Below, one piece after another: positions 1-64,000 of a DNA stretch of 64,000 nt. The first letter of the stretch is position 1. Each line of letters begins with the position of its first letter. This stretch comes from Hyphomicrobiales bacterium. GTDB lineage: Bacteria; Pseudomonadota; Alphaproteobacteria; Rhizobiales; Beijerinckiaceae. The notes beneath the pieces are model-generated. The model was not told where the DNA came from. It ran no database searches and saw only the letters and a list, made by a program, of their open reading frames with translations. The stretch is taken from positions 1 through 64,000 of the forward strand of contig JANXWK010000007.1 of NCBI GenBank assembly GCA_025351165.1, given 5' to 3'. Position numbers and translations under genes: made by a program.

Positions 1-171
1 TTAGATGTAAGTGAAGTACCTCCTAACGCTGTAAAACGGGGCACTCCTGTGCAGCTTTTGGGTGATCAAATCAGCGTGGATGATGTCGCAGGCTGGGCAA
101 ATACCAATGGCTATGAAGTGCTGACAGGCCTAGGACATAGATATGCAAGGCAGTACATAACAGGAGAATAA
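1..171 (+). CDS. alr: Alanine racemase, C-terminal end (partial)
   Basis: The window opens inside this gene; only the last 56 codons are present, ending in TAA at 169-171. The reading frame ([14 protein letters not shown]... to YARQYITGE) matches the C-terminal beta domain of alanine racemases, with the typical G-YE-L-T-LG-RY-R ending. The enzyme makes D-alanine for peptidoglycan using PLP; the catalytic residues lie upstream of the window. The stop is 2 nt before the radA start, so the two are probably co-transcribed, as in many alphaproteobacteria. The identification rests on a short tail plus context. Confidence 0.8.
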
Positions 172-173
172 TT

Positions 174-1577
174 TTGGCACGCGATAAATCCAATTATGTC
201 TGTCAAAACTGTGGATCGGTTTATACACGCTGGCAGGGACGCTGCGAAAGCTGTGGCGAGTGGAACACAATTGCTGAAGAAACAGGCGCCAGTGCAGGGG
301 GAGGCGCACCAATTGGCAGCGGCGGAGCACGGCTTAAAAAAGGTAAAAAATTCGCACTTGAGTCTTTGGTTGGCACAACTGAAGATGCACCACGTTTGCC
401 TACAGGCATCAAGGAGCTTGACCGTGTAACAGGTGGTGGTTTCGTTCCGGGCTCTGTGCTGTTAATGGGTGGTGAACCAGGCATTGGCAAATCCACATTG
501 CTCATTCAAGCGGCGGCGGCTTTGGCCAGGCTCAATCATCGCAGCATCTACATTTCAGGCGAGGAAGCCACAGCGCAGGTACGTATGCGGGCGCAGCGCC
601 TTGGACTGGAAGATGCGCCTGTTGAACTTGCATCAGAAACAAGTGTTGAAGATATTATAGCAACACTCAGCACTGGCCCACGCCCTGCCCTTGTTATCAT
701 TGACTCAATTCAAACCATGTGGAGCGAGGCTGTAGAAAGTGCACCAGGCACTGTTACACAAGTACGCGGTTCTGCCCAAAGCCTTATTCGTTACGCCAAA
801 ACCAGTGGTACAACAGTTATGCTGGTTGGACACGTAACAAAAGATGGACAGATTGCAGGGCCTCGTGTGGTGGAGCATATGGTTGATGCAGTTCTGTCCT
901 TTGAGGGTGAAGGTGGGCATCATTTTAGGCTGCTTCGCGGCATTAAAAACCGTTTTGGCCCAACAGACGAAATAGGTGTGTTTGAAATGACCAGCTTGGG
1001 GTTAGCTGAGGTTGCTAACCCATCCGCACTGTTTTTGGGCAATCGTGATATTGGTGCCACAGGAACAGCTGTATTTGCAGGTATGGAAGGCACACGTCCA
1101 GTGCTGGTGGAAATGCAGGCATTGGTAACTAAAACAAGTCTTGGTACACCACGCAGATCTGTTGTTGGATGGGACCCAAACCGGCTTTCCATGATTCTTG
1201 CTGTGCTTGAGGCGCATGGAGGGGCAAGTTTTGGTCAGCATGATGTATATCTGAATGTGGCAGGCGGTTTACGTATTTCAGAGCCAGCGGCGGATGTTGC
1301 AGTCGCTGCAGCGCTTGTATCATCGTTAAGTGGTGCAACCCTGCCCCATAATGCAGTGTATTTTGGTGAGCTTAGCCTGTCTGGTTCTGTAAGGCCTGTG
1401 TCTCATCGCTCAGCCCGCATGAAAGAAGCTGAAAAACTTGGATTTACCAATGCAACGGCTCCAAACGCACCCAAATCAGAAAAAGGTAAAGCAGAAACGT
1501 CAAACCTCAAAATAAGGGCCGTTGAGCGCATATCTGATTTAGTTGCTGATATTGCAGCAACCACTGTTACAAGGTAA
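174..1577 (+). CDS. radA: DNA repair protein RadA
   Basis: RadA/Sms is a RecA-like branch-migration ATPase that helps process recombination intermediates. All hallmarks are visible in 467 residues. There is an N-terminal C4 zinc finger (Cys10, 13, 24, 27), a Walker A motif GGEPGIGKST at about 99-108, and the RadA-specific KNRFG motif at about 258-262. A C-terminal Lon-protease-like domain carries the GGLRISEPAADVAVAAAL stretch. The start is TTG at 174, with AGGAG just upstream inside the end of alr. Full family length; order alr-radA-cvpA-purF is standard except for the Fic gene that follows. Confidence 0.97.
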   Translation: MARDKSNYVCQNCGSVYTRWQGRCESCGEWNTIAEETGASAGGGAPIGSGGARLKKGKKFALESLVGTTEDAPRLPTGIKELDRVTGGGFVPGSVLLMGGEPGIGKSTLLIQAAAALARLNHRSIYISGEEATAQVRMRAQRLGLEDAPVELASETSVEDIIATLSTGPRPALVIIDSIQTMWSEAVESAPGTVTQVRGSAQSLIRYAKTSGTTVMLVGHVTKDGQIAGPRVVEHMVDAVLSFEGEGGHHFRLLRGIKNRFGPTDEIGVFEMTSLGLAEVANPSALFLGNRDIGATGTAVFAGMEGTRPVLVEMQALVTKTSLGTPRRSVVGWDPNRLSMILAVLEAHGGASFGQHDVYLNVAGGLRISEPAADVAVAAALVSSLSGATLPHNAVYFGELSLSGSVRPVSHRSARMKEAEKLGFTNATAPNAPKSEKGKAETSNLKIRAVERISDLVADIAATTVTR

Positions 1578-1600
1578 TTTTAAAAAAGTAAGGCTCACTC

Positions 1601-2206
1601 ATGATACTCCCCAACAAATTAGGTATTACCGATCAGGTTGAACTGAGTAGAATGGAAGAAAAAATCAGTAAACAAAAGGCAAAACAGCTTTTTGAAAGCG
1701 GAGATATTCATAAAATTCAAGTTGGCACATTTGAAGGCTTAACTGAGATTCATCGCTATCTGTTTAAGGAAATATACGATTTTGCTGGCAAATTGCGCAC
1801 CCTGAATATTGCCAAGGGCAGTTTTCGTTTTGCACCTGTCATGTATCTGGAAGCCTCCTTGGTTAATATTGATAAAATGCCCTCAAACAATTTCAACGCT
1901 ATTGTTGAAAAATATGTTGAAATGAATATTGCCCATCCGTTTCGAGAGGGGAATGGACGCGCGACAAGACTCTGGCTAGATTTAATTTTTAAACAAAACA
2001 TACGCAAAGTTGTAGATTGGAATAAAGTGGACAAAGCGAATTATTTATCCGCAATGGAACGCAGCGTCGTAAAAGACATTGAAATTAAACATATTTTACA
2101 ACAGGCTTTGACGGATAAAATCAATGATCGCGAGATTTACATGAAAGGAATTGATGTGAGCTATTTCTATGAGGGATATATGGAATTTAAAATTGAGGAT
2201 TTGTGA
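1601..2206 (+). CDS. fic: Class III Fic-domain AMP transferase
   Basis: Fic enzymes transfer AMP from ATP to hydroxyl side chains of target proteins. The catalytic motif HPFREGNGRATR lies at residues 112-123. Near the C-terminus is S187-YFY-E191-G192, matching the inhibitory (S/T)xxxE(G/N) helix. In class III Fic proteins such as NmFic this helix sits at the C-terminus and obstructs ATP. The 201-residue length fits that class. Related class III (FicT) enzymes are known to modify GyrB and ParE; whether this one does is inference. The gene starts 23 nt after radA with a TAAGG ribosome site and separates radA from cvpA, so it looks like an accessory insertion. No antitoxin gene is adjacent, consistent with self-inhibition. 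Confidence 0.92.
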   Translation: MILPNKLGITDQVELSRMEEKISKQKAKQLFESGDIHKIQVGTFEGLTEIHRYLFKEIYDFAGKLRTLNIAKGSFRFAPVMYLEASLVNIDKMPSNNFNAIVEKYVEMNIAHPFREGNGRATRLWLDLIFKQNIRKVVDWNKVDKANYLSAMERSVVKDIEIKHILQQALTDKINDREIYMKGIDVSYFYEGYMEFKIEDL

Positions 2207-2526
2207 TAGAATTCATGATTTGGATTTTGTTTAAAACACCTTATTTTGTGCAACACATATATACCGCTACACCTTTGGATAACCATAACTTCCCATTTCA
2301 AATTTCCTGCTTTTAAAAGTTGCCCTTTTTTTGTTTCCATTCAAAATTAGCGTGCATGTAAGATTAACTTAGTGATCCTTTTTCGCTCTGTAATCATATT
2401 CGAGCTTAAAAGCCTTCCTAAACCCTGCTTTATAAAACTCACCCACATAAAAATTTAAAAGTATAGGTGACGGGAGGACTTTGGCTAGGTATAGAGAGTT
2501 AATTATTTGTTTTTGATGGAATTGAA
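2207..2526. other. 320-nt gene-free stretch between fic and cvpA
   Basis: AT-rich sequence without a convincing reading frame, RNA gene or strong hairpin. It presumably holds the cvpA promoter, but no clear -35/-10 pair was picked out. A weak GATGGA ribosome site lies directly before the cvpA ATG. Its length is unusual for the otherwise compact radA-cvpA boundary and may be residue of the event that brought in fic. Confidence 0.4.
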
Positions 2527-3108
2527 ATGACCTACATTGTTGATCTTGTTGTTATTGGCGTTATCCTTATTTCTGCCCTGCTTGCGTCTCTTAGAGGCTT
2601 TACACGTGAAGTTCTGGCCATTGGCTCCTGGGTAGTGGCTGCAATCATAGCCTATCTCACATATAAGCAGATTACCCCTTTTGTTGTGCAGCAGTTTCCC
2701 ACTTTAAAAGCTCCCGTGCCTGAAATTATCTCTGGCGCAGGTGTTTTTCTAATTACTTTGATTATTGCCTACATGTTGACTGGTCGACTGTCAGACATGA
2801 TACTTGACAGCCGTATTGGAGCGCTTGACCGTACATTAGGCTTTATGTTTGGTGCAGCACGTGGGTTTCTGCTGATGGTTATTGCCTTTTTGTTTTTCCA
2901 GTTTTTCGCAGGCAATGCATCCAACACGTATCTTGATGCAGCCAAAACCAAGCCCATGCTTTCAGCCAGTGCTGAAAAACTCAAAGGCATAATTCCAGAA
3001 GACATAGACAGCTATTTGAATCTCAACAAGCTGCGCCCGCAAAAATCAGGTGACGCGCCCAAAGAAGTTGAAATCCCTATAGTTTCGCCAAATGGTGCAA
3101 AAAGATAG
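2527..3108 (+). CDS. cvpA: CvpA family inner-membrane protein
   Basis: A 193-residue membrane protein with about four hydrophobic segments (roughly residues 4-22, 30-48, 68-88 and 105-128), then a polar tail. The N-terminal pattern DLVVIGVILISALLASLRGF with FTREVL matches the CvpA family. E. coli CvpA was named for colicin V production and has since been linked to bile-salt and envelope stress. Its molecular function is unsettled. The position just before purF, 58 nt away, is the classic arrangement and supports the call. Confidence 0.9.
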   Translation: MTYIVDLVVIGVILISALLASLRGFTREVLAIGSWVVAAIIAYLTYKQITPFVVQQFPTLKAPVPEIISGAGVFLITLIIAYMLTGRLSDMILDSRIGALDRTLGFMFGAARGFLLMVIAFLFFQFFAGNASNTYLDAAKTKPMLSASAEKLKGIIPEDIDSYLNLNKLRPQKSGDAPKEVEIPIVSPNGAKR

Positions 3109-3166
3109 TAATACAAATCTAAGCAAAAGCTTTTAATAAATAAGCCAGTCTGGTACACATATATTC

Positions 3167-4639
3167 ATGATTACATCGCACGAAACGCACGTTATCAACG
3201 ACGATGAGCAGGATGGTCTGCGCGAAAAATGTGGTGTGTTTGGCATATTTGGCCATGCAGAGGCTGCAACCATTACAGCACTGGGCCTCCATGCACTTCA
3301 GCATCGTGGTCAAGAAGCTGCGGGGGTAGTCACATTTGATGGTAATCGCTATCATTCAGAGCGCCGTATGGGTCTCGTTGGAGATCATTTTGCAAAGGCT
3401 GACACGCTCTCGCGCCTTCCAGGCACTGCCTCCATCGGCCATGTGCGGTATTCCACGACTGGTGAAACCATATTACGCAATGTACAACCGTTATTTGCTG
3501 AGCTATCGGTAGGCGGTTTTGCTGTTGCCCATAATGGCAACCTTACCAACGGCTTGACATTGCGGCGCAAACTAATTGCAGAAGGTGCTATCTGCCAGTC
3601 AACATCTGATACGGAAGTTCTGCTTCATCTTGTTGCGAGAAGCCGACGAAACCGTATAGTGGATCGATTCATTGACGCCCTGTTTCAGATAGAAGGCGCA
3701 TATGCGTTTGTGTGCCTTACCAACAAAAAGCTTATTGGTGCACGTGATCCTCTTGGTATTCGTCCGCTTGTACTTGGACAGCTTGATGGTAAATACATAC
3801 TTGCCTCCGAAACATGTGCCCTTGACTTGATTGGTGCAAAATTCATTCGGGATATAGAAAATGGTGAAATCGTTGTTATAACTGAGGATGGTATTGAGAG
3901 TATCAAGCCGTTTCCAGCTCAACGAGAACGCCCATGTGTATTTGAGTATGTGTATTTTGCGCGCCCTGATTCAGTTGTGCACGGTCGGAATGTTTATGAA
4001 GTTCGAAAAAATATGGGGCGGGTTTTAGCGCGTGAAGCACCTGCGGATGCGGATGTGATCATTCCTGTTCCTGATTCTGGTGTGCCAGCAGCAATTGGTT
4101 TTTCAGCACAATCTGGCATTCCTTATGAATTAGGTATCATCCGCAACCATTATGTTGGGCGCACGTTTATTTTGCCAACCCAGACTGTGAGGAACCAAGG
4201 CGTGCGCATGAAGCATAGCGCGAACAAGGCAGTGGTTGAAGGCAAACGCATTGTGCTGCTTGACGACTCTATTGTACGTGGGACTACATCTGTCAAAATT
4301 GTGCAGATGATGCGTGAAGCTGGTGCAAAAGAAGTTCATTTTCGTATTTCCAGTCCGCCCATTTTATATCCAGATTACTATGGTATAGACTTGCCAGATC
4401 GTGAAAGGCTACTGGCGGCACAAATGAACCTGCAAGAAATGTGCAAGTTCATAGGCTGTGATTCCCTGGCTTTTTTGAGTGTGGATGGGATTTATGAAGC
4501 CACCAACGCTGGCAAGCGTAATCCACAGCGCCCACAATTTTCTGACCACTGTTTTACAGGTGACTATCCAACAGTCTTGACGGATCAAATTGGCGAGAGC
4601 GCAAAACAACAACTGTCAATGTTGGCTGAGGCCAGCTAA
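3167..4639 (+). CDS. purF: Amidophosphoribosyltransferase
   Basis: PurF catalyses the first committed step of purine synthesis: PRPP plus glutamine gives phosphoribosylamine. The mature N-terminal nucleophile would be Cys22 in KCGVFGIFGH, after a 21-residue propeptide. This starts the class II glutamine amidotransferase domain (HNGNLTN and GAYAFVCL regions visible). The phosphoribosyltransferase domain carries the PRPP loop VLLDDSIVRGTTS at about 362-374. At 490 residues it is full length. It lies behind cvpA and 3 nt ahead of a short-chain dehydrogenase, so probably in one transcript. Confidence 0.97.
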   Translation: MITSHETHVINDDEQDGLREKCGVFGIFGHAEAATITALGLHALQHRGQEAAGVVTFDGNRYHSERRMGLVGDHFAKADTLSRLPGTASIGHVRYSTTGETILRNVQPLFAELSVGGFAVAHNGNLTNGLTLRRKLIAEGAICQSTSDTEVLLHLVARSRRNRIVDRFIDALFQIEGAYAFVCLTNKKLIGARDPLGIRPLVLGQLDGKYILASETCALDLIGAKFIRDIENGEIVVITEDGIESIKPFPAQRERPCVFEYVYFARPDSVVHGRNVYEVRKNMGRVLAREAPADADVIIPVPDSGVPAAIGFSAQSGIPYELGIIRNHYVGRTFILPTQTVRNQGVRMKHSANKAVVEGKRIVLLDDSIVRGTTSVKIVQMMREAGAKEVHFRISSPPILYPDYYGIDLPDRERLLAAQMNLQEMCKFIGCDSLAFLSVDGIYEATNAGKRNPQRPQFSDHCFTGDYPTVLTDQIGESAKQQLSMLAEAS

Positions 4640-4642
4640 ACC

Positions 4643-5383
4643 ATGAAATTACTGGAAAACAGAATAGCTCTTGTAACAGGAGCGTCGCGTGGCATAGGCA
4701 AGGCTGTAGCTTTAGAGTTGGCACAGGCTGGCGCACATGTCATCTGCCTTGCCCGAACTGTGGGTGCACTTGAAGAGCTGGACGATGAAATAAAATCCAA
4801 AGGTGGAAATTCAACACTTGTACCTTGTGATATAAAAGACTTTGATGCACTCGACAGATTGGGCGCAACCATTTACCAGCGCTGGGGCAAGCTGGATATA
4901 TTTGTGGCAAATGCTGGTATTCTTGGGCCCATTTCTCCTTTGGCGCATGTAGATGTAAAGAGTTTTGATGCTGTCATTGCAACAAACGTAACAGCTAACT
5001 GGCGCTTCATTCGATCACTTGATCCTCTTTTAACAGCTTCTGATGCGGGCCGCGCTATTTTTATAAGTTCTGCCGCAGCACATAAAGCAAAAGCTTACTG
5101 GGGCGCATATGCCATTTCAAAAGCAGCGCTTGAAGTTATGGCTCGCACATATGCAGATGAAGTTACAAATATTTCCAACACCAAAGTCATGGTGGTTAAC
5201 CCCGGCCCTTTGCGCACGCGCATGCGCAAAGATGCCATGCCAGGCGAAGATCCTATGATATTGCGAACTCCAGAAGACCTTGCCCCTCATGTAATGAGGC
5301 TAGCAAGCCCTGAATGGCATCAAACTGGCAAATTATATGATTTCCCGACCAATAAAGTGTTGAGTTTTAATGAGCCTGCCTAA
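4643..5383 (+). CDS. SDR family NAD(P)-dependent oxidoreductase
   Basis: A classical short-chain dehydrogenase of 246 residues. The cofactor-binding TGASRGIG lies at residues 13-20, NAG at about 90 and the catalytic YAISK (Tyr-x-x-x-Lys) at about 156-160, preceded by the conserved serine in FISSAAA. It begins 3 nt after the purF stop, implying translational coupling. The cvpA-purF-SDR order recurs in Hyphomicrobiales, but the substrate is unknown. The sequence alone does not show whether it acts in purine metabolism, lipid synthesis or elsewhere. Confidence 0.85.
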   Translation: MKLLENRIALVTGASRGIGKAVALELAQAGAHVICLARTVGALEELDDEIKSKGGNSTLVPCDIKDFDALDRLGATIYQRWGKLDIFVANAGILGPISPLAHVDVKSFDAVIATNVTANWRFIRSLDPLLTASDAGRAIFISSAAAHKAKAYWGAYAISKAALEVMARTYADEVTNISNTKVMVVNPGPLRTRMRKDAMPGEDPMILRTPEDLAPHVMRLASPEWHQTGKLYDFPTNKVLSFNEPA

Positions 5384-5465
5384 ACATTCATTCGCAAAGC
5401 CTTGCACGATGTAACTGATGTGCCTATGGTCTCACCATATTTAACTTAATTTAAGATGGATAAAC

Positions 5466-7397
5466 ATGCTCTCTGGAATGCGTAAAGCATCAAAAAACTG
5501 GCTTGGACGCACAGTTATGTCCCTTATCATGGGACTGCTTATCATAAGCTTTGGATTGTTTGGAATTTCAAGCTGGCTTGGAAGCACTACTCAGTCTGCG
5601 CTGGCAAAGGTTGGCAACAGTGAAATCAGCTTCGAGACATTTCGCTCAGCTTTTGAAACTGAGCTTAAAAATTTGGCTAGGGCGTATAATCGGCAGATAA
5701 CAACGGATCAAGCAAAAGCAGCGGGTATTGATCAACAAATACTGAACCGCATGATGACAGATCTTACGCTTGATGAACAGGTCAAACGTTCCAATCTGCA
5801 TATTTCTGACGATTTCACTGTAAAAAAACTTGTTGCAAACCCACTCTTTAGAACCAAGGATGGTCAGCTCGATCGTGCACGGTTAAGTGAAGCAGCCTCC
5901 CGTAACGGTTTTTCAGATAATGGATTTGTATCAGCGCAGGGCGCAATGTCGCTTCGTCAACAGCTGGTTGAAGCCGTAAGCGGCGGAGTTCAGGCACCTA
6001 AAACGCTTGTAGAGGCAATGAACCGACAAAAAAATGAGGAGCGGGCAATAACTTTTATTCGGTTGACCTCTTCCAATCTTGCTGCACAGCCTGCACCAGA
6101 TGAATCTAAACTGCTCGCCTACTACAACGACCACAAATTCGAGTTTAAATTCCCTGAATTTCGTAAAGTTAATCTTATTAATCTAGGATTAGCTGATTTT
6201 GTTGGTGATGTTTCAGTGACAGAAGATGATTTAAAACTGGCATATGAGGATGCGGTTGCAGCTGGAAGCTTTGGTAAACTTGAAAAAAGAAGCTTTGAGC
6301 AGATTGTCTTCAATGATTTTGCTGAAGCTAAAGCTGTTTCAAACAAAATCAAGTCTGGTGCAAATTTTGATGAAATCTTGAAAGAACGCAGTTTAAAAGC
6401 TGAAGATGTTACGCTAAAATCTCAGCTCAAATCTGATATTATTGACAAAGATGTTGCAGAAGAAGCTTTCAAACTTAAAAAAAATACAATCAGTGCCCCA
6501 GTTACAGGCGTGTTTGGATTTACGATAATTCACATGCTGGATATTGAACCAGGCAATGTAAAGCCTTTTGAACAGGTTAAATCCACGCTTGAAGCTAATG
6601 CAAAAGAGCTTAAAATCAGACTTAATACAGAGGCCAGGGAAAAACTGGATGCAGCTCATGATTCAATTGAGGATCTTAGAAGTAGCGGAAAGTCTTTGGC
6701 GGAAATTGCTACAGCCTTAAACTTTAACATTAAAACTCTTGATTCTGTTAATCAAGCTGGAATGGATAAAAATGGCCTTCAGGTTTTAGTTGCGGATCTT
6801 CAAACTACGATACCTGCTTTGTTTAGCGCTGCTATTGGCGCGGATACAGAGGTAATTCGAACACGAGATGGAAGCTACATGTGGTTTGAAATTGCCAATA
6901 TCGAGATTGAAAGAGAGCGTAGTTTTGAGGAAGTTAAAACTTCCGTCAGCACTGCATGGCTTGCAGATGAAACCAACCGTCAAATGACTAATCTTGCATC
7001 TGATGCTGTTAAAAAACTGAATGATGGCACAGCATTTGGTGATATTGCAAAGGCATACAACCTTAAAACTGAAAACAGGGCAAAGATAACGCGTGCAACT
7101 CAACTGTTTGGCGAGGGACAAACCGTGTCTGCCTTACTCGTGCAGATATTCGCAACGCCCACTCATTCCCATGGTCAGGCAAGGGTTGAACGCAGTTCAG
7201 ATAGAATAATTTTTAAAGTTATTGATGCGTATGTTCCTCAAAACAGCACCAATGATACAGAAACAAAAACCTTTAATGCAAAGCTTGATGCGCTTTATTC
7301 TGATAACCTTGTGAATCAGTACGTCAAGGCCTCACAGCTGGAGCTTGGTGCCAAGGTTAATTATCAGCTTCTCAATAGCGCTATTGGCGCTAACTGA
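5466..7397 (+). CDS. SurA/PpiD-like periplasmic peptidyl-prolyl isomerase
   Basis: A 643-residue protein with one N-terminal membrane anchor (about residues 14-37, TVMSLIMGLLIISFGLFG) and a large periplasmic part. The first periplasmic region (VGNSEISFETFRSAFETEL) is the SurA N-terminal-like chaperone domain. A rotamase-like region follows around 250-360 (FEQIVFNDFAEAKAVSNKI to GFTIIHMLDIEPG). Such PpiD-type folding factors assist outer-membrane and secreted proteins leaving SecYEG. The parvulin core is divergent, so chaperone activity may matter more than isomerase activity. It lies 11 nt upstream of trpE, a conserved alphaproteobacterial pairing. Confidence 0.88.
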   Translation: MLSGMRKASKNWLGRTVMSLIMGLLIISFGLFGISSWLGSTTQSALAKVGNSEISFETFRSAFETELKNLARAYNRQITTDQAKAAGIDQQILNRMMTDLTLDEQVKRSNLHISDDFTVKKLVANPLFRTKDGQLDRARLSEAASRNGFSDNGFVSAQGAMSLRQQLVEAVSGGVQAPKTLVEAMNRQKNEERAITFIRLTSSNLAAQPAPDESKLLAYYNDHKFEFKFPEFRKVNLINLGLADFVGDVSVTEDDLKLAYEDAVAAGSFGKLEKRSFEQIVFNDFAEAKAVSNKIKSGANFDEILKERSLKAEDVTLKSQLKSDIIDKDVAEEAFKLKKNTISAPVTGVFGFTIIHMLDIEPGNVKPFEQVKSTLEANAKELKIRLNTEAREKLDAAHDSIEDLRSSGKSLAEIATALNFNIKTLDSVNQAGMDKNGLQVLVADLQTTIPALFSAAIGADTEVIRTRDGSYMWFEIANIEIERERSFEEVKTSVSTAWLADETNRQMTNLASDAVKKLNDGTAFGDIAKAYNLKTENRAKITRATQLFGEGQTVSALLVQIFATPTHSHGQARVERSSDRIIFKVIDAYVPQNSTNDTETKTFNAKLDALYSDNLVNQYVKASQLELGAKVNYQLLNSAIGAN

Positions 7398-7408
7398 TTG
7401 TCACATAG

Positions 7409-8917
7409 ATGCAGGTAAGTCCTTCCTTTGAGAATTTTAAAACAGTTTATGTATCTGGTGAAGCACAGATTGTTTACTGCACGATGGTTGCAGATCTGGA
7501 AACACCTGTTTCTGCGTATCTAAAACTCAAATCTACCTTCCCTGCTCAGAGCTTCCTGCTGGAATCTGTCGAAGGCGGTACAACACGCGGGCGCTATTCA
7601 ATCATCGGGCTTGCACCTGATTTAATATGGCAGTGCAATGAGGGCGAGACTTACTTAAGCTTACAGGGCTCAAAACCACTAAAACAAGAAGGCCCTCCTC
7701 TTGTTTCCCTGCGTAAACTTTTGGCAGACTCACATATAAAAATCTCTCCTGACTTACCTTCAATGGCAGCAGGTGTGTTTGGATATATTGGCTACGACAT
7801 GGTGCGTCAGATGGAGCGCCTTGAGACAGCCAAACAAGACAAGATTGGTGTACCAGACGCTATTTTAATGCGCCCTACACTCATGGTTATTTTTGACAGT
7901 GTTAAGGACATACTGTTCATAGTTGTCCCAGTAAGGCCTGCTCTTGAAATATCTGCATTTCAGGCATTTGAAACTTCGCAAATATTAATTGAGCGTGCCG
8001 TTGAAGCTATTGAAGGCACACTCTCTGCAGATAAACGCCAGGCATATCAGCAGGCTGATTTCCAAGAACCTGTTTCCAATACATCTGAGCTTGAATATCT
8101 TGAAATGGTCGCTAAAGCCAAGGAATATATAAAGGCAGGCGATATATTTCAGGTTGTACTGTCACAGCGCTTTTCATCTCCTTTTTCACTGCCCCCGTTT
8201 TCTCTTTACCGCGCCTTGCGCCGTATTAACCCTGCCCCATTTCTGTGCTATCTTGATTTTAACGATTTTCAAATTGTTTGCTCATCACCAGAGATTTTGG
8301 TGCGCGTCCGTGATGGTGAGGTACATTTACGCCCAATTGCTGGCACTCGCCCGCGTGGGACGACACCTGCACTCGATAAAACAAATGCAGAGGATCTGCT
8401 AAGCGATCAAAAGGAACTTGCTGAGCACTTGATGCTGCTGGATTTGGGCCGCAATGATGTTGGGCGTGTGTCTGAAATTGGCAGTGTAAAAGTAACAGAT
8501 AAATTCTTTTTGGAGTATTACAGTCATGTCATGCATATTGTGTCACATGTAACTGGCACACTGGATGCAAAGTTTGATGCAATTGACGCATTAAGCGCTG
8601 GTTTTCCTGCCGGCACGGTGTCTGGTGCACCAAAAATTCGCGCCATGCAAATTATCGATGAGCTGGAAAAAGACAAGCGCGGCATTTATGGTGGTTGTAT
8701 TGGGTATTTTGGCGCTGATGGAAATATGGATACCTGCATTGTGCTGCGCACCGCCATTGTTAAAGATGGTGTCATGCATGTGCAGGCGGGGGCTGGGATT
8801 GTGAATGATTCAGTGCCTCAATCTGAGTACAAGGAATGTGTACATAAAGCAAAAGCCCTCTTTAGTGCCTCCAACGCTGCAATTAAAACCGCATCTGAGG
8901 TTAAAAGAGGGCAGTAG
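7409..8917 (+). CDS. trpE: Anthranilate synthase component I
   Basis: TrpE converts chorismate to anthranilate with ammonia delivered by TrpG. The 502-residue protein shows the chorismate-binding C-terminal half: YIKAGDIFQVVLSQRF, the LRPIAGTRPRG motif, and the end region GFPAGTVSGAPKIRAMQIID with GAGIVNDSVPQSEY. The N-terminal ESVEGGTTRGRYSIIG region holds the LLES-type element of the tryptophan feedback site. It is not fused to trpG, unlike in Rhizobium and Brucella. The partner subunit lies about 2.4 kb away behind a TadG-like gene on the other strand, so trpE and trpG must be transcribed from separate promoters. Confidence 0.97.
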   Translation: MQVSPSFENFKTVYVSGEAQIVYCTMVADLETPVSAYLKLKSTFPAQSFLLESVEGGTTRGRYSIIGLAPDLIWQCNEGETYLSLQGSKPLKQEGPPLVSLRKLLADSHIKISPDLPSMAAGVFGYIGYDMVRQMERLETAKQDKIGVPDAILMRPTLMVIFDSVKDILFIVVPVRPALEISAFQAFETSQILIERAVEAIEGTLSADKRQAYQQADFQEPVSNTSELEYLEMVAKAKEYIKAGDIFQVVLSQRFSSPFSLPPFSLYRALRRINPAPFLCYLDFNDFQIVCSSPEILVRVRDGEVHLRPIAGTRPRGTTPALDKTNAEDLLSDQKELAEHLMLLDLGRNDVGRVSEIGSVKVTDKFFLEYYSHVMHIVSHVTGTLDAKFDAIDALSAGFPAGTVSGAPKIRAMQIIDELEKDKRGIYGGCIGYFGADGNMDTCIVLRTAIVKDGVMHVQAGAGIVNDSVPQSEYKECVHKAKALFSASNAAIKTASEVKRGQ

Positions 8918-8924
8918 TCCTGTG

Positions 8925-11039
8925 CTATTTTGTTAACCTAACGCCCCCTGCCACAATTGATTTTGCAATGTTGTTGAAAGCTACCTGGAGCGCTGTTGAA
9001 TCTACTGCTGTGTAGTAATTTCCTGCGCCCGCACAGTTTTTAAGATAGTCTACGGCGGTTGCATTGACAGGATCTCCATGGCTGAAGTAAATGGCAAAGA
9101 CCTTAATTCCGCTTGCTTTTGCATTGTCACAGGCTTTTGTAAACCTGTCATTTAGTAATGCATCAGCTGCAGCCTTATCATAAATGCCGTCTGCCCACGA
9201 TCCTGTAACTGCTCCAACTACCTGAGGCGCAAATGTTTTAGCTTGACCGCTACCCCATATAGATCCATACGCCGTTTGCTCAGCGGTAATTGGAGACTCG
9301 TCAGGAAACGGAACATTTGGTCCTGTATTGTTTATGTAGTTAACACCATCAGTCATAAGAACAATATATTTTTTTACAGATGTATCGCTGTATGGCGCAC
9401 CCATAGCGTATGGTAAGTTGGGTGAAAGAACTCTCCAAGCCCACATTAATCCTTCAGATGTAACTGTACCGCCGCCATTCCATCTGGTAAGGTTGTTGAT
9501 TTGGGTTTTGATATCCGATAAATTTGAAGTTAAAGGCGTTACAGCATTTGGGCACCCCTTGTTGGGACCCAATGTATCTACTGCATTTTCTATAATTGGC
9601 ATTGAAGTCATGCTGTTGTTTGTATTATTGTATTTAAGAATATCTGCATGACTGAAAACAGGATCTCCACCCAAGAGACCAATTTTAAGGTAAGTATTTA
9701 AGGCTGCAGGTGCGGGCCAAAAGGGAGGCGCAAGATATGCATTATTGTATACTGGATTGGTCGGATTACTATAAATTCCATTATACGCCATATTGATATC
9801 AACTGCTGGCTCAGAGGGCCAGAAGAAAGGCACAAATTTTGTGTTTGCATCCCCTGAAATTGGTGCAGAATCATCTATATCATAAGGTGCTTTGCGAGCC
9901 ATGACACAGCCTTTCCATGGAACACCTGCTGGCCCCGTGCGGGTAAATAGATCGAAATGGTTTACACGTAATGGATTGTAAAACTCGCATGTTGCTTTAC
10001 CAGATACGGCATTGTAGTATGGAGTACCGAAAGTAAAGTCAAAAGGAGTAGATGTTGGCGGTATTGCGACGTATCCAGTAGTGGCAGTATTGGGTATTGT
10101 AAAAGAATGCAGCACCCATGTATTCATTATTGTCGTAAGGTCGGTTGGTGTAGTATTTCCTCCACCCAATTCCGCGGCGTACGCTGCTTTTGTACCTAAT
10201 AACTCGTGCATTATATAAGCAAATTTAGATTTGTAGGCAGTTAGATTTTCTTTTGGCAATAACATAGTTTCTTTTGGAAAGGCAGTCCCCCCCGATGTAG
10301 AAAAACCACCACTTCCACCACAGTCCATCGCACCATCAATCACTCTGCCAGAAAAGTAATACCCGTGATAATCAGCTTCTCCCTTATAATCTGACATACT
10401 GGAATTGTTAATGAAATCCTTTCCTGGATTTACCATAGCTACAAATGGCACAAGACCTATTTTAAGCTGCGTTGCAGGTACCTTGGCTGACAAAGTATCT
10501 ACAAAGGTATTTGCTACAAATCTTAGATCAATCATCCCCTGATCTTTCATCGAAGCCGTATTATCCAGCGCTAGAGCTATTTCAAGCTTTTTACCTATAC
10601 CACCGACAGCCGAGGCGGTAACACTTACGTTCATGGTATTTATGCCAATAACTTTTACAATAGCTGTATCAACTTTTGCTGAGAATGTAACTTTACAGCC
10701 ACCATCCAAGTCATCTGAAAGAACCAAATCATTGTTGTAATGAACCCATGACTTTTCACTCATTAGCGGTGTTACAATTTTTGTAGCGTTAGTCTGTTTT
10801 GATGCACATGTAGATGTTGTTGTATCTAAAATTGCGGAAATTATTGCAGAATCTGCCGAGGCCTGCATGAAGGCTTTAGCATCAGATGCCTGGGTGTAAT
10901 CCACACCAAGCCCAGCCGCCAGCATTACTGGAATGACAGTTAAACCGAATATTATTGCGATGTTGCCCTCATTGTCCTGAGCAAAGGGTTTTAACCAAAA
11001 CTTTGTGTTTGTACTCAGGCTATTTTTAAAGGTACGCAT
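8925..11039 (-). CDS. TadG-like pilus/secretion protein with VWA domain (copy 1)
   Basis: A 704-residue protein. The N-terminus GNIAIIFGLTVIPVMLAAGLG at 25-45 is a TadE/TadG-type single membrane segment ending in GVDYTQASD. A von Willebrand A-like domain begins near 153, with a MIDAS-like D159-x-T-x-S163 and a later IVLMTDGVN strand. TadG proteins belong to tight-adherence (Flp) pilus systems, but no other tad gene is present. ATG at 11039 is preferred over TTG at 11045 because GGAG lies 6 nt upstream. It sits convergent between trpE and trpG. A diverged paralogue at 44577-46712 shares the domain plan and the VRLTK C-terminus. Confidence 0.82.
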   Translation of the reverse strand: MRTFKNSLSTNTKFWLKPFAQDNEGNIAIIFGLTVIPVMLAAGLGVDYTQASDAKAFMQASADSAIISAILDTTTSTCASKQTNATKIVTPLMSEKSWVHYNNDLVLSDDLDGGCKVTFSAKVDTAIVKVIGINTMNVSVTASAVGGIGKKLEIALALDNTASMKDQGMIDLRFVANTFVDTLSAKVPATQLKIGLVPFVAMVNPGKDFINNSSMSDYKGEADYHGYYFSGRVIDGAMDCGGSGGFSTSGGTAFPKETMLLPKENLTAYKSKFAYIMHELLGTKAAYAAELGGGNTTPTDLTTIMNTWVLHSFTIPNTATTGYVAIPPTSTPFDFTFGTPYYNAVSGKATCEFYNPLRVNHFDLFTRTGPAGVPWKGCVMARKAPYDIDDSAPISGDANTKFVPFFWPSEPAVDINMAYNGIYSNPTNPVYNNAYLAPPFWPAPAALNTYLKIGLLGGDPVFSHADILKYNNTNNSMTSMPIIENAVDTLGPNKGCPNAVTPLTSNLSDIKTQINNLTRWNGGGTVTSEGLMWAWRVLSPNLPYAMGAPYSDTSVKKYIVLMTDGVNYINNTGPNVPFPDESPITAEQTAYGSIWGSGQAKTFAPQVVGAVTGSWADGIYDKAAADALLNDRFTKACDNAKASGIKVFAIYFSHGDPVNATAVDYLKNCAGAGNYYTAVDSTALQVAFNNIAKSIVAGGVRLTK

Positions 11040-11343
11040 AACCAACTCCGGTTTAACTTAAAATTTATTCAACTCATTTTGCGCTTTTGCACACGCAGAA
11101 TACGGTGTTTGTTTCTTAAACGGTCAATATTGTTTCACAGAGAATATATTGCCTTTTATGTACCACCATGTAAAACCCAGAATCTTAAAATTTCTTTTTT
11201 TAAATACATTAATCATGCCTTGTTGACGCAGTTTTGAAACATTTGGTGTAGATTTCATAAACAGAACATTAGAAATAGTCTTAATGTTATTTAACTCTTG
11301 ACGCGCCTGTAAAAGCCACGAAACAAAGAACATGGAGCCCAGT

Positions 11344-11946
11344 ATGCGTGTATTGATGATTGATAATTATGACAGCTTCACATGGAATCTGGTTCATTAT
11401 TTTGGGGAGCTGGGGGCTAAGCTGGATGTTCAGCGCAATGACGCTTTGACTGTTGCGCAGATCATGGCCTACAAACCTGATGCTATTGTGCTTTCGCCTG
11501 GCCCATGCTCCCCCGATGAAGCTGGTATTTGTATTGATCTTATAAAAGCAGTCTCACCCTACATTCCCATGTTTGGAGTTTGCCTTGGACATCAGGCAAT
11601 GGGGCAAAGTTTCGGCGGTAAAGTTGTGCGCACCACACCGATGCATGGGAAAATATCGACTGTTTTGCATAGCAGTGAGACGCTTTTTAAAGGTATAAAC
11701 GGACCATTTCAATCAACCCGATACCATTCGCTTACGGTGGAAGCAGAGACTCTTCCATCGTGTTTGAAAGTAACCGCGCAAACAGAAGATGGTGTGATTA
11801 TGGGACTGTCTCATACCTCCTATCCGCTGCACGGTGTACAGTTTCATCCAGAAAGCATTGCTTCCGAACATGGGCTGTTAATTCTGAAAAATTTTCTGGA
11901 ACTTGCAAAGGAATGGAATAAAGCGCACAGGCATGTTGCAGCATAA
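11344..11946 (+). CDS. trpG: Anthranilate synthase component II (glutamine amidotransferase)
   Basis: TrpG releases ammonia from glutamine for TrpE. The triad is recognisable: nucleophile in MFGVCLGHQAMGQ, and His/Glu in VQFHPESIASEHG. The N-terminus MRVLMIDNYDSFTWNLVHY is canonical from ATG 11344, which has GGAG 6 nt upstream. An in-frame ATG at 11332 would add MEPS but lacks a ribosome site. About 200 residues, normal for an unfused TrpG; in some bacteria this subunit also serves PabB. First gene of trpG-trpD-trpC-moaC-moeA. Confidence 0.95.
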   Translation: MRVLMIDNYDSFTWNLVHYFGELGAKLDVQRNDALTVAQIMAYKPDAIVLSPGPCSPDEAGICIDLIKAVSPYIPMFGVCLGHQAMGQSFGGKVVRTTPMHGKISTVLHSSETLFKGINGPFQSTRYHSLTVEAETLPSCLKVTAQTEDGVIMGLSHTSYPLHGVQFHPESIASEHGLLILKNFLELAKEWNKAHRHVAA

Positions 11947-11957
11947 AGAGATGTTTT

Positions 11958-12983
11958 ATGAATAATTTTAAATCTGTAATTTCTAGCCTTGCAACAGGTG
12001 CAAGCTTAAGTAAAAATGAAGCCGTAACTGTTTTTAACATGTTGTTATCAGGTCAGGCAACGCCTGTTCAGACGGCAGCGTTTTTGATGGCTTTGCGAGT
12101 GCGCGGCGAGACTGTACAGGAAATAGCTGGCGCCGTCACTGCCATGCGGGCGAAAATGCTGATCGTGAATGCACCATCTACTGCGGTAGATGTCGTGGGC
12201 ACAGGTGGTGATAACAGTGGCACATATAACATATCTACTCTTGCATCCTTCATTGTGGCTTCTTGCGGTGTGCCCGTTGCAAAGCATGGCAACCGCGCCG
12301 CCTCTTCCCAATCTGGTGCTGCTGATGTTTTGGAGGCTTTAGGAGTTAATACAAATTTAAATACAGCAGGTGTTGAACACTGCATTAAAACAGCAAATCT
12401 GGGTTTTATGTTTGCCCCAATGCACCACCCAGCCATGAAACATGTAGGACACGTGCGTGCCGAGCTTGGAATACGCACCATATTCAATATTCTGGGGCCT
12501 TTAAGTAATCCAGCGGGGGTAAAGCATCAGGTTATTGGCACATTTTCACGCAATTTGCTAATGCCTATGGCCAAAGTTTTGCAGGATCTGGGATCAACAA
12601 AAATATGGCTTGTGCATGGCAGCGACGGCCTTGACGAGATTACGACCACAGGCATAACTCATGTAGTTGAACTTAATAACAACAAAATAAGCGAATTTGA
12701 GATTACGCCAGAGGACGTTGGCCTGCCCCGTGCAGCACTTGATGATCTCAAAGGCGGTGACCCCAACCATAACGCAGCAGCACTAAAAGCCGTGTTGAAT
12801 GGTGCTAAAAACGCCTATCGTGATATTGCGGTATTTAACAGTGCAGCAGCATTGGTAGTTGCCAATTGTGTAAAAGATCTAAAAGAGGGTGTTGCATTAG
12901 CAGAGTCGGCTCTGAAAAGCGGCGCTACTCAAGCCACCTTCAAAAAAATGGTTACAGCATCACAGGAAGCGACCAGTCTATGA
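11958..12983 (+). CDS. trpD: Anthranilate phosphoribosyltransferase
   Basis: TrpD joins anthranilate to PRPP. The 341-residue sequence has the [21 protein letters not shown]-binding stretch, [21 protein letters not shown], and the [30 protein letters not shown] block, all characteristic of the family. It begins 11 nt after trpG and ends overlapping trpC by 4 nt (ATGA), pointing to one operon with coupled translation. Confidence 0.97.
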
Positions 12984-13777
12984 GCAATGTATTAGCCCGT
13001 ATTGAACTGACCAAACGGGAGGAAATTGCCGCTGCGAAACTACGTGTATCTTTTGAGGATATTCGCAAAGAGGCAGAGACTGGATTGCCCATTCGCCCTT
13101 TCATGAAGGCGTTAAAAGCCAAACATGCGGCTGGCACATTTGCGCTTGTGGCGGAAATTAAAAAAGCCAGCCCATCCAAGGGACTTATACGTGCTGATTT
13201 TGATCCGCCAGAACTGGCAAAAGCCTATGAAAGTGGAGGCGCAGCCTGCCTGTCTGTACTGACAGATGAACCATGGTTTCAGGGGCATCCAGATTTTTTA
13301 AAAACTGCCCGTGCCGCCGTTCAGCTGCCGGTTCTGCGCAAGGACTTCATGTTTGATGACTACCAGATATTTGAAGCACGAGCTTGGGGGGCAGACTGTA
13401 TTTTGGTGATTATGGCTGCTGTTGATGATGCAACGGCGCTGGCACTTACCCAAAGCGCACAGGCACTTGGAATGGATGCCTTGATTGAAGTGCATGATGC
13501 ACCAGAACTTGAACGCGCTTTAAAACTACCTTCTAAACTGATTGGCATAAACAACAGAAACCTAAAAACCTTTGAGGTTAGACTTCAAACATCCATAGAG
13601 CTTTCTGCCATAATTCCAGAAGACTATCTGGTGGTTGGGGAAAGCGCCATAACCAGCCATATTGATTGTTTAACACTTGCAAAAGCTGGCATAAAAACAT
13701 TTCTGGTTGGTGAACATCTTATGTGTCAAAGCAACGTAAAAATGGCAACACGCGATCTACTGGGTTTAATTTCATGA
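12980..13777 (+). CDS. trpC: Indole-3-glycerol phosphate synthase
   Basis: TrpC closes the indole ring of carboxyphenylaminodeoxyribulose phosphate. Typical (beta/alpha)8 signatures: [15 protein letters not shown] near the N-terminus, [35 protein letters not shown] and VGESAITSH. The frame is open further upstream, but ATG 12980 overlaps the trpD stop as ATGA and gives the usual 265 residues starting MSNVLARI. It overlaps moaC by 4 nt at its end in the same way. Confidence 0.96.
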
Positions 13778-14253
13778 GCCGACTAACGCATCTGGATGAA
13801 AGCGGCGCTGCCAGCATGGTGGACGTGTCTGGCAAGCTCATAACCACCCGTATTGCTGTGGCCGAGGGCTATGTAATGATGGAGGCCGCGACTCTTGGAC
13901 TCATCCAAAATGGCATGCTCAAAAAAGGCGATGTATTATCAGTCGCGCGAATTGCTGGAATCATGGCTGCAAAGCGTACGCATGAGCTTGTTCCTCTTTG
14001 CCATCCTTTGCTGATCTCAAAAATAGGAATAGAGCTGGAGCTGGATGAGAGAAAATCCGCTATCCATGTAAAAGCGACTGTCAAAATTTCTGGTCAAACT
14101 GGTGTTGAAATGGAGGCTTTGACTGCTGTATCCATAGCCTGTCTCACTATTTACGACATGGCAAAGTCAGCTGATAAAGACATGCGTATTGAAGGCATTC
14201 GTGTGCTGGAAAAATCTGGTGGAAAATCTGGCGAGTATAGAGCAAAGATTTGA
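13774..14253 (+). CDS. moaC: Cyclic pyranopterin monophosphate synthase MoaC
   Basis: MoaC acts with MoaA to convert GTP to cyclic pyranopterin monophosphate, the first step of molybdenum cofactor synthesis. Family motifs: [35 protein letters not shown], and [22 protein letters not shown] with the conserved K-D-M-RI ending. The start ATG 13774 overlaps the trpC stop (ATGA) and yields 159 residues, the family length. The trpC-moaC-moeA linkage is a long-known alphaproteobacterial arrangement with no obvious metabolic reason. Confidence 0.97.
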
Positions 14254-14256
14254 ATA

Positions 14257-15471
14257 GTGAGCCTTTTACCTGTAAATAATGCTTTGGGCCTTGTTTTAGC
14301 CAGCGCAGGCAATGGTACAGGCATTGAAACCATATCCATCAAAAATGCTTTTGGCCGTACATTGGCAGCAGATTTACATGCAAAGCGCACGCAGCCACCA
14401 ATGGATGTATCTGCTATGGATGGCTATGCTGTGCGGGCTGTTGATATTGGCACCACGCCTGTTACGCTTAAATTACTGGGTCAAAGTGCAGCAGGACATG
14501 GGTTTTATGAAGACGTTTTGCCTCAATCCAGTATCCGTATTTTTACAGGAGCGCCACTTCCTCATGGTACAGATACTGTTGTCATACAGGAAAACACAAT
14601 CCAGAATGGTGAAACCATTACTGTTTTGGAAGCTCCAGAAAAAGGCAAAAACATACGTAGAGCCGGCATAGATTTTAATGAAGGCAATATGCTGTTGGCT
14701 TCTGGCACGCATCTTGGAGCCGCACAGATCGCGCTGGCTGCATCTATGAACCATGCAACACTGAAGGTTCGTAAACGGCCGCGTATTGGAATTCTGGCAA
14801 CAGGTGATGAACTTGTTGAGCCAGGTATGGAGCTGCAAACAAACCAGATCATCTCATCAAACAATTTTGCGGTCGCCTCTCTTGCACAAGAAGCCGGGGC
14901 TGAAATTTTTGATCTGGGTATTGCCACTGATGATTTGAAAACTTTATCTGCAACAATTATGCAGGCTAACACTCTTGAACTTGATGTCCTTGTAACTCTT
15001 GGTGGAGCCTCTGTTGGAGATCATGATCTAGTACAAAAAGCACTTCAGACGCTTGGTTGCACCCCAGATTTTTGGCGGATTGCCATGCGTCCGGGCAAGC
15101 CCATGATGTTTTGCACTTTGGGCAGAATGCGGGTGCTGGGATTGCCTGGCAACCCTGTTGCATCCTTTGTATGTGCCCTGATTTTTTTAAAACCATTGGT
15201 GCTTGCTTTACTTGGCAATCCAAATGCTGTTGCAGACATAAGCCAACCAGCAATTTTGGGATGTGATGTGCAGTCAAATGACAGGCGTCAGGATTATCTC
15301 AGAAGCAGCGCTGTTTTTGCCAATAATGTCTTGCCCGTCGTCACACCCTTTGAAATGCAGGATAGCTCAATGCTGTCGACTTTAGCAAAAGCGGACGCGT
15401 TTTTGATACGTGAGCCTTTTGCAAAAGCTGCTAATGCAGGAGATATATGCAGAATAATAAGATTAGCTTGA
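14257..15471 (+). CDS. moeA: Molybdopterin molybdenumtransferase MoeA
   Basis: MoeA inserts molybdate into adenylylated molybdopterin. The 404-residue protein carries the MoeA N-terminal region (QPPMDVSAMDGYAVRA), the MogA-like domain (GILATGDELVEPG, VTLGGASVGDHDLVQKAL, MRPGKPMMFCTLG) and the LGLPGNPVASFV signature. The start is GTG at 14257, 3 nt after moaC. In many Hyphomicrobiales lexA follows moeA; here moeA is last and overlaps a convergent lipoprotein gene by 9 nt. Confidence 0.96.
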   Translation: MSLLPVNNALGLVLASAGNGTGIETISIKNAFGRTLAADLHAKRTQPPMDVSAMDGYAVRAVDIGTTPVTLKLLGQSAAGHGFYEDVLPQSSIRIFTGAPLPHGTDTVVIQENTIQNGETITVLEAPEKGKNIRRAGIDFNEGNMLLASGTHLGAAQIALAASMNHATLKVRKRPRIGILATGDELVEPGMELQTNQIISSNNFAVASLAQEAGAEIFDLGIATDDLKTLSATIMQANTLELDVLVTLGGASVGDHDLVQKALQTLGCTPDFWRIAMRPGKPMMFCTLGRMRVLGLPGNPVASFVCALIFLKPLVLALLGNPNAVADISQPAILGCDVQSNDRRQDYLRSSAVFANNVLPVVTPFEMQDSSMLSTLAKADAFLIREPFAKAANAGDICRIIRLA

Positions 15472-15957
15472 AGGCTCAACTGATGCATCTTCTGATACAG
15501 TTTCCATAACAGGTGCAGCTTTGGGCTGCCCTTTTGTTTTCTTGCCTTTTTTGTTTATAACAACAGTTTTTTTATCTGCCTTGAGAGGCTCAAGCACTGC
15601 ATGTACAGGGTTTGGAAAATGCTCCAAAGTTGCACCAGAATATGCATCAACACCTAAACCAACAATACCGCCCACTAGTATGTTGCCAGCTGCCCCCGCA
15701 ATACCTGCACCAGCTATCTGGGTTTTTACAGGAATAATCGCTTCCTTGTAACCATCCTTGTTGAAAACAACCTGAAACTCATCCTTACGACCCATTTTCA
15801 TGACGCAAGGCGTTGTGCATGTCTGTGACGTGGACGTTTTTGCATGAGCACTTGATGGTTCAGACGTAATCTGAATATCGTTTGTTGTGCCACGGGTGAC
15901 TGTTGCACAGCCACCCAGTAATGATGCAATCGTAGCTGTTAAAATAATGTTTTTCAA
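15463..15957 (-). CDS. Putative lipoprotein with PEGA-like region
   Basis: From a TTG at 15957, with GGGG 7 nt upstream, the product begins MKNIILTATIASLLGGC. This is a lipoprotein signal peptide with lipobox LGGC and acylated Cys17; a second TTG at 15969 adds four residues. The mature part (ITSEPSSAHAKTSTSQTCTTPCVMKMGRKDEFQVVFNKDGYK) resembles a PEGA-type beta module. A glycine-rich segment (AGAGIAGAAGNILVGGIVG) and a lysine-rich tail follow. Function unknown; probably envelope-attached. Its 3' end overlaps the convergent moeA by 9 nt. Confidence 0.7.
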   Translation of the reverse strand: MKNIILTATIASLLGGCATVTRGTTNDIQITSEPSSAHAKTSTSQTCTTPCVMKMGRKDEFQVVFNKDGYKEAIIPVKTQIAGAGIAGAAGNILVGGIVGLGVDAYSGATLEHFPNPVHAVLEPLKADKKTVVINKKGKKTKGQPKAAPVMETVSEDASVEPSS

Positions 15958-15969
15958 AATAATCCCCAA

Positions 15970-16273
15970 AATATTTATTTGATTCTAGTGCAATATAAAG
16001 CTTTTACATTTTTTCACAATATTGCCACAAATTCACCACATAGTTTAATTTATCTGTAGAATTGTGTTTTTGTATTGAGCCAATATTTAAATTAAACCTG
16101 CTTTGTTAATAAATTTACGTTGTGTTTCGCTCAAAAAATAACGAGAAATGGTATTACTTTAAATTCATTTGCTGGAAAATGAGTAAATATCTTGCCAGAA
16201 ATAAGATTCTTGCATTACACAGAACTAGGTCTGTTAAGTATTTTTTTATTCAATTTTTCTGGAGGAATTTCTG
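15970..16273. other. 304-nt gene-free stretch before the DUF2780-like gene
   Basis: Very AT-rich divergent intergenic region between the lipoprotein gene and the small gene at 16274. No reading frame or RNA gene was found. A near-palindrome at 16219-16234 (ACAGAACTAGGTCTGT, one mismatched pair) lies 40 nt before the ATG, followed by a T-run. It could be an operator or a weak terminator. A strong GGAGGA ribosome site ends the region. Confidence 0.4.
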
Positions 16274-16648
16274 ATGGAAGAGCTTATTCAACGCGTGGCA
16301 ATGAGTACTGGCATTGATGCTGGCCTTGCGCAAAAAGCCATTGGCATGATTTTAGGATTTTTGCACAAAGAAGGCCCAGCTGATGAGGTTGGCATATTTA
16401 TGAACGCAATTCCTGGCTCGCGTGAAGCAGCAGCGGATGCATCAACAGGTGGACTTATGGGAATGGCGGCTGGTCTCATGGGAGGTGGTGTTATGGGCCT
16501 TGGTGCCAAGCTCATGGGAGCGGGCGTCTCCATGGATCAGATTAGCGGCATCAGCAAAGAACTATTTGCCTATGGTCGTGAAAAGGCAGGAGAAGATGTC
16601 ATGGGCGGTATAGTTGGACAAATTCCTGGTCTAGAAAAATTTGTTTAA
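16274..16648 (+). CDS. Small glycine/methionine-rich protein, DUF2267/DUF2780-like
   Basis: 124 residues. An N-terminal helical part (MEELIQRVAMSTGIDAGLAQKAIGMILGFL) is followed by a Gly/Met-rich hydrophobic stretch at about 55-85 (GGLMGMAAGLMGGGVMGLG), then an amphipathic C-terminal helix and IPGLEKFV. The layout resembles small DUF2267/DUF2780 proteins; this is family-level pattern recognition, not a firm match. An excellent GGAGGA ribosome site 7 nt upstream supports real translation. Monocistronic, function unknown. Confidence 0.7.
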   Translation: MEELIQRVAMSTGIDAGLAQKAIGMILGFLHKEGPADEVGIFMNAIPGSREAAADASTGGLMGMAAGLMGGGVMGLGAKLMGAGVSMDQISGISKELFAYGREKAGEDVMGGIVGQIPGLEKFV

Positions 16649-16811
16649 AATTCTATTCCTTCTTAAATCAGGGCTTTTGTCTCACATGTTCTTGTAACGT
16701 ACAGTTTGGTATAATATCCGCTTTTTTTATATTGTATTCTTGGTATGTGTTTGGCTTTACATGTACAAAAAAGCAAGGTGAAAGCCATTTCAAATTGAGT
16801 TAGATACTACT

Positions 16812-17645
16812 ATGGAGTCCCCTGCAGTTTTCAAATTTAAAGACAAGGTGCTAGATTTATCACGTCCAAAACTTATGGGTGTTTTAAACATAACACCTGA
16901 TTCTTTTTCTGATGGCGGGTGCTTCCAAACTATTGAGACTGCTTTGGGGCATGCCCAACGCCTTACAATTGAAGGCGCTGATGTTTTGGATATTGGCGCT
17001 GAATCTACAAGGCCAGGGCATACTCCACTCAATGCAGAGGAGGAAATTTCGCGCCTGACGCCCATATTACAGCAGATTTCCACTTCTACACATTTGCCGA
17101 TTTCAGTTGATACTTACAAGGCTAAAACAGCAGAGGCTGCATTAAACCTTGGCGCAGATATTATCAATGACATATGGGGTTTAAATTCTGCTCCTGAAAT
17201 GGCAAATATGGTTGGTTACCATGGGGCTGGTATTATCATCATGCATAATCGTGTAGAGAAAGACGAAAATGTAGATATCTTGGCAGATATGATAGCATAT
17301 TTTGAAATTGCTCTTGAAAAAGCTCATGAGGCTCGACTACCAAAAACAAACATCATGCTAGATCCTGGTATTGGTTTTGGTAAAACACATGTACAAAATC
17401 TTGATGCCTTAAAAGCTGTTAAAAAACTAAAGACGTATTTTAAGCTACCTTTGCTGGTTGGTGCATCGCGCAAGTCATTCATTAATCTCATCCATGAAAG
17501 TAATGTCAGTCAACGCCTTGCCGGAACGCTTACTGCCCATCTTAATGCTTTAAAACAAGGAGCAGATATGTTGCGCGTTCATGATGTTGCAGACCATGCG
17601 CAGGCTCTGGCAGTTGAATATGCTTTGAGGCAAAATAATGAATGA
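16812..17645 (+). CDS. folP: Dihydropteroate synthase
   Basis: FolP condenses p-aminobenzoate with hydroxymethyldihydropterin pyrophosphate and is the sulfonamide target. Signatures: LMGVLNITPDSFSDGG near residue 22, GADVLDIGAESTRPG, and LDPGIGFGKTHVQNLDAL with the terminal VHDV. 277 residues, full length. First gene of folP-folB-folK-queC, where each junction overlaps by 1-4 nt, so translation is coupled. A TATAAT at 16710-16715 is a possible -10 for the operon, without a good -35. Confidence 0.96.
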   Translation: MESPAVFKFKDKVLDLSRPKLMGVLNITPDSFSDGGCFQTIETALGHAQRLTIEGADVLDIGAESTRPGHTPLNAEEEISRLTPILQQISTSTHLPISVDTYKAKTAEAALNLGADIINDIWGLNSAPEMANMVGYHGAGIIIMHNRVEKDENVDILADMIAYFEIALEKAHEARLPKTNIMLDPGIGFGKTHVQNLDALKAVKKLKTYFKLPLLVGASRKSFINLIHESNVSQRLAGTLTAHLNALKQGADMLRVHDVADHAQALAVEYALRQNNE

Positions 17646-18019
17646 GCAAAATAATGGACAAAATATTTATACGCAGCCTCGCCGTACACGCCTTTCACGG
17701 TGTCCTTAAAGAAGAACATGTGCTTGGACAGCGTTTCATCTTGCATTTAATTGTTTGGCTTGATCTTTCACGGGCTTGCGAAACTGACTGCCTGAATGAT
17801 ACAATTTCTTATGCTGAGCTTGTAGCTACAATGACGAAAACTTTTACGCAAGAAAGGTTTGATCTAATTGAAAAAGCAGCGGAAAAAACTGCACAAAAAA
17901 TATTGGAAGACTTTAATTTAATTTTAAAACTGGAATTGACCGTTGAAAAACCCAGCGCTCCCATTGCAGCCATGTTTGACACTGTTGGAATAACCATCAC
18001 TCGGGAACAACCATTGTAA
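17642..18019 (+). CDS. folB: Dihydroneopterin aldolase
   Basis: FolB cleaves dihydroneopterin to 6-hydroxymethyldihydropterin. The 125-residue sequence has the tunnelling-fold features FIRSLAVHAFHGVLKEEHVLGQRF near the start, the DTISYAELV block, and the catalytic-region EKPSAPIAAMFDTVGI near the end. ATG 17642 overlaps the folP stop by 4 nt (ATGA); an internal ATG at 17654 would give MDKIFIRS. Ends in a TAATG overlap with folK. Confidence 0.93.
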   Translation: MSKIMDKIFIRSLAVHAFHGVLKEEHVLGQRFILHLIVWLDLSRACETDCLNDTISYAELVATMTKTFTQERFDLIEKAAEKTAQKILEDFNLILKLELTVEKPSAPIAAMFDTVGITITREQPL

Positions 18020-18507
18020 TGGTCAGGGCATATTTAAGTTTGGGTTCTAATCTTGGAAATCGTAAAACCTACCTAAAACAGGCCGTCAAAGCGATTTCGC
18101 TTTTATCTGGAACATTTTTACAGAATGTGTCCAGTATTTACGAAACGCCGCCCTGGGGTTTGCTTGAACAACCAGCTTTCCTAAATATCTGCATCGCAAT
18201 TGATACGAATTTGGAACCTGCAGCACTATTATCCTGCTGCCTTGGTATTGAAAAAAAGTCAGGGCGAAAAAGGGATATTCACTGGGGGCCACGTGTGCTG
18301 GATATTGATATATTGACCTATGGGGATTTAAAGATTAACGAGCGCGGGCTTACCCTGCCCCACCCATTCATGACGGAACGCGCTTTTGTGTTAAAACCGT
18401 TGGCAGAAATTGCACCTACCTTATTTTTTAATAGTGTTAGCATAAACGAAATAATGTCCAAGCTTGATATAGTGGGCATTTTGAATGTTGGAAAACTGGA
18501 TTTATAA
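18019..18507 (+). CDS. folK: 2-Amino-4-hydroxy-6-hydroxymethyldihydropteridine pyrophosphokinase
   Basis: FolK pyrophosphorylates hydroxymethyldihydropterin to make the FolP substrate. Recognisable motifs: [16 protein letters not shown] at the start, the [20 protein letters not shown] stretch, [15 protein letters not shown] and [16 protein letters not shown]. 162 residues, family length. It shares 1 nt with folB (TAATG) and 1 nt with queC. Confidence 0.95.
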
Positions 18508-19208
18508 TGAATAATGCACTTGTGCTTTTTTCAGGCGGGCAGGATTCAACCACCTGTCTTGCCTATGCTCTGCAAAACTTTTCATACGTGGAAACGCTAG
18601 GCTTTGATTATGGACAACGACACGTAATTGAGCTGGATCAACGCGCTATTTTGCGCACAAAAATAAGTGCACTTAAACCTGAATGGGCAGCAAGGCTGGG
18701 ACAGGATCATACACTGGATCTGAGCATTCTTGGTAAAATTTCTGACACGGCACTTACAAGCGAAATGGACATCAAGTTTAACGAAGCTGGTCTGCCAAAT
18801 ACATTTGTACCGGGGCGCAACCTAATGTTTTTGACATTTGCTGCTGCCCTTGCCTATCGTCGCCATGTTACACACATTATTGGTGGCATGTGCGAAACTG
18901 ATTTTTCCGGATACCCTGACTGTCGTGATGATACAATTAAAGCTATGCAGATCGCAATTAATCTGGGAATGGACCAACGCTTTATACTGCACACACCTCT
19001 CATGTTTTTGAATAAATCCGATACCTGGCAGATGGCAGAAGATATAGGAGGTCATGCACTCATCAATATTATCCAGAGCGATACACATACATGCTATTTG
19101 GGTGAGCGCGGCGCCCTGCATGACTGGGGATATGGTTGTGGTAAATGCCCTGCCTGTAAATTAAGGTCTGAAGGGTGGTTAATGTATAAAAATAAATTGC
19201 CAGCTTAG
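18507..19208 (+). CDS. queC: 7-Cyano-7-deazaguanine (preQ0) synthase
   Basis: QueC converts 7-carboxy-7-deazaguanine to preQ0 with ATP and ammonia, on the way to queuosine in tRNA. It has the PP-loop [16 protein letters not shown] at residues 7-22 and the C-terminal zinc cysteines in CGYGKCPAC-type spacing ([15 protein letters not shown]). 233 residues. Its start overlaps the folK stop (TAATG). Finding it at the end of a folate operon fits the shared GTP-derived pterin chemistry, though this coupling is inferred. The stop codon lies inside a perfect hairpin shared with the convergent neighbour. Confidence 0.95.
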
Positions 19209-19223
19209 GTGATAAGCTGGCAA
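19185..19223 (-). terminator. Intrinsic terminator of the ComEA-like gene
   Basis: An 11-bp perfect stem, TTGCCAGCTTA (19197-19207) with TAAGCTGGCAA (19213-19223), and a 5-nt loop. Read on the minus strand it is followed by TTTATTTTTATA, a good U-tract, so it ends the transcript from 19692. The convergent queC stop lies in the loop side; for plus-strand transcription the hairpin has no U-tract. Confidence 0.75.
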
Positions 19224-19245
19224 CTTAAGTTCAAACCATTAAATA

Positions 19246-19692
19246 CTAAAAAGATACTTTTTCTTTGATGGCAGATTCTGCGTTGGCTGGAATAATGTTA
19301 CGTGATGTAAAATCTGTCCAATCCTTGAATTTGCCCTTGGCACGTGCCTCAATTATCAACTTTGCACGAGCTGGGCCAACTTGAGGCAGCCCGTCAAGCT
19401 GTTCAGCAGTTGCTGTATTCAGGTTAACCGAAGCGGTTTTAGCTACTGTAGCAGGTGCAACAGCTTTTACCGCTGGCGCTACAACAACGGGTGCAGGTGT
19501 TACTGCAACAGATGCTTTAGCAGAGGGTGCTGCGGGGACAATTGGAGCAACAGGCGCGGCCATTGGCGGCTTTGGAGCAGTGGGGGCAACTGGTGCCGCC
19601 ATCTGGGCAAATCCGCTGGATGCTGTTGCAAGCACTAAGGCGAAAGCAGCAGAAATATTTTTTATTGAGGATGCAGATTTAGCAAAAGACAT
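19246..19692 (-). CDS. ComEA-like helix-hairpin-helix exported protein
   Basis: 148 residues. A signal peptide (about 1-29, ending SSGFA) and an Ala/Pro-rich linker (30-95) precede a C-terminal helix-hairpin-helix DNA-binding domain: LNTATAEQLDGLPQVGPARAKLIIEARAKGKF. This is the ComEA/T2SK-type HhH arrangement; ComEA binds incoming DNA in the periplasm during natural transformation. No other competence gene is nearby, so a role in DNA uptake is inference from the family. Confidence 0.85.
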   Translation of the reverse strand: MSFAKSASSIKNISAAFALVLATASSGFAQMAAPVAPTAPKPPMAAPVAPIVPAAPSAKASVAVTPAPVVVAPAVKAVAPATVAKTASVNLNTATAEQLDGLPQVGPARAKLIIEARAKGKFKDWTDFTSRNIIPANAESAIKEKVSF

Positions 19693-19839
19693 GATATTAC
19701 CCCACCGTTAAATTTATTTTGTCTGGCTGGTTATACTTTGCAAATCCAGCTGACATAAAATATCTAGCAGCCTGATTATGAATGGTAATGGAATGATGTG
19801 TTATTTTTTGTTCAGCCAACTGTTGACGTAAGTCATAAA

Positions 19840-19854
19840 GAACAGATACAAAAC
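19840..19854. promoter_or_regulatory. Possible LexA (SOS) box upstream of uvrA
   Basis: GAACAGATACAAAAC fits GAAC-N7-AAAC, one base off the alphaproteobacterial LexA site GAAC-N7-GAAC (GTTC-N7-GTTC on the other strand). It lies about 30 nt before the uvrA ATG, where a repressor site would act. uvrA is an SOS gene in many alphaproteobacteria. One mismatch in so short a motif means it could be chance. Confidence 0.35.
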
Positions 19855-19884
19855 ATTCTTAAATTATGAAAAGATTACCCACAA

Positions 19885-22839
19885 ATGAGCAAACCCAAGA
19901 ATTCACTTCACAAAGAGCATGAAATCGACCGTTTATTCAATGAGGCGCCTAACCGCTTTGAAGGTCAACGTGTTATTTCTGTGCGCGGGGCAAGGGTGCA
20001 CAATCTCAAGAATGTTGATCTGACCATACCGCGCGATAAACTTGTTGTATTTACTGGCCTCTCTGGCTCGGGCAAATCGTCGCTGGCCTTTGATACAATT
20101 TATGCTGAGGGCCAGCGCCGTTATGTGGAAAGCCTTTCGGCTTATGCCCGTCAATTTCTGGAAATGATGGAAAAACCAGATGTTGACCAGATTGATGGAC
20201 TCTCACCAGCCATATCCATTGAGCAAAAAACTACATCGAAAAATCCACGTTCAACTGTTGGCACCGTAACTGAAATTTATGATTACATGCGCCTGCTTTG
20301 GGCACGCGTGGGTGTACCATATTCGCCTGCTACAGGCCTGCCAATTGAAAGCCAGACCACCAGCCAAATGGTGGATAAGGTGCTGGCTTTACCTGAAAAA
20401 ACAAGACTTTTTTTGCTCGCTCCTGTGGTGCGGGGCCGTAAAGGTGAATACCGTAAAGAACTGGCTGAATTTTTAAAACGTGGCTTTCAACGTGTTAAAA
20501 TCGATGGCAAGTTCTATGACATAGCTGATGTGCCGGCCCTTGATAAAAAACTGAAACATGACATTGATGTTGTTGTTGACCGTATTGTGGTAAAAGACGA
20601 TATCCGGACGCGTCTTGCTGAAAGCTTTGAAACTGCTGTTGATTTGGCAGATGGCATAGTCATTACCGAATATGCTGATGAAAAAGACGAAAACAACGTG
20701 GCCAAACGTATTGTTTTTTCATCCAAATTTGCATGCCCCGTATCAGGTTTTACAATATCTGAAATTGAACCTCGACTATTCTCATTCAATAATCCTTTTG
20801 GGGCCTGCCCAAAATGTGGCGGTATTGGTCATGAAATGACAATTGATGCTGATATGGTTGTACCTGACCAATCACGCAGCCTAGCCAAAGGTGCACTTGT
20901 ACCCTGGTCAAAAACCAATAGTCCTTTTTACACCCAGACATTAGAGGCTTTAGCAAAACATTTTGGCTTTTCTCTAAATGTAGCGTTCAGTAATCTCAAT
21001 GCTGAGGCTAAAAATCTTATTTTATATGGTACAGGCAAAGAAGATGTCGCATTTTCCTATGATGACGGGTTACGCGCATACAAGGTTACAAAACCTTTTG
21101 AAGGTGTAGTGCGCAATCTTGAGCGTCGTTTTAAGGAAACTGAAAGCGATTCTGCTCGTGATGAAATAAGTTCGTACATGAGTGCAACTCCATGCGCAGC
21201 CTGTGAGGGCTATCGCCTGAAACCTGAGGCGCTGGCGGTTAAAATAGCAGATTGCCATATTGGTCAGGTTTCACAATTATCAGTGCAGAACGCGTATGAC
21301 TGGTTTGATACGCTGCACGAAAAACTCAGTTCCAAACAGAACGAAATAGCTGTTCGAATCTTAAAAGAGATACGTGACCGTTTACGGTTTTTAATTGATG
21401 TTGGGCTGGTATATTTAACCCTTGCACGTAATTCTGGTACATTATCTGGGGGGGAAAGCCAACGTATTAGGCTTGCGAGCCAGATTGGTTCTGGTTTGAC
21501 AGGTGTCCTTTATGTGTTGGATGAACCTTCAATTGGCCTGCACCAGAAAGATAATGAGCGTTTACTGGAAACACTGAAACGCCTGCGTGATCTTGGCAAT
21601 ACTGTGATTGTGGTTGAGCACGATGAAGATGCAATCATGCTGGCAGATTATCTTGTAGATATTGGCCCTGGTGCTGGTGTCCATGGCGGGCAAATTGTTG
21701 CAGAGGGTACTCCGCAAGAGGTCATGAACAACCCTGATTCTCTTACGGGGAAATATTTGACTGGTGAGTTATGCGTAAAAATACCAGTAAAACGGCGTAA
21801 AGGCGTTGAAAATAAAAAACTTCGTATTACTGGCGCACGTGGCAATAATCTACAAAATATTACTGCAGAATTTCCCCTTGGCACATTTATATGCGTAACT
21901 GGTGTTTCTGGTGGGGGGAAATCCACACTGGTTGTGGATACGCTTTATAAATCAGTTGCCAGAAAACTGAACGGCGCCGCAGAGCACCCTGCTCCTTTTG
22001 AGCTTATCGAAGGTCTGGAATTTTTAGATAAGGTCATTGATATTGATCAGTCCCCCATTGGCCGTACACCACGTTCAAACCCTGCAACATATACAGGGGC
22101 TTTCACGCCAATACGTGAGTGGTTTGCTCAACTTCCTGAAGCAAAAGCCAGAGGCTATCAGCCTGGACGTTTTTCATTCAATGTGAAAGGTGGGCGTTGT
22201 GAGGCCTGTCAGGGTGATGGTGTCATCAAAATTGAGATGCATTTTTTGCCAGATGTTTATGTAACATGCGATGTATGCAAAGGTCGCCGATATGAGCGAG
22301 AAACACTTGAAGTAAAATATCGTGACAAGTCTATAGCTGATGTGCTGGACATGAGCGTGGAAGAAGCAGCTAATTTATTTAAGGCTGTGCCATCCATTCG
22401 TGATAAAATGGAGACCCTCAAGCGTGTTGGTCTTTCTTACATCAAGGTTGGTCAGCAGGCCACTACACTTTCAGGCGGGGAAGCACAGCGCGTAAAGCTT
22501 TCAAAAGAACTTTCAAAACGCGCTACTGGTCGCACACTTTACATATTGGACGAGCCAACGACCGGTTTACATTTCCATGACGTTGTAAAACTGCTTGAGG
22601 TACTGCACGAACTGGTGGATGCAGGCAACACTGTCGTTGTTATTGAGCATAATCTGGAAGTGATCAAAACCGCTGACTGGATAATTGATATTGGACCCAA
22701 TGGTGGCGATGGCGGCGGGCAGATTGTCGGCACTGGTACGCCAGAAGATATTTCCAGGATACCTGCAAGTCATACAGGATATTTCCTGAAAGGTGTGCTC
22801 GGGCGCAAAAAGTTCAAGATCAAGGCAGCTGCTGAGTAA
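19885..22839 (+). CDS. uvrA: Excinuclease ABC subunit A
   Basis: UvrA recognises DNA damage and loads UvrB in nucleotide excision repair. Across 984 residues it has two ABC ATPase halves: Walker [14 protein letters not shown] near 58-70 and [13 protein letters not shown] near 673-685. The ABC signatures [12 protein letters not shown] and [11 protein letters not shown] are present, as are zinc cysteines [10 protein letters not shown] and the [18 protein letters not shown] pair. The length is slightly above E. coli UvrA (940), mostly from a longer N-terminus. Followed by a strong terminator. Confidence 0.98.
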
Positions 22840-22852
22840 GCAGTTTGCAAAC

Positions 22853-22880
22853 AAAAAGGGACCTAAGAGCCCCTTTTTTA
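22853..22880 (+). terminator. Terminator between uvrA and popZ
   Basis: AAAAAGGG (22853-22860) pairs with CCCTTTTT (22871-22878) across a 10-nt loop, followed by more T. Both flanks are A/T runs, so it can work for uvrA on plus and for popZ on minus. Confidence 0.7.
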
Positions 22881-22901
22881 TTCTGTAGGATATTTAAAGC
22901 T

Positions 22902-22931
22902 TTATCGTCAGCCTCTTTATCGTCCGCCTCT
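22902..22931. repeat. 15-bp tandem duplication at the popZ stop codon
   Basis: Two adjacent 15-nt units differing at one base: 22902-22916 and 22917-22931. The second holds the last four codons and stop of popZ (R-G-G-R-stop on the minus strand); the first repeats the same block downstream of the stop. This looks like a small replication-slippage duplication with no effect on the protein. Confidence 0.7.
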
Positions 22932-23534
22932 TGCAACACGTTCAATCTCAGCGCGTACAAGGCGCTCAACTATTGTTGGAAGATTATTATCGAGCCAAGA
23001 TTTAAGCATTGGATGAAGCATGTCTTTCACAACATCATCAAGTGTGCGGGCGTTTTGACTAAGTACAGTATGAGCTAAACTGCCAAATGAATTAGATACT
23101 AGTTTATCTGTTTCGCCAGTTATCAATGGGGCATTGTAGGATGCCTGCTCAAATGCATTTAAAGATACTGGTATGTGAGCAGGCTCTGATGTTTGTTTAG
23201 TTACTGAATTTTCCATACCAGTTTTAGCAGCTACTTCCATAACGGACACTATATTAGGCATGGAGAGCTCAAACACATCTTCTTCAGGCTCAACATTGAC
23301 AGTAACGGGGACAACTTGTGCCTCTTTTGCTAGCTGTGGAGCAACTGGTTCTGCAGGAGTAATGCGTTGCACTTGTAAAGACTGCTGTGCAACAGGTTCA
23401 GGCTTTTGGGCTACAGCGACAGGTGCTGGTGCGGGCGAAGCTGGCTGCTGATCATCTGAAATAATTCTACGTATGGATGCTAGAATTTCTTCCATTGATG
23501 GTTCGGATGTTTTTTGCTCAGCTGTTGCCGACAT
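22917..23534 (-). CDS. popZ: Cell-pole organising protein PopZ (DUF2497)
   Basis: PopZ forms a polar matrix that anchors the chromosome centromere and cell-cycle regulators in alphaproteobacteria. The sequence has the diagnostic N-terminal helix PSMEEILASIRRIISDD, a Pro/Ala/Glu-rich disordered middle, and the C-terminal oligomerisation helices (LDDVVKDMLHPMLKSWLDNNLPTIVERLVRAEIERVARG). ATG 23534 is about 8 nt from GGGT; an ATG at 23540 adds two residues. The pcm-tolC-popZ order is conserved, but valS, often next, is replaced by uvrA. Confidence 0.93.
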   Translation of the reverse strand: MSATAEQKTSEPSMEEILASIRRIISDDQQPASPAPAPVAVAQKPEPVAQQSLQVQRITPAEPVAPQLAKEAQVVPVTVNVEPEEDVFELSMPNIVSVMEVAAKTGMENSVTKQTSEPAHIPVSLNAFEQASYNAPLITGETDKLVSNSFGSLAHTVLSQNARTLDDVVKDMLHPMLKSWLDNNLPTIVERLVRAEIERVARGGR

Positions 23535-23708
23535 AATCATTACCCACTACTTAACTAGATTATTTAACATAAGCCAACCACTTAAGATATGTTTGATTCG
23601 CTTTGTTACTACATAAAAACAGTATTTCATGAGTTTAGTTGAACGCAATACTTAACTGATAATTTACATGGTAAAACAACAAAAGCAGTTGTGCAAAACC
23701 TGTTTAAG

Positions 23709-25148
23709 TTATTTTCCGTCTGGAGTGCGAAGACCTATCCATTTATCTTTGATCTGATCGTAGTGGACTTTTGGATTATATATGCCAACTTTAAGCGTTA
23801 AAGATTCAGCATCAAGTCGACCTATTGACGATAAAACGTTGTAAGAATTTACTACACGGTCTCTCTGCGCGGAAATGAACGAAACACGTGCATTGATAAG
23901 CTCCTGCTGGGCGTTAAGCACATCCAATGTGGTACGCTGACCAACTTTTGCTTCTTCGCGCACGCCGTTCAAAGCAATTTCAGCGGCCCGCACCTGGGCT
24001 TGCGTGGACAATATCTGTGCCTTGGAAGCTTCCAGCTGACCTACTGACTGAACAACAGCAGCGCGCACAGTATCACGCTGAATGTCAACACTAATCTGTG
24101 TTTGACCCAAGGTTTCCTTAGCCTGCCGGACACGCGAATAAACGGCTCCGCCTTCATAGATTGGTACAGTGAGGCGGGCAACAACAGAAGCTGCATAGCC
24201 TATTGTGCCGTCGGAATTTGCAGCCCATCTGTTCTGCACATTGCCCTGCACTGACAGGTTAGGATATAGATCACTTTCTGCAATTTTAACCTGAAGCAGC
24301 TGAGCATCTACGCCATGCAAAGCGCCTAAAATAGCAGGATGCTCTGACTGCGCAATCTGAAGTGCCGATTCAAGCTTGGCTGGAAGTATTTTTTCAACAG
24401 ACTTGCCAGGAGCAAGCTGTTTTGGCTCATCGCCCACCTGCTGACGATAAACTGCAAGACTTGATTTTAGATTGGCCTGTGCCAAGATTGCGTCTGATCT
24501 TGCAGCAGCTACACGAGACTGTGCCTGAGCAGTATCAGTGCGTGTTACCTCACCGACTTTAAAACGGTCATTTGTCTGCCGAAGCTGTTCGTCCAATACA
24601 TCAACATTGCTGCGTTTTAAATTTAGTATTGCCGTATCACGCAGCACGTTCATGTAGGCTGTGGCGCCATTCAGCAATGTTGTCTGTTCTGTATTGCGTA
24701 AAGTCTGTCTTGCACCCAGAATCTGCGATTCTGCTGCCCTGGTGGAGTTTTCTGTCTTGTTACCATTCCATAAAGTTTGTGTAACGGTTGCCCCTGCACC
24801 ACGTGGCTGATAAAATTCGCTGTATCTGCTTTTGCCAACAGATGAAACTGACTTTCCATCACTTTGTGTAAGTCCCACATCACCTGACAAGCTTATTGTT
24901 GGACGCCCTAATGCTTTTGCCTGGGGTACATTTTCGTCTATGGCGCGAGTGTTTGCCCTTTGTGCATTGAGTGTTGGATTTAGCCCGTAAGCCTTTGTTA
25001 AAGCACCTTCCAGGGTTTCAGCAATTACGCTGGCGGAATCGTGAATCATGTATGATGACGCTAGAGCGAAACCACAAGCAATTTGTCTACATCGTACAAT
25101 ATTCAACGCACTATCCAAGCAATTCATCATTTTTCTCACGCTAACCAT
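23709..25148 (-). CDS. tolC: TolC family outer-membrane channel protein
   Basis: TolC forms the trimeric outer-membrane exit duct for type I secretion and drug efflux. About 479 residues with a signal sequence, then ETLEGALTKAYGLNPTLNAQRA, the usual outer-membrane efflux start. Two internally repeated helical halves follow (NDRFKVGEVTRTDTAQAQSRVA and VREEAKVGQRTTLDVLNAQQEL). ATG 25148 is chosen over an upstream TTG at 25166. It follows pcm by about 20 nt. Its inner-membrane partner transporters are not in the window. Confidence 0.92.
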   Translation of the reverse strand: MVSVRKMMNCLDSALNIVRCRQIACGFALASSYMIHDSASVIAETLEGALTKAYGLNPTLNAQRANTRAIDENVPQAKALGRPTISLSGDVGLTQSDGKSVSSVGKSRYSEFYQPRGAGATVTQTLWNGNKTENSTRAAESQILGARQTLRNTEQTTLLNGATAYMNVLRDTAILNLKRSNVDVLDEQLRQTNDRFKVGEVTRTDTAQAQSRVAAARSDAILAQANLKSSLAVYRQQVGDEPKQLAPGKSVEKILPAKLESALQIAQSEHPAILGALHGVDAQLLQVKIAESDLYPNLSVQGNVQNRWAANSDGTIGYAASVVARLTVPIYEGGAVYSRVRQAKETLGQTQISVDIQRDTVRAAVVQSVGQLEASKAQILSTQAQVRAAEIALNGVREEAKVGQRTTLDVLNAQQELINARVSFISAQRDRVVNSYNVLSSIGRLDAESLTLKVGIYNPKVHYDQIKDKWIGLRTPDGK

Positions 25149-25167
25149 ATTTTTACCATACTGCAAA

Positions 25168-25821
25168 CTAAAAGGTAAATTCGAGGGGTTTTGTAAAAGA
25201 TTTAAGGCTTACTGCTGAACCATCGAAAATGCGCATTGCTGTGAAATGCCCAGAATTATTTCTGTAAATAACAGCACGACCAGACCTGCCTGAACCTTGT
25301 ATGCACCCTAAACATCCGCCATCTGCAAGCTGCTTCAAAAGCAAAGTAGGTTCTGTTTCAATAGCGCCATTTATGAAAATAACATTGAATGGCGCACCCA
25401 ATTTTGCCCCCGCCGATATGGAACCTGTTTCCACAACAACATTTTCCAAGCCCAGATTTTTAAAGTTCTGGTCTGCTTTTGCGCTTAATTCCACATCATC
25501 TTCCAATGCAATTACATCAGCAGCCATGGACGCAAAAACTGCAGCTGAGTACCCTGTGCCACCAGCAATATCCAGTACGCGATCTGTTTTTTGTACGCCC
25601 ATAGCCTGGAGTAAACGCCCAAATACCATTGGTGTCATTAATTCACGATTGTTTCCAATTGGCAGTGCTCTATCAAGATAGGCAAAAGCGCTCATATCTG
25701 CAGGCACAAAAAGCTCCCGCGGCATAGCACCCATGGCCTCCAGAGTATTATAGTCCAGCACATCATAAGTGCGTAGTTGATTTTCAATCATGGTCAAGCG
25801 GGCGCTGGTAAAATCAATCAT
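25168..25821 (-). CDS. pcm: Protein-L-isoaspartate O-methyltransferase family protein
   Basis: A 217-residue SAM-dependent methyltransferase of the PCMT family, which in other species repairs isoaspartyl residues. Seen: FTSARLTMIENQLRTYDV at the start, the RALPIGNNRELMTPMVFGRLLQAM substrate region and the SAM loop VLDIAGGTGYSAAVFA. The alphaproteobacterial TolC-linked branch differs from E. coli Pcm in these motifs, so repair activity is not certain. ATG 25821 gives the family-typical start; an in-frame TTG at 25848 would add nine residues. Confidence 0.85.
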   Translation of the reverse strand: MIDFTSARLTMIENQLRTYDVLDYNTLEAMGAMPRELFVPADMSAFAYLDRALPIGNNRELMTPMVFGRLLQAMGVQKTDRVLDIAGGTGYSAAVFASMAADVIALEDDVELSAKADQNFKNLGLENVVVETGSISAGAKLGAPFNVIFINGAIETEPTLLLKQLADGGCLGCIQGSGRSGRAVIYRNNSGHFTAMRIFDGSAVSLKSFTKPLEFTF

Positions 25822-26011
25822 GGCAACAGGATCACTTTTCTGATTCAATTTATTTACAATTCTTTATTGTGTGGGCACGAATAAGGCAAGATCATCGTAA
25901 ATATTAACAAAATCTTAACATACAGATAAAGTTGTTAATTTTTATGTGCAGCGATGCTTGTATACAACATGTCCATGCTTGAAAAGTAGGACGTAAATAG
26001 ATTGCAAGTAA

Positions 26012-27052
26012 ATGCGCAACGTGACAAAAGACATTAAATTGAATTTAGTTAAGGCAAAGCTATTGAAAACCCCTCGCGACACATCAAAACGCCCATCTTA
26101 CGGACGCTCTTCGTTTAAACAAGATGCACCAGCGGCCCGTTCAGGCTGGTCTCCTACAGAGAATAATGCTGGAGCAAAGCCTTATGTTAAGCAAGATCGT
26201 CCTCAGCAAGACTGGACAAGGACAGCTGATGGAGAGACTGGCATTCGTAAAGGCAAGGACGACTGGAAACTTAAAAGTCCACGCAAAAAATTTCGAGTGG
26301 GCGCTAAAGTACCCTATGGCAAAAGCGAGAGTGAAAACATTGATGGCCTAAACCTTCTTTACGGCATTCATTCAGTGAGTGCTGCTTTGCGCAACCCTGC
26401 ACGCAAGTTCAAAAATCTGTTCGCTACAGAAAACGGTGCAGTTCGGTTGGCGGAAGACGGAGAGCTGCCAATTGAAGCAACAATTGTAACAGCGGACATT
26501 ATCAGCAAACGCCTTAGCCCAGATGCTGTGCACCAAGGTGTGTTGTTGGAGGTTGAGCCGCTTGAACCATTGCCTTTGAGCAAAATTCCAATGGATGCAA
26601 TTGTGCTTGCGCTTGATCAAGTAACAGATCCGCACAATGTGGGCGCTATTTTGCGTTCCTGTGCAGCGTTTAATGTAGCGGCTTTGATTATAACGGACAG
26701 GCATAGCCCAGAGGTTACAGGGGTTTTGGCAAAAGCCGCCTCTGGCGCACTTGAGCATGTACCGTTTGCAACTGTGCGCAATTTATCTACGGCATTGGAC
26801 ACACTTAAAGAACGTGGATTTATGTGTGTGGGGTTGGACTCTGAAGCGCCAGTTGCTATTAGTGAAGCCAAAATACAAGCCCCGCTTGTGCTAGTTATGG
26901 GCGCGGAAGGCAAAGGCCTGCGCCAAAAAACACGTGAAACCTGTACGGATCTGGTGCGCTTAGATATGCCAGGGGCCATTAAAAGCCTCAACGTGTCCAA
27001 CGCGGCAGCAATTGCGTTATATGCTGTGACAAGTGGGTTGCAAAATAAATAA
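26012..27052 (+). CDS. rlmB: 23S rRNA 2'-O-ribose methyltransferase, TrmH/RlmB (SpoU) family
   Basis: A SpoU-type SAM methyltransferase, most likely methylating G2251 of 23S rRNA. The basic, low-complexity N-terminus (1-105) is followed by the substrate-binding domain (GLNLLYGIHSVSAALRNPARK). The trefoil-knot catalytic domain has motifs ALDQVTDPHNVGAILRSCAAF, LVMGAEGKGLRQ and LDMPGAIKSLNVSNAAAIALY. 346 residues, the extra N-terminus being common in alphaproteobacteria. Divergent from pcm; no tRNA gene lies in the gap. Confidence 0.93.
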   Translation: MRNVTKDIKLNLVKAKLLKTPRDTSKRPSYGRSSFKQDAPAARSGWSPTENNAGAKPYVKQDRPQQDWTRTADGETGIRKGKDDWKLKSPRKKFRVGAKVPYGKSESENIDGLNLLYGIHSVSAALRNPARKFKNLFATENGAVRLAEDGELPIEATIVTADIISKRLSPDAVHQGVLLEVEPLEPLPLSKIPMDAIVLALDQVTDPHNVGAILRSCAAFNVAALIITDRHSPEVTGVLAKAASGALEHVPFATVRNLSTALDTLKERGFMCVGLDSEAPVAISEAKIQAPLVLVMGAEGKGLRQKTRETCTDLVRLDMPGAIKSLNVSNAAAIALYAVTSGLQNK

Positions 27053-27061
27053 TATTAGATT

Positions 27062-28294
27062 TCACCGTCCCCTGCCCACAACAAATTTGGCAATGGCATC
27101 ACTTGCAGCATCTGTTAGTCTGCCCTGCCACTCTGGTGAATTTAAATCTTTTGCATCTTCTGCGCTTGATAAATATCCAAGCTCAAACAAAACCGATGGC
27201 ACATCTGGCGCTTTCAACACTTTAAAGCTTGCGTATCTATGGGGGTTTTTAGCAATCATTGTTAAACCCAGCGCCTGACAATCCTGAATTTTAGCCACCA
27301 GTACTTTGGCAAAATCAAGTGAGAATACCCGCGTTTCGCGCCGTGCCAGATCAAACAGAATATCAGATACTGTATCCTTATCATCCTGATCTGTAATACC
27401 AGCCAGCTGATCAACCTTGTTTTCTTTATCTGCAAGTTGCGCCGCACCTGCATCCGATGCTTTATCTGACAGCGTATAAATGGTTGCACCGCGTACATTT
27501 GGCTCATTATGCAGTGTATCTGCGTGAAGCGACACAAATAATGCCGCCGATTTTGTACGAGCCAGCTTTACACGATCTGACAGTTGCACAAAAATATCTG
27601 CCTCTCGCGTAAGTTCTACGCGTATTTTGCCTGTCGCCTCCAGTTTCGTTTTAAGCAGTTTGGCAATTTTAAGAACCAGATGCTTTTCCAACTCGCCATG
27701 AGGGCCAGATGCACCAGGGTCAATACCGCCATGGCCTGGATCCAGCACCACAAGTGGCAAATCATTTTTATTGAGTTCAGGAGTTTGTGCCTGCTCCAGA
27801 TTTGCATTTTTAACTGTACCCGTATAACGCGTGTTTGCCGCGCTTTCACGCGCAGCAAGAGCAAACATCTGGGCATCAACCCGCTTTATGGTTGTTACCA
27901 AACGCAGGCCGCCATTTGCTTGCAGCGTATCTGAGCGCTCAACCAAAGCAGGACCATCAAGATCAATAATAACACGTGAGAACCCAGCAATAAACAACCC
28001 ATAGCGAAAGGCTTTTACTGGGCCAGCTGCGCTTGGACCACTATTTTTTGAGGAAAAAATCACCTTTGGTAAATCCAGGATAAGCCTGGGTGGCTCGGCC
28101 TGAACTGATATTTCCATTGGCGTTTCATGTGGAAAATCTATGACGAGCGCGGCTTCATCTGCTGAAATGGATGTTAGATTTATACCTGTGGATATTATTG
28201 CATCGTCAAAATTCTTAGATTTTAACAGCGCTTTTGGTGCAGCAAAAATGATATTTGCCGCCAACACAACGCATAAAAAGCTTATAATCCGCAT
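27062..28294 (-). CDS. amiC: N-acetylmuramoyl-L-alanine amidase (AmiC-type)
   Basis: A periplasmic zinc amidase that cleaves septal peptidoglycan stem peptides. Signal peptide at 1-18 (MRIISFLCVVLAANIIFA), an AMIN domain at about 30-130 (LVIDFPHETPMEISVQAEPPRLILDLP), then the Amidase_3 domain. The latter has VVLDPGHGGIDPGASG, the second zinc ligand in FVSLHADTL, and the catalytic glutamate region SVLFELGYLSSAED. ATG 28294 gives the signal peptide; TTG at 28306 adds four residues. Converges on rlmB with a 9-nt gap. Confidence 0.94.
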   Translation of the reverse strand: MRIISFLCVVLAANIIFAAPKALLKSKNFDDAIISTGINLTSISADEAALVIDFPHETPMEISVQAEPPRLILDLPKVIFSSKNSGPSAAGPVKAFRYGLFIAGFSRVIIDLDGPALVERSDTLQANGGLRLVTTIKRVDAQMFALAARESAANTRYTGTVKNANLEQAQTPELNKNDLPLVVLDPGHGGIDPGASGPHGELEKHLVLKIAKLLKTKLEATGKIRVELTREADIFVQLSDRVKLARTKSAALFVSLHADTLHNEPNVRGATIYTLSDKASDAGAAQLADKENKVDQLAGITDQDDKDTVSDILFDLARRETRVFSLDFAKVLVAKIQDCQALGLTMIAKNPHRYASFKVLKAPDVPSVLFELGYLSSAEDAKDLNSPEWQGRLTDAASDAIAKFVVGRGR

Positions 28295-28402
28295 GAGGAC
28301 AAACAAGGCTTAACTCCACCTGTAGGCTGTCATTTAGCCTAGATGGGTTATGGTTAATAGAGGGTTCTAATTAATGTTAAAACTGTAATGCAACAGTAAA
28401 AA

Positions 28403-28786
28403 TCATCTATCTTTTACGGGTGTAATTGCAACGCTTTCGCCGCAACCGCAAGCTGATGTTTGATTTGGGTTGTTGAATACGAAAGTAGAGGCAAATTTAT
28501 CCGTTTTAACATCCATTTCAGTGCCCAGTAGAAACATCACAGCTTTAGGGTCAATAATAACTTTTACACCCTTATCTTCCACAATCTCATCATGAGGTTG
28601 AAGGCTTTCAGCATACTCCATTGTATAGGCCATGCCGGCACAACCACCATTTTTTACTCCCACCCGCAGGCCAATAATCGGCTTGTCCGAACGCGTAATT
28701 ACATCGCGCACTCGGGTAGCAGCAGCCTCTGTCAAAGACATAACCTGCAATTTACGACGTTGTTTGGGTTGCGCTTGAGTATCCAT
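28403..28786 (-). CDS. sufA: A-type iron-sulfur carrier SufA/IscA
   Basis: An A-type carrier that receives Fe-S clusters from SufBCD and delivers them to apoproteins. The three ligand cysteines are present: GGCAGMAY at about 48 and ACGCGES near the C-terminus. 127 residues with a 15-residue basic N-terminal extension. Last gene of the suf operon, 8 nt after sufT. Confidence 0.95.
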   Translation of the reverse strand: MDTQAQPKQRRKLQVMSLTEAAATRVRDVITRSDKPIIGLRVGVKNGGCAGMAYTMEYAESLQPHDEIVEDKGVKVIIDPKAVMFLLGTEMDVKTDKFASTFVFNNPNQTSACGCGESVAITPVKDR

Positions 28787-28794
28787 TAGTCACT

Positions 28795-29175
28795 CTACCA
28801 CATATCTAGAGAAATGCGCGCCTCATCTGACATCCGGCTTTGATCCCACGGGGGATCAAACACCATATCCACCTCAACACCAGACACACCTTGTACGGAT
28901 GCTACTGCGTTTTCCACCCAGCCTGGCATCTCTCCAGCTACTGGGCAGCCAGGAGCAGTTAAAGTCATATCAACTTTAACAAAGCGGTTATCGTCTATAT
29001 CAATACGGTAAATCAGGCCAAGCTCATAAATATCCGATGGTATCTCAGGATCATAAACTGTTTTGAGTGCTGCTATAATATCGTCTGTCAAACGATCAAG
29101 TTCTTCAGGCGCAAGTGCGCTGGCCCCATTAAGCTTGGCTGCATTTGGTTTATAGTCTGTTTCTATATCATTCAT
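28795..29175 (-). CDS. sufT: SufT/DUF59 iron-sulfur assembly factor
   Basis: A MIP18/DUF59 protein of 126 residues (LTDDIIAALKTVYDPEIPSDIYELGLIYRIDI, TLTAPGCPVAGEMPGWV). SufT proteins help mature Fe-S proteins under high demand. The invariant cysteine in TAPGCP is kept. Located between sufS and sufA, the standard alphaproteobacterial position. Confidence 0.94.
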   Translation of the reverse strand: MNDIETDYKPNAAKLNGASALAPEELDRLTDDIIAALKTVYDPEIPSDIYELGLIYRIDIDDNRFVKVDMTLTAPGCPVAGEMPGWVENAVASVQGVSGVEVDMVFDPPWDQSRMSDEARISLDMW

Positions 29176-29201
29176 TATCTATCTGTAACCCGATACCCGT
29201 C

Positions 29202-30422
29202 TTATGAAAACATATTTTGCGCTTTTTGTAACGCAACCGCCAAAGCATCCACCTCTGCAAAAGTATTATACATGCCAAACGATGCTCTACATGTGGCACT
29301 GACCCCAAAGCGTTTCAAGAGAGGCATTGTGCAATGTGTACCAGCTCGTACAGCCACGCCATATCTATCAATCACAGTCGCCACATCATGCGCGTGAGCA
29401 TTTTCAAACGTAAAGGACACTATAGCGCCTTTTTCGCGTGCATTGCCAATTATACGAAGCGAGTTGATTTCACCCAACCGCTGATGGGCGTATTTAACCA
29501 AAGAATCTTCGTGCGCGCGAATGGCGACTTTACCGAAGCTGTTCACATAATCAATTGCTGCGCCAAGCCCAATGGCCTGCACCAAAGGCGGCGTGCCAGC
29601 CTCAAAACGGTGGGGCGGGGTGTTGTAGGTAATGACATCTTCGCTCACATCCATAATCATCTCACCACCGCCTAAAAACGGCGGAAGCTTTTCCAGCCAC
29701 TCTGCCCTGCCCCAAAGCACGCCAATGCCTGTTGGCGCATAGAGCTTGTGTCCAGTAAAAATGTAAAAGTCACAGCCAATATCCTGCACATCAACATCAA
29801 GATGCACGGCCGCCTGGCTGCCATCCACAACCGTCATAATACCGCGCTCACGCGCAAGCCGTACAATGTCTTTTATCGGTGTAATTGTGCCAAGCGCATT
29901 GGACATGTGCGTGATGGACACAACCTTCGTGCGGGGTGTCAGCAGCTTTTCATAGGTTTCAAGATTGAAATTCCCATCATCATCCACAGGCACCCATTTA
30001 ATAAGCGCGCCTTTATGCTCACGATGATAATGCCAAGGCACAATATTGGCATGGTGCTCCATAATCGAAAGCACAATCTCATCGCCGTTATTTATGTGCT
30101 GTTGCCCAAATGAGGAGGCCACAAGGTTGAACGCCTCGGTTGCGTTTTTGGTGAAGATAATTTCATCAACGTTAGGCGCATTAATAAAGGCCCGCACTTT
30201 TTCTCTTGCGCCCTCATAGGCCTCAGTTGCAGCATTAGCCAAATAGTGCAAGCCTCTGTGAACATTGGAATATTCTTTTTCATAAGCCTGTGTCATACGC
30301 TCAAGAACCTGACGCGGCTTTTGGGCAGAGGCAGCATTGTCCAAATATACCAGCGGCTTACCATAAACACTCATGGCAAGGGCTGGAAAGTCTGCACGGA
30401 TTTTGGATATGGGGTATGTCAT
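29202..30422 (-). CDS. sufS: Cysteine desulfurase SufS
   Basis: A class II PLP-dependent desulfurase (406 residues) that mobilises sulfur from cysteine for SufBCD. Seen: YLDNAASAQKPRQVLERM, the PLP-lysine site FYIFTGHKLYAPTGIGVLWG, and the catalytic cysteine in VAVRAGTHCTMPLLKRFG, the short-loop type typical of SufS. It is the second desulfurase in the operon; the first, at 34599, is of the NifS/IscS type. Separated from sufD by about 150 nt containing a palindromic repeat element. Confidence 0.96.
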   Translation of the reverse strand: MTYPISKIRADFPALAMSVYGKPLVYLDNAASAQKPRQVLERMTQAYEKEYSNVHRGLHYLANAATEAYEGAREKVRAFINAPNVDEIIFTKNATEAFNLVASSFGQQHINNGDEIVLSIMEHHANIVPWHYHREHKGALIKWVPVDDDGNFNLETYEKLLTPRTKVVSITHMSNALGTITPIKDIVRLARERGIMTVVDGSQAAVHLDVDVQDIGCDFYIFTGHKLYAPTGIGVLWGRAEWLEKLPPFLGGGEMIMDVSEDVITYNTPPHRFEAGTPPLVQAIGLGAAIDYVNSFGKVAIRAHEDSLVKYAHQRLGEINSLRIIGNAREKGAIVSFTFENAHAHDVATVIDRYGVAVRAGTHCTMPLLKRFGVSATCRASFGMYNTFAEVDALAVALQKAQNMFS

Positions 30423-30465
30423 AATTTTATTTCTGCATTAAAACCAAACTCTACACTGATTTGTC

Positions 30466-30541
30466 CCATCATTACGAGGAGCAAAGCGACGCGGCAATCC
30501 ATTAAATTTAAGGACTGGATTGCACACGTTCTCGCAAAAAC
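30466..30541. repeat. Palindromic intergenic repeat, copy A1 (sufD-sufS gap)
   Basis: A degenerate inverted-repeat element. The left part is CATTACGAGGAGCAAAGCG, then CGGCAATCCA, an AT-rich centre, TGGATTGC, and a decayed right end. Copies A2 (33031-33104) and A3 (36611-36689) share the same plan. Such elements are known dispersed repeats in alphaproteobacteria. Within the suf transcript it could fold into a hairpin. Confidence 0.65.
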
Positions 30542-30572
30542 ATTAGATTAGAATTGATCCTTAACACTGACC

Positions 30573-31895
30573 CTACCGCTCGCTTAACCACGCATCTACT
30601 TCAGCGTTCAGCGCATCGCGCATAGGTTCGTGTTCAACAAACTCAATTGCTTCACCCAAAAAGGCTTGTATCATCAAGCGTTCTGCCTCTGGCTTTGGCA
30701 ATCCACGCGCCATGAGGTAAAATAACAGCTCATCATCCAGGGCACCAACAGTTGCGCCATGTCCGCATACCACATCATCTGCAAAAATTTCAAGCTCTGG
30801 CTTGTTGTTCATTGTGGCAGTGTCGGACAATAACAACGTGTTGCTTTTCATGCCTCCATCAGTTTTTTGAGCATGTTGGCGCACAATAACCTTGCCTTGG
30901 TACACGCCCGTTGCATCGCCATCCACTACATGTTTGAACAGCTCACGGCTAATGCCATTGGCCTTGGCATGATCCATAATCAGTGTTGTATCAGCAAACT
31001 GTGTACCTTTAAGCATAGTCACGCCGCGCAACCCTGCCACTGCACCCTCACCAGAATATTGCACATAAAGCTGACGGCGTGAAAAGCCTCCTCCTTGCAC
31101 CAAAGCAAAGCTGTTAAATTCAGCTTTTGGTCCTAAATTTGCGGTAACTGTTGCTAAATAAAGCGTGCGTTTAGCCATATCCTGACGCACTATATGCTCG
31201 ACCTTTGAATCAGCGCCCAACACGAATTCAACCGCGTCATTTACTTGTGCATCACACTCCGCCCCACCTTCATGTATCTCAATCACTGTGAGCTTCGCCC
31301 CTGCCCCAACCACAACCAGTGATCTTGCAGATGATGATACATTTAATCCTTTTGAGCACAAACTTATCAGCGCAATCGGTGTATCAATCTGTGAGTTGTC
31401 TGCCAATTCCAGCACAACACCATCACGCATGAATGCAGCATTGAGGCAAAGCGCATGGTCGCCCTTGGCAACATCCAACGCACCTAGATGCTGCAATAAA
31501 TCAGGCCGTGAACCACCCAAAACATCTGCCATGGATGTAAATATCACGCCTTGTGGCAAATCAGCGATATTAGATAGTTCCGGCACAAATGCACCATTGA
31601 GCAGCACAAGACTTACGCCTTCATAGTGGGCAAGTGCAGCTTTTGCCTCAATAATCTGTGCTTGTGTTGGCAAATCTGCCAAAGGCTGAATGAAGCGCAT
31701 TTCCTTGCGCAAATCTGTGTAATGCCAATGCTCAACGCGCTTGTTTGGCAAGCCAAGTGCTTGAAATGCAGCAAAAGCGTCTTCACGCATTGCATGGGTC
31801 GCAGCATCTCCTGAAAGCTTTGCTTTTTGGGCTATAAACTGCTGTATTAAAGCAAGCTCTGCGGCGGTTTTGAGGGGAGTGATAATCGCGTTCAT
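30573..31895 (-). CDS. sufD: Fe-S cluster assembly scaffold subunit SufD
   Basis: SufD pairs with SufB and SufC in the SufBC2D scaffold complex. 440 residues. The N-terminal helical part ([18 protein letters not shown]) precedes the beta-helix core. The C-terminal region is [34 protein letters not shown] with [28 protein letters not shown], including the conserved CGHG motif. Starts in a 4-nt overlap with sufC (ATGA). Confidence 0.96.
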
Positions 31896-32644
31896 GCCGC
31901 AGCCTGGTAATCACGATAGCCATTGGCTTCAAGTTCAAGCGCAAGCTCTTTGCCGCCAGATTTAACAATACGCCCTGCATTCATCACATGCACCACATCT
32001 GGCACAATATGGTTGAGCAAACGCTGATAATGCGTAATCACTAAAAAACCGCGATCAGGCGAGCGAAGCGCGTTTACACCCTCAGATACAATCCGCAACG
32101 CATCTATATCTAGGCCAGAATCGGTTTCGTCCAAAATGCATATACGTGGCTCAAGCAAGGCCATTTGCAAAATCTCCATACGCTTTTTCTCACCGCCTGA
32201 AAAGCCAACATTCAATGCACGTTTCAGCATATCGCGGTTGATTTGAAGCTTATCAGCGGCAGAAAACGTACGCTTCATAAATTCTGGTGTTGTGAACACA
32301 TCTTCGCCGCGCTGCTTGCGCTGGGCATTAAGTGCTGCTTTGAGGAAGGTCATGGTGGCAACACCAGGAATTTCAATCGGGTATTGAAACGCCAAAAACA
32401 CACCAGCTGCTGCACGCTCATTGGCCTCCATTTTCAGAATATTCACGCCATCAAGCAAAATTTCGCCATCCAGCACCTCGTAATCGGGTTTTCCCGCAAT
32501 TACGTAGCTCAGCGTCGATTTGCCAGAACCATTTGGCCCCATAATAGCTGCAACCTCACCTTTGTGAACAGTGAGGTTCAAGCCATTAAGAATTTTTTTT
32601 GACCCATCTTCTATGGCAACGTGCAGGTTTTTAATTTCTAACAT
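31892..32644 (-). CDS. sufC: Fe-S cluster assembly ATPase SufC
   Basis: The ABC-type ATPase of SufBC2D. 250 residues: Walker [17 protein letters not shown], signature [13 protein letters not shown], Walker [16 protein letters not shown]. The EKKR variant of the ABC signature is typical of SufC. It follows sufB only after a 530-nt gap that holds a small gene and two palindromic repeat elements. Confidence 0.97.
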
Positions 32645-32669
32645 TATACTCTCTCTTTGTGTCCACCGA

Positions 32670-32757
32670 CGTCATGCGTGGGCTTGACCCGCGTATACAC
32701 GTCTTCATAGTTTTGAGTTTCAAGATGTGGATACGCGGGTCAAGCCCGCGCATGACG
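32670..32757. repeat. GC-rich 31-bp inverted repeat element (type B)
   Basis: Left arm 32670-32700 and right arm 32727-32757 are complementary at 29 of 31 positions. They start CGTCATGCGTGGGCTTGACC and end with CATGACG, around a 26-nt AT-rich loop. The arms are far richer in G+C than the surroundings, suggesting a mobile palindromic element. It resembles CGTCATGC...GGGCTTGACCCG repeats common in alphaproteobacterial intergenic regions. It lies 25 nt upstream of the sufC start codon. Confidence 0.8.
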
Positions 32758-32763
32758 AGCGCC

Positions 32764-32967
32764 TTACATCCCTTTAGCCTCACGCACTTTTTGCGCCCTG
32801 ATTTTCAGTGTAACAGTGGCGAGCTGACGATTTAAATTCATGAGTAACATGCTTGCGCTTGTTGGCGTTGGGCGAGCAAGTTGTTTGCGCCCCATATCGG
32901 CCTGCTGCGCTGCAATTGCATCGGTCAGGCGTTTTTGTTCAATTATTAAATTTTCAACATCACTCAT
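32764..32967 (-). CDS. Small helical protein between sufB and sufC
   Basis: 67 residues, mostly predicted helix with a possible coiled coil (MSDVENLIIEQKRLTDAIAA), a central PTPTSASMLLMNL turn and a basic C-terminus (KIRAQKVREAKGM). AGGAAAG lies about 11 nt before the ATG. It occupies the sufB-sufC gap on the operon strand, flanked by repeat elements B and A2. No family recognised. The amino-acid make-up looks coding, but a chance frame cannot be excluded. Confidence 0.5.
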   Translation of the reverse strand: MSDVENLIIEQKRLTDAIAAQQADMGRKQLARPTPTSASMLLMNLNRQLATVTLKIRAQKVREAKGM

Positions 32968-33030
32968 TCTATTATCTTTCCTATATATTTTAAAAATATT
33001 TCAAAAAAATCGGTTATTGAATATAAGAGC

Positions 33031-33104
33031 CGTCATTACGAGGAACGAAGCAATCCAGTTCTTAAAATTTTTCTGGATTGCCGTGCTACGCTCTCAATCA
33101 CGAG
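33031..33104. repeat. Palindromic intergenic repeat, copy A2 (sufB downstream)
   Basis: The best-preserved copy of the type A element. CGTCATTACGAGGAACGAAG is followed by CAATCCAG, an AT centre (TTCTTAAAATTTTT), CTGGATTG, then a decayed right end (CCGTGCTACGCTCTCAATCACGA). It lies just downstream of the sufB stop. Confidence 0.7.
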
Positions 33105-33108
33105 TAAC

Positions 33109-34578
33109 CTATCCCACACTTCCTTCCAAACTAATTGCAATCAGCTTTTGTGCCTCAACGGCAAATTCCATTGGCAGATGCTGCAAAACATCCTTCACAA
33201 AACCATTCACAATCACTGCTGTTGCTTCCTCCGCTGACAACCCCCGTGCCTGGCAATAAAACAGCTGATCCTCAGAAATTTTAGATGTCGTTGCCTCATG
33301 TTCAAACATGGCACTAGAGGTTTTTGCCTCCATGTAGGGCACTGTATGCGCGCCGCACTGATCGCCAATCAGCAGGCTGTCGCAATTGGTAAAATTACGT
33401 GCGTTGGTTGCTTTTCTGTGCGCGGATACCTGCCCACGATAGGTGTTGTCAGACCGCCCTGCTGCAATGCCTTTTGAAATGATGCGGCTGGTAGTGTTTT
33501 TGCCCAAATGAATCATCTTCGTGCCGCTATCAACCTGCTGACGCCCATTGGAAATCGCAATGGAGTAGAACTCGCCCTGCGATTCATCTCCGCGCAACAC
33601 CACACTTGGATATTTCCATGTGATGGCAGATCCAGTTTCAACTTGTGTCCATGATATTTTCGATTTGCGGCCACGGCAATCGCCGCGCTTGGTCACGAAA
33701 TTATAAATGCCGCCCTTGCCCTCGCTATCGCCCGGATACCAGTTTTGCACGGTGGAATATTTAATCTCTGCTTCGTCCATTACAATTAGCTCTACACAAG
33801 CTGCATGAAGCTGATTTTCATCGCGTTGTGGAGCTGTACAGCCTTCCAAATAACTTACATAAGAGCCAGCCTCGGCAATAATCAAGGTGCGTTCAAACTG
33901 ACCCGTGTTTTTCTCATTTATGCGGAAATACGTGGACAGCTCCATAGGGCAGCGCACACCCTTTGGAATATACACAAAAGATCCATCAGAAAACACAGCA
34001 GCATTGAGCGTTGCGTAATAATTGTCGTTGGACGAAATAACTGTACCAAGATATTTACGCACAAGCTCAGGGTGCTCTTTGACTGCCTCTGAAATTGAAC
34101 AGAAAATAACGCCAGCTTTCAATAGTTCAGCCTTGAATGTTGTCACAACAGACACAGAATCAAACACCGCGTCCACGGCGATTTTAGATGTCTGGACTCC
34201 TGCCAGAATTTCCTGCTCGCGCAAGGGGATGCCCAGCTTTTCGTAAACACGCAAAAGCTCAGGATCGACATCATCAATCGATTTTGGCCCAGGCGTCGAT
34301 TTTGGCGCCGAATAATAATAGAGTTCCTGATAGTCAATTTCAGGATATTGCACCTTGGACCATTCAGGGCGCACCATTGTCAACCAGCGACGATACGCCT
34401 CCAGCCGCCATTCCAGCAGCCAGTCTGGCTCATTTTTCTTGGCGGAAATAAAACGTACAATATCCTCTGACAGGCCTTTAGGAGCCTTGTCAGTTTCAAT
34501 ATCGGTAACAAAACCATATTTATACTGGTCAACATCAATCAGTTTGACCTGCTCTACTGTTTCTAAAACGGCTGCCAT
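33109..34578 (-). CDS. sufB: Fe-S cluster assembly scaffold subunit SufB
   Basis: The cluster-building core of SufBC2D, 489 residues. Family blocks seen: the N-terminal [73 protein letters not shown], and the C-terminal SALIGDQ-type stretch ([22 protein letters not shown]) with [22 protein letters not shown] lies 7 nt before the start. Follows the NifS-like desulfurase by 20 nt. Confidence 0.97.
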
Positions 34579-34598
34579 TTTGTGTCTCCTGTCCGCCC

Positions 34599-35744
34599 TT
34601 AAGCGGCCCGTATCTCGTATTTATGTAATGATTTGAGCCTATTTTCCAAGGCCAACAAGAATTTGGTGATGTCAATTTTGCCAGTTGTTGGCCCAAGGCT
34701 CACACGAATTGCAGCCACTGCTAGCTCATCTAGCACACCCATTGCCACAAGAACATGCGATTTACGGACTTTTCCAGATGAACATGCAGAGCCAGATGAA
34801 ACCGAGATGCCATCCATGTCAAAACCAATTAGTGCTGTTTCTGCCAAAAGGCCAGTAATGGCAAAGCAGGTAGTGTTTGGCAGGCGCTCAACACCAGCAC
34901 TGAATATGGTCGTATCTGGGGCAAGCTTTAAAATGCCTGCTTCCAGCATGTTACGCAGATTTTGCACATCCTGCATCTTATACATGTGCTTGACTGCCAT
35001 ATTTGCCGCCATGCCAAAGCCTGCTATGCCTGCAACATTTTCAGTGCCAGCACGCTGCCCACGTTCCTGCCCACCACCTTTGATAAGGCTTGTACCAAGC
35101 CTTATTTTTTCATTGGCAAAAATAAATGCACCTACGCCTTTTGGGCCACCAAATTTATGGGCTGACAGCGTCAAAATATCTGCGCCAAGTTCAACCATCC
35201 CAACAGGTATTTTACCTGCGGCCTGCACGGCATCCACATGTACCAAACCTCTGGCCTGATGCACAAGTTCAGCAGCCTCTGCAACAGGCTGAATAACACC
35301 TGTTTCATTATTGGCCAACTGAAGAGACAATAACGGCCGCCCTGATTTTGCTAACTCATCTGATAAAAATTTTAAATTTAGCCTGCCATTTGTATCCACT
35401 GGAAGTACAGTTATCAAATCAGATGCAAATTGTCCGCCTGTCAAACTGCATGAATGCTCGACTGCACTTACCAAAAGGCGATCAACGCCAAGCGATGCAG
35501 TTAAAACCGTATTTGCCGCCTCTGTGCCGCTGGATGTAAAAAATACATTTTTGGCGGAGGCTCCAACCAGTTTTGCAACATCGCCTCTTGCAGACTCAAT
35601 TACAGCCCGCGCTTCACGCCCATCCGCATGCACTGATGATGGATTGCCAATAATGCCTAAAACGCGCGTCATCTCTTGCAGAACCTCTGGTAAAAGAGGC
35701 GCGGTTGCATTCCAGTCAAGATAGATGCGCTCATGAAAGAACAT
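34599..35744 (-). CDS. Class I cysteine desulfurase (NifS/IscS type)
   Basis: A 381-residue PLP enzyme: [19 protein letters not shown] at the start, the PLP-lysine site [20 protein letters not shown], and the catalytic cysteine in the long flexible loop [21 protein letters not shown]. The long loop places it with NifS/IscS rather than SufS. As first gene of the operon it may supply sulfur in addition to SufS; this redundancy is common in alphaproteobacterial suf clusters. Confidence 0.93.
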
Positions 35745-35868
35745 TATTTTAATATACCTTGCAGCTCAAAACATAAAAAGCTTGCAATTTTCACTCGTAA
35801 TCATGCAAAACGAAAAAGGCGATTTGCAGTTAAACGCAAACTCACACATGCACAACCATAGCGTGTTT

Positions 35869-35885
35869 GTTAGAATTATTCTAAC
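35869..35885. promoter_or_regulatory. Irr-type iron control element (ICE box) at the suf promoter
   Basis: GTTAGAATTATTCTAAC is a perfect 17-bp palindrome. It contains TTAGAA-N3-TTCTAA, the core of the ICE motif bound by the haem-responsive regulator Irr in Hyphomicrobiales and Rhodobacterales. It falls directly downstream of the predicted -10, over the expected start of the suf transcript. Bound Irr would therefore repress the operon. Irr itself is not in the window. Confidence 0.65.
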
Positions 35886-35887
35886 AC

Positions 35888-35917
35888 ATATTAGCGTATA
35901 GTCTAACCTTGCGTCAA
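35888..35917 (-). promoter_or_regulatory. Sigma-70-type promoter of the suf operon
   Basis: On the minus strand TTGACG (35912-35917) is followed after 18 nt by TAATAT (35888-35893). The start would be about 35881, inside the ICE box. A further inverted pair TTAG-N8-CTAA lies in the spacer, possibly a second operator site (for example for an Rrf2-type regulator); that is speculative. Confidence 0.55.
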
Positions 35918-35953
35918 GTTTGCTTGAAACAGGTGAGACAAAAGGAACAATAA

Positions 35954-36601
35954 ATGCCAGAGGTTATTTTTAACGGCCCTGCTGGGCGTCTTGAGGGTCG
36001 CTATCATCAGGCCAAAATGCGTGGAGCGCCAATAGCGCTGCTGCTCCATCCCCACCCGCAATTTGGCGGCACGATGAATAACCAGATCATTTATCAAATG
36101 TACTACACTTTTGTAGAACGCGGATTTTCTGTTCTACGCTTTAATTTCAGAGGTGTCGGACGCTCTCAAGGCTCGTTCGATCATGGATCTGGCGAGCTGT
36201 CAGATGCAGCCTCTGCTATGGACTGGGCGCAGGCGCTTAACCCAGATGCACGCGCCTGCTGGATCGCCGGTGTGTCATTTGGGGCATGGATTGGAATGCA
36301 GTTGCTCATGCGCCGTCCAGAGGTAGAGGCCTTTATTAATGTTGCCGCACCTGCCAATCGCTTTGACTTCTCGTTTTTGGCTCCTTGCCCGTCATCTGGC
36401 CTGTTTTTGCATGGTGAACTTGATCGCGTTGCTCCTTACAAGGAAGTTATCAGCGTCATTGAGAAGGTTAAAACACAAAAGGGTATCAAGCTTGAGCATG
36501 TTGTTATTGATGGAGCCAATCATTTTTTTGATGGTCATGTAGACGAGCTGATTCAGGAAATGACGGCCTATCTGGATCAAAGATTAAGCGAAGTTAAGTA
36601 G
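35954..36601 (+). CDS. Alpha/beta hydrolase
   Basis: A 215-residue serine hydrolase of the compact family often found divergent from suf operons in alphaproteobacteria. Features: LLLHPHPQFGGTMNNQ at about 29-44, FNFRGVGRSQG, nucleophile elbow GVSFGAW (Ser about 107), the acid in LHGELDRVAP and the final histidine in IDGANHFFDGH. The HPHP-GGTM motif is characteristic of this subgroup. Substrate unknown. Confidence 0.88.
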   Translation: MPEVIFNGPAGRLEGRYHQAKMRGAPIALLLHPHPQFGGTMNNQIIYQMYYTFVERGFSVLRFNFRGVGRSQGSFDHGSGELSDAASAMDWAQALNPDARACWIAGVSFGAWIGMQLLMRRPEVEAFINVAAPANRFDFSFLAPCPSSGLFLHGELDRVAPYKEVISVIEKVKTQKGIKLEHVVIDGANHFFDGHVDELIQEMTAYLDQRLSEVK

Positions 36602-36610
36602 TTTATTTTC

Positions 36611-36689
36611 TTGTCATTGTAAGGAGCAAAGCAGTTCAGAAATTTTTAAAAAAACTGAATTGTTGCGTCTTTTTGCTTCTCACTTTGAC
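36611..36689. repeat. Palindromic intergenic repeat, copy A3 (before tyrS)
   Basis: A degenerate type A copy: TGTCATTGTAAGGAGCAAAG, then CAGTTC, an AT-rich centre, GAATTG, and the right end TTTGCTTCTCACTTTGAC. It retains both ends but has drifted more than A1 and A2. Confidence 0.6.
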
Positions 36690-36735
36690 AGTTAAAAACA
36701 TTAAAAATTAAATCCTGGAAAACCTTTTTAAAAAT

Positions 36736-37998
36736 ATGCAAACCTTCAAATCCTCTTTTCTCCAAACCCTGCAAGAGCGTGGTTTCATCCATCAATGCTC
36801 AGATTTTGAGGGTGTGGATGCGCTGGCACTCAAAGGCGAGCTTATTGCCTATGTTGGCTATGACTGCACAGCTGCGTCACTTCATATTGGCAATCTTTTG
36901 TCCATCATGATGCTGCATCATCTGCAGGCCAGCGGCAACAAACCCATTACCCTCATGGGCGGCGGCACAACCCGCGTTGGAGATCCCTCTGGCAAGGATG
37001 AGACTCGCAAACTCCTCACTGTTGAACAGATAAATGACAATAAAAACAGTATAAAACAGGTATTTTCCAAGCTGCTCACATTTGGTGACGGCAAAACCGA
37101 CTGCATCATGCTGGATAACGCAGATTGGCTCACAAAGCTCAATTATATTGATATGCTGCGTGATATTGGACGTCATTTTTCTGTCAACCGCATGCTGTCA
37201 ATGGACTCAGTCAAGCTGCGCCTAGAGCGCGATCAGGAAATGTCATTCATAGAGTTCAACTACATGATCTTGCAGGCCTATGATTTTGTGGAGCTTGCCC
37301 GCAATTACGGCTGTAATCTGCAAATGGGTGGTTCAGACCAATGGGGCAATATCATCAATGGTGTTGATCTTGGTCGCCGAATGAAAAACAAAGAAGTGGA
37401 AGCGCATCAGTTATATGCGCTGACAACACCACTGCTGACGACTGCATCTGGTGCCAAAATGGGTAAAACAGCTTCTGGCGCAGTCTGGCTGAATGCTGAC
37501 ATGTTTAGCGCCTATGACTATTGGCAATTCTGGCGCAATACTGAAGATGCAGATGTAGCGCGTTTTCTAAAGCTGTTTACATTATTGCCGATGGATGAAA
37601 TTGCAAAGCTGGAAGCATTGCAGGGCGCAGATATCAATAATGCAAAAATCAGGCTGGCAACGGAAGCAACTGCACTTATTCATGGGACTGATGCTGCAAA
37701 TCAAGCGGCAGACACAGCCCGTAAAACCTTTGAACAAGGCATAGTTGCAACCAACTTGCCAACCTTTGAATATCCACGTGCTGAAATTATTGGTATGGGC
37801 GTGCTAGACGCGTTCAGAATAACACAGCTTTGTGCATCCAATGGTGAAGCCCGCCGCCTGATTGCAGGTGGCGGGTTAAGCGTCAATAGTGTCAGTGTTA
37901 CCAGCCATACACACATATTGTCTGAAACTGATATAGTTGAGAGTTTTGTTAAACTTTCTTTTGGAAAGAAGAAAAATGCACTTCTAAAAGCCATTTAA
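36736..37998 (+). CDS. tyrS: Tyrosyl-tRNA synthetase
   Basis: Class I synthetase, 420 residues. [19 protein letters not shown] holds the HIGH-type motif (HIGN), [17 protein letters not shown] forms the tyrosine pocket, and [12 protein letters not shown] is the KMSKS loop. A C-terminal S4-like RNA-binding region includes [18 protein letters not shown]. Full family length. Confidence 0.97.
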
Positions 37999-38108
37999 AA
38001 GTTCATGTGCCGGTATATTTTTTGAACCTGGGACATGTAGTCAAGTTGCGTATGCACATCTGATGTGACTACAACTCTCAGACAGATTATTTTACTTCTG
38101 GAGCATTA

Positions 38109-38303
38109 ATGTCTGATATTTTAAAGTGGATAACCCCATTAGCCCTTGCAGCTGTTGTTATAGTCTTAGGCATGGGACTTATCAACATGATGCGAGGCGG
38201 AAGTCCCAATACCTCCCAGAAACTAATGCGATGGCGTGTTGGGCTACAGTTTATAGCTGTGATTATTCTAATGGGAATTTTGTTTTTCAAAAGCCGAACA
38301 TGA
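38109..38303 (+). CDS. HIG1 domain twin-transmembrane protein
   Basis: A 64-residue protein with two hydrophobic segments (about 8-27 and 44-60) around a polar loop with the HIG1-type pattern GGSPNTSQKLMRWRVGLQF. HIG1 proteins associate with cytochrome c oxidase in mitochondria and some bacteria. It sits 67 nt before the cobalamin adenosyltransferase gene, a pairing often seen in alphaproteobacteria. Confidence 0.9.
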   Translation: MSDILKWITPLALAAVVIVLGMGLINMMRGGSPNTSQKLMRWRVGLQFIAVIILMGILFFKSRT

Positions 38304-38370
38304 ATTATTGCTTGCACTTGTTGTCAGATTTTCTGCATAGGTTGTTTATTAATAGCAGGGAAAAATCTTC

Positions 38371-38949
38371 ATGGTTCGATTAAACAAAATCTACACACGC
38401 ACAGGTGACGATGGTACTACAGGTCTTGGCTCTGGAGATCGTGTTAAAAAATACGATGTACGTGTAGAAGCCTTTGGCACTGTGGATGAAGCAAATTGCT
38501 GCATTGGACTTGCGCGGCTACACACCCTGAACCACCCAAATGTTGATGCCATGCTAAACCGTATTCAAAACGATATGTTCGATCTTGGGGCAGACTTGTG
38601 TACACCACTTACTAGCGCGCCGCTTCCCTATGAGCCACTTCGTATTGTGAGTGAACAGGTTGTACGGATTGAGGGCGAAATTGACACGCTCAACTCAGAG
38701 CTTGACCCGCTAAAATCGTTTGTGCTGCCTGGTGGACACCCCGCTTCTGCCTACCTGCATTTGGCACGTACAGTTTCACGCCGAGCCGAACGCCTTATGG
38801 TTGAACTTGCTGGAAAACCAGGTGAACATGTAGGCACTCCCGCGCTGCACTACATTAACAGGCTGTCTGATTTTCTGTTTGTTGCTTCACGTTATGTAAA
38901 TGACAAAGGCAAAAGGGATGTCCTGTGGGTGCCCGGTCAGAATCGTTAA
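38371..38949 (+). CDS. PduO-type ATP:cob(I)alamin adenosyltransferase
   Basis: Converts cob(I)alamin to adenosylcobalamin. 192 residues with the ATP-binding N-terminus KIYTRTGDDGTTGLGSGDRV, the FGTVDEANCCIGLAR stretch and the C-terminal RTVSRRAERLMVEL and INRLSDFLFVASRYVN. This is the PduO family, not CobO/BtuR. Followed by a small hairpin. Confidence 0.94.
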   Translation: MVRLNKIYTRTGDDGTTGLGSGDRVKKYDVRVEAFGTVDEANCCIGLARLHTLNHPNVDAMLNRIQNDMFDLGADLCTPLTSAPLPYEPLRIVSEQVVRIEGEIDTLNSELDPLKSFVLPGGHPASAYLHLARTVSRRAERLMVELAGKPGEHVGTPALHYINRLSDFLFVASRYVNDKGKRDVLWVPGQNR

Positions 38950-39019
38950 AGGCGATTATGGGGCTTTTGCACAGCTTTTTGCGTGACCATCCAGAATTTT
39001 CAGTGCTAGACTTCCTTTT

Positions 39020-39050
39020 GAGATGGGACAAAATGCTCCATCTCTAATTT
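39020..39050 (+). terminator. Possible terminator after the adenosyltransferase gene
   Basis: GAGATGG (39020-39026) pairs with CCATCTC (39038-39044) over an 11-nt loop, then TAATTTTC. The stem is modest and the T-run interrupted, so termination may be partial. Confidence 0.4.
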
Positions 39051-39076
39051 TCAGAAAATTAGAAACGGGGTGTGCT

Positions 39077-39418
39077 ATGACTGATATTTCAAAATATGTG
39101 GAAAATGTCAAAAAATATGCTTCAAATGCGGATGAACTTGCCATTGCGGGTGTCGTACGTCACTGTGGCATTGCTTTGCGAAACAAGGACTCTTCTTTGG
39201 TTTCTGGCAGCGATCCAGCTGAGATCAACCGTGTTGTTCAAGGCTTTTGCAAAAAGAAACTTGCCCGTACTGAAAGCGATGAAACCATTCTTGATACAGT
39301 TACAAAGGTTTTGATCAAAATGAAGCCAGAGAACCACAAATCGCGTGTAACAGTCTATTACCTGATTGCGGAACAATATGAACAGCTTGGACTGTTCCAT
39401 CCAAAAACCAAACAGTAA
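39077..39418 (+). CDS. DUF2853 family protein
   Basis: A 113-residue soluble helical protein ([62 protein letters not shown]) matching the DUF2853 pattern of alphaproteobacteria. ATG 39077 has GGGG 8 nt upstream. The frame is open further upstream to 39023, but that part overlaps the hairpin. Function unknown. Confidence 0.82.
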
Positions 39419-39501
39419 ACATTACGTTCTGGCCGTGGCTGATAATTATTATTTCATCCACGGTCATATACTTTTTTTTCTGTAACTTAAAAAGCCAGTT
39501 C

Positions 39502-40296
39502 ATGCAGCAATATCACGATCTTTTATCCCATATCCTGAACAAAGGAACACAAAAATCTGATCGCACGGGTACGGGCACCAAGTCAGTTTTTGGCTACCAG
39601 ATGCGTTTTGATTTAAATGCTGGCTTCCCGTTGGTTACAACTAAAAAACTACACGTAAAATCCATTATACATGAGCTTATCTGGTTTCTGGCTGGCGATA
39701 CCAATACTAAATATCTTAACGATAATGGTGTAAAGATCTGGGATGAATGGGCTAATGATCAAGGTGAACTAGGTCCAGTTTATGGCCGTCAGTGGCGGAG
39801 CTGGGAGAAGCCAAACGGGGGTAGCGTCGACCAGATCAGCTGGCTGCTGAATGAAATAAAATCTAATCCAGATTCACGCCGTCTTGTCGTTTCAGCCTGG
39901 AATCCTGCCGATCTTGATAGAATGGCACTGGCTCCATGCCACTGCCTGTTTCAGTTTTATGTAGCAGACAGTAAATTATCGTGTCAGCTTTATCAGCGCT
40001 CGGCAGATGTATTTTTAGGTGTACCATTTAATATCGCGTCCTATGCGCTGCTAACACACATGATTGCACAGGTATGTGGACTGAAGGTAGGAGATTTTGT
40101 ACATAGTTTTGGTGATACTCATCTGTATGTAGACCACCTGGAGCAGGCAGAGTTGCAGCTTACACGGAACTTGAAGCCTTTACCAAAGCTTGTTTTAAAT
40201 CCTGATATTAAAAACCTTTTTGACTTTTCATATGATGATATAAAAATCGAAAATTATGATCCACATCCACACATAAAAGCACGGGTGGCAGTGTGA
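39502..40296 (+). CDS. thyA: Thymidylate synthase
   Basis: Methylates dUMP using methylenetetrahydrofolate, giving dihydrofolate. 264 residues, the E. coli size. Features: [19 protein letters not shown], the catalytic cysteine in [12 protein letters not shown] at about 146, [19 protein letters not shown] and [15 protein letters not shown]. Overlaps folA by 4 nt (GTGA), so the two steps of the thymidylate cycle are translated together. Confidence 0.98.
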
Positions 40297-40808
40297 GTAT
40301 TCCTGTTTCACTTATCGTTGCCGTTGCTAAAAATGGTGTTATTGGCAATGATAACAAGCTTCTATGGCGTTTAAAAAGCGATTTGCGGCGTTTTCGTGCG
40401 CTAACGATGGGTAAGCCCATCATAATGGGACGCAAAACATTTGAATCCATTGGCTGTCTTTTGCCAGGGCGTGAGACAATCATTATTACCCGTAATCCAT
40501 TGTTCAGATTTGAGGGCGCACATATGGTGCACAGTCTCCAATCAGCGATCGCTACAGGAGAGACAATTGCTGTAAAATCAGGTGCAACCGAGCTAATGGT
40601 CATTGGTGGTGCCGAAATTTACGCGCAGGCACTCCCACTCTGTGACAGGCTTTATATTACGGAAGTTGATCTTGAGCCTGAGGGTGATGCGTTTTTTGAG
40701 CCCGTTAACATGGCCAATTTTATTGAGGAAAAACGAGCTGCTCACCCTGCTGGAGTAGATGATCAGGCAGGTTTCAGTTTTGTTGATTATGTGAGGGGCG
40801 GTTCATGA
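40293..40808 (+). CDS. folA: Dihydrofolate reductase
   Basis: Regenerates tetrahydrofolate from the dihydrofolate released by ThyA; the trimethoprim target. 171 residues: [49 protein letters not shown] is typical, as is [21 protein letters not shown]. The start is GTG 40293 overlapping the thyA stop. In place of the usual Leu-Pro-Trp pattern, LWRL is present. Confidence 0.97.
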
Positions 40809-41657
40809 ATGGCTAATTTAGCTCCCCTGCTAGAGCGTATTGCAGTTGCATTAGAGAGGTTGGCTCCGCCTGTTCAAACAAATGTTGATTTAAGCCTAAG
40901 CAATGCTTTTATATGGAATCCAACCAAACTTGATCTTGAAACTGTTTTAAATGTAAATTTTTTAGGTATTCATCTGCTTATTGGCATTGACCAGAGCCGC
41001 GATACACTGCTGCAAAATACAGAACGCTTTGCTAAAGGCCTGCCTGCGAACAATGCCCTGCTCTGGGGTGCACGTGGCATGGGTAAATCCTCGTTAGTTA
41101 AATCTATCCATGCCCACGTGAACAAACAGCATAAAACCAATTTAAAACTTATTGAGGTTCATCGTGAAGACCTTGAAAGCCTGCCACAGCTGATGAACAT
41201 TTTACGTGGACGTAATGAACGGGTTGTTCTGTTTTGCGATGATCTTTCATATGATGCAGGTGATGCCTCCTATAAATCCCTTAAGACAGTACTGGATGGC
41301 GGTATTGAAGGGCGACCAGAAAATGTGCTGTTTTATGCAACATCCAACCGTCGCCATCTGCTGCCACGCGACATGATTGAAAATGAGCGCTCAACTGCAA
41401 TTAATGTGGGTGAGGCTGTGGAGGAGAAAGTGTCGCTTTCTGACCGTTTTGGACTTTGGCTTGGTTTTCATGCCTGCTCTCAAGATGATTATCTTGCAAT
41501 AATATACGGATATGCAGATGCCTATGCGTTTGACATGCCAATAGAAGCTTTAAAAGCGCAAGCTTTGGAATGGAGTATGACACGCGGAAGTCGTACGGGC
41601 CGCGTGGCATGGCAATTCATCTGCCATATGGCAGGAAAAATGGGGAAAACCATGTAA
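40809..41657 (+). CDS. DUF815 family AAA-type ATPase
   Basis: A 282-residue ATPase with Walker A GARGMGKSSLVKSIHA at about 78 and a Walker-B-like VVLFCDDLSYDAGDASYKSLK. The DUF815 signature continues through DGGIEGRPENVLFYATSNRRHLLPRDM. Function unknown. It starts directly after the folA stop, implying co-transcription. In many alphaproteobacteria hflKC follows thyA-folA instead, so this linkage is less usual. Confidence 0.88.
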   Translation: MANLAPLLERIAVALERLAPPVQTNVDLSLSNAFIWNPTKLDLETVLNVNFLGIHLLIGIDQSRDTLLQNTERFAKGLPANNALLWGARGMGKSSLVKSIHAHVNKQHKTNLKLIEVHREDLESLPQLMNILRGRNERVVLFCDDLSYDAGDASYKSLKTVLDGGIEGRPENVLFYATSNRRHLLPRDMIENERSTAINVGEAVEEKVSLSDRFGLWLGFHACSQDDYLAIIYGYADAYAFDMPIEALKAQALEWSMTRGSRTGRVAWQFICHMAGKMGKTM

Positions 41658-41665
41658 TGTAAATC

Positions 41666-41689
41666 GGACTGTCATTGGTTTGACAGTCC
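41666..41689. terminator. Hairpin between convergent genes
   Basis: GGACTGTCA (41666-41674) and TGACAGTCC (41681-41689) form a perfect 9-bp stem with a 6-nt loop. It lies between the DUF815 gene and the convergent orphan gene. Neither side has a strong T-run, so it is terminator-like only. Confidence 0.5.
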
Positions 41690-41698
41690 AATTGAAAA

Positions 41699-42214
41699 TT
41701 AATGCTTTGGTAAAATCCGAGGGGCTAAGGGGTTTTCCAGAACTTGCAAAACCAGCTTAGAGTGGTTTTTCATAGTGTTGTAAGTTTCTGACAATCCCAG
41801 CTTGGTAACCTGTCCATATTGATTACCTGGCAATTTTCCTGCACTCTCCATTCTTTTGAAGTCAGGTGACTTGATCCAGGCAAGCATCATATCCGCTTTT
41901 TGTATGCGAATTTTAAGCTCTTCAATTATTCCTGTTTTATCCTTGTATCTACTGACTAATTGATTAGCAATTTTTTTGGCAGTGTTGTTTTTTGGATCTA
42001 GCAGCAAACGTAAAAGCCCCTCACTCACCTCATTTTCAAGAATTCTTGGTTTTCTGTTTTCCGACAGCACCTCAAGTGCTTGTGATTGAAGTGACCTTGC
42101 AGTTTTTGATATGCTGGATTTAAGAGGTAAATTATCTATAGCTATCTTGATATTATTGGTTTTTACATTGATCTCAATTGAAGGCTGATTTGCAATCTTT
42201 TTTATATTGGTCAT
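41699..42214 (-). CDS. Orphan hypothetical protein A (shared-promoter gene)
   Basis: 171 residues, no family recognised. No signal peptide or membrane segment. The N-terminus (MTNIKKIANQPSIEINVKT) is polar and probably disordered; the middle (NTAKKIANQLVSRYKDKTGIIEELKIRIQKADMMLAW) is helical; the end is basic (APRILPKH). Codon use is more AT-rich than in the housekeeping neighbours. AAGGAAG lies 7 nt before the ATG. Its upstream region shares an unusual repeat module with the gene at 50726. The combination suggests a conditionally expressed accessory, possibly secreted, protein; that is inference. Confidence 0.72.
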   Translation of the reverse strand: MTNIKKIANQPSIEINVKTNNIKIAIDNLPLKSSISKTARSLQSQALEVLSENRKPRILENEVSEGLLRLLLDPKNNTAKKIANQLVSRYKDKTGIIEELKIRIQKADMMLAWIKSPDFKRMESAGKLPGNQYGQVTKLGLSETYNTMKNHSKLVLQVLENPLAPRILPKH

Positions 42215-42230
42215 TTTTACTTCCTTATTA

Positions 42231-42266
42231 TGTTTTTGACTGTGTTTTTTGACTGTGTTTTTTGAC
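42231..42266. repeat. 13-bp tandem repeat in the leader of orphan gene A
   Basis: On the plus strand two complete TGTGTTTTTTGAC units follow a shortened TGTTTTTGAC unit. In the leader of the minus-strand gene this reads as three phased GTCAAAAA blocks, 17-50 nt before the ATG. Confidence 0.75.
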
Positions 42267-42323
42267 TTGCAAACTAAGTCAATTCTTTAACGTTAAACTG
42301 CCAACCTTACACGAACCTTACAG
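42262..42323 (-). promoter_or_regulatory. Direct-repeat promoter module of orphan gene A
   Basis: Read on the minus strand: TGTAAGGTT (42314-42322) and TGTAAGGTT (42303-42311), 11 bp apart. After 12 nt comes TTAAAGAATT (42281-42290), then the inverted pair GACTT/AAGTC (42264-42280). The same order occurs before the orphan gene at 50726. Direct repeats at 11 bp are the footprint expected of an OmpR/PhoB-family response regulator dimer; no known consensus was recognised. Confidence 0.55.
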
Positions 42324-42450
42324 AAAAATTATAAATGGTAATATTGATAATGTGTGTGTATGAATTCTAAAAAAGCGTATACTGCACAAGCGCAAGTATC
42401 AAACCGCATAGTTTTAAATTATTTATTGCTTCATGTAAGGAAATACCACA

Positions 42451-44535
42451 ATGGCGGCAGCGCCATCAGACACAAATGATCTTTTTGGCAAGGTTGAGCA
42501 AGCTGCGCAAGTAAAAGTAGCAGAGCAACGACCAGTTGCAGTTCCAGCTTCTACAAAGCCTGCCACGATGGCCAAGCCTCCTCTTTCTTCTGCAGAAGGT
42601 AATTACACAGCCGCAGATATTGAAGTTCTGGAAGGGTTGGAGCCTGTGCGCCGCCGCCCTGGTATGTATATTGGTGGAACAGACGAAAAAGCTCTGCATC
42701 ATCTGTTTGCCGAAGTTATCGACAATTGTATGGATGAGGCTGTTGCAGGCCATGCTACGTATATTGAGGTAGAATATGCAGCTGATGGCTTCTTGACAGT
42801 TTCAGATAATGGACGTGGCATTCCCATTGATCCGCATCCAAAATTCCCTACAAAATCTGCGTTGGAAGTTATTTTATGCACTCTTCACGCTGGTGGAAAG
42901 TTTGACTCAAAAGTCTATGAAACTTCTGGCGGCTTGCATGGTGTTGGTATTTCGGTTGTCAATGCTTTATCGGAGCTGCTTGAGGTTGAGGTTGCACGCA
43001 GCCAGCAGCTTTATCGCCAGCGGTTTTCACGGGGAATTCCACAAGGTGCACTTGAGCACCTAGGCAAAATTCAGAACCGTCGTGGAACACGTGTACGCTT
43101 TAAACCAGACCATGAAATATTTGGTGAGGCAATCGTTTTTGATCCCCGCCGTCTGTTTAAAATGGCACGTTCCAAAGCTTATCTTTTTGGCGGGGTCGAA
43201 ATCCGCTGGAAATGTGCTGAGGTTTATCTTGTCTCCAAACCTGATGTGCCAGCACAAGCTGTATTTAAATTTCCAGGGGGACTTAAAGATTACCTAGGAC
43301 AAGAAATTGAAGGCAAAGAGCTGGTTATTGATCAGATTTTTTCTGGTAAAATTATCAAAACTGGTGGTCACGGATCGCTTGAATGGGCAATTGCATGGTT
43401 TGGTAATGATGATGGTTTTGTCCATTCTTATTGTAACACCATTCCTACTGGTGAAGGTGGTACACACGAAAGTGGTTTAAGAATTGCGCTTTTGCGTGGC
43501 CTTAAAGATCATGCCGAGCGTACCAATCAAACCAAGCGTGCTGCAAGCCTGACAACCGAAGACGTAATGGTTGCCTGTTCCGCCATGCTCTCTGTTTTTA
43601 TTCGTGAGCCTGAATTTGTGGGCCAGACCAAAGACAAGCTTTCAACATCTGAAGCATCACGTATTGTAGAAACTGCCATTCGTGATGCATTTGACCATTG
43701 GCTAGCGGCGGCACCTGCGTTGGCTACCAGACTGTTGGACTTTACGCTGGAACGCTGCGATGAGCGCCTTCGTCGTCGCGCTGAAAAAGACATGGCGCGT
43801 AAATCCCCTACCCGCAGGTTGCGCTTGCCAGGCAAACTGGCGGACTGCACAAACAATCAGGCGCAAGGCTCTGAGCTGTTTATAGTGGAAGGTGATTCTG
43901 CTGGTGGATCAGCCAAGCAGGCGCGTAATCGCCAAAGCCAGGCTGTGCTGCCATTGCGTGGCAAAATTCTAAATGTTGCCAATGCTGGACGCGAAAAATT
44001 GAACGCCAACCAACAGTTGGGTGATTTGGCGCAGGCGCTTGGCTGTGGGCTTGGTTCACAATATCGTGATGATGATCTGCGTTATGAAAAAGTGATTATA
44101 ATGACGGATGCTGATGTGGACGGGGCGCATATTGCCTCGCTCCTAATTACATTTTTTTATCGCCAGATGCCACGTTTGATTGACAACGGACACCTTTATC
44201 TGGCAGTTCCGCCGCTGTACCGTCTAACCCATGGAAGTAAAACGGTTTATGCAACGGATGATGCTGATAAAGACCGTATATTAAAGACCCAGTTCAAATC
44301 AAACGCCAAGGTAGATATTGGCCGATTTAAAGGGTTGGGAGAAATGATGGCTGCTCAGCTCAAAGAGACCACAATGGATCCTGCTAAACGCACATTGCTT
44401 CAGGTTCAGGTGCTCAACGAAGATCGTGAAGATACAGCGGACTGTGTTGAACGCTTGATGGGTAACAAGCCCGAAGCTCGTTTTGCATTTATTCAGGAGC
44501 GGGCAAGCTTTGCTGTTGCCCTTGTAGATGTTTGA
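42451..44535 (+). CDS. parE: DNA topoisomerase IV subunit B
   Basis: The ATPase subunit of topoisomerase IV, which decatenates daughter chromosomes. 694 residues. The first 50 form a Pro/Ala-rich extension common in alphaproteobacteria. The GHKL ATPase follows (EVIDNCMDEAVAGH, DNGRGIPIDPHP, TSGGLHGVGISVVNALS), then the transducer. The TOPRIM domain has EGDSAGGSAKQARNR and the metal-binding DADVDGAHI. A C-terminal GRFKGLGEMMAAQLKETTMDP stretch is typical. The short insert between TOPRIM motifs favours ParE over GyrB. Confidence 0.95.
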   Translation: MAAAPSDTNDLFGKVEQAAQVKVAEQRPVAVPASTKPATMAKPPLSSAEGNYTAADIEVLEGLEPVRRRPGMYIGGTDEKALHHLFAEVIDNCMDEAVAGHATYIEVEYAADGFLTVSDNGRGIPIDPHPKFPTKSALEVILCTLHAGGKFDSKVYETSGGLHGVGISVVNALSELLEVEVARSQQLYRQRFSRGIPQGALEHLGKIQNRRGTRVRFKPDHEIFGEAIVFDPRRLFKMARSKAYLFGGVEIRWKCAEVYLVSKPDVPAQAVFKFPGGLKDYLGQEIEGKELVIDQIFSGKIIKTGGHGSLEWAIAWFGNDDGFVHSYCNTIPTGEGGTHESGLRIALLRGLKDHAERTNQTKRAASLTTEDVMVACSAMLSVFIREPEFVGQTKDKLSTSEASRIVETAIRDAFDHWLAAAPALATRLLDFTLERCDERLRRRAEKDMARKSPTRRLRLPGKLADCTNNQAQGSELFIVEGDSAGGSAKQARNRQSQAVLPLRGKILNVANAGREKLNANQQLGDLAQALGCGLGSQYRDDDLRYEKVIIMTDADVDGAHIASLLITFFYRQMPRLIDNGHLYLAVPPLYRLTHGSKTVYATDDADKDRILKTQFKSNAKVDIGRFKGLGEMMAAQLKETTMDPAKRTLLQVQVLNEDREDTADCVERLMGNKPEARFAFIQERASFAVALVDV

Positions 44536-44539
44536 AGCT

Positions 44540-44570
44540 ACTGGCCTGAAACACCACATTTCAGGCCAGT
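44540..44570. terminator. Hairpin between parE and the convergent TadG-like gene
   Basis: ACTGGCCTGAAA (44540-44551) pairs perfectly with TTTCAGGCCAGT (44559-44570) over a 7-nt loop. A 12-bp GC-rich stem between two convergent stop codons is well placed to end both transcripts, though no long T-run follows. Confidence 0.6.
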
Positions 44571-44576
44571 CGGATG

Positions 44577-46712
44577 TTATTTTGTCAAACGAACGGTTTC
44601 GCCGATAGATGCTGCAATTCTCTGGAAAGCGGAGTTTAACTGGGCACCATCTGATGCTGAATAAAATCTATCTGCACCAGAACAGCTTTTAAGAGCAGCA
44701 CGTGCCGCAGCATCAGCTGGTGGATCAGGAAATACTGCAAGTGGATGATCAAAATAGATTGTGAATACTGTTATGCCTTGAGCTTTGGCATTTGTGCAGG
44801 CCGTCGTGAAGCGTTCGTTCAACATGGCTTCTGCTTCAGCAAATATCTGTGTACCTAAACCGCCTGCAACAGGGTTTGGCGTAGATTTTCCAAATATCCA
44901 AGCATAGCCCAAAGCACCGTATGCAGTGACATCGCTCCAGACTTCTGGACCTGTTGGAACTCCTGTTGGAAGACCGTTACTGGTTGGCCCATTGGTCTGA
45001 ACAGCATTTACGCCATCTGTCATAAGAATAATGTATTTTTTTACATTTATATCAGTATACGGAGCACCACCAAAATAACTACCACCCAATGTTGATGTTA
45101 CAGCTGGTCCATAAGGCAAGCTTGGAGACAGGACACGCCAAGCCCACATCAAACCTTCCGATGTTATAGTGCCTCCGCCGTCCCAGTAGCTCATTTTATT
45201 GATTTCTGTCTTAATCAGGTTTAAATCTGAATTTAGAGGCATTACTTCATTAGGGCAGGCTTTATTTGGGCCCCAGGTCTCTCCTTGAGGCGCAGCATTT
45301 GCATTTTCTTTAATTGTAAGAGTTCCACCATTTGTAGTACCGTTATATTTAAATAAAGAGTACACAGAACGGCCCTCAGATGGCTTTTCGTAATATACGG
45401 GACTCGGAAAAACAGGTGTTGGTTCTTCTGCTATGTAATTATTTTTATATGGGTTAGCAGCAGCGTGAATGGAGCTGTTGGCTGTGTAATCAGACGGCCA
45501 GAAAAACGGTACAAATTTAGAATCAGCAGCTCCAGTGGGTGGACCGTTAGAACCTTCAGCATTTACATCCCAAGGATCAGGCCGTGCCATAACGCACCCT
45601 TTCCAACCTGTTGCAGGTGCAGGAAGACGTGCAAATAAATCAAACAGATTTACCTTAGGATTTTGAAGCGCACACCCTGCCTCCCAGATACTATAATTTG
45701 CTCCCCCTGTGTTTGCACCGCCTGGGAGGGGAGCATCAATTGTTGGATCAGGATTAGCAGCAGAAATATTTGGATTAGGAAAATTATAAAGCGTCCATGT
45801 TGAAAGAATACTAGCGTCAGTCGGTGCTGTTCCACCCAGTGCAGGCATCGCATAAGCTGGACCAATGCCTAATAATTCGCGCGATACACCCGCAAATTTA
45901 TTGCCAGCAGCTCCAAATACATCTTTAAGCCAGGTTTGTGTGTCCGCACCACTCCCCGTGCCAGGATTTACGGCTGGCGTTCCTACGGCATTGCTGCCGC
46001 ATTTCTTGACACGATGAGAGCCGCCCCCATTAAGTAAATATCCGTGATCGACCGAGTCTGCATTAAAATCTGACATAGCAGCATTATCAATGAAGGCTTT
46101 ACCTGGATTAACAGTCGCAACAAATGGCACAAGGCCTATTTTAATCTGCCCAGGCCCCGTGCCTTTTGAAAACATTGTTGTAACAAAATTGGTAGCGGCT
46201 GTTTTTAAAGATCCCATTTCATTGAACATGGAACCCGTATTATCAAGAGCTATAGCAATCTCCAGATTTTTACCTGCGCCTGCAACAGCGGTTGAGGTTA
46301 CATTAATATTCATCGTTGGCACGCCAACTGCAGCCATGAGTGACGTGTTTATGCGTGCTGGGAAAGAAACCTTGCATCCAGCATCAGTTACAACCGATAC
46401 AGGCCCTGTAATTGTAACCCAAGGTTTTTTGCTCATTTCCAGTTCGACAATAGATTGAGCAACAGACTGCTTTGCTTCGCAAGCTGGAAGCGTTTTATCC
46501 AGCACAACGGCAATTGCAGCAGCATCACTTGCCGCCTGCATTGTAGCTTGAGCATCTGATGCTCTTGAATAATCTACTGCAATACCAGCAGCAAAAAATA
46601 CAGGTATGACGGCTAAGCCAAATATAATTGCAACATTTCCATTCTGATCTCGTTTAAAAGATTGAAACAAGCTTATTTTTGAAACTGAGCTTTTAAGATT
46701 GAGTTTTAGCAT
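44577..46712 (-). CDS. TadG-like pilus/secretion protein with VWA domain (copy 2)
   Basis: 711 residues with the same plan as the copy at 8925-11039. GNVAIIFGLAVIPVFFAAGIAVDYSRASD is the single N-terminal membrane segment at 25-45. The VWA-like domain has MIDAS D157-x-T-x-S161 and the strand IILMTDGVN, and both copies share the block GGTITSEGLMWAWRVLSP-like and the VRLTK end. The middle regions have diverged in length and content. No pilin, TadA ATPase or other Tad gene is nearby. A role in a surface pilus or in sensing surface contact is possible but unproven. Confidence 0.82.
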   Translation of the reverse strand: MLKLNLKSSVSKISLFQSFKRDQNGNVAIIFGLAVIPVFFAAGIAVDYSRASDAQATMQAASDAAAIAVVLDKTLPACEAKQSVAQSIVELEMSKKPWVTITGPVSVVTDAGCKVSFPARINTSLMAAVGVPTMNINVTSTAVAGAGKNLEIAIALDNTGSMFNEMGSLKTAATNFVTTMFSKGTGPGQIKIGLVPFVATVNPGKAFIDNAAMSDFNADSVDHGYLLNGGGSHRVKKCGSNAVGTPAVNPGTGSGADTQTWLKDVFGAAGNKFAGVSRELLGIGPAYAMPALGGTAPTDASILSTWTLYNFPNPNISAANPDPTIDAPLPGGANTGGANYSIWEAGCALQNPKVNLFDLFARLPAPATGWKGCVMARPDPWDVNAEGSNGPPTGAADSKFVPFFWPSDYTANSSIHAAANPYKNNYIAEEPTPVFPSPVYYEKPSEGRSVYSLFKYNGTTNGGTLTIKENANAAPQGETWGPNKACPNEVMPLNSDLNLIKTEINKMSYWDGGGTITSEGLMWAWRVLSPSLPYGPAVTSTLGGSYFGGAPYTDINVKKYIILMTDGVNAVQTNGPTSNGLPTGVPTGPEVWSDVTAYGALGYAWIFGKSTPNPVAGGLGTQIFAEAEAMLNERFTTACTNAKAQGITVFTIYFDHPLAVFPDPPADAAARAALKSCSGADRFYSASDGAQLNSAFQRIAASIGETVRLTK

Positions 46713-46907
46713 TTATTTGCCCTGCCTGTATTTTATAAAAATGTTGTCTGTTGCTATTGCACCACCAGATAATTGATAAATATTTAAATAAGGTCTATTC
46801 ATCGTGTTAAACTGTAGACTTATTGTGCTGATACCTAACGAATACTTATTCTTTACAAGAGTAATAATTGGGAAATGTTATATTTTTGGAAATAACTGGA
46901 GAGTGAT

Positions 46908-47309
46908 GTGAAACAATTTTTATATACTACGCTTTGCGCGGCCCTCATCATGCTACCACTGGATTTTTTGTGGTTATGGTCAATGAACAGCGTTTATAAG
47001 AGTCATATTGGCAGCATAATGCTAGAGCAGCCACGAATTCCCCCAGCTATTGCGTTTTACTTGATATATGTTGCAGCAGTTGCATTTCTAGCCATTATGC
47101 CTAACCTTGAAACGGGTACAATATGGTCAGCTGCAGGATATGGAGCTGTTTTGGGGCTCGCGGCCTATGGCACATATGATGGCACCAATCACGCAACCCT
47201 AAAAGCTTTTACCTCTACCATAATGTACATAGACTGGACGTGGGGCACACTCTTAACAGCAGTAACATCAGCGCTTGGGTGGAAGCTAATGACATGGTGG
47301 CAAGGTTAA
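46908..47309 (+). CDS. DUF2177 family membrane protein
   Basis: 133 residues with four hydrophobic segments (about 4-22, 44-63, 74-91, 108-127) and the DUF2177 pattern ALIMLPLDFLWLWSMNSVYKSHIG and AYGTYDGTNHATLK. Function unknown. The start is GTG at 46908 with GGAGAG 6 nt upstream. Converges on selO with a 4-nt overlap. Confidence 0.85.
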   Translation: MKQFLYTTLCAALIMLPLDFLWLWSMNSVYKSHIGSIMLEQPRIPPAIAFYLIYVAAVAFLAIMPNLETGTIWSAAGYGAVLGLAAYGTYDGTNHATLKAFTSTIMYIDWTWGTLLTAVTSALGWKLMTWWQG

Positions 47310-48745
47310 GTGCCACAAAATGTTTGGTATTGCCGAGTACTATGAAGTGGTCTGGCAAATTCCTCATATCCTGTCCGCTCTTCGTATGGATTTGAAAGTA
47401 CATTTAGCAGTTTTTCAAATTGCTCGTAATTATTTTCCATGATGGCTAAATCTATAGTTTTTTCAACAAGATGGTTACGTGGAATGTAAACGGGATTAGA
47501 CCGCTTTATGAGTTCCAAATGTTCATTTTTACTCTGAGGTTCTTTGTTCATACGTTCTGTTAAACTTTGCATCCAAATTTGCAGATCCACATCATCAAAA
47601 AGCGTATGAGACGAAGACAAAGTTTGAAAAAATAATGTGTAATCCTGTTTTTTCTTGGCTAATAAAACCAGTAAATCGCCTATGAGCTGTTTATCACCCT
47701 CCTGCTCCATAAAAAGTCCAAGCTTTGCCCTTAAACCTTTAAAATAGGCTGTTTCAAATGCGGGTGCAAAATTATTAATAGACGTTTGTGCCATGTTTAA
47801 CGCGTCAGTTTCCTCGTTTGCCATAAGCGGCATAAGAGTTTCAGCAAATCGCGCCAAATTCCACTGTGTAATTTTGGGCTGATTTGCGTAAGCATAGCGT
47901 CCTTGAGCATCAATAGAGCTAAAAACTGTTTTAGGGTCGTAGATATCCATAAACGCACAAGGCCCATAATCAACTGTCTCACCTGATATGCTCATATTAT
48001 CTGTATTCATTACTCCGTGGATAAAACCAATATTCTGCCATTGCGCGACAGTTTTAGCTTGGCTTATGATAACAGCATCCAAAAATGCTACATATGGGTT
48101 TGAAGCTAGCGCTGCATCTGGATAATGACGGGCAATTGCATAATCTGCGAGTATTTTGACTGCTTCGACATCGTTTTGCGCAGCAAAATATTGAAACGTG
48201 CCAATACGTATATGGCTTGCTGCGACCCGCGTTAAAACTGCTCCTGGCAAGATCTTGTCCCGTATGACTTTTTCGCCTGTAGTTACACATGCCAAGGCAC
48301 GCGTTGTTGGTATACCAAGGGCAAACATGGCTTCACTTATAATATATTCGCGCAACACTGGTCCCAAAGCTGCACGTCCATCACCCCTTCTGGAATAAGG
48401 TGTGGGTCCTGATCCTTTCAATTGGATATCACGACGTCCATTTTTACCAATAATCTCGCCTAGCAGAATGGCACGTCCATCACCAAGCTGCGGTGTAAAA
48501 TGGCCAAACTGATGACCTGCATAAATTGCTGCTATTGGCTCTGCCTGGTCTGGAACAAAGTTCCCAGCTAACATATCAACTCCTTCATCTGAAGATAGCC
48601 AATTCTCATCAAGCCCTAGTTCCTTGGCCAAAGGCACATTCAATTTTAAAAGTTTGGGCGTGCTTACCGTTGTAGGAGAAACATGCGAGAAGAATCGTTT
48701 TGGCAAACGGGCGTAAGAATTATCAAACGAGATATTTTGTCGCAT
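47306..48745 (-). CDS. selO: Protein adenylyltransferase SelO (YdiU)
   Basis: A pseudokinase-fold enzyme that transfers AMP from ATP to Ser, Thr and Tyr of target proteins; E. coli SelO modifies proteins of redox homeostasis. 479 residues. Conserved blocks: QLGDGRAILLGEI, GSGPTPYSRRGDGRAALGPVLREY and the active-site stretch HGVMNTDNMSISGETVDYGP (His243-). The third residue from the end is cysteine (FCGT), the position of selenocysteine in eukaryotic SelO. ATG 48745 has AAGGA 7 nt upstream and is preferred to a TTG at 48766. Confidence 0.95.
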   Translation of the reverse strand: MRQNISFDNSYARLPKRFFSHVSPTTVSTPKLLKLNVPLAKELGLDENWLSSDEGVDMLAGNFVPDQAEPIAAIYAGHQFGHFTPQLGDGRAILLGEIIGKNGRRDIQLKGSGPTPYSRRGDGRAALGPVLREYIISEAMFALGIPTTRALACVTTGEKVIRDKILPGAVLTRVAASHIRIGTFQYFAAQNDVEAVKILADYAIARHYPDAALASNPYVAFLDAVIISQAKTVAQWQNIGFIHGVMNTDNMSISGETVDYGPCAFMDIYDPKTVFSSIDAQGRYAYANQPKITQWNLARFAETLMPLMANEETDALNMAQTSINNFAPAFETAYFKGLRAKLGLFMEQEGDKQLIGDLLVLLAKKKQDYTLFFQTLSSSHTLFDDVDLQIWMQSLTERMNKEPQSKNEHLELIKRSNPVYIPRNHLVEKTIDLAIMENNYEQFEKLLNVLSNPYEERTGYEEFARPLHSTRQYQTFCGT

Positions 48746-48756
48746 TTTACAATCCT

Positions 48757-48785
48757 TTGGACTCAAGCTATGTATGGTCTATCTT
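48757..48785 (+). promoter_or_regulatory. Candidate promoter of the small transcript
   Basis: TTGGAC (48757-48762), 17-nt spacer, TATCTT (48780-48785). Predicted start about 48792, only a few bases before the extended Shine-Dalgarno. The site lies divergent from selO, whose ATG is at 48745. Confidence 0.45.
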
Positions 48786-48809
48786 TAACAATCGAAAGGA
48801 GGTGATCCT

Positions 48810-48875
48810 GTGTCTCATTGTCTCAATCTACGGTCTTTAGGTCTCTGGGTTGTCTCACCGGATTTCTTCCAGTGA
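48810..48875 (+). CDS. 21-residue peptide behind a perfect Shine-Dalgarno
   Basis: GTG at 48810, TGA at 48873-48875. The peptide starts MSHCLNLR, contains LGLWVV and ends SPDFFQ. AAAGGAGGTGATCC (48795-48808) is complementary over all 14 nt to the bacterial 16S 3' tail, and AGGAGG is 7 nt from the GTG. Such a strong site is unlikely by chance and argues for heavy ribosome binding. Whether the peptide or the act of translation matters is not known. Confidence 0.55.
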   Translation: MSHCLNLRSLGLWVVSPDFFQ

Positions 48876-48912
48876 GCTTTCATGTGATCTAGTAAGATCG
48901 CAGTGACAATGG

Positions 48913-48950
48913 AAAGGCTACCTCTTAATACAGGTAGCTTTTCTTGTTTT
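48913..48950 (+). terminator. Intrinsic terminator upstream of yaiI
   Basis: AAAGGCTACCT pairs with AGGTAGCTTTT (one G-U pair) over an 8-nt loop, followed by TTCTTGTTTT. A textbook terminator lying immediately before a coding gene on the same strand. Confidence 0.82.
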
Positions 48951-48963
48951 GAAAAAAAATATT

Positions 48964-49419
48964 ATGACCATTGAAATTCTTGTTGATGCTGATGCATGCC
49001 CTGTAAAAAATGAAATTTATAAAGTTGCAGCACGATACTGCCTTAAAACATTTATTGTTAGCAATAGTTTCATCAATGTTCCACATGATGCCCTGATTGA
49101 ACTTATCATCGTTGCTAATACATTTGACTCAGCTGACGATTGGATTGCAGAATATTGCTCCTCACACAGCATTGTTATTACGACAGATGTTCCACTGGCA
49201 CATCGTGCCGTTAAAATTGGAAGTACTGTACTTGCTCCAAATGGCAAGAAATTGAACGAAAATTCAATTGGTATGCAGCTTGCGACGCGTGATCTCATGG
49301 ATAACCTGCGTGTAGGAGGGCAAATGACAGGCGGGCCCAAGCCATTTTCTGCTCGTGACCGATCCAATTTTTTACAAAGCCTTGATCAGGCAATTATAGA
49401 TCTCAAAAGGCGGCCGTAA
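48964..49419 (+). CDS. yaiI: YaiI/YqxD family protein (DUF188)
   Basis: 151 residues with the PIN-like YaiI/YqxD signature: ILVDADACPVKNEIYKVAARY at 4-24, DSADDWIAEY, IVITTDVPLAHRAVKIG and GGPKPFSARDRSNFLQ. Function unknown; a nuclease-like fold has been proposed for the family. ATG 48964 gives the canonical N-terminus; an in-frame TTG at 48949 lies in the terminator T-run. No Shine-Dalgarno precedes the ATG, unusual among its neighbours. Confidence 0.92.
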   Translation: MTIEILVDADACPVKNEIYKVAARYCLKTFIVSNSFINVPHDALIELIIVANTFDSADDWIAEYCSSHSIVITTDVPLAHRAVKIGSTVLAPNGKKLNENSIGMQLATRDLMDNLRVGGQMTGGPKPFSARDRSNFLQSLDQAIIDLKRRP

Positions 49420-49432
49420 ACCTAAATTGCCG

Positions 49433-50536
49433 TCACTGGGGTGGCACTGTTGCTGATAGTTTACGCCCCAACTCAATTGAGGGTGCTTCAATAAATCGGT
49501 AGGCAAGCCCTGCCACAGCAAGCGAGAGCACCGATGCTGGTACAAGATAGGCCCAAACAGGCATTTTTCCGTAAAATAAATGTGTAGCTGCTATTAAAAT
49601 AGGCAAATGGAACAGATACAGGCTGTAAGATACTCGGCCCAGCCATTTAAGAGGGGTGATATGCAGCAGGTTTTGAATTGGGCTCGAACCCAGTGTTAGG
49701 CCTATAATCAGAACAGCTCCAAGCCCCCCAACAAAATCATTATATGATGTAAGGGTAGCGCCTGCTACCAGCCAGAGCATCAGTTTGAAATACCAAGGCA
49801 GTTTTATGGCAAACCATTTTATACTATCCATATGCATTGCCATAATAAGACCGCATGCAAAAAATACTGTAAAATGCATTGTGCCAAGCACACCCTCCAG
49901 CCAGTCATTATTATGAAAAGGGGCATGATCAAGATTAAAATAACTCAACAGACCTTCTATCAACACTGTAAAACCAAGCGCCAGGCAGAAGAATATCGGT
50001 AGACCTGCATAATGTGCAATTATGAAAACAAGCGGGAACAGAAGTGAAATACGCATTTCATAGGCTAGGCTCCAAACTACACTGTTCAAGGATGCATCCT
50101 GCGGTCGATTAATCATTAGCGCATGCCCAGTAATAATATCTGCCCCTGCTCCATTACTCCAGTTTTTATTGAACCATTGAGAAAGATCAGCAATAAACTC
50201 TGGCTGAACGTAAAAATAGAGAAGAACCGAGAACAAAAGAGCCGCAATATAAGGAGGATAAATACGGCATACACGACGGATCACGAAGCTTTTATATGAG
50301 CTGTTTTTTGAATTGAGGAGTGACAGGCCAAGCGCAAATCCACTCAACACAAAGAAAATTATAACAGCAGGCCTTCCAACCATAATAACACGCAGAGGCG
50401 TCCATTTTATATAAGGCACAATGTATGTTTGAGCAATTGAATCTGGCAGCGCCAGGAAACAGTGATTAAGCAGCACTGCAAAAGCTGCAAGCCCACGAAT
50501 GGAATCCAGAAAGTACAATCTCATATGCATGCTCAT
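49433..50536 (-). CDS. Acyltransferase 3 family membrane protein
   Basis: 367 residues with about ten hydrophobic segments. It begins LYFLDSIRGLAAFAVLLNHCFL, the Acyl_transf_3 signature with the catalytic-type histidine, and has FFVLSGFALGLSLL followed by VIRRVCRIYPPYIAALL. The family O-acetylates surface polysaccharides, lipids or peptidoglycan; the substrate here cannot be inferred. Convergent with yaiI, 13 nt apart. Confidence 0.9.
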   Translation of the reverse strand: MSMHMRLYFLDSIRGLAAFAVLLNHCFLALPDSIAQTYIVPYIKWTPLRVIMVGRPAVIIFFVLSGFALGLSLLNSKNSSYKSFVIRRVCRIYPPYIAALLFSVLLYFYVQPEFIADLSQWFNKNWSNGAGADIITGHALMINRPQDASLNSVVWSLAYEMRISLLFPLVFIIAHYAGLPIFFCLALGFTVLIEGLLSYFNLDHAPFHNNDWLEGVLGTMHFTVFFACGLIMAMHMDSIKWFAIKLPWYFKLMLWLVAGATLTSYNDFVGGLGAVLIIGLTLGSSPIQNLLHITPLKWLGRVSYSLYLFHLPILIAATHLFYGKMPVWAYLVPASVLSLAVAGLAYRFIEAPSIELGRKLSATVPPQ

Positions 50537-50628
50537 AATCGGTTAAGTTAAAATTTAATAAGACGGAGCATGAGGCTAAAATAATTAAAGTTTGTATATT
50601 TTGAAAATTTTTAAAATAAAACGTTTTT

Positions 50629-50698
50629 TGTAAGGTTGCTGTAAGTTTCATGATTAATAAAGAATTAAGCCGACTTAAATTATTACAAAATTTAAGTC
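50629..50698 (+). promoter_or_regulatory. Direct-repeat promoter module of orphan gene B
   Basis: TGTAAGGTT (50629-50637) and TGTAAGTTT (50640-50648), 11 bp apart. Then ATAAAGAATT (50657-50666) and a 9-bp inverted pair GACTTAAAT/ATTTAAGTC (50672-50698). Order, spacing and sequence parallel the module before the gene at 41699-42214. Confidence 0.55.
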
Positions 50699-50725
50699 TT
50701 AAAATAAATTATAAGGATTTATAAA

Positions 50726-51172
50726 ATGAGTGACCTCAGCTATTCAGCTATATTAAGTAAACTTAATACAACTCCAGTCTGTGAACTGGATGATACTAAA
50801 AAGTGGGATAAGAGCTTATTAAAGCATTTAGGCTGGAGAGGTATTGAAGGCAAAGGTCAATATAAAATCGGGTTTGATAATAATGCAGGTCATTGTAATT
50901 TTGTTATCATTGGAAAAAATGGAATTAAAAATATTAAATCCGATGTCAATGATGATTACAAAAATAGTGGTTATAGAGGAGCTACATTAAAGGCTGAGGC
51001 CGAACTAAGAAGCACATCGGCAAATAAGCTTACACCATATGATCTTGATACAAAAATTTCAAAGTCAAAAGTTAATATCTTGGAACCTAAGCTCAATACT
51101 GCTCAAAAAAAATCTGGTAAGCTTCAAAATCCTAAACCAGAGAATTTTCCAAGAAATATTACAGTTAGATAA
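50726..51172 (+). CDS. Orphan hypothetical protein B (shared-promoter gene)
   Basis: 148 residues, no family recognised, no signal peptide or membrane segment. An N-terminal helical stretch (SDLSYSAILSKLNTTPVCEL) leads into a glycine-rich probable beta region (GWRGIEGKGQYKIGFDNNAGHCNFVIIGKNG). A Lys/Asn/Pro-rich, probably disordered tail follows, ending PRNITVR. TAAGGA lies 8 nt before the ATG. Coding DNA is strongly AT-rich relative to neighbours. It shares no evident protein similarity with orphan A, but its upstream region does. Confidence 0.7.
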   Translation: MSDLSYSAILSKLNTTPVCELDDTKKWDKSLLKHLGWRGIEGKGQYKIGFDNNAGHCNFVIIGKNGIKNIKSDVNDDYKNSGYRGATLKAEAELRSTSANKLTPYDLDTKISKSKVNILEPKLNTAQKKSGKLQNPKPENFPRNITVR

Positions 51173-51177
51173 ATGGT

Positions 51178-52293
51178 TTAAAATATTACCACGGATCTGA
51201 TGCTTTTACCTTCATGCATCAGATCAAAAGCTGTATTTATCTGTTCTAATGGCATAGAGTGGGTAATAAGATCATTGATATTTATCTTGCCCTCCATGTA
51301 CCAGTCTACAATTTTTGGTACATCCGTACGACCACGTGCGCCTCCAAAAGCAGAACCTCGCCAATTACGGCCTGTAACAAGCTGGAATGGCCGTGTTGAA
51401 ATTTCCTGACCTGAGGGCGCAACGCCCACAATAATGCTCGTACCCCAGCCTCGATGAGTACATTCCAAAGCTTGGCGCATGGTTACAGTGTTACCAACGC
51501 ATTCAAAGGAAAAATCTGCACCGCCATCTGTTAAATCGGTAATGGCTTGAACAACTTTATCACGTCCTATTTCATCAGGATTAACAAAATGCGTCATGCC
51601 AAATTTACGCGCCATTTCAACTTTTGATGGATTGAGATCAACACCGATGATTTTATCAGCACCGACCATTCGTGCGCCCTGAATAACATTTAAACCGATA
51701 CCACCAAGGCCAAAAACAACCACGTTTGCACCAGGCCAAACTTTAGCAGTGTAAATAACCGCTCCTATACCAGTGGTAACACCGCAGCCAATGTAACAGA
51801 TTTTATCAAATGGCGCGTCTTCACGCACTTTGGCCACTGCAATTTCAGGCAGTACTGTAAAGTTAGAGAAAGTTGAGCAGCCCATGTAGTGAAAAACAGG
51901 GTTTGTCGCTTCACATTTAAACCGGCTTGTACCGTTAGGCATGACGCCTTGCCCCTGAGTGCTACGAATGGCAGTACAAAGGTTTGATCGTTGCGAAAGG
52001 CATGTTTTGCAGGAGCGGCATTCAGGTGTGTAAAGCGGAATTACATGATCACCAATTTTAACACTTGTAACCCCAGAGCCAATCTCGCGTACAATTCCTG
52101 CCCCCTCATGGCCTAAAATAGCAGGAAATTTACCCTCTGAATCCAGACCAGACAATGTATAGGCATCCGTATGACATACACCCGTTGCCATAATCTCAAT
52201 AAGGACCTCGCCAGCTTTTGGCCCTTCAAGATTTACGGTTTCAATGGTTAGAGGCTTGTTGGCCTCCCATGCTACGGCCGCCCTTGTTTTCAT
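51178..52293 (-). CDS. frmA: S-(hydroxymethyl)glutathione dehydrogenase (class III alcohol dehydrogenase)
   Basis: Oxidises the glutathione adduct of formaldehyde to S-formylglutathione with NAD. 371 residues: catalytic zinc site ATGVCHTDAYTLSG and GHEGAGIV, structural zinc cysteines CRSCKTCLSQRSNLC, and the Rossmann GLGGIGLNVIQGARMVGA. GVAPSGQEISTRPFQLVTGR is typical of class III. Lies 9 nt after aapP on the same strand; a functional link is not evident. Confidence 0.96.
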   Translation of the reverse strand: MKTRAAVAWEANKPLTIETVNLEGPKAGEVLIEIMATGVCHTDAYTLSGLDSEGKFPAILGHEGAGIVREIGSGVTSVKIGDHVIPLYTPECRSCKTCLSQRSNLCTAIRSTQGQGVMPNGTSRFKCEATNPVFHYMGCSTFSNFTVLPEIAVAKVREDAPFDKICYIGCGVTTGIGAVIYTAKVWPGANVVVFGLGGIGLNVIQGARMVGADKIIGVDLNPSKVEMARKFGMTHFVNPDEIGRDKVVQAITDLTDGGADFSFECVGNTVTMRQALECTHRGWGTSIIVGVAPSGQEISTRPFQLVTGRNWRGSAFGGARGRTDVPKIVDWYMEGKININDLITHSMPLEQINTAFDLMHEGKSIRSVVIF

Positions 52294-52302
52294 TACAAAA
52301 CC

Positions 52303-53067
52303 TTAATGTAAAATCTGGCTTAAAAATTCTTTGGTGCGTTCGTGCTGTGGGTTTTTAAAGAATTCATCCGGCGTGTTCATTTCAACAACCTGTCCACGGT
52401 CCATGAATATTACGCGGTCAGCTACCTGACGCGCAAAGCCCATTTCGTGGGTTACGCAAAGCATTGTCATACCCTCATGGGCAAGGCTAACCATTGTGTC
52501 CAGAACTTCCTTCACCATTTCTGGATCAAGTGCTGAGGTCGGCTCATCGAAGAGCATAATTTTGGGTGACATGCATAAAGAGCGTGCAATTGCCACGCGC
52601 TGCTGTTGTCCGCCTGAAAGCTGGCCTGGAAATTTATTGGCCTGCTCAGGAATTTTGACGCGGTTTAAAAAATGCATCGCAATTTCCTCAGCATCTTTTT
52701 TGGGCATTTTCTTGACCCAGATGGGTGCAAGGGTGCAGTTTTCCAAAATGGTGAGATGCGGAAACAGGTTAAAGTGCTGGAACACCATTCCAACTTCACG
52801 CCGCACTTCGTCAATCTTTTTAAGATCTGCGGTAAGCTCTATGCCATCGACAATAATCTGTCCCTTTTGGTGCTCTTCCAAACGATTTATACAACGTATC
52901 ATTGTTGATTTGCCAGAGCCTGATGGGCCGCAGATGACTATTTTTTCACCACGTGTAACTTTGAGATTTATATCCCGAAGAACATGAAAATCGCCATACC
53001 ATTTATTTACGCCAAGCATTTCTATTGCAGTTTCTGTTTTTAATGCTGTCGGCTTTATATTTAACAT
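52303..53067 (-). CDS. aapP: General L-amino acid ABC transporter ATPase
   Basis: The ATP-hydrolysing subunit of the Aap broad-specificity amino-acid importer. 254 residues: Walker [20 protein letters not shown]-loop [16 protein letters not shown], signature [15 protein letters not shown], Walker [17 protein letters not shown]. Follows aapM by 11 nt, completing aapJQMP. Confidence 0.95.
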
Positions 53068-53078
53068 ATCTGTACTCC

Positions 53079-54242
53079 TTAGCGCTTATCGGCAATTGCC
53101 AAGCGCGTCTCAATTGTGCGGGCATAGCTGGACATACTGTAGCAGCATACGAAATAAAACGCGGCTGCGAATAGCCAGCCAGTTGTACTTGTGACAGGTG
53201 TAGCCCAATCAGGATTTTTAAAAGAGGCCTGCAACGTATTTACAAAATCAAAAATACCTACAGTCGAGACAAGTGTTGTATCCTTGAAAAGTGCCACGTT
53301 GCTGTTTACAATGTTTGGCAGGGTTGCTTTAAGGGCCTGCGGCAGAATGATCAGCCTCATGGACTGCCAATAACTCAGCCCCATAGCGTTTGCACCTTCG
53401 TACTGCCCTTTGGGCAAAGCCTGAAGCCCAGCACGAACGACCTCTGCCATGTAAGCTGCAGAAAACAGTACAACTGCAACCAAAGCTCTTAAAAGCCTGT
53501 CAGGGTTCAAATCTGGAGGAAGGAAAAGCGGAAGCATGAAATTTGCAGCGAACAAGACTGTGATGAGAGGCACGCCGCGTACAAATTCAATGAAAATGAC
53601 ACAGAATACTTTGACAATTGGTAAATTTGAACGACGACCAAGCGCTAGCAATATACCGAGTGGCAACGAAACAACGATTCCCACTATTGCAACAATAAAA
53701 GTTACAACCATGCCGCCAAGACGTTCTGTAGTTACTTTTTCCAAACCAAGAGATGGAGCGCCCAAAAGCAATATGTAGGATACTATTGGAAGAATAATAA
53801 AAAAAGATATTGCCCCCCATGCGCGCTTAGGGGCATTTATCCACAAAACCCACACCATACTTATAAAAAACAACACGTATACTATGTTGACGCGCCACCG
53901 CAGGTCTATCGGGTAAGATCCATATATAAAATAGTTTATGTAAGTTGATATGAATGACCAACAGGCACCAGGCTCAGGCCTTGAAGCGCTGGAAAGACAT
54001 GCGCTACGATCCTGCCCTGTGAAGGTTGCATCAAAAAATGCAAAGTGTAAAAGTTGCATAAGCATGAGATAAATAAGTGCAAGTGATATAAAGGTAAGTA
54101 CTGTGTTGAACACAGTTGAAAAAAGATTGTCTCTTATCCAAGCAAGAGCACCAGTTGCACGTATGGGAGGCGGCAGCGCTTGAGTGCTTTCTTTGCGAAT
54201 AAAGCTGACTGATGGGCTGTTTGTGGAAACGGAATTTGACAT
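53079..54242 (-). CDS. aapM: General L-amino acid ABC transporter permease AapM
   Basis: 387 residues, multi-spanning. The polar-uptake permease domain is C-terminal ([65 protein letters not shown] as the EAA loop). The long N-terminal extension with an extra periplasmic part is characteristic of AapM. Starts 2 nt after aapQ. Confidence 0.95.
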
Positions 54243-54244
54243 GT

Positions 54245-55426
54245 TTAGCGCTCCCTCAAAGCCATGCGTTGATTAAAGGCATTCATCAAGAAGGATGTAA
54301 TGAGTGAGATTGTAAGATAGACAAGCATCGTTATGCCCATGACAGGAATTGCCTGGTTTGTTTGATTAAGAACAGTTCCTGCAAAAACCTGCACGAGCTC
54401 TGGAAAAGCAATAACACTCGCCAGAGAAGAATTTTTGGTAAGATTGAGATACTGGTTGGTGAGTGGCGGCAAAATTACACGAAATGCCTGTGGCACAACA
54501 ACTAAACGCAGGTTTTGACCTGCTGTAAGACCCAGAGCGCTAGCAGCTTCTGTTTGTCCCTTTGATACAGACATTATGCCAGCGCGAACTACTTCAGCGA
54601 TGAAGGCGGCTGTGTAAATTACCAATCCTAAAAGCGCAGCTACAAATTCAATCTGCAGTGTTGCATCGCCTTGAAAACTGAATCTGGTTTTAACAGGGTA
54701 TGCAAGGCTGATTGGCATGCCAGATATAAAAAACACTGCAATAGGGAATATAACGATCAGACCCAAGAAAACCAGTCCAGTTGGTGACTGTTTACCAGTT
54801 GCAATCTGTCTATTTTTTGCCCAGTTGTAATATCCTATAAAAGCAACCAGACCTCCCAAAAAGGCATAAAAAATCAACCCGGAACCAGCCTCGAACACTG
54901 GACGTGGAGTGAAAAGACCTTGATTGGTTAGATATATTCCTGAAGTATTTTGCTTTATCTCCGTTGCACCTGGAAGATGGTGCATAAGGTCAGCAATTAG
55001 GATAAGTTGGATGAGAAGAGGAATATTACGTATAATCTGTACATACCAGTAGGCAATTTTGCTTATGAGCCAGTTACTGGACAGACGAGCAATTCCAACA
55101 ATAAATCCTAATATGGTTGCTAAAAAAATACCAATGACGGAAACAACGACTGTGTTGATAAGACCAACCCAAAAAGCAGTTCCGTAGCTAGAAAGTTCAG
55201 TAAAATCTATCAGCCTGAAACTGATTGGAAACCCGGCAACTGAATCCCAGAATCCAAGTGAAGTAACCACTCCCTGTTTGCTTAATCCTGTAACAGCATT
55301 GGTGTATGCAGCATAAAGCCCATACCCAACGAGGAAAATCATAGCGGCCTGATAAACGAATGCCCTAATTTTAGGATCGTAGAAAGGCGAAATTCGTGGT
55401 TTTTCTTCCAATTCGGCGATTGCCAT
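54245..55426 (-). CDS. aapQ: General L-amino acid ABC transporter permease AapQ
   Basis: The partner permease, about 393 residues, with GLINTVVVSVIGIFLATILGFIVGIARLS, IIRNIPLLIQLILIAD and the EAA loop AEVVRAGIMSVSKGQTEAASALGLT. A large periplasmic insert in the middle is normal for AapQ. ATG 55426 (MAIAELEEKPRISP) is preferred; TTG 55441 adds five residues. Confidence 0.94.
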   Translation of the reverse strand: MAIAELEEKPRISPFYDPKIRAFVYQAAMIFLVGYGLYAAYTNAVTGLSKQGVVTSLGFWDSVAGFPISFRLIDFTELSSYGTAFWVGLINTVVVSVIGIFLATILGFIVGIARLSSNWLISKIAYWYVQIIRNIPLLIQLILIADLMHHLPGATEIKQNTSGIYLTNQGLFTPRPVFEAGSGLIFYAFLGGLVAFIGYYNWAKNRQIATGKQSPTGLVFLGLIVIFPIAVFFISGMPISLAYPVKTRFSFQGDATLQIEFVAALLGLVIYTAAFIAEVVRAGIMSVSKGQTEAASALGLTAGQNLRLVVVPQAFRVILPPLTNQYLNLTKNSSLASVIAFPELVQVFAGTVLNQTNQAIPVMGITMLVYLTISLITSFLMNAFNQRMALRER

Positions 55427-55520
55427 TACACAGAGCCCCAAAAATTTTCTATTTATTTTCTGTCAAGGAACCAGCAATTTTGCTGTTATTTCTTTGACTG
55501 TTTCTATTTGTAATTAAACG

Positions 55521-55555
55521 ATGTGGACAGTCAGATGTTACCTGCCTGTCCACAT
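55521..55555 (-). terminator. Intercistronic hairpin between aapJ and aapQ
   Basis: ATGTGGACAG (55521-55530) pairs perfectly with CTGTCCACAT (55546-55555) over a 15-nt loop. It follows the binding-protein gene in the transcript. Such hairpins often end or protect part of the mRNA so that the binding protein outnumbers the permeases. No strong T-run follows. Confidence 0.5.
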
Positions 55556-55606
55556 TTGCTTATTTCATGATTTTGTATGTCTTATGCAACAAAAAAATAC
55601 CTGTAT

Positions 55607-56623
55607 TTAGCGGATGGGTGGAGCGTATTGAAGTCCACCTTTGCTCCATAGGCCATTTTGACCACGAGCAATTTTAAGCTGTGAACCTGCACCCACATTC
55701 CGCTCAAAAGATTCACCGTAGTTGCCTACATTTTTAATGATCTGATATGCCCAGTCATTTTTTAGACCCAAACCTTCACCAAATTTACCTTCTGTACCTA
55801 ATAGGCGCTTGATATCAGGGTTGGTTGATTTCAGCATTTCATCAACATTGGCTGTTGTGACACCCTGCTCTTCTGCGGTAACCATTGCATAATGTGTCCA
55901 GCGAATAATGTTGGCCCACTGATCATCACCTTGACGCACTGCAGGTCCCAGTGGCTCTTTGGAAATGATTTCCGGAAGAACTGCGTTATCTTCTGGTTTT
56001 GTCAGTTTTAGACGCTCAGCATACAAACCTGATGCATCTGTTGTGTATGCATCGCAGCGACCTGAATCATATGCTTTGAGTGTTTCATCAGAGCCTGCAA
56101 ATACAACTGGCTTGTAAGTTATTTTGTTTGCACGAAAATAATCCGTCAAGTTCAACTCTGTTGTTGTACCTTGCTGCACGCACACAGTTGCCCCGTTAAG
56201 TTCAAGTGCTGATTTTATGTTCATGCTCTTGCGAACAAGAAAGCCCTGACCATCGTAATAATTCACTGCACCAAAAAAAGCACCCAATGTTGTGTCACGC
56301 GATAGAGTCCATGTTGTGTTACGAACAAGAGCATCGATTTCACCAGACTGGAGCGCAGTAAACCGATCTTTTGCGGCTAAAGGCGTAAATTTTACTTTCG
56401 TTGGATCGTTGAATATTGCAGATGCTACAGCGCGACAAAAGTCAACATCTAGGCCCTTCCAGTTTCCCTGCGGATCTGGCTGACCAAAGCCTGCCAGCGA
56501 TGTATTTGAACCGCACTGCAGAAAGCCTTTGGACTTAACAGTATCCAGTGTTCCAGCAGAAACAGCTCCTGCGATCAATGTAATGGCAGAGCCAACTGTT
56601 AAGCTAATTAAACTACTTTTCAT
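55607..56623 (-). CDS. aapJ: General L-amino acid ABC transporter periplasmic binding protein
   Basis: 338 residues with a signal peptide (about 1-23, ending AVSAG). The mature part has the family-3 solute-binding pattern: LQCGSNTSLAGFGQPDPQGNWKGLDVDFCRAVASAIF, DALVRNTTWTLSRDT, and CDAYTTDASGLYAERL. It captures a wide range of L-amino acids for AapQMP. First gene of the operon, divergent from metC. Confidence 0.95.
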   Translation of the reverse strand: MKSSLISLTVGSAITLIAGAVSAGTLDTVKSKGFLQCGSNTSLAGFGQPDPQGNWKGLDVDFCRAVASAIFNDPTKVKFTPLAAKDRFTALQSGEIDALVRNTTWTLSRDTTLGAFFGAVNYYDGQGFLVRKSMNIKSALELNGATVCVQQGTTTELNLTDYFRANKITYKPVVFAGSDETLKAYDSGRCDAYTTDASGLYAERLKLTKPEDNAVLPEIISKEPLGPAVRQGDDQWANIIRWTHYAMVTAEEQGVTTANVDEMLKSTNPDIKRLLGTEGKFGEGLGLKNDWAYQIIKNVGNYGESFERNVGAGSQLKIARGQNGLWSKGGLQYAPPIR

Positions 56624-56850
56624 GTTTTAGTAACTCCCGTTTGTAGATCATGCTTGTAGATTTTGAGTACAGTTTATTTCAGGACTTTTGATTGAGGTAG
56701 AAATCTCAATAATTCATCTTTCCATCCCTTGCGCACGGTGTCTATAGTGCTATTCACTTTTTATTCAGATTTAACATCCGGCTTAAATAAATTTAAGGTC
56801 AAGAGCAATAATGTCTTTATTGTGTGGACATTTAGTCAATTAAGTCATTT

Positions 56851-56869
56851 TTATGCAAAAAACGCATAA
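56851..56869. promoter_or_regulatory. Operator-like palindrome upstream of metC
   Basis: TTATGC and GCATAA flank a 7-nt A-rich centre, 33 nt before the chosen metC ATG. The symmetry and A-rich centre would suit an Lrp/AsnC-type regulator, but no regulator gene is present and the assignment is a guess. Confidence 0.35.
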
Positions 56870-56902
56870 TCCAATCCGTTTATATTTGTTTTGAGAAAAA
56901 CA

Positions 56903-58114
56903 ATGCACAGAAAGCCTGCTTTAATGCAAAAAATGAATAAAGAAATGCGTGCAAAACTTAGCCCACAAAGCAGATTAATCCTTACAGGACGAAATGCAGA
57001 TGACAGTTTTGGATTTGTTAATCCACCAATTGTACGCGGATCGACGGTTGTGTATCCTGATTACGATGATTTTATGGCTAGAAAAGCCCGTTTTACATAT
57101 GGCACCATGGGCAATCCAACCCTGGAAGCACTTGAGACTGCCTTTAATGATATTGAAAATGGATCAGGTGTAGTTGTGGTCCCCTCTGGTCTTCTAGCCT
57201 GCACTTTGCCTTTATTAGCCTGTCTTAGTGCTGGAGACCATTTACTTGTAACAGACAGTGTCTATCGACCGACACGGGAGTTCTGTCAGAAAACCCTTTC
57301 CCGTTATGGGATAGAGGTAAGCTATTATGACCCGCTAATAGGAGAGAATATCAGCACATTGCTGCGCAAAAATACCCGCGCCATCATGTGTGAGGCACCA
57401 GGATCGCAAACATTTGAAATGCAGGACATTCCTGCAATAGTCAAAGCTGCCCACGCGCATGGCGCGGTGGTCTTGATGGATAACACCTGGGCAACCCCGC
57501 TTTATTTTGATGCTCATGCGCATGGTGTTGATTACTCCATCCAGGCTGGTACAAAATATCCAGCTGGACACTCTGATGTACTGATTGGATCTGTATCTGC
57601 GCGAACACCAGAACAGTTTAAGCTTCTGCGTGAAACATGGGAATCCCTTGGACTTATTGTTGCTCCAGAAGACGCTTTTTTAACATTACGCGGTATGAGA
57701 ACAATGGCGCTTCGCTTGAAACATCAGTTTGCTGCCGGTTTGGAGATAGCCCAATGGCTTGAAAGGCGCCCTGAAGTATCTTGTGTTCTGCATCCAGCAC
57801 TGGTTACTAACCCAGGATATGAGCTCTGGAAACGAGATTTTACAGGCGCGTCCTCTTTATTTTCCATTGTTTTAAAGCCAGCTCCACAAAAAGCTTTGGC
57901 TGCCATGCTGAATGATATGACATTCTTTGGCATGGGTGCGTCCTGGGGTGGTTTTGAAAGCCTTGCTTTACCATTTGAAGCTGGAGCTTACAGGACTGCA
58001 ACAAGCTGGAAGCCAGACGGACCAACAATTCGATTACATATTGGGCTTGAGGATGTTGAAGACCTTAAAAAAGATCTTGATAAGGGATTTGAAAGGCTAA
58101 GAAAAACGGCATAA
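56903..58114 (+). CDS. metC: Cystathionine beta-lyase
   Basis: A Cys/Met-metabolism PLP enzyme that splits cystathionine to homocysteine, pyruvate and ammonia. About 403 residues: FVNPPIVRGSTVVYPDYDDF, YGTMGNPTLEALETAFNDIE, LMDNTWATPLYFDAHAHG, and the PLP lysine in YSIQAGTKYPAGHSDVLIG. C-terminal SWGGFESLALPF is typical of beta-lyases. ATG 56903 is chosen; TTG 56891 and later ATGs at 56924, 56933 and 56945 are alternatives. metC divergent from aapJ is a common arrangement. Confidence 0.93.
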   Translation: MHRKPALMQKMNKEMRAKLSPQSRLILTGRNADDSFGFVNPPIVRGSTVVYPDYDDFMARKARFTYGTMGNPTLEALETAFNDIENGSGVVVVPSGLLACTLPLLACLSAGDHLLVTDSVYRPTREFCQKTLSRYGIEVSYYDPLIGENISTLLRKNTRAIMCEAPGSQTFEMQDIPAIVKAAHAHGAVVLMDNTWATPLYFDAHAHGVDYSIQAGTKYPAGHSDVLIGSVSARTPEQFKLLRETWESLGLIVAPEDAFLTLRGMRTMALRLKHQFAAGLEIAQWLERRPEVSCVLHPALVTNPGYELWKRDFTGASSLFSIVLKPAPQKALAAMLNDMTFFGMGASWGGFESLALPFEAGAYRTATSWKPDGPTIRLHIGLEDVEDLKKDLDKGFERLRKTA

Positions 58115-58939
58115 TCATTTTGCACAGGCTTTTTGGGGCAGCAGATCAATGTGTGTGAGCTGGCCTTTTAAAACAACATTCCCAAAATCATATACCAATG
58201 ATGTGGAAATGCCATTTTCAAACAAGTCATAACTCAATTTATAAACCGGCAAATTTTCGCCTTTACCGTCTTCATAATAGCTTACCTGGACAGGCCAACG
58301 CCGCATGTTTTTGATACCAATTTTATGCATGATTTCATCCGTGCGAAGATCAGACCCTGCAGGAATTTCTTTGCCTATGATAGCGGCCGTATCAAAAAAT
58401 TTAGTTCCTTCGTCGCTACCATCATACGTTTTTACACTGAAAAAATTATCTCCATTCACCCCCGCCTCAATTAATTTGTGCATGTAGGCGGTTGGAAATA
58501 AAGCTTTTCCGTCTGTATCTAATTTTAGCAGCTGAGGCCTATGTAAGCTTATGGATAGCTCTCCGCTTTTATCGCGCCTAGCCCTGCCCTCTGATTGAAG
58601 TACAGTCATATTGCCCTCTCGGGTGATGCTTTTAAATTTTAAATCATTACCTGTTGGACTTTCCCAGTTTTGCACTTGAACATCTACTTGTTTGTTACCA
58701 CCTTCGCCATCTGACATGTTTGTAATTTGTCTTGATAAAAAATTAAAACCCTGACAGGCATTTCCCGAAAATTCCAGAGCAACACGACCATTTGCAGATT
58801 CTATTTTTTTATTATTGTTGGTTTGAACCAGAGACAAATCATATACAGCGCGGTGCGGCGCTAAATTTAATGGAGTTAAAAAGGCAACAGAATTAAAGGC
58901 AAAATAAAAAAAACTTGTATAAGCCAAATTTTTAAACAT
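58115..58939 (-). CDS. eipB: EipB-type envelope integrity protein (DUF1849)
   Basis: A periplasmic beta-spiral protein required for envelope integrity in Brucella. About 274 residues with an N-terminal signal peptide, then LAPHRAVYDLSLVQTNN, the diagnostic start of mature DUF1849 proteins. A cysteine in GNACQGF and one near the C-terminus (KACAK) match the two that form the conserved disulfide in Brucella EipB. ATG 58939 is preferred to a GTG 12 nt upstream. Directly convergent with metC. Confidence 0.9.
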   Translation of the reverse strand: MFKNLAYTSFFYFAFNSVAFLTPLNLAPHRAVYDLSLVQTNNNKKIESANGRVALEFSGNACQGFNFLSRQITNMSDGEGGNKQVDVQVQNWESPTGNDLKFKSITREGNMTVLQSEGRARRDKSGELSISLHRPQLLKLDTDGKALFPTAYMHKLIEAGVNGDNFFSVKTYDGSDEGTKFFDTAAIIGKEIPAGSDLRTDEIMHKIGIKNMRRWPVQVSYYEDGKGENLPVYKLSYDLFENGISTSLVYDFGNVVLKGQLTHIDLLPQKACAK

Positions 58940-58998
58940 AAAAAATACCACTTATCACTTTGTTAAATAATGATTTATTTATTTTTAATTTACACTAC

Positions 58999-59043
58999 AT
59001 GCATCTTATGCAGATATTGCGATGAGATATGCATAAGATGCAT
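58999..59043. repeat. Perfect 14-bp inverted repeat upstream of the large orphan gene
   Basis: ATGCATCTTATGCA (58999-59012) and TGCATAAGATGCAT (59030-59043) are exact complements around a 17-nt spacer. It lies in the promoter/leader region, about 70 nt before the gene at 59115. It could be two operator half-sites or a strong RNA hairpin. Confidence 0.75.
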
Positions 59044-59084
59044 ACCTAAGTCATCAAGCTGTTACACACGGCACCATATACAAA

Positions 59085-59109
59085 CCTCGAACGAACATAA
59101 GAGTCGAGG
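59085..59109 (+). promoter_or_regulatory. Hairpin that would mask the Shine-Dalgarno of the large orphan gene
   Basis: CCTCGA (59085-59090) pairs with TCGAGG (59104-59109); the latter contains the GAGG that serves ATG 59115. In the folded state ribosome access would be reduced. Six base pairs with a 13-nt loop is a marginal structure. Confidence 0.35.
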
Positions 59110-59114
59110 CTATG

Positions 59115-60401
59115 ATGTCAACAATAATTCAAAATGCAGAAACTGGTCAAATAAACTTATACAGACGTTTCAATTTGAAAAACAGATTTGATATTCAAGC
59201 AGATACATCTCGTTTTAGCAGTTCAAATTTATATACCGGATACAAAAACGATATCGGGGACGCGAAAGCCAACCCCGCATTTTTAACTCAAAATACCTTT
59301 TCATTTGAAAAATCAAACATACCTCAGAAAATTACTCCTTCAAGTAACATGATTACGCCTGACAGTTTTCGGATGCCTTACAGTTTAAACGAACGTATCG
59401 GGGAATATGGCGAAAATGTAGTTGTACTTAAAACTGGCGGAAAAGTTTCAATAAATGGCAAAATGTATAGCCTGCCCCCATCCGCTATAGAACTTAATAA
59501 AAAAGGTAATGGAATTGGCATCCTAAAAACCATCAATGTATGGTTCACTCATCCTGAAGCAATTGCAAATTCAATTATCGGTGGCGTAAAACAGAAAAGA
59601 AATACTACTGTTTCAGCTCAGTCAACCAATAAAACTGTTTTTGATCCATCTGATAAAGTTGAACGTTTTGTAGCTGGTGCGATAAAATCATCTACTGTCG
59701 CAATAGCGATAAAAGGAGATGTTGCGCCCTATGGAAGATACACCATATCTGCATACATAAACTCTGCTGACCTTAAAAAAATGCTCGATGGAAAGTTAAA
59801 TCCACTTGAAGTCATACAAAAAGGAGGCTTTTCACTTACATTCAACAGAACACGCTTAAATGCCAATAAAGGTATAACACCAATAGAATCAGCAGACTCG
59901 AATTCTGTCAATTTCAGCCCAATGGGCGGTATCAGCAAGGCTTTTGGTAAAAAAGAAACTGTTAAAACTGGAAATGTATCGCTTGAGCTTTCCTCCGGAT
60001 TTAAGTTCAATCCATTTAACTCACAAGTTGGTGCCATAACAGGGCCAAAACTTTCATTCAAAATTCCTGGCTCAGAGAAAATTGTTGATGCTTTTTTAAA
60101 TACACTCAAAAAATGGACAGAACGATCAATTGCTGCAAGCACATTTACCACGCCTGAATTAATTCCAGTAGAATTAGGTTTAATTGGTTTAATTAGCGCA
60201 ATTCAAAGCACAAAGCCAGCGATAGCGGTTGAACTTGGTATGCCACTTTCTGCAAATCTCAATTACAAAACGGGCAATATCTCGCTTTCCACACAAGGAG
60301 GAGATCAAATCTCTGGCAATCTGCCACAGCTTGCCAATTCGTTCATAGACACTATTGGCCTTAATAAATATGTTCGTTTTCCAGGTGGAAAAGCGCATTA
60401 A
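59115..60401 (+). CDS. Large orphan hypothetical protein
   Basis: 428 residues, no family recognised. No signal peptide and only mild hydrophobic stretches (about 350-365, PVELGLIGLISAIQS). The N-terminal ~90 residues are Asn/Ser/Phe-rich and probably disordered. The middle (FVAGAIKSSTVAIAIKGDVAPYGRYTISAYINSADLKKML) and the glycine/serine-patterned C-terminal third (GNVSLELSSGFKFNPF, AVELGMPLSANLNYKTGNISLSTQGG) look beta-rich, reminiscent of a barrel or repeated sheet. Codon use is AT-rich. ATG 59115 has GAGG 5 nt upstream; ATG 59112 adds one residue. Absence of an export signal leaves open a self-exported or host-directed protein. Confidence 0.72.
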   Translation: MSTIIQNAETGQINLYRRFNLKNRFDIQADTSRFSSSNLYTGYKNDIGDAKANPAFLTQNTFSFEKSNIPQKITPSSNMITPDSFRMPYSLNERIGEYGENVVVLKTGGKVSINGKMYSLPPSAIELNKKGNGIGILKTINVWFTHPEAIANSIIGGVKQKRNTTVSAQSTNKTVFDPSDKVERFVAGAIKSSTVAIAIKGDVAPYGRYTISAYINSADLKKMLDGKLNPLEVIQKGGFSLTFNRTRLNANKGITPIESADSNSVNFSPMGGISKAFGKKETVKTGNVSLELSSGFKFNPFNSQVGAITGPKLSFKIPGSEKIVDAFLNTLKKWTERSIAASTFTTPELIPVELGLIGLISAIQSTKPAIAVELGMPLSANLNYKTGNISLSTQGGDQISGNLPQLANSFIDTIGLNKYVRFPGGKAH

Positions 60402-60466
60402 GGCATTTTACTCAAGTATATTATTGGCATAAGCTTTAGCCTTATCATGTTTGAAATGAGGAAACT

Positions 60467-60937
60467 ATGCCAACTCCAGACCAAAATCTTGCCTTGCTCG
60501 GCATTACTTTGCCTGCGCCTAATGCTCCACTTGCAACTTATGTACCCTTTGTACTTACAGGTAATATTCTAACAATTTCTGGACAGGTTTGTTTTAGTCT
60601 TGAGGGTCAGATTTACCCTCGGCATGTTGGTAAACTTGGTATGGATGTATCTATTGAAAATGGACAGGAAGCTGCCAAATTCTGTGCTATCAATATTCTA
60701 GCCCAGGCAAAATCAGCCCTTGAAGATTTGAACCGCATCAAACGCTGCATTCGGCTTGGTGGTTTTATCAACTCTGCTCCTGATTTTCCGTCTCTGCCGT
60801 TAGTAATGAATGGAGCATCGGATTTTATAGTTGCAGTGCTTGGAGATGCAGGACGTCATGCTCGCAGCACTGTAGGGGTTGCTCAACTGCCATTAAACTG
60901 TGCAGTTGAGGTGGAAGCAACATTCGAGGTGGAATGA
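60467..60937 (+). CDS. RidA/YjgF family protein
   Basis: 156 residues. RidA proteins hydrolyse reactive enamine/imine intermediates released by PLP enzymes. Seen: GITLPAPNAPLATYVPFVLTGNILTISGQV and the C-terminal GRHARSTVGVAQLPLNCAVEVEATFEV with the conserved arginine (HARSTVG) that binds the carboxylate. The length is slightly above RidA itself (about 130), fitting the YjgF subgroup near phosphodiesterase genes. Overlaps the next gene by 4 nt. Confidence 0.92.
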   Translation: MPTPDQNLALLGITLPAPNAPLATYVPFVLTGNILTISGQVCFSLEGQIYPRHVGKLGMDVSIENGQEAAKFCAINILAQAKSALEDLNRIKRCIRLGGFINSAPDFPSLPLVMNGASDFIVAVLGDAGRHARSTVGVAQLPLNCAVEVEATFEVE

Positions 60938-61680
60938 ACAATCCTGACTGGATTTTCAAATTTCCTATTACGCATCGCGGATTGCATGATGCCAGCAAGG
61001 GCGTGATTGAGAATTCTTTATCTGCGGCAGATGCTGCAATTGCCCTTAATTATGGCATAGAGTGTGATGTTCAGCGTACGCTGGATGGCGAAGCAGTTGT
61101 ATTTCATGATTTTACCCTAAAGCGTTTAACAGGCATGCAGGGTACTGTCTCAGATTATACCACGTCTGAATTATGTAGTTTTTCGCTTATGCGCAGCTTT
61201 GATAAAATTTCAACGCTGGAGCAATTTATAGATAATATTGCAGGGCAAACACCGCTTATTATTGAAATAAAATCCAGTTTCAATACTGATTTGCGTCTGA
61301 CCCAGCGCGTGGTTGATATTGTGAGCCAAGCTTCACAAAATATCGCTGTGAAATCATTTGACCCAGCATGCATTGCGGAATTCAAGCGTGTAGCACCCCA
61401 TATCCCACGAGGAATTGTTGGTATGGAGAGCTATAAATGTGACGAATTCGCACATCTTGATGATTGCAGTAAATTTGAACTGTCCAACCTGTTACACATT
61501 GATGACACACTGCCGGATTTTATCTCGTGGAACGTTGAGGATTTAAAAATGCTTGAACCAATTATGGAAAATCTGGACTTGAAAATACCTGTTCTAGCTT
61601 GGACTATCCGAACAGAAATGCAAAGGCAGATAGCTGCACAATATGCAGACCAGATTATTTTTGAAGGTTTCTTGCCATGA
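60934..61680 (+). CDS. Glycerophosphodiester phosphodiesterase
   Basis: 248 residues with the GDPD catalytic signature THRGLHDASKGVIENSLSAADAAI, then IECDVQRTLDGEAVVFHDFTLKRLTG (metal-binding Glu/Asp and catalytic His) and LIIEIKSSF. It hydrolyses glycerophosphodiesters to glycerol-3-phosphate and an alcohol. Cytoplasmic (no signal peptide). Starts in an ATGA overlap with the RidA-family gene and precedes the FemAB-like gene by 26 nt. Confidence 0.93.
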   Translation: MNNPDWIFKFPITHRGLHDASKGVIENSLSAADAAIALNYGIECDVQRTLDGEAVVFHDFTLKRLTGMQGTVSDYTTSELCSFSLMRSFDKISTLEQFIDNIAGQTPLIIEIKSSFNTDLRLTQRVVDIVSQASQNIAVKSFDPACIAEFKRVAPHIPRGIVGMESYKCDEFAHLDDCSKFELSNLLHIDDTLPDFISWNVEDLKMLEPIMENLDLKIPVLAWTIRTEMQRQIAAQYADQIIFEGFLP

Positions 61681-61706
61681 TGCAGGCAGAAGCGGATATT
61701 ATATAG

Positions 61707-62873
61707 ATGCTTTCAGTCCGAGTAGTGCCATCTTTCAAGTCCATCAATCAGGCAGAATGGGATGCGTGTGCCCACCCTAAAAATGGATTTGAGGGCGACA
61801 GGAATAATCCATTTATTAGCCATGCCTTTTTACTTGCGCTGGAAACATCAGGCTGTGCCACGCCGCAAACTGGCTGGAACGGTGCACATATATTGGTTGA
61901 AAATACAGAAGGACAGCTTCAAGCTGCTGCACCCTGCTATATAAAAACCCACTCAATGGGTGAATATGTTTTTGATCATGCATGGGCAGATGCCTATCAT
62001 CGTGCAGGGGGGGATTATTACCCAAAGTTGCAGGTATCAGTGCCTTTTACCCCTGCGACTGGTAATAGATTACTTTTACGTGACGGTTTAGACAATGCAT
62101 TAGCGCGGTCAACTCTCATAGCTGGCCTACGAGGCGTGTGCAATCAGGTTCAAGCTTCATCTGTACATGTAACTTTTGCAAGTGAGGATGAATGGACTGC
62201 ACTTGGAAGTGAGGGGTTTTTACAGCGAACGGATCAACAGTTTCATTGGCTGAACGAGGGCTACATTTCTTTTGATGGTTTTCTGGAGACGCTAACAGCG
62301 CGTAAACGCAAATCCATTCGACGTGAGCGACGCGATGCCGTGGCAAATAATACCATAACCATTGAGCGCCTGACTGGAGAAGATATAAAAGAACATCACT
62401 TAGATGCGTTCTATGAATTTTATACCAATACCAGCAATCGTAAATGGGGACGGCCTTATTTGACGCGGCGTTTTTTCAGCGAAATTAGTGTATCTATGTC
62501 AGATCAAATTCTGCTGATCCTAGCAAAGCGTGATGAACGCTATATTGCTGGTGCAATTAACTTTATAGGTTCAAATACGCTTTATGGACGTAACTGGGGG
62601 GCCATTGAAGATCATCCATTTCTGCATTTTGAAGTTTGTTATTACCAAGCCATAGATTTTGCCATTGAACGAGGGTTGGCACGCGTTGAGGCTGGTGCGC
62701 AAGGAGAGCATAAACTGGCTCGTGGATACCGCCCATCGCTCACTTATTCAGCCCACCACATTGCAGATCCCAATTTTCGTCGTGCAATTGCTGATTATCT
62801 TCAGCGAGAGCGACTACATGTTGACATGGCAAAGGATGAGTTGAATGAAATGATGCCGTTCAAGAAGGTTTAA
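61707..62873 (+). CDS. FemAB-like GNAT acyltransferase (DUF482)
   Basis: 388 residues of the DUF482 / peptidogalycan-biosynthesis family. VRVVPSFKSINQAEWDACAH at the start, NPFISHAFLLALETSGCATPQTGW, YIKTHSMGEYVFDHAWADAYHRAGGDYYPKL, and ARKRKSIRRERR. A C-terminal RGLARVEAGAQGEHKLARGYRP stretch carries the GNAT-like fold. Substrate unknown; such proteins occur in cytoplasmic operons with RidA and GDPD. The last 14 nt overlap the convergent ATP12 gene. Confidence 0.9.
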   Translation: MLSVRVVPSFKSINQAEWDACAHPKNGFEGDRNNPFISHAFLLALETSGCATPQTGWNGAHILVENTEGQLQAAAPCYIKTHSMGEYVFDHAWADAYHRAGGDYYPKLQVSVPFTPATGNRLLLRDGLDNALARSTLIAGLRGVCNQVQASSVHVTFASEDEWTALGSEGFLQRTDQQFHWLNEGYISFDGFLETLTARKRKSIRRERRDAVANNTITIERLTGEDIKEHHLDAFYEFYTNTSNRKWGRPYLTRRFFSEISVSMSDQILLILAKRDERYIAGAINFIGSNTLYGRNWGAIEDHPFLHFEVCYYQAIDFAIERGLARVEAGAQGEHKLARGYRPSLTYSAHHIADPNFRRAIADYLQRERLHVDMAKDELNEMMPFKKV

Positions 62874-63588
62874 AATCCATTGCCTTAAGCAAACTGGCAG
62901 CAGTGATGAACTCTTGTTTGCGACGTACATATCTAAATTGAGCTTCTTCATCTATACCATAGATTTCATTAGTAAAATCAGCTTCCAGTTCACAAATTTT
63001 ATAGGCTGTAAGCGGATCAAGGTGCTTATATGCTATGGCTAAAGCCACGCATAACGAGCCTCCAATAGTGACAAGTGTGTAGAATGCACTTAATGCGACA
63101 GGATTGTTGAATTTGCGGGTTTCACGTTCTAAAATATTAAGTGTTTCAGACGGTTGTGCTACAAACATAACACCTTCACTTAGGTAAAATTTAGCTCCCA
63201 ACTTTTGGTTTATCCAGTCAAGAACAGGATTCCATTGTTCATTTTGGCGCAATACCAGTTTTTCTGGTTGAGCAGCTCGATAACATAACAGTTCGGTGGT
63301 TGCGTATTTTGCAATTTCGCATTGAACATCTGGCACCACTTTTGACACGTGGTCAATTGCAGCATTTACCATGCGAGTAATATGCATGTCCGAGGGGTCA
63401 ATAATATTTTCCTGCCGGTGCCACTCCTCTTGAAGCAGTAAGGCTGCTTCAAGATTTGGCAGGCCAAGACTATTTTTTGCAGGGGTCTTAGTTCGTTTTC
63501 CATCTAGCGTAAGATGGAAAATACCATTCTCTTCATCAAGTGATACTGTTTTGTAGAATTTTTTGGGGAAATTTGGCTTGTGACTCAT
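62860..63588 (-). CDS. ATP12 family F1-ATPase assembly chaperone
   Basis: 242 residues similar to the mitochondrial Atp12 that chaperones the alpha subunit of F1-ATPase: KRFYKTVSL-type N-terminus (KKFYKTVSLDEENGIFHLTLDGKRTKTPAKN), LLLQEEWHRQENIIDPSDMHITRMVNAAIDHV, and the YATTELLCYRA block. The family is essentially confined to alphaproteobacteria and mitochondria, which supports the taxonomic call. Confidence 0.93.
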   Translation of the reverse strand: MSHKPNFPKKFYKTVSLDEENGIFHLTLDGKRTKTPAKNSLGLPNLEAALLLQEEWHRQENIIDPSDMHITRMVNAAIDHVSKVVPDVQCEIAKYATTELLCYRAAQPEKLVLRQNEQWNPVLDWINQKLGAKFYLSEGVMFVAQPSETLNILERETRKFNNPVALSAFYTLVTIGGSLCVALAIAYKHLDPLTAYKICELEADFTNEIYGIDEEAQFRYVRRKQEFITAASLLKAMDFKPS

Positions 63589-63598
63589 TAGTCAACTA

Positions 63599-64000
63599 TT
63601 ATTCCTCAGCAGCCTCTGTGGCTAGTGCCATTTCCGCTACAGGAGAAGATAAGTTAATTTTACGAAGCTGAGCTTTAGCATTAGCCAAAGTTTGAGGGTC
63701 AAGCTGACGGGCGATTTCATCCCGGCTTGTCGCTGCATTTTTATCACCGCCTTGGGCTGCAATGGCAAACCACTTGTATGATTCAGTTAAATTCACCTTA
63801 ACACCCTGCCCTGCTGCATATAGCACGCCAAGATTATACTGGCTGTCCACGTTACCAGCGCGCGCGGCGCGATCAAACAGTGTAAAAGCCTGTTTGAAAT
63901 CAGGGACGCCATTTGTCCCAGATGCATAAAGTGCTGCTAAAGCATGAGTTGCCTCACGGCTGCCTTTATCAGCGGCACGCTGATAGAAGGACATTGCCCT
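63599..64000 (-). CDS. Sel1-like repeat protein, C-terminal end (partial)
   Basis: The frame is open to the window edge (RAMSFYQRAADKGS...), so this is the 3' part of a longer gene. It holds at least two and a half Sel1/TPR-like repeats: MSFYQRAADKGSREATHALA, AFTLFDRAARAGNVDSQYNLG and SYKWFAIAAQGGDKNAA. An acidic tail (ATEAAEE) follows. The ending RDEIARQLDPQTLANAKAQL resembles the C-terminus of PodJ-like polarity factors of Hyphomicrobiales; that assignment is tentative without the N-terminus. It precedes the ATP12 gene by 10 nt. Confidence 0.8.
   Translation of the reverse strand, partial: RAMSFYQRAADKGSREATHALAALYASGTNGVPDFKQAFTLFDRAARAGNVDSQYNLGVLYAAGQGVKVNLTESYKWFAIAAQGGDKNAATSRDEIARQLDPQTLANAKAQLRKINLSSPVAEMALATEAAEE

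Follow-up and report, generated by a model that had tools for sequence, protein, structure and literature searches.

A CC2171-like small RNA gene of Alphaproteobacteria with a 15-nt Shine-Dalgarno sequence, a maintained short frame, and a candidate self-lock

CC2171 is a Caulobacter small RNA that Rfam (RF01867) files as an sRNA, and the accessible part of its family description makes no mention of a reading frame. Rfam 15 lists the family among those whose structures were revised, and a homologue has been predicted as an sRNA of Mesorhizobium huakuii. Our literature search found no published function for CC2171; a search with the exact Shine-Dalgarno (SD) string discussed below returned 16S primer papers only, and a large coding-sRNA survey says nothing of the family. 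Most Caulobacter noncoding RNAs have been reported to be untranslated, in a text that does not name CC2171 (PMC4117421). In Caulobacter, an SD accompanies 24.6% of start codons, versus 19.2% expected by chance (PMC4117421).

The locus considered here lies in a 64,000-nt stretch of DNA from a Hyphomicrobiales bacterium (the window; all features given below are on its + strand). A preliminary description, made from the sequence alone, had placed a complete mini-gene with its own terminator between selO and yaiI, and this placement holds. The neighboring genes encode SelO and a YaiI/DUF188 protein, and a terminator scan finds an intrinsic hairpin of 13 pairs with a loop of 8, followed by a T-rich tail, at 48911-48944. 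The mini-gene is real rather than a chance match. RF01867 matches at 48786-48941 (+) with 72.4 bits and E 1.7e-13 over model positions 1-159 of 159, and the homology is full-length in both sequence and structure. The SD, the GUGUCUCAUUGUC start region, the closing helix, and the terminator are common to both RNAs. The window copy falls 2.6 bits short of the curated gathering cut-off (75 bits). However, it is tied to CC2171 through intermediates, because relatives of the same family score 75.5-88 bits against RF01867. We regard the window RNA, which spans 48786-48944 when counted from the first position of the Rfam model match through the terminator, as a divergent CC2171 homologue, and a scan with the model finds this single CC2171-like copy in the whole assembly. 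Among the roles suggested in the preliminary description was a dual-function sRNA, of which the small RNA gene at least is borne out.

A conservation check, which the preliminary description had proposed, found homologues across Alphaproteobacteria, and the family extends well past Rfam's model. Matches to the model at E<=0.001 occur in 30 of 60 relatives and in 85 of 385 genomes of the class, mostly as single copies. A 20-nt pattern comprising the SD and start codon (no more than one mismatch) is present in 95 of 385 class genomes, with a reversed control pattern nearly absent; within the order, the SD and start pattern is found in 224 of 397 genomes, with the reversed control at a low level. 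When genome contigs were searched with the pattern, every group-naming title among the matches listed was alphaproteobacterial (some said only "Proteobacteria"). It should be noted that most loci from this contig search were picked by their SD and start codon, and cannot show that these two elements are conserved. At its own cut-off, Rfam reports only two of 16 loci chosen from different clades, and it reports no members with an ATG start or other helix (sphingomonads, rhodobacters, Bradyrhizobium, and mesorhizobia).

We sorted the sequences by peptide into five clades: VSH (the window, Methylobacterium, Bosea, Brevundimonas, and others), MSS (mesorhizobia and Rhizobiaceae), sphingomonads, rhodobacters, and Bradyrhizobium. 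Some loci are unusual in form or setting. Three (L129, L191, L194), one of which is from an Azospirillum, have the same SD and start ahead of a longer frame, 56-59 codons in length, whose N-terminus is hydrophobic and resembles a signal peptide (MSHGAKPVIAVLFGISALLTAGVASA...), and two from Rhizobiaceae (L311, L312) have an 18-codon frame followed by CATCTCC, like the Rhodobacteraceae form. A tRNA gene is found ~150-230 nt away from the RNA gene at two loci of Bradyrhizobium, and IMG/VR contigs also contain copies, which may reflect prophage borders that extend into host DNA (L099, L109 and L177, L178, L180 entry). On one viral contig (L181, 10075-10095) the pattern stands ahead of a 71-codon frame that resembles an unrelated phage gene.

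The promoter needs revision. The preliminary description chose TTGGAC-N17-TATCTT (48757-48785) and an almost leaderless start. Although this sequence is present, it is out of register with relatives, and a consensus scan found no promoter; we consider the choice doubtful. Weak upstream conservation in the homologues suggests -35 and -10 elements ~48-43 and 25-20 nt before GAAAGG. In register with these, the likely window promoter is TTTACA (48746-48751), N17, and TATGTA (48769-48774), a weak consensus match that starts beside the selO start codon. A locus from the same genus as the window (L016) has TATATT at the same distance as the window TATGTA. Alignment with homologues suggests that transcription starts near 48780-48783, and because the aligned promoter puts the start there, the RNA would not be almost leaderless.

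The SD, GAAAGGAGGTGATCC (48794-48808), is complementary to the 16S tail GGATCACCTCCTTTC over 15 nt rather than the 14 nt reported earlier. The tail was taken from many alphaproteobacterial plasmid and chromid records, as the draft assembly of the window genome contains no 16S-end match. The probe for the 16S 3' end (...GGATCACCTCCTTTCT) gave 100% matches in Methylobacterium, Rhodobacter, Sphingobium, and other records, and the SD therefore pairs with 15 nt of the tail. This is the sole site with zero mismatches in the 2.29-Mb assembly and in the window. Its duplex with the 16S tail is calculated at -29.4 kcal/mol, versus -13.7 kcal/mol for the best of 59 long window frames (with the best start chosen per frame) and -16.5 kcal/mol for the best of 4000 random 22-mers. 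This supports the earlier remark that nowhere else in the window is there a comparable ribosome site. Variants in homologues mostly keep the pairing. At 58 loci found with the covariance model, and thus not chosen by their SD, 18 of 25 SD substitutions are A->G or C->T, which preserve wobble pairing, and the remainder fall mostly at the two end positions. Many Rhizobiaceae SDs carry one extra A (GAAAGGAAGGTGATCC), giving 15 pairs and one bulge with an energy near -26. A conserved SD of 15 nt is striking because most Caulobacter start codons have none (PMC4117421).

As originally described, the SD is followed by a GTG frame of 21 codons, VSHCLNLRSLGLWVVSPDFFQ, that ends at a TGA stop (48810-48875). 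At each of the 58 covariance-model loci, an NTG start lies 1 nt past the SD and opens a frame that is 14-30 codons long, and a frame of 14-36 codons follows the SD in most sequences. ATG and GTG starts interchange over all loci (TTG is seen in some pattern matches), and the stops vary between TAA, TGA, and TAG inside every clade. Among 178 loci with enough sequence, which are related, frame 0 runs for 14-31 codons in 98%, compared with 23% and 27% for the other frames. The cleanest set is one Rhizobiaceae genus whose members were fetched by DNA similarity alone; the other length classes are conditioned on an open frame 0 and so say nothing about its upkeep. Frames of 23 or 24 codons are intact in all 39 sequences of this set. 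The sole in-frame indel is 3 nt long, and indels outside the frame are 1-5 nt. Frame 0 has no polymorphic stops, and none in any sequence, versus 10 codon windows in frames 1 and 2 that hold stops in some, not all, sequences. The preliminary description had named frameshifts and a lost SD in homologues as evidence that would count against it, and we found neither. The comparison of homologues indicates that the frame has been maintained in evolution, from which we infer that it is translated in vivo.

The RNA folds better than 200 of 200 dinucleotide shuffles (z -4.5). The stable 8-bp hairpin noted previously exists locally (GTGATC/GATCGC), but sits inside a larger predicted fold. In the window, codons 3-5 belong to a start-proximal helix (48816-48911) that stacks on the terminator. 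The 5' arm of this closing helix is CATTGTC (48816-48822), the 3' arm, directly before the terminator, is GACAATG (48905-48911), and both show compensatory changes in homologues. Within VSH, CATTGTC pairs over its full length with the post-stop segment in 54 of 84 loci, versus 13% with shuffled 3' regions. Besides CATTGTC/GACAATG, the compensatory variants CAATGTC/GACATTG, CATTGCC/GGCAATG, and CATTGTT/AACAATG are found. (Alignment A2, which covers the window's clade and in which rows L031 and L033 are misplaced, was left out of the pair counts.) The helix was kept at the peptide's expense, because CAT->CAA turns His into Gln. Sphingomonads have CATGGT/ACCATG in 29 of 32 cases, against a shuffled rate of 40% for this shorter arm. 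In the MSS, Rhodobacteraceae, and Bradyrhizobium clades, a swap test for exact pairing of the start arm gave no signal.

A second kind of pairing involves the SD itself. The consensus fold of the Rhizobiaceae genus alignment has the SD paired with a CCTTCC located past the stop. Among 86 distinct Rhizobiaceae sequences, which are related so that the counts are not independent, CCTTCC occurs 1-7 nt past the stop in 59 of 62 with a GGAAGG-type SD and in none of 22 with a GGAGG-type SD; two GGAGG-type sequences have CCTCC 6 nt past the stop. These sequence comparisons show covariation of the Rhizobiaceae SD with an anti-SD just past the stop. Going by the size of ribosome footprints, a terminating ribosome should cover an anti-SD in this position. 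We rejected an anti-SD common to all clades, as the signal is significant only in Rhizobiaceae, Rhodobacteraceae, and Bradyrhizobium. It is weak in the window's own clade (mean z 0.5), where gating would depend on the helix that follows the start codon.

The reading that we prefer, with a probability of roughly 0.45, is that of a small RNA that stands alone and is translated, with ribosome loading set against self-folding and the peptide incidental. A CC2171-type free-standing small RNA gene would double as a minimal mRNA. To judge from complementarity and conservation, a 30S subunit would dock very firmly at an SD that matches the whole accessible 16S tail. Covariation shows the initiation region paired to sequence past the stop codon, which would lock it: in the window's clade and sphingomonads, codons 3-5 pair with the segment before the terminator, and in many Rhizobiaceae the SD itself pairs with the anti-SD just past the stop. 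The geometry suggests that a loading or translating ribosome and the self-fold would be mutually exclusive. The short frame and its stop would fix the distance that the ribosome travels and its point of exit, with the peptide largely incidental. The outcome would be a ribosome-gated RNA whose fold, lifetime, and possibly pairing with other RNAs would depend on how many free 30S subunits with intact 3' ends are available. The "ribosome-titrating or translation-sensing leader" of the preliminary description fits best among the roles it offered, except that the RNA is free-standing and not a leader. We hold more tentatively, and regard as somewhat doubtful, a wider proposal: that this is a widespread alphaproteobacterial RNA switch without a downstream gene, whose SD probes the complete 16S 3' end, in which docking competes with self-folding, whose frame encodes an arbitrary peptide and is kept only for the ribosome to run through to a set end, and which signals or buffers the availability of initiation-competent 30S subunits.

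If instead the 14-36-residue peptide were the product, this would be a functional micropeptide gene. The frame, start, and stop are kept, as such a gene would have them, and further support might come from SEP1 of S. meliloti, a highly translated, acidic peptide of 23 aa, although identity with the same gene is not established (PMC10117765). The amino acids tell otherwise. Values of pN/pS are 0.85-1.2 in nearly all sets, about 1 in most clades, and 0.69-0.77 in one Rhizobiaceae genus; those of frame 0 are not consistently below those of other frames, and substitutions are spread evenly over codon positions. Across the clade sets we did not find pN/pS well below 1, the mark of purifying selection on amino acids, bearing in mind that pN/pS also rises where RNA structure holds synonymous sites. 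Overall, there is little or no purifying selection on the amino acids. Peptides of different clades share little beyond their first two residues (Met/Val-Ser), and lengths range from 14 to 59 aa over the loci. Within the short ORF, two frames are in use for the MSS motif GGAGCAGCCT (L027, L155, and L203 versus other MSS loci), so that it represents an RNA element (a GAG...CTC hairpin). Further points against a conserved peptide are that conserved residues change where the RNA compensates, and that the stretches conserved over the greatest length are those used for RNA pairing. On the other hand, ACCTGG, with its tryptophan codon, is in frame in 31 of 31 VSH cases despite its varying distance to the start. 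In-frame indels are consequently the rule in VSH, and some selection on this tryptophan is possible; together with the pN/pS of 0.69-0.77, it leaves room for some peptide selection. The "conserved micropeptide" suggested earlier is thus right about the frame (39/39 in one genus) and not about the residues, and we think a micropeptide gene quite unlikely. The same tryptophan, 8-10 residues before the stop in many VSH members, suggested an arrest peptide like SecM or TnaC. However, most of the peptide sequence that follows it overlaps a GCCTC...GAGG hairpin, and other clades lack the tryptophan. Because the amino acids seem hardly to matter while the frame stays, the pattern suggests that translation itself, not the peptide, is kept.

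Other alternatives concern what the RNA acts upon. The RNA gene is free-standing. The idea that the RNA acts as a leader or attenuator for whatever gene lies downstream could appeal to the same-strand yaiI that follows it in the window and in eight other loci of the clade, but a cis leader calls for a constant same-strand downstream gene, and this was not found over 167 loci. The gene that comes next shares the strand of the RNA in 72 of these, so there is no orientation bias, neighboring genes differ between clades, and a same-strand yaiI follows the RNA gene in just nine of 86 VSH loci (including the window) and none elsewhere. These counts largely refute a yaiI leader as a general role and remove the word "leader" from the earlier proposal; we consider this explanation extremely improbable. 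A plain 30S decoy, in which an abundant RNA holds 30S subunits and the frame only lets the ribosome leave, would account for the extreme SD (-29.4 kcal/mol) and its pairing-preserving substitutions over 15 nt. It would have no need of a kept frame, however, and would demand very strong expression from a single-copy gene, and is in our view very unlikely. A conventional dual-function sRNA that acts in trans, pairing with mRNAs via its loops or 3' part, with translation secondary or stabilizing, deserves more weight, although we still think it unlikely. The free-standing gene, its own terminator, and the strong fold are what one would expect of it; internal anti-SDs (CCTTCC, CATCTCC) could pair with the SDs of other mRNAs once released; and the family came to light, and was entered in Rfam, as an sRNA, with the CC2171 homologue of M. 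huakuii among predicted sRNAs. However, no long invariant single-stranded seed is seen besides the SD, and an SD spanning all 15 nt of the 16S tail goes beyond what an sRNA-mRNA seed needs.

Should the ribosome-gated reading be true, an Rfam sRNA family for which no function was found would be a tiny mRNA whose translation is conserved and whose product is not, and sensing of the free 30S supply would become directly testable. It would also be a warning for surveys of small proteins that "frame conserved" need not mean "peptide functional."

Among described systems, rnTrpL/peTrpL of S. meliloti (PMC10117765) and Pos19 of R. sphaeroides (PMC5036791) are likewise alphaproteobacterial small RNAs with a short translated frame (translation being predicted for the family described here). 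Those RNAs have a specific peptide or known targets, whereas the peptide of the window family is unconstrained in most clades. In addition, rnTrpL is the trpE attenuator, whereas the window family has no consistent downstream gene. SEP1, which is conserved in Rhizobiaceae and has the top translation efficiency among nonannotated sORFs of S. meliloti (PMC10117765), resembles our Rhizobiaceae homologues in its similar length, acidic character, and conservation in that family, and its translation efficiency is very high. Its reported pI is 4.18, whereas the 23-aa Rhizobiaceae homologues compute to 4.4-6.0. Sought by length and pI in Rhizobiaceae, SEP1 was not established as a homologue. Type I toxin mRNAs use metastable SD sequestration, which works like the lock of the window family. 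In H. pylori aapA1, the SD is locked by an anti-SD in the same RNA and is opened or closed by other folds. Such an mRNA would encode a small hydrophobic toxic peptide and be opposed by an antisense antitoxin RNA. By eye, peptides of the window family are mixed-polar and not evidently toxin-like, and we do not file it as a member of that group. Finally, the alpha-r14/CCUCCUCCC "cuckoo" sRNAs are alphaproteobacterial sRNAs with anti-SD-like stretches, whereas what the window RNA contains is the SD, and this SD fits the 16S tail along its entire length.
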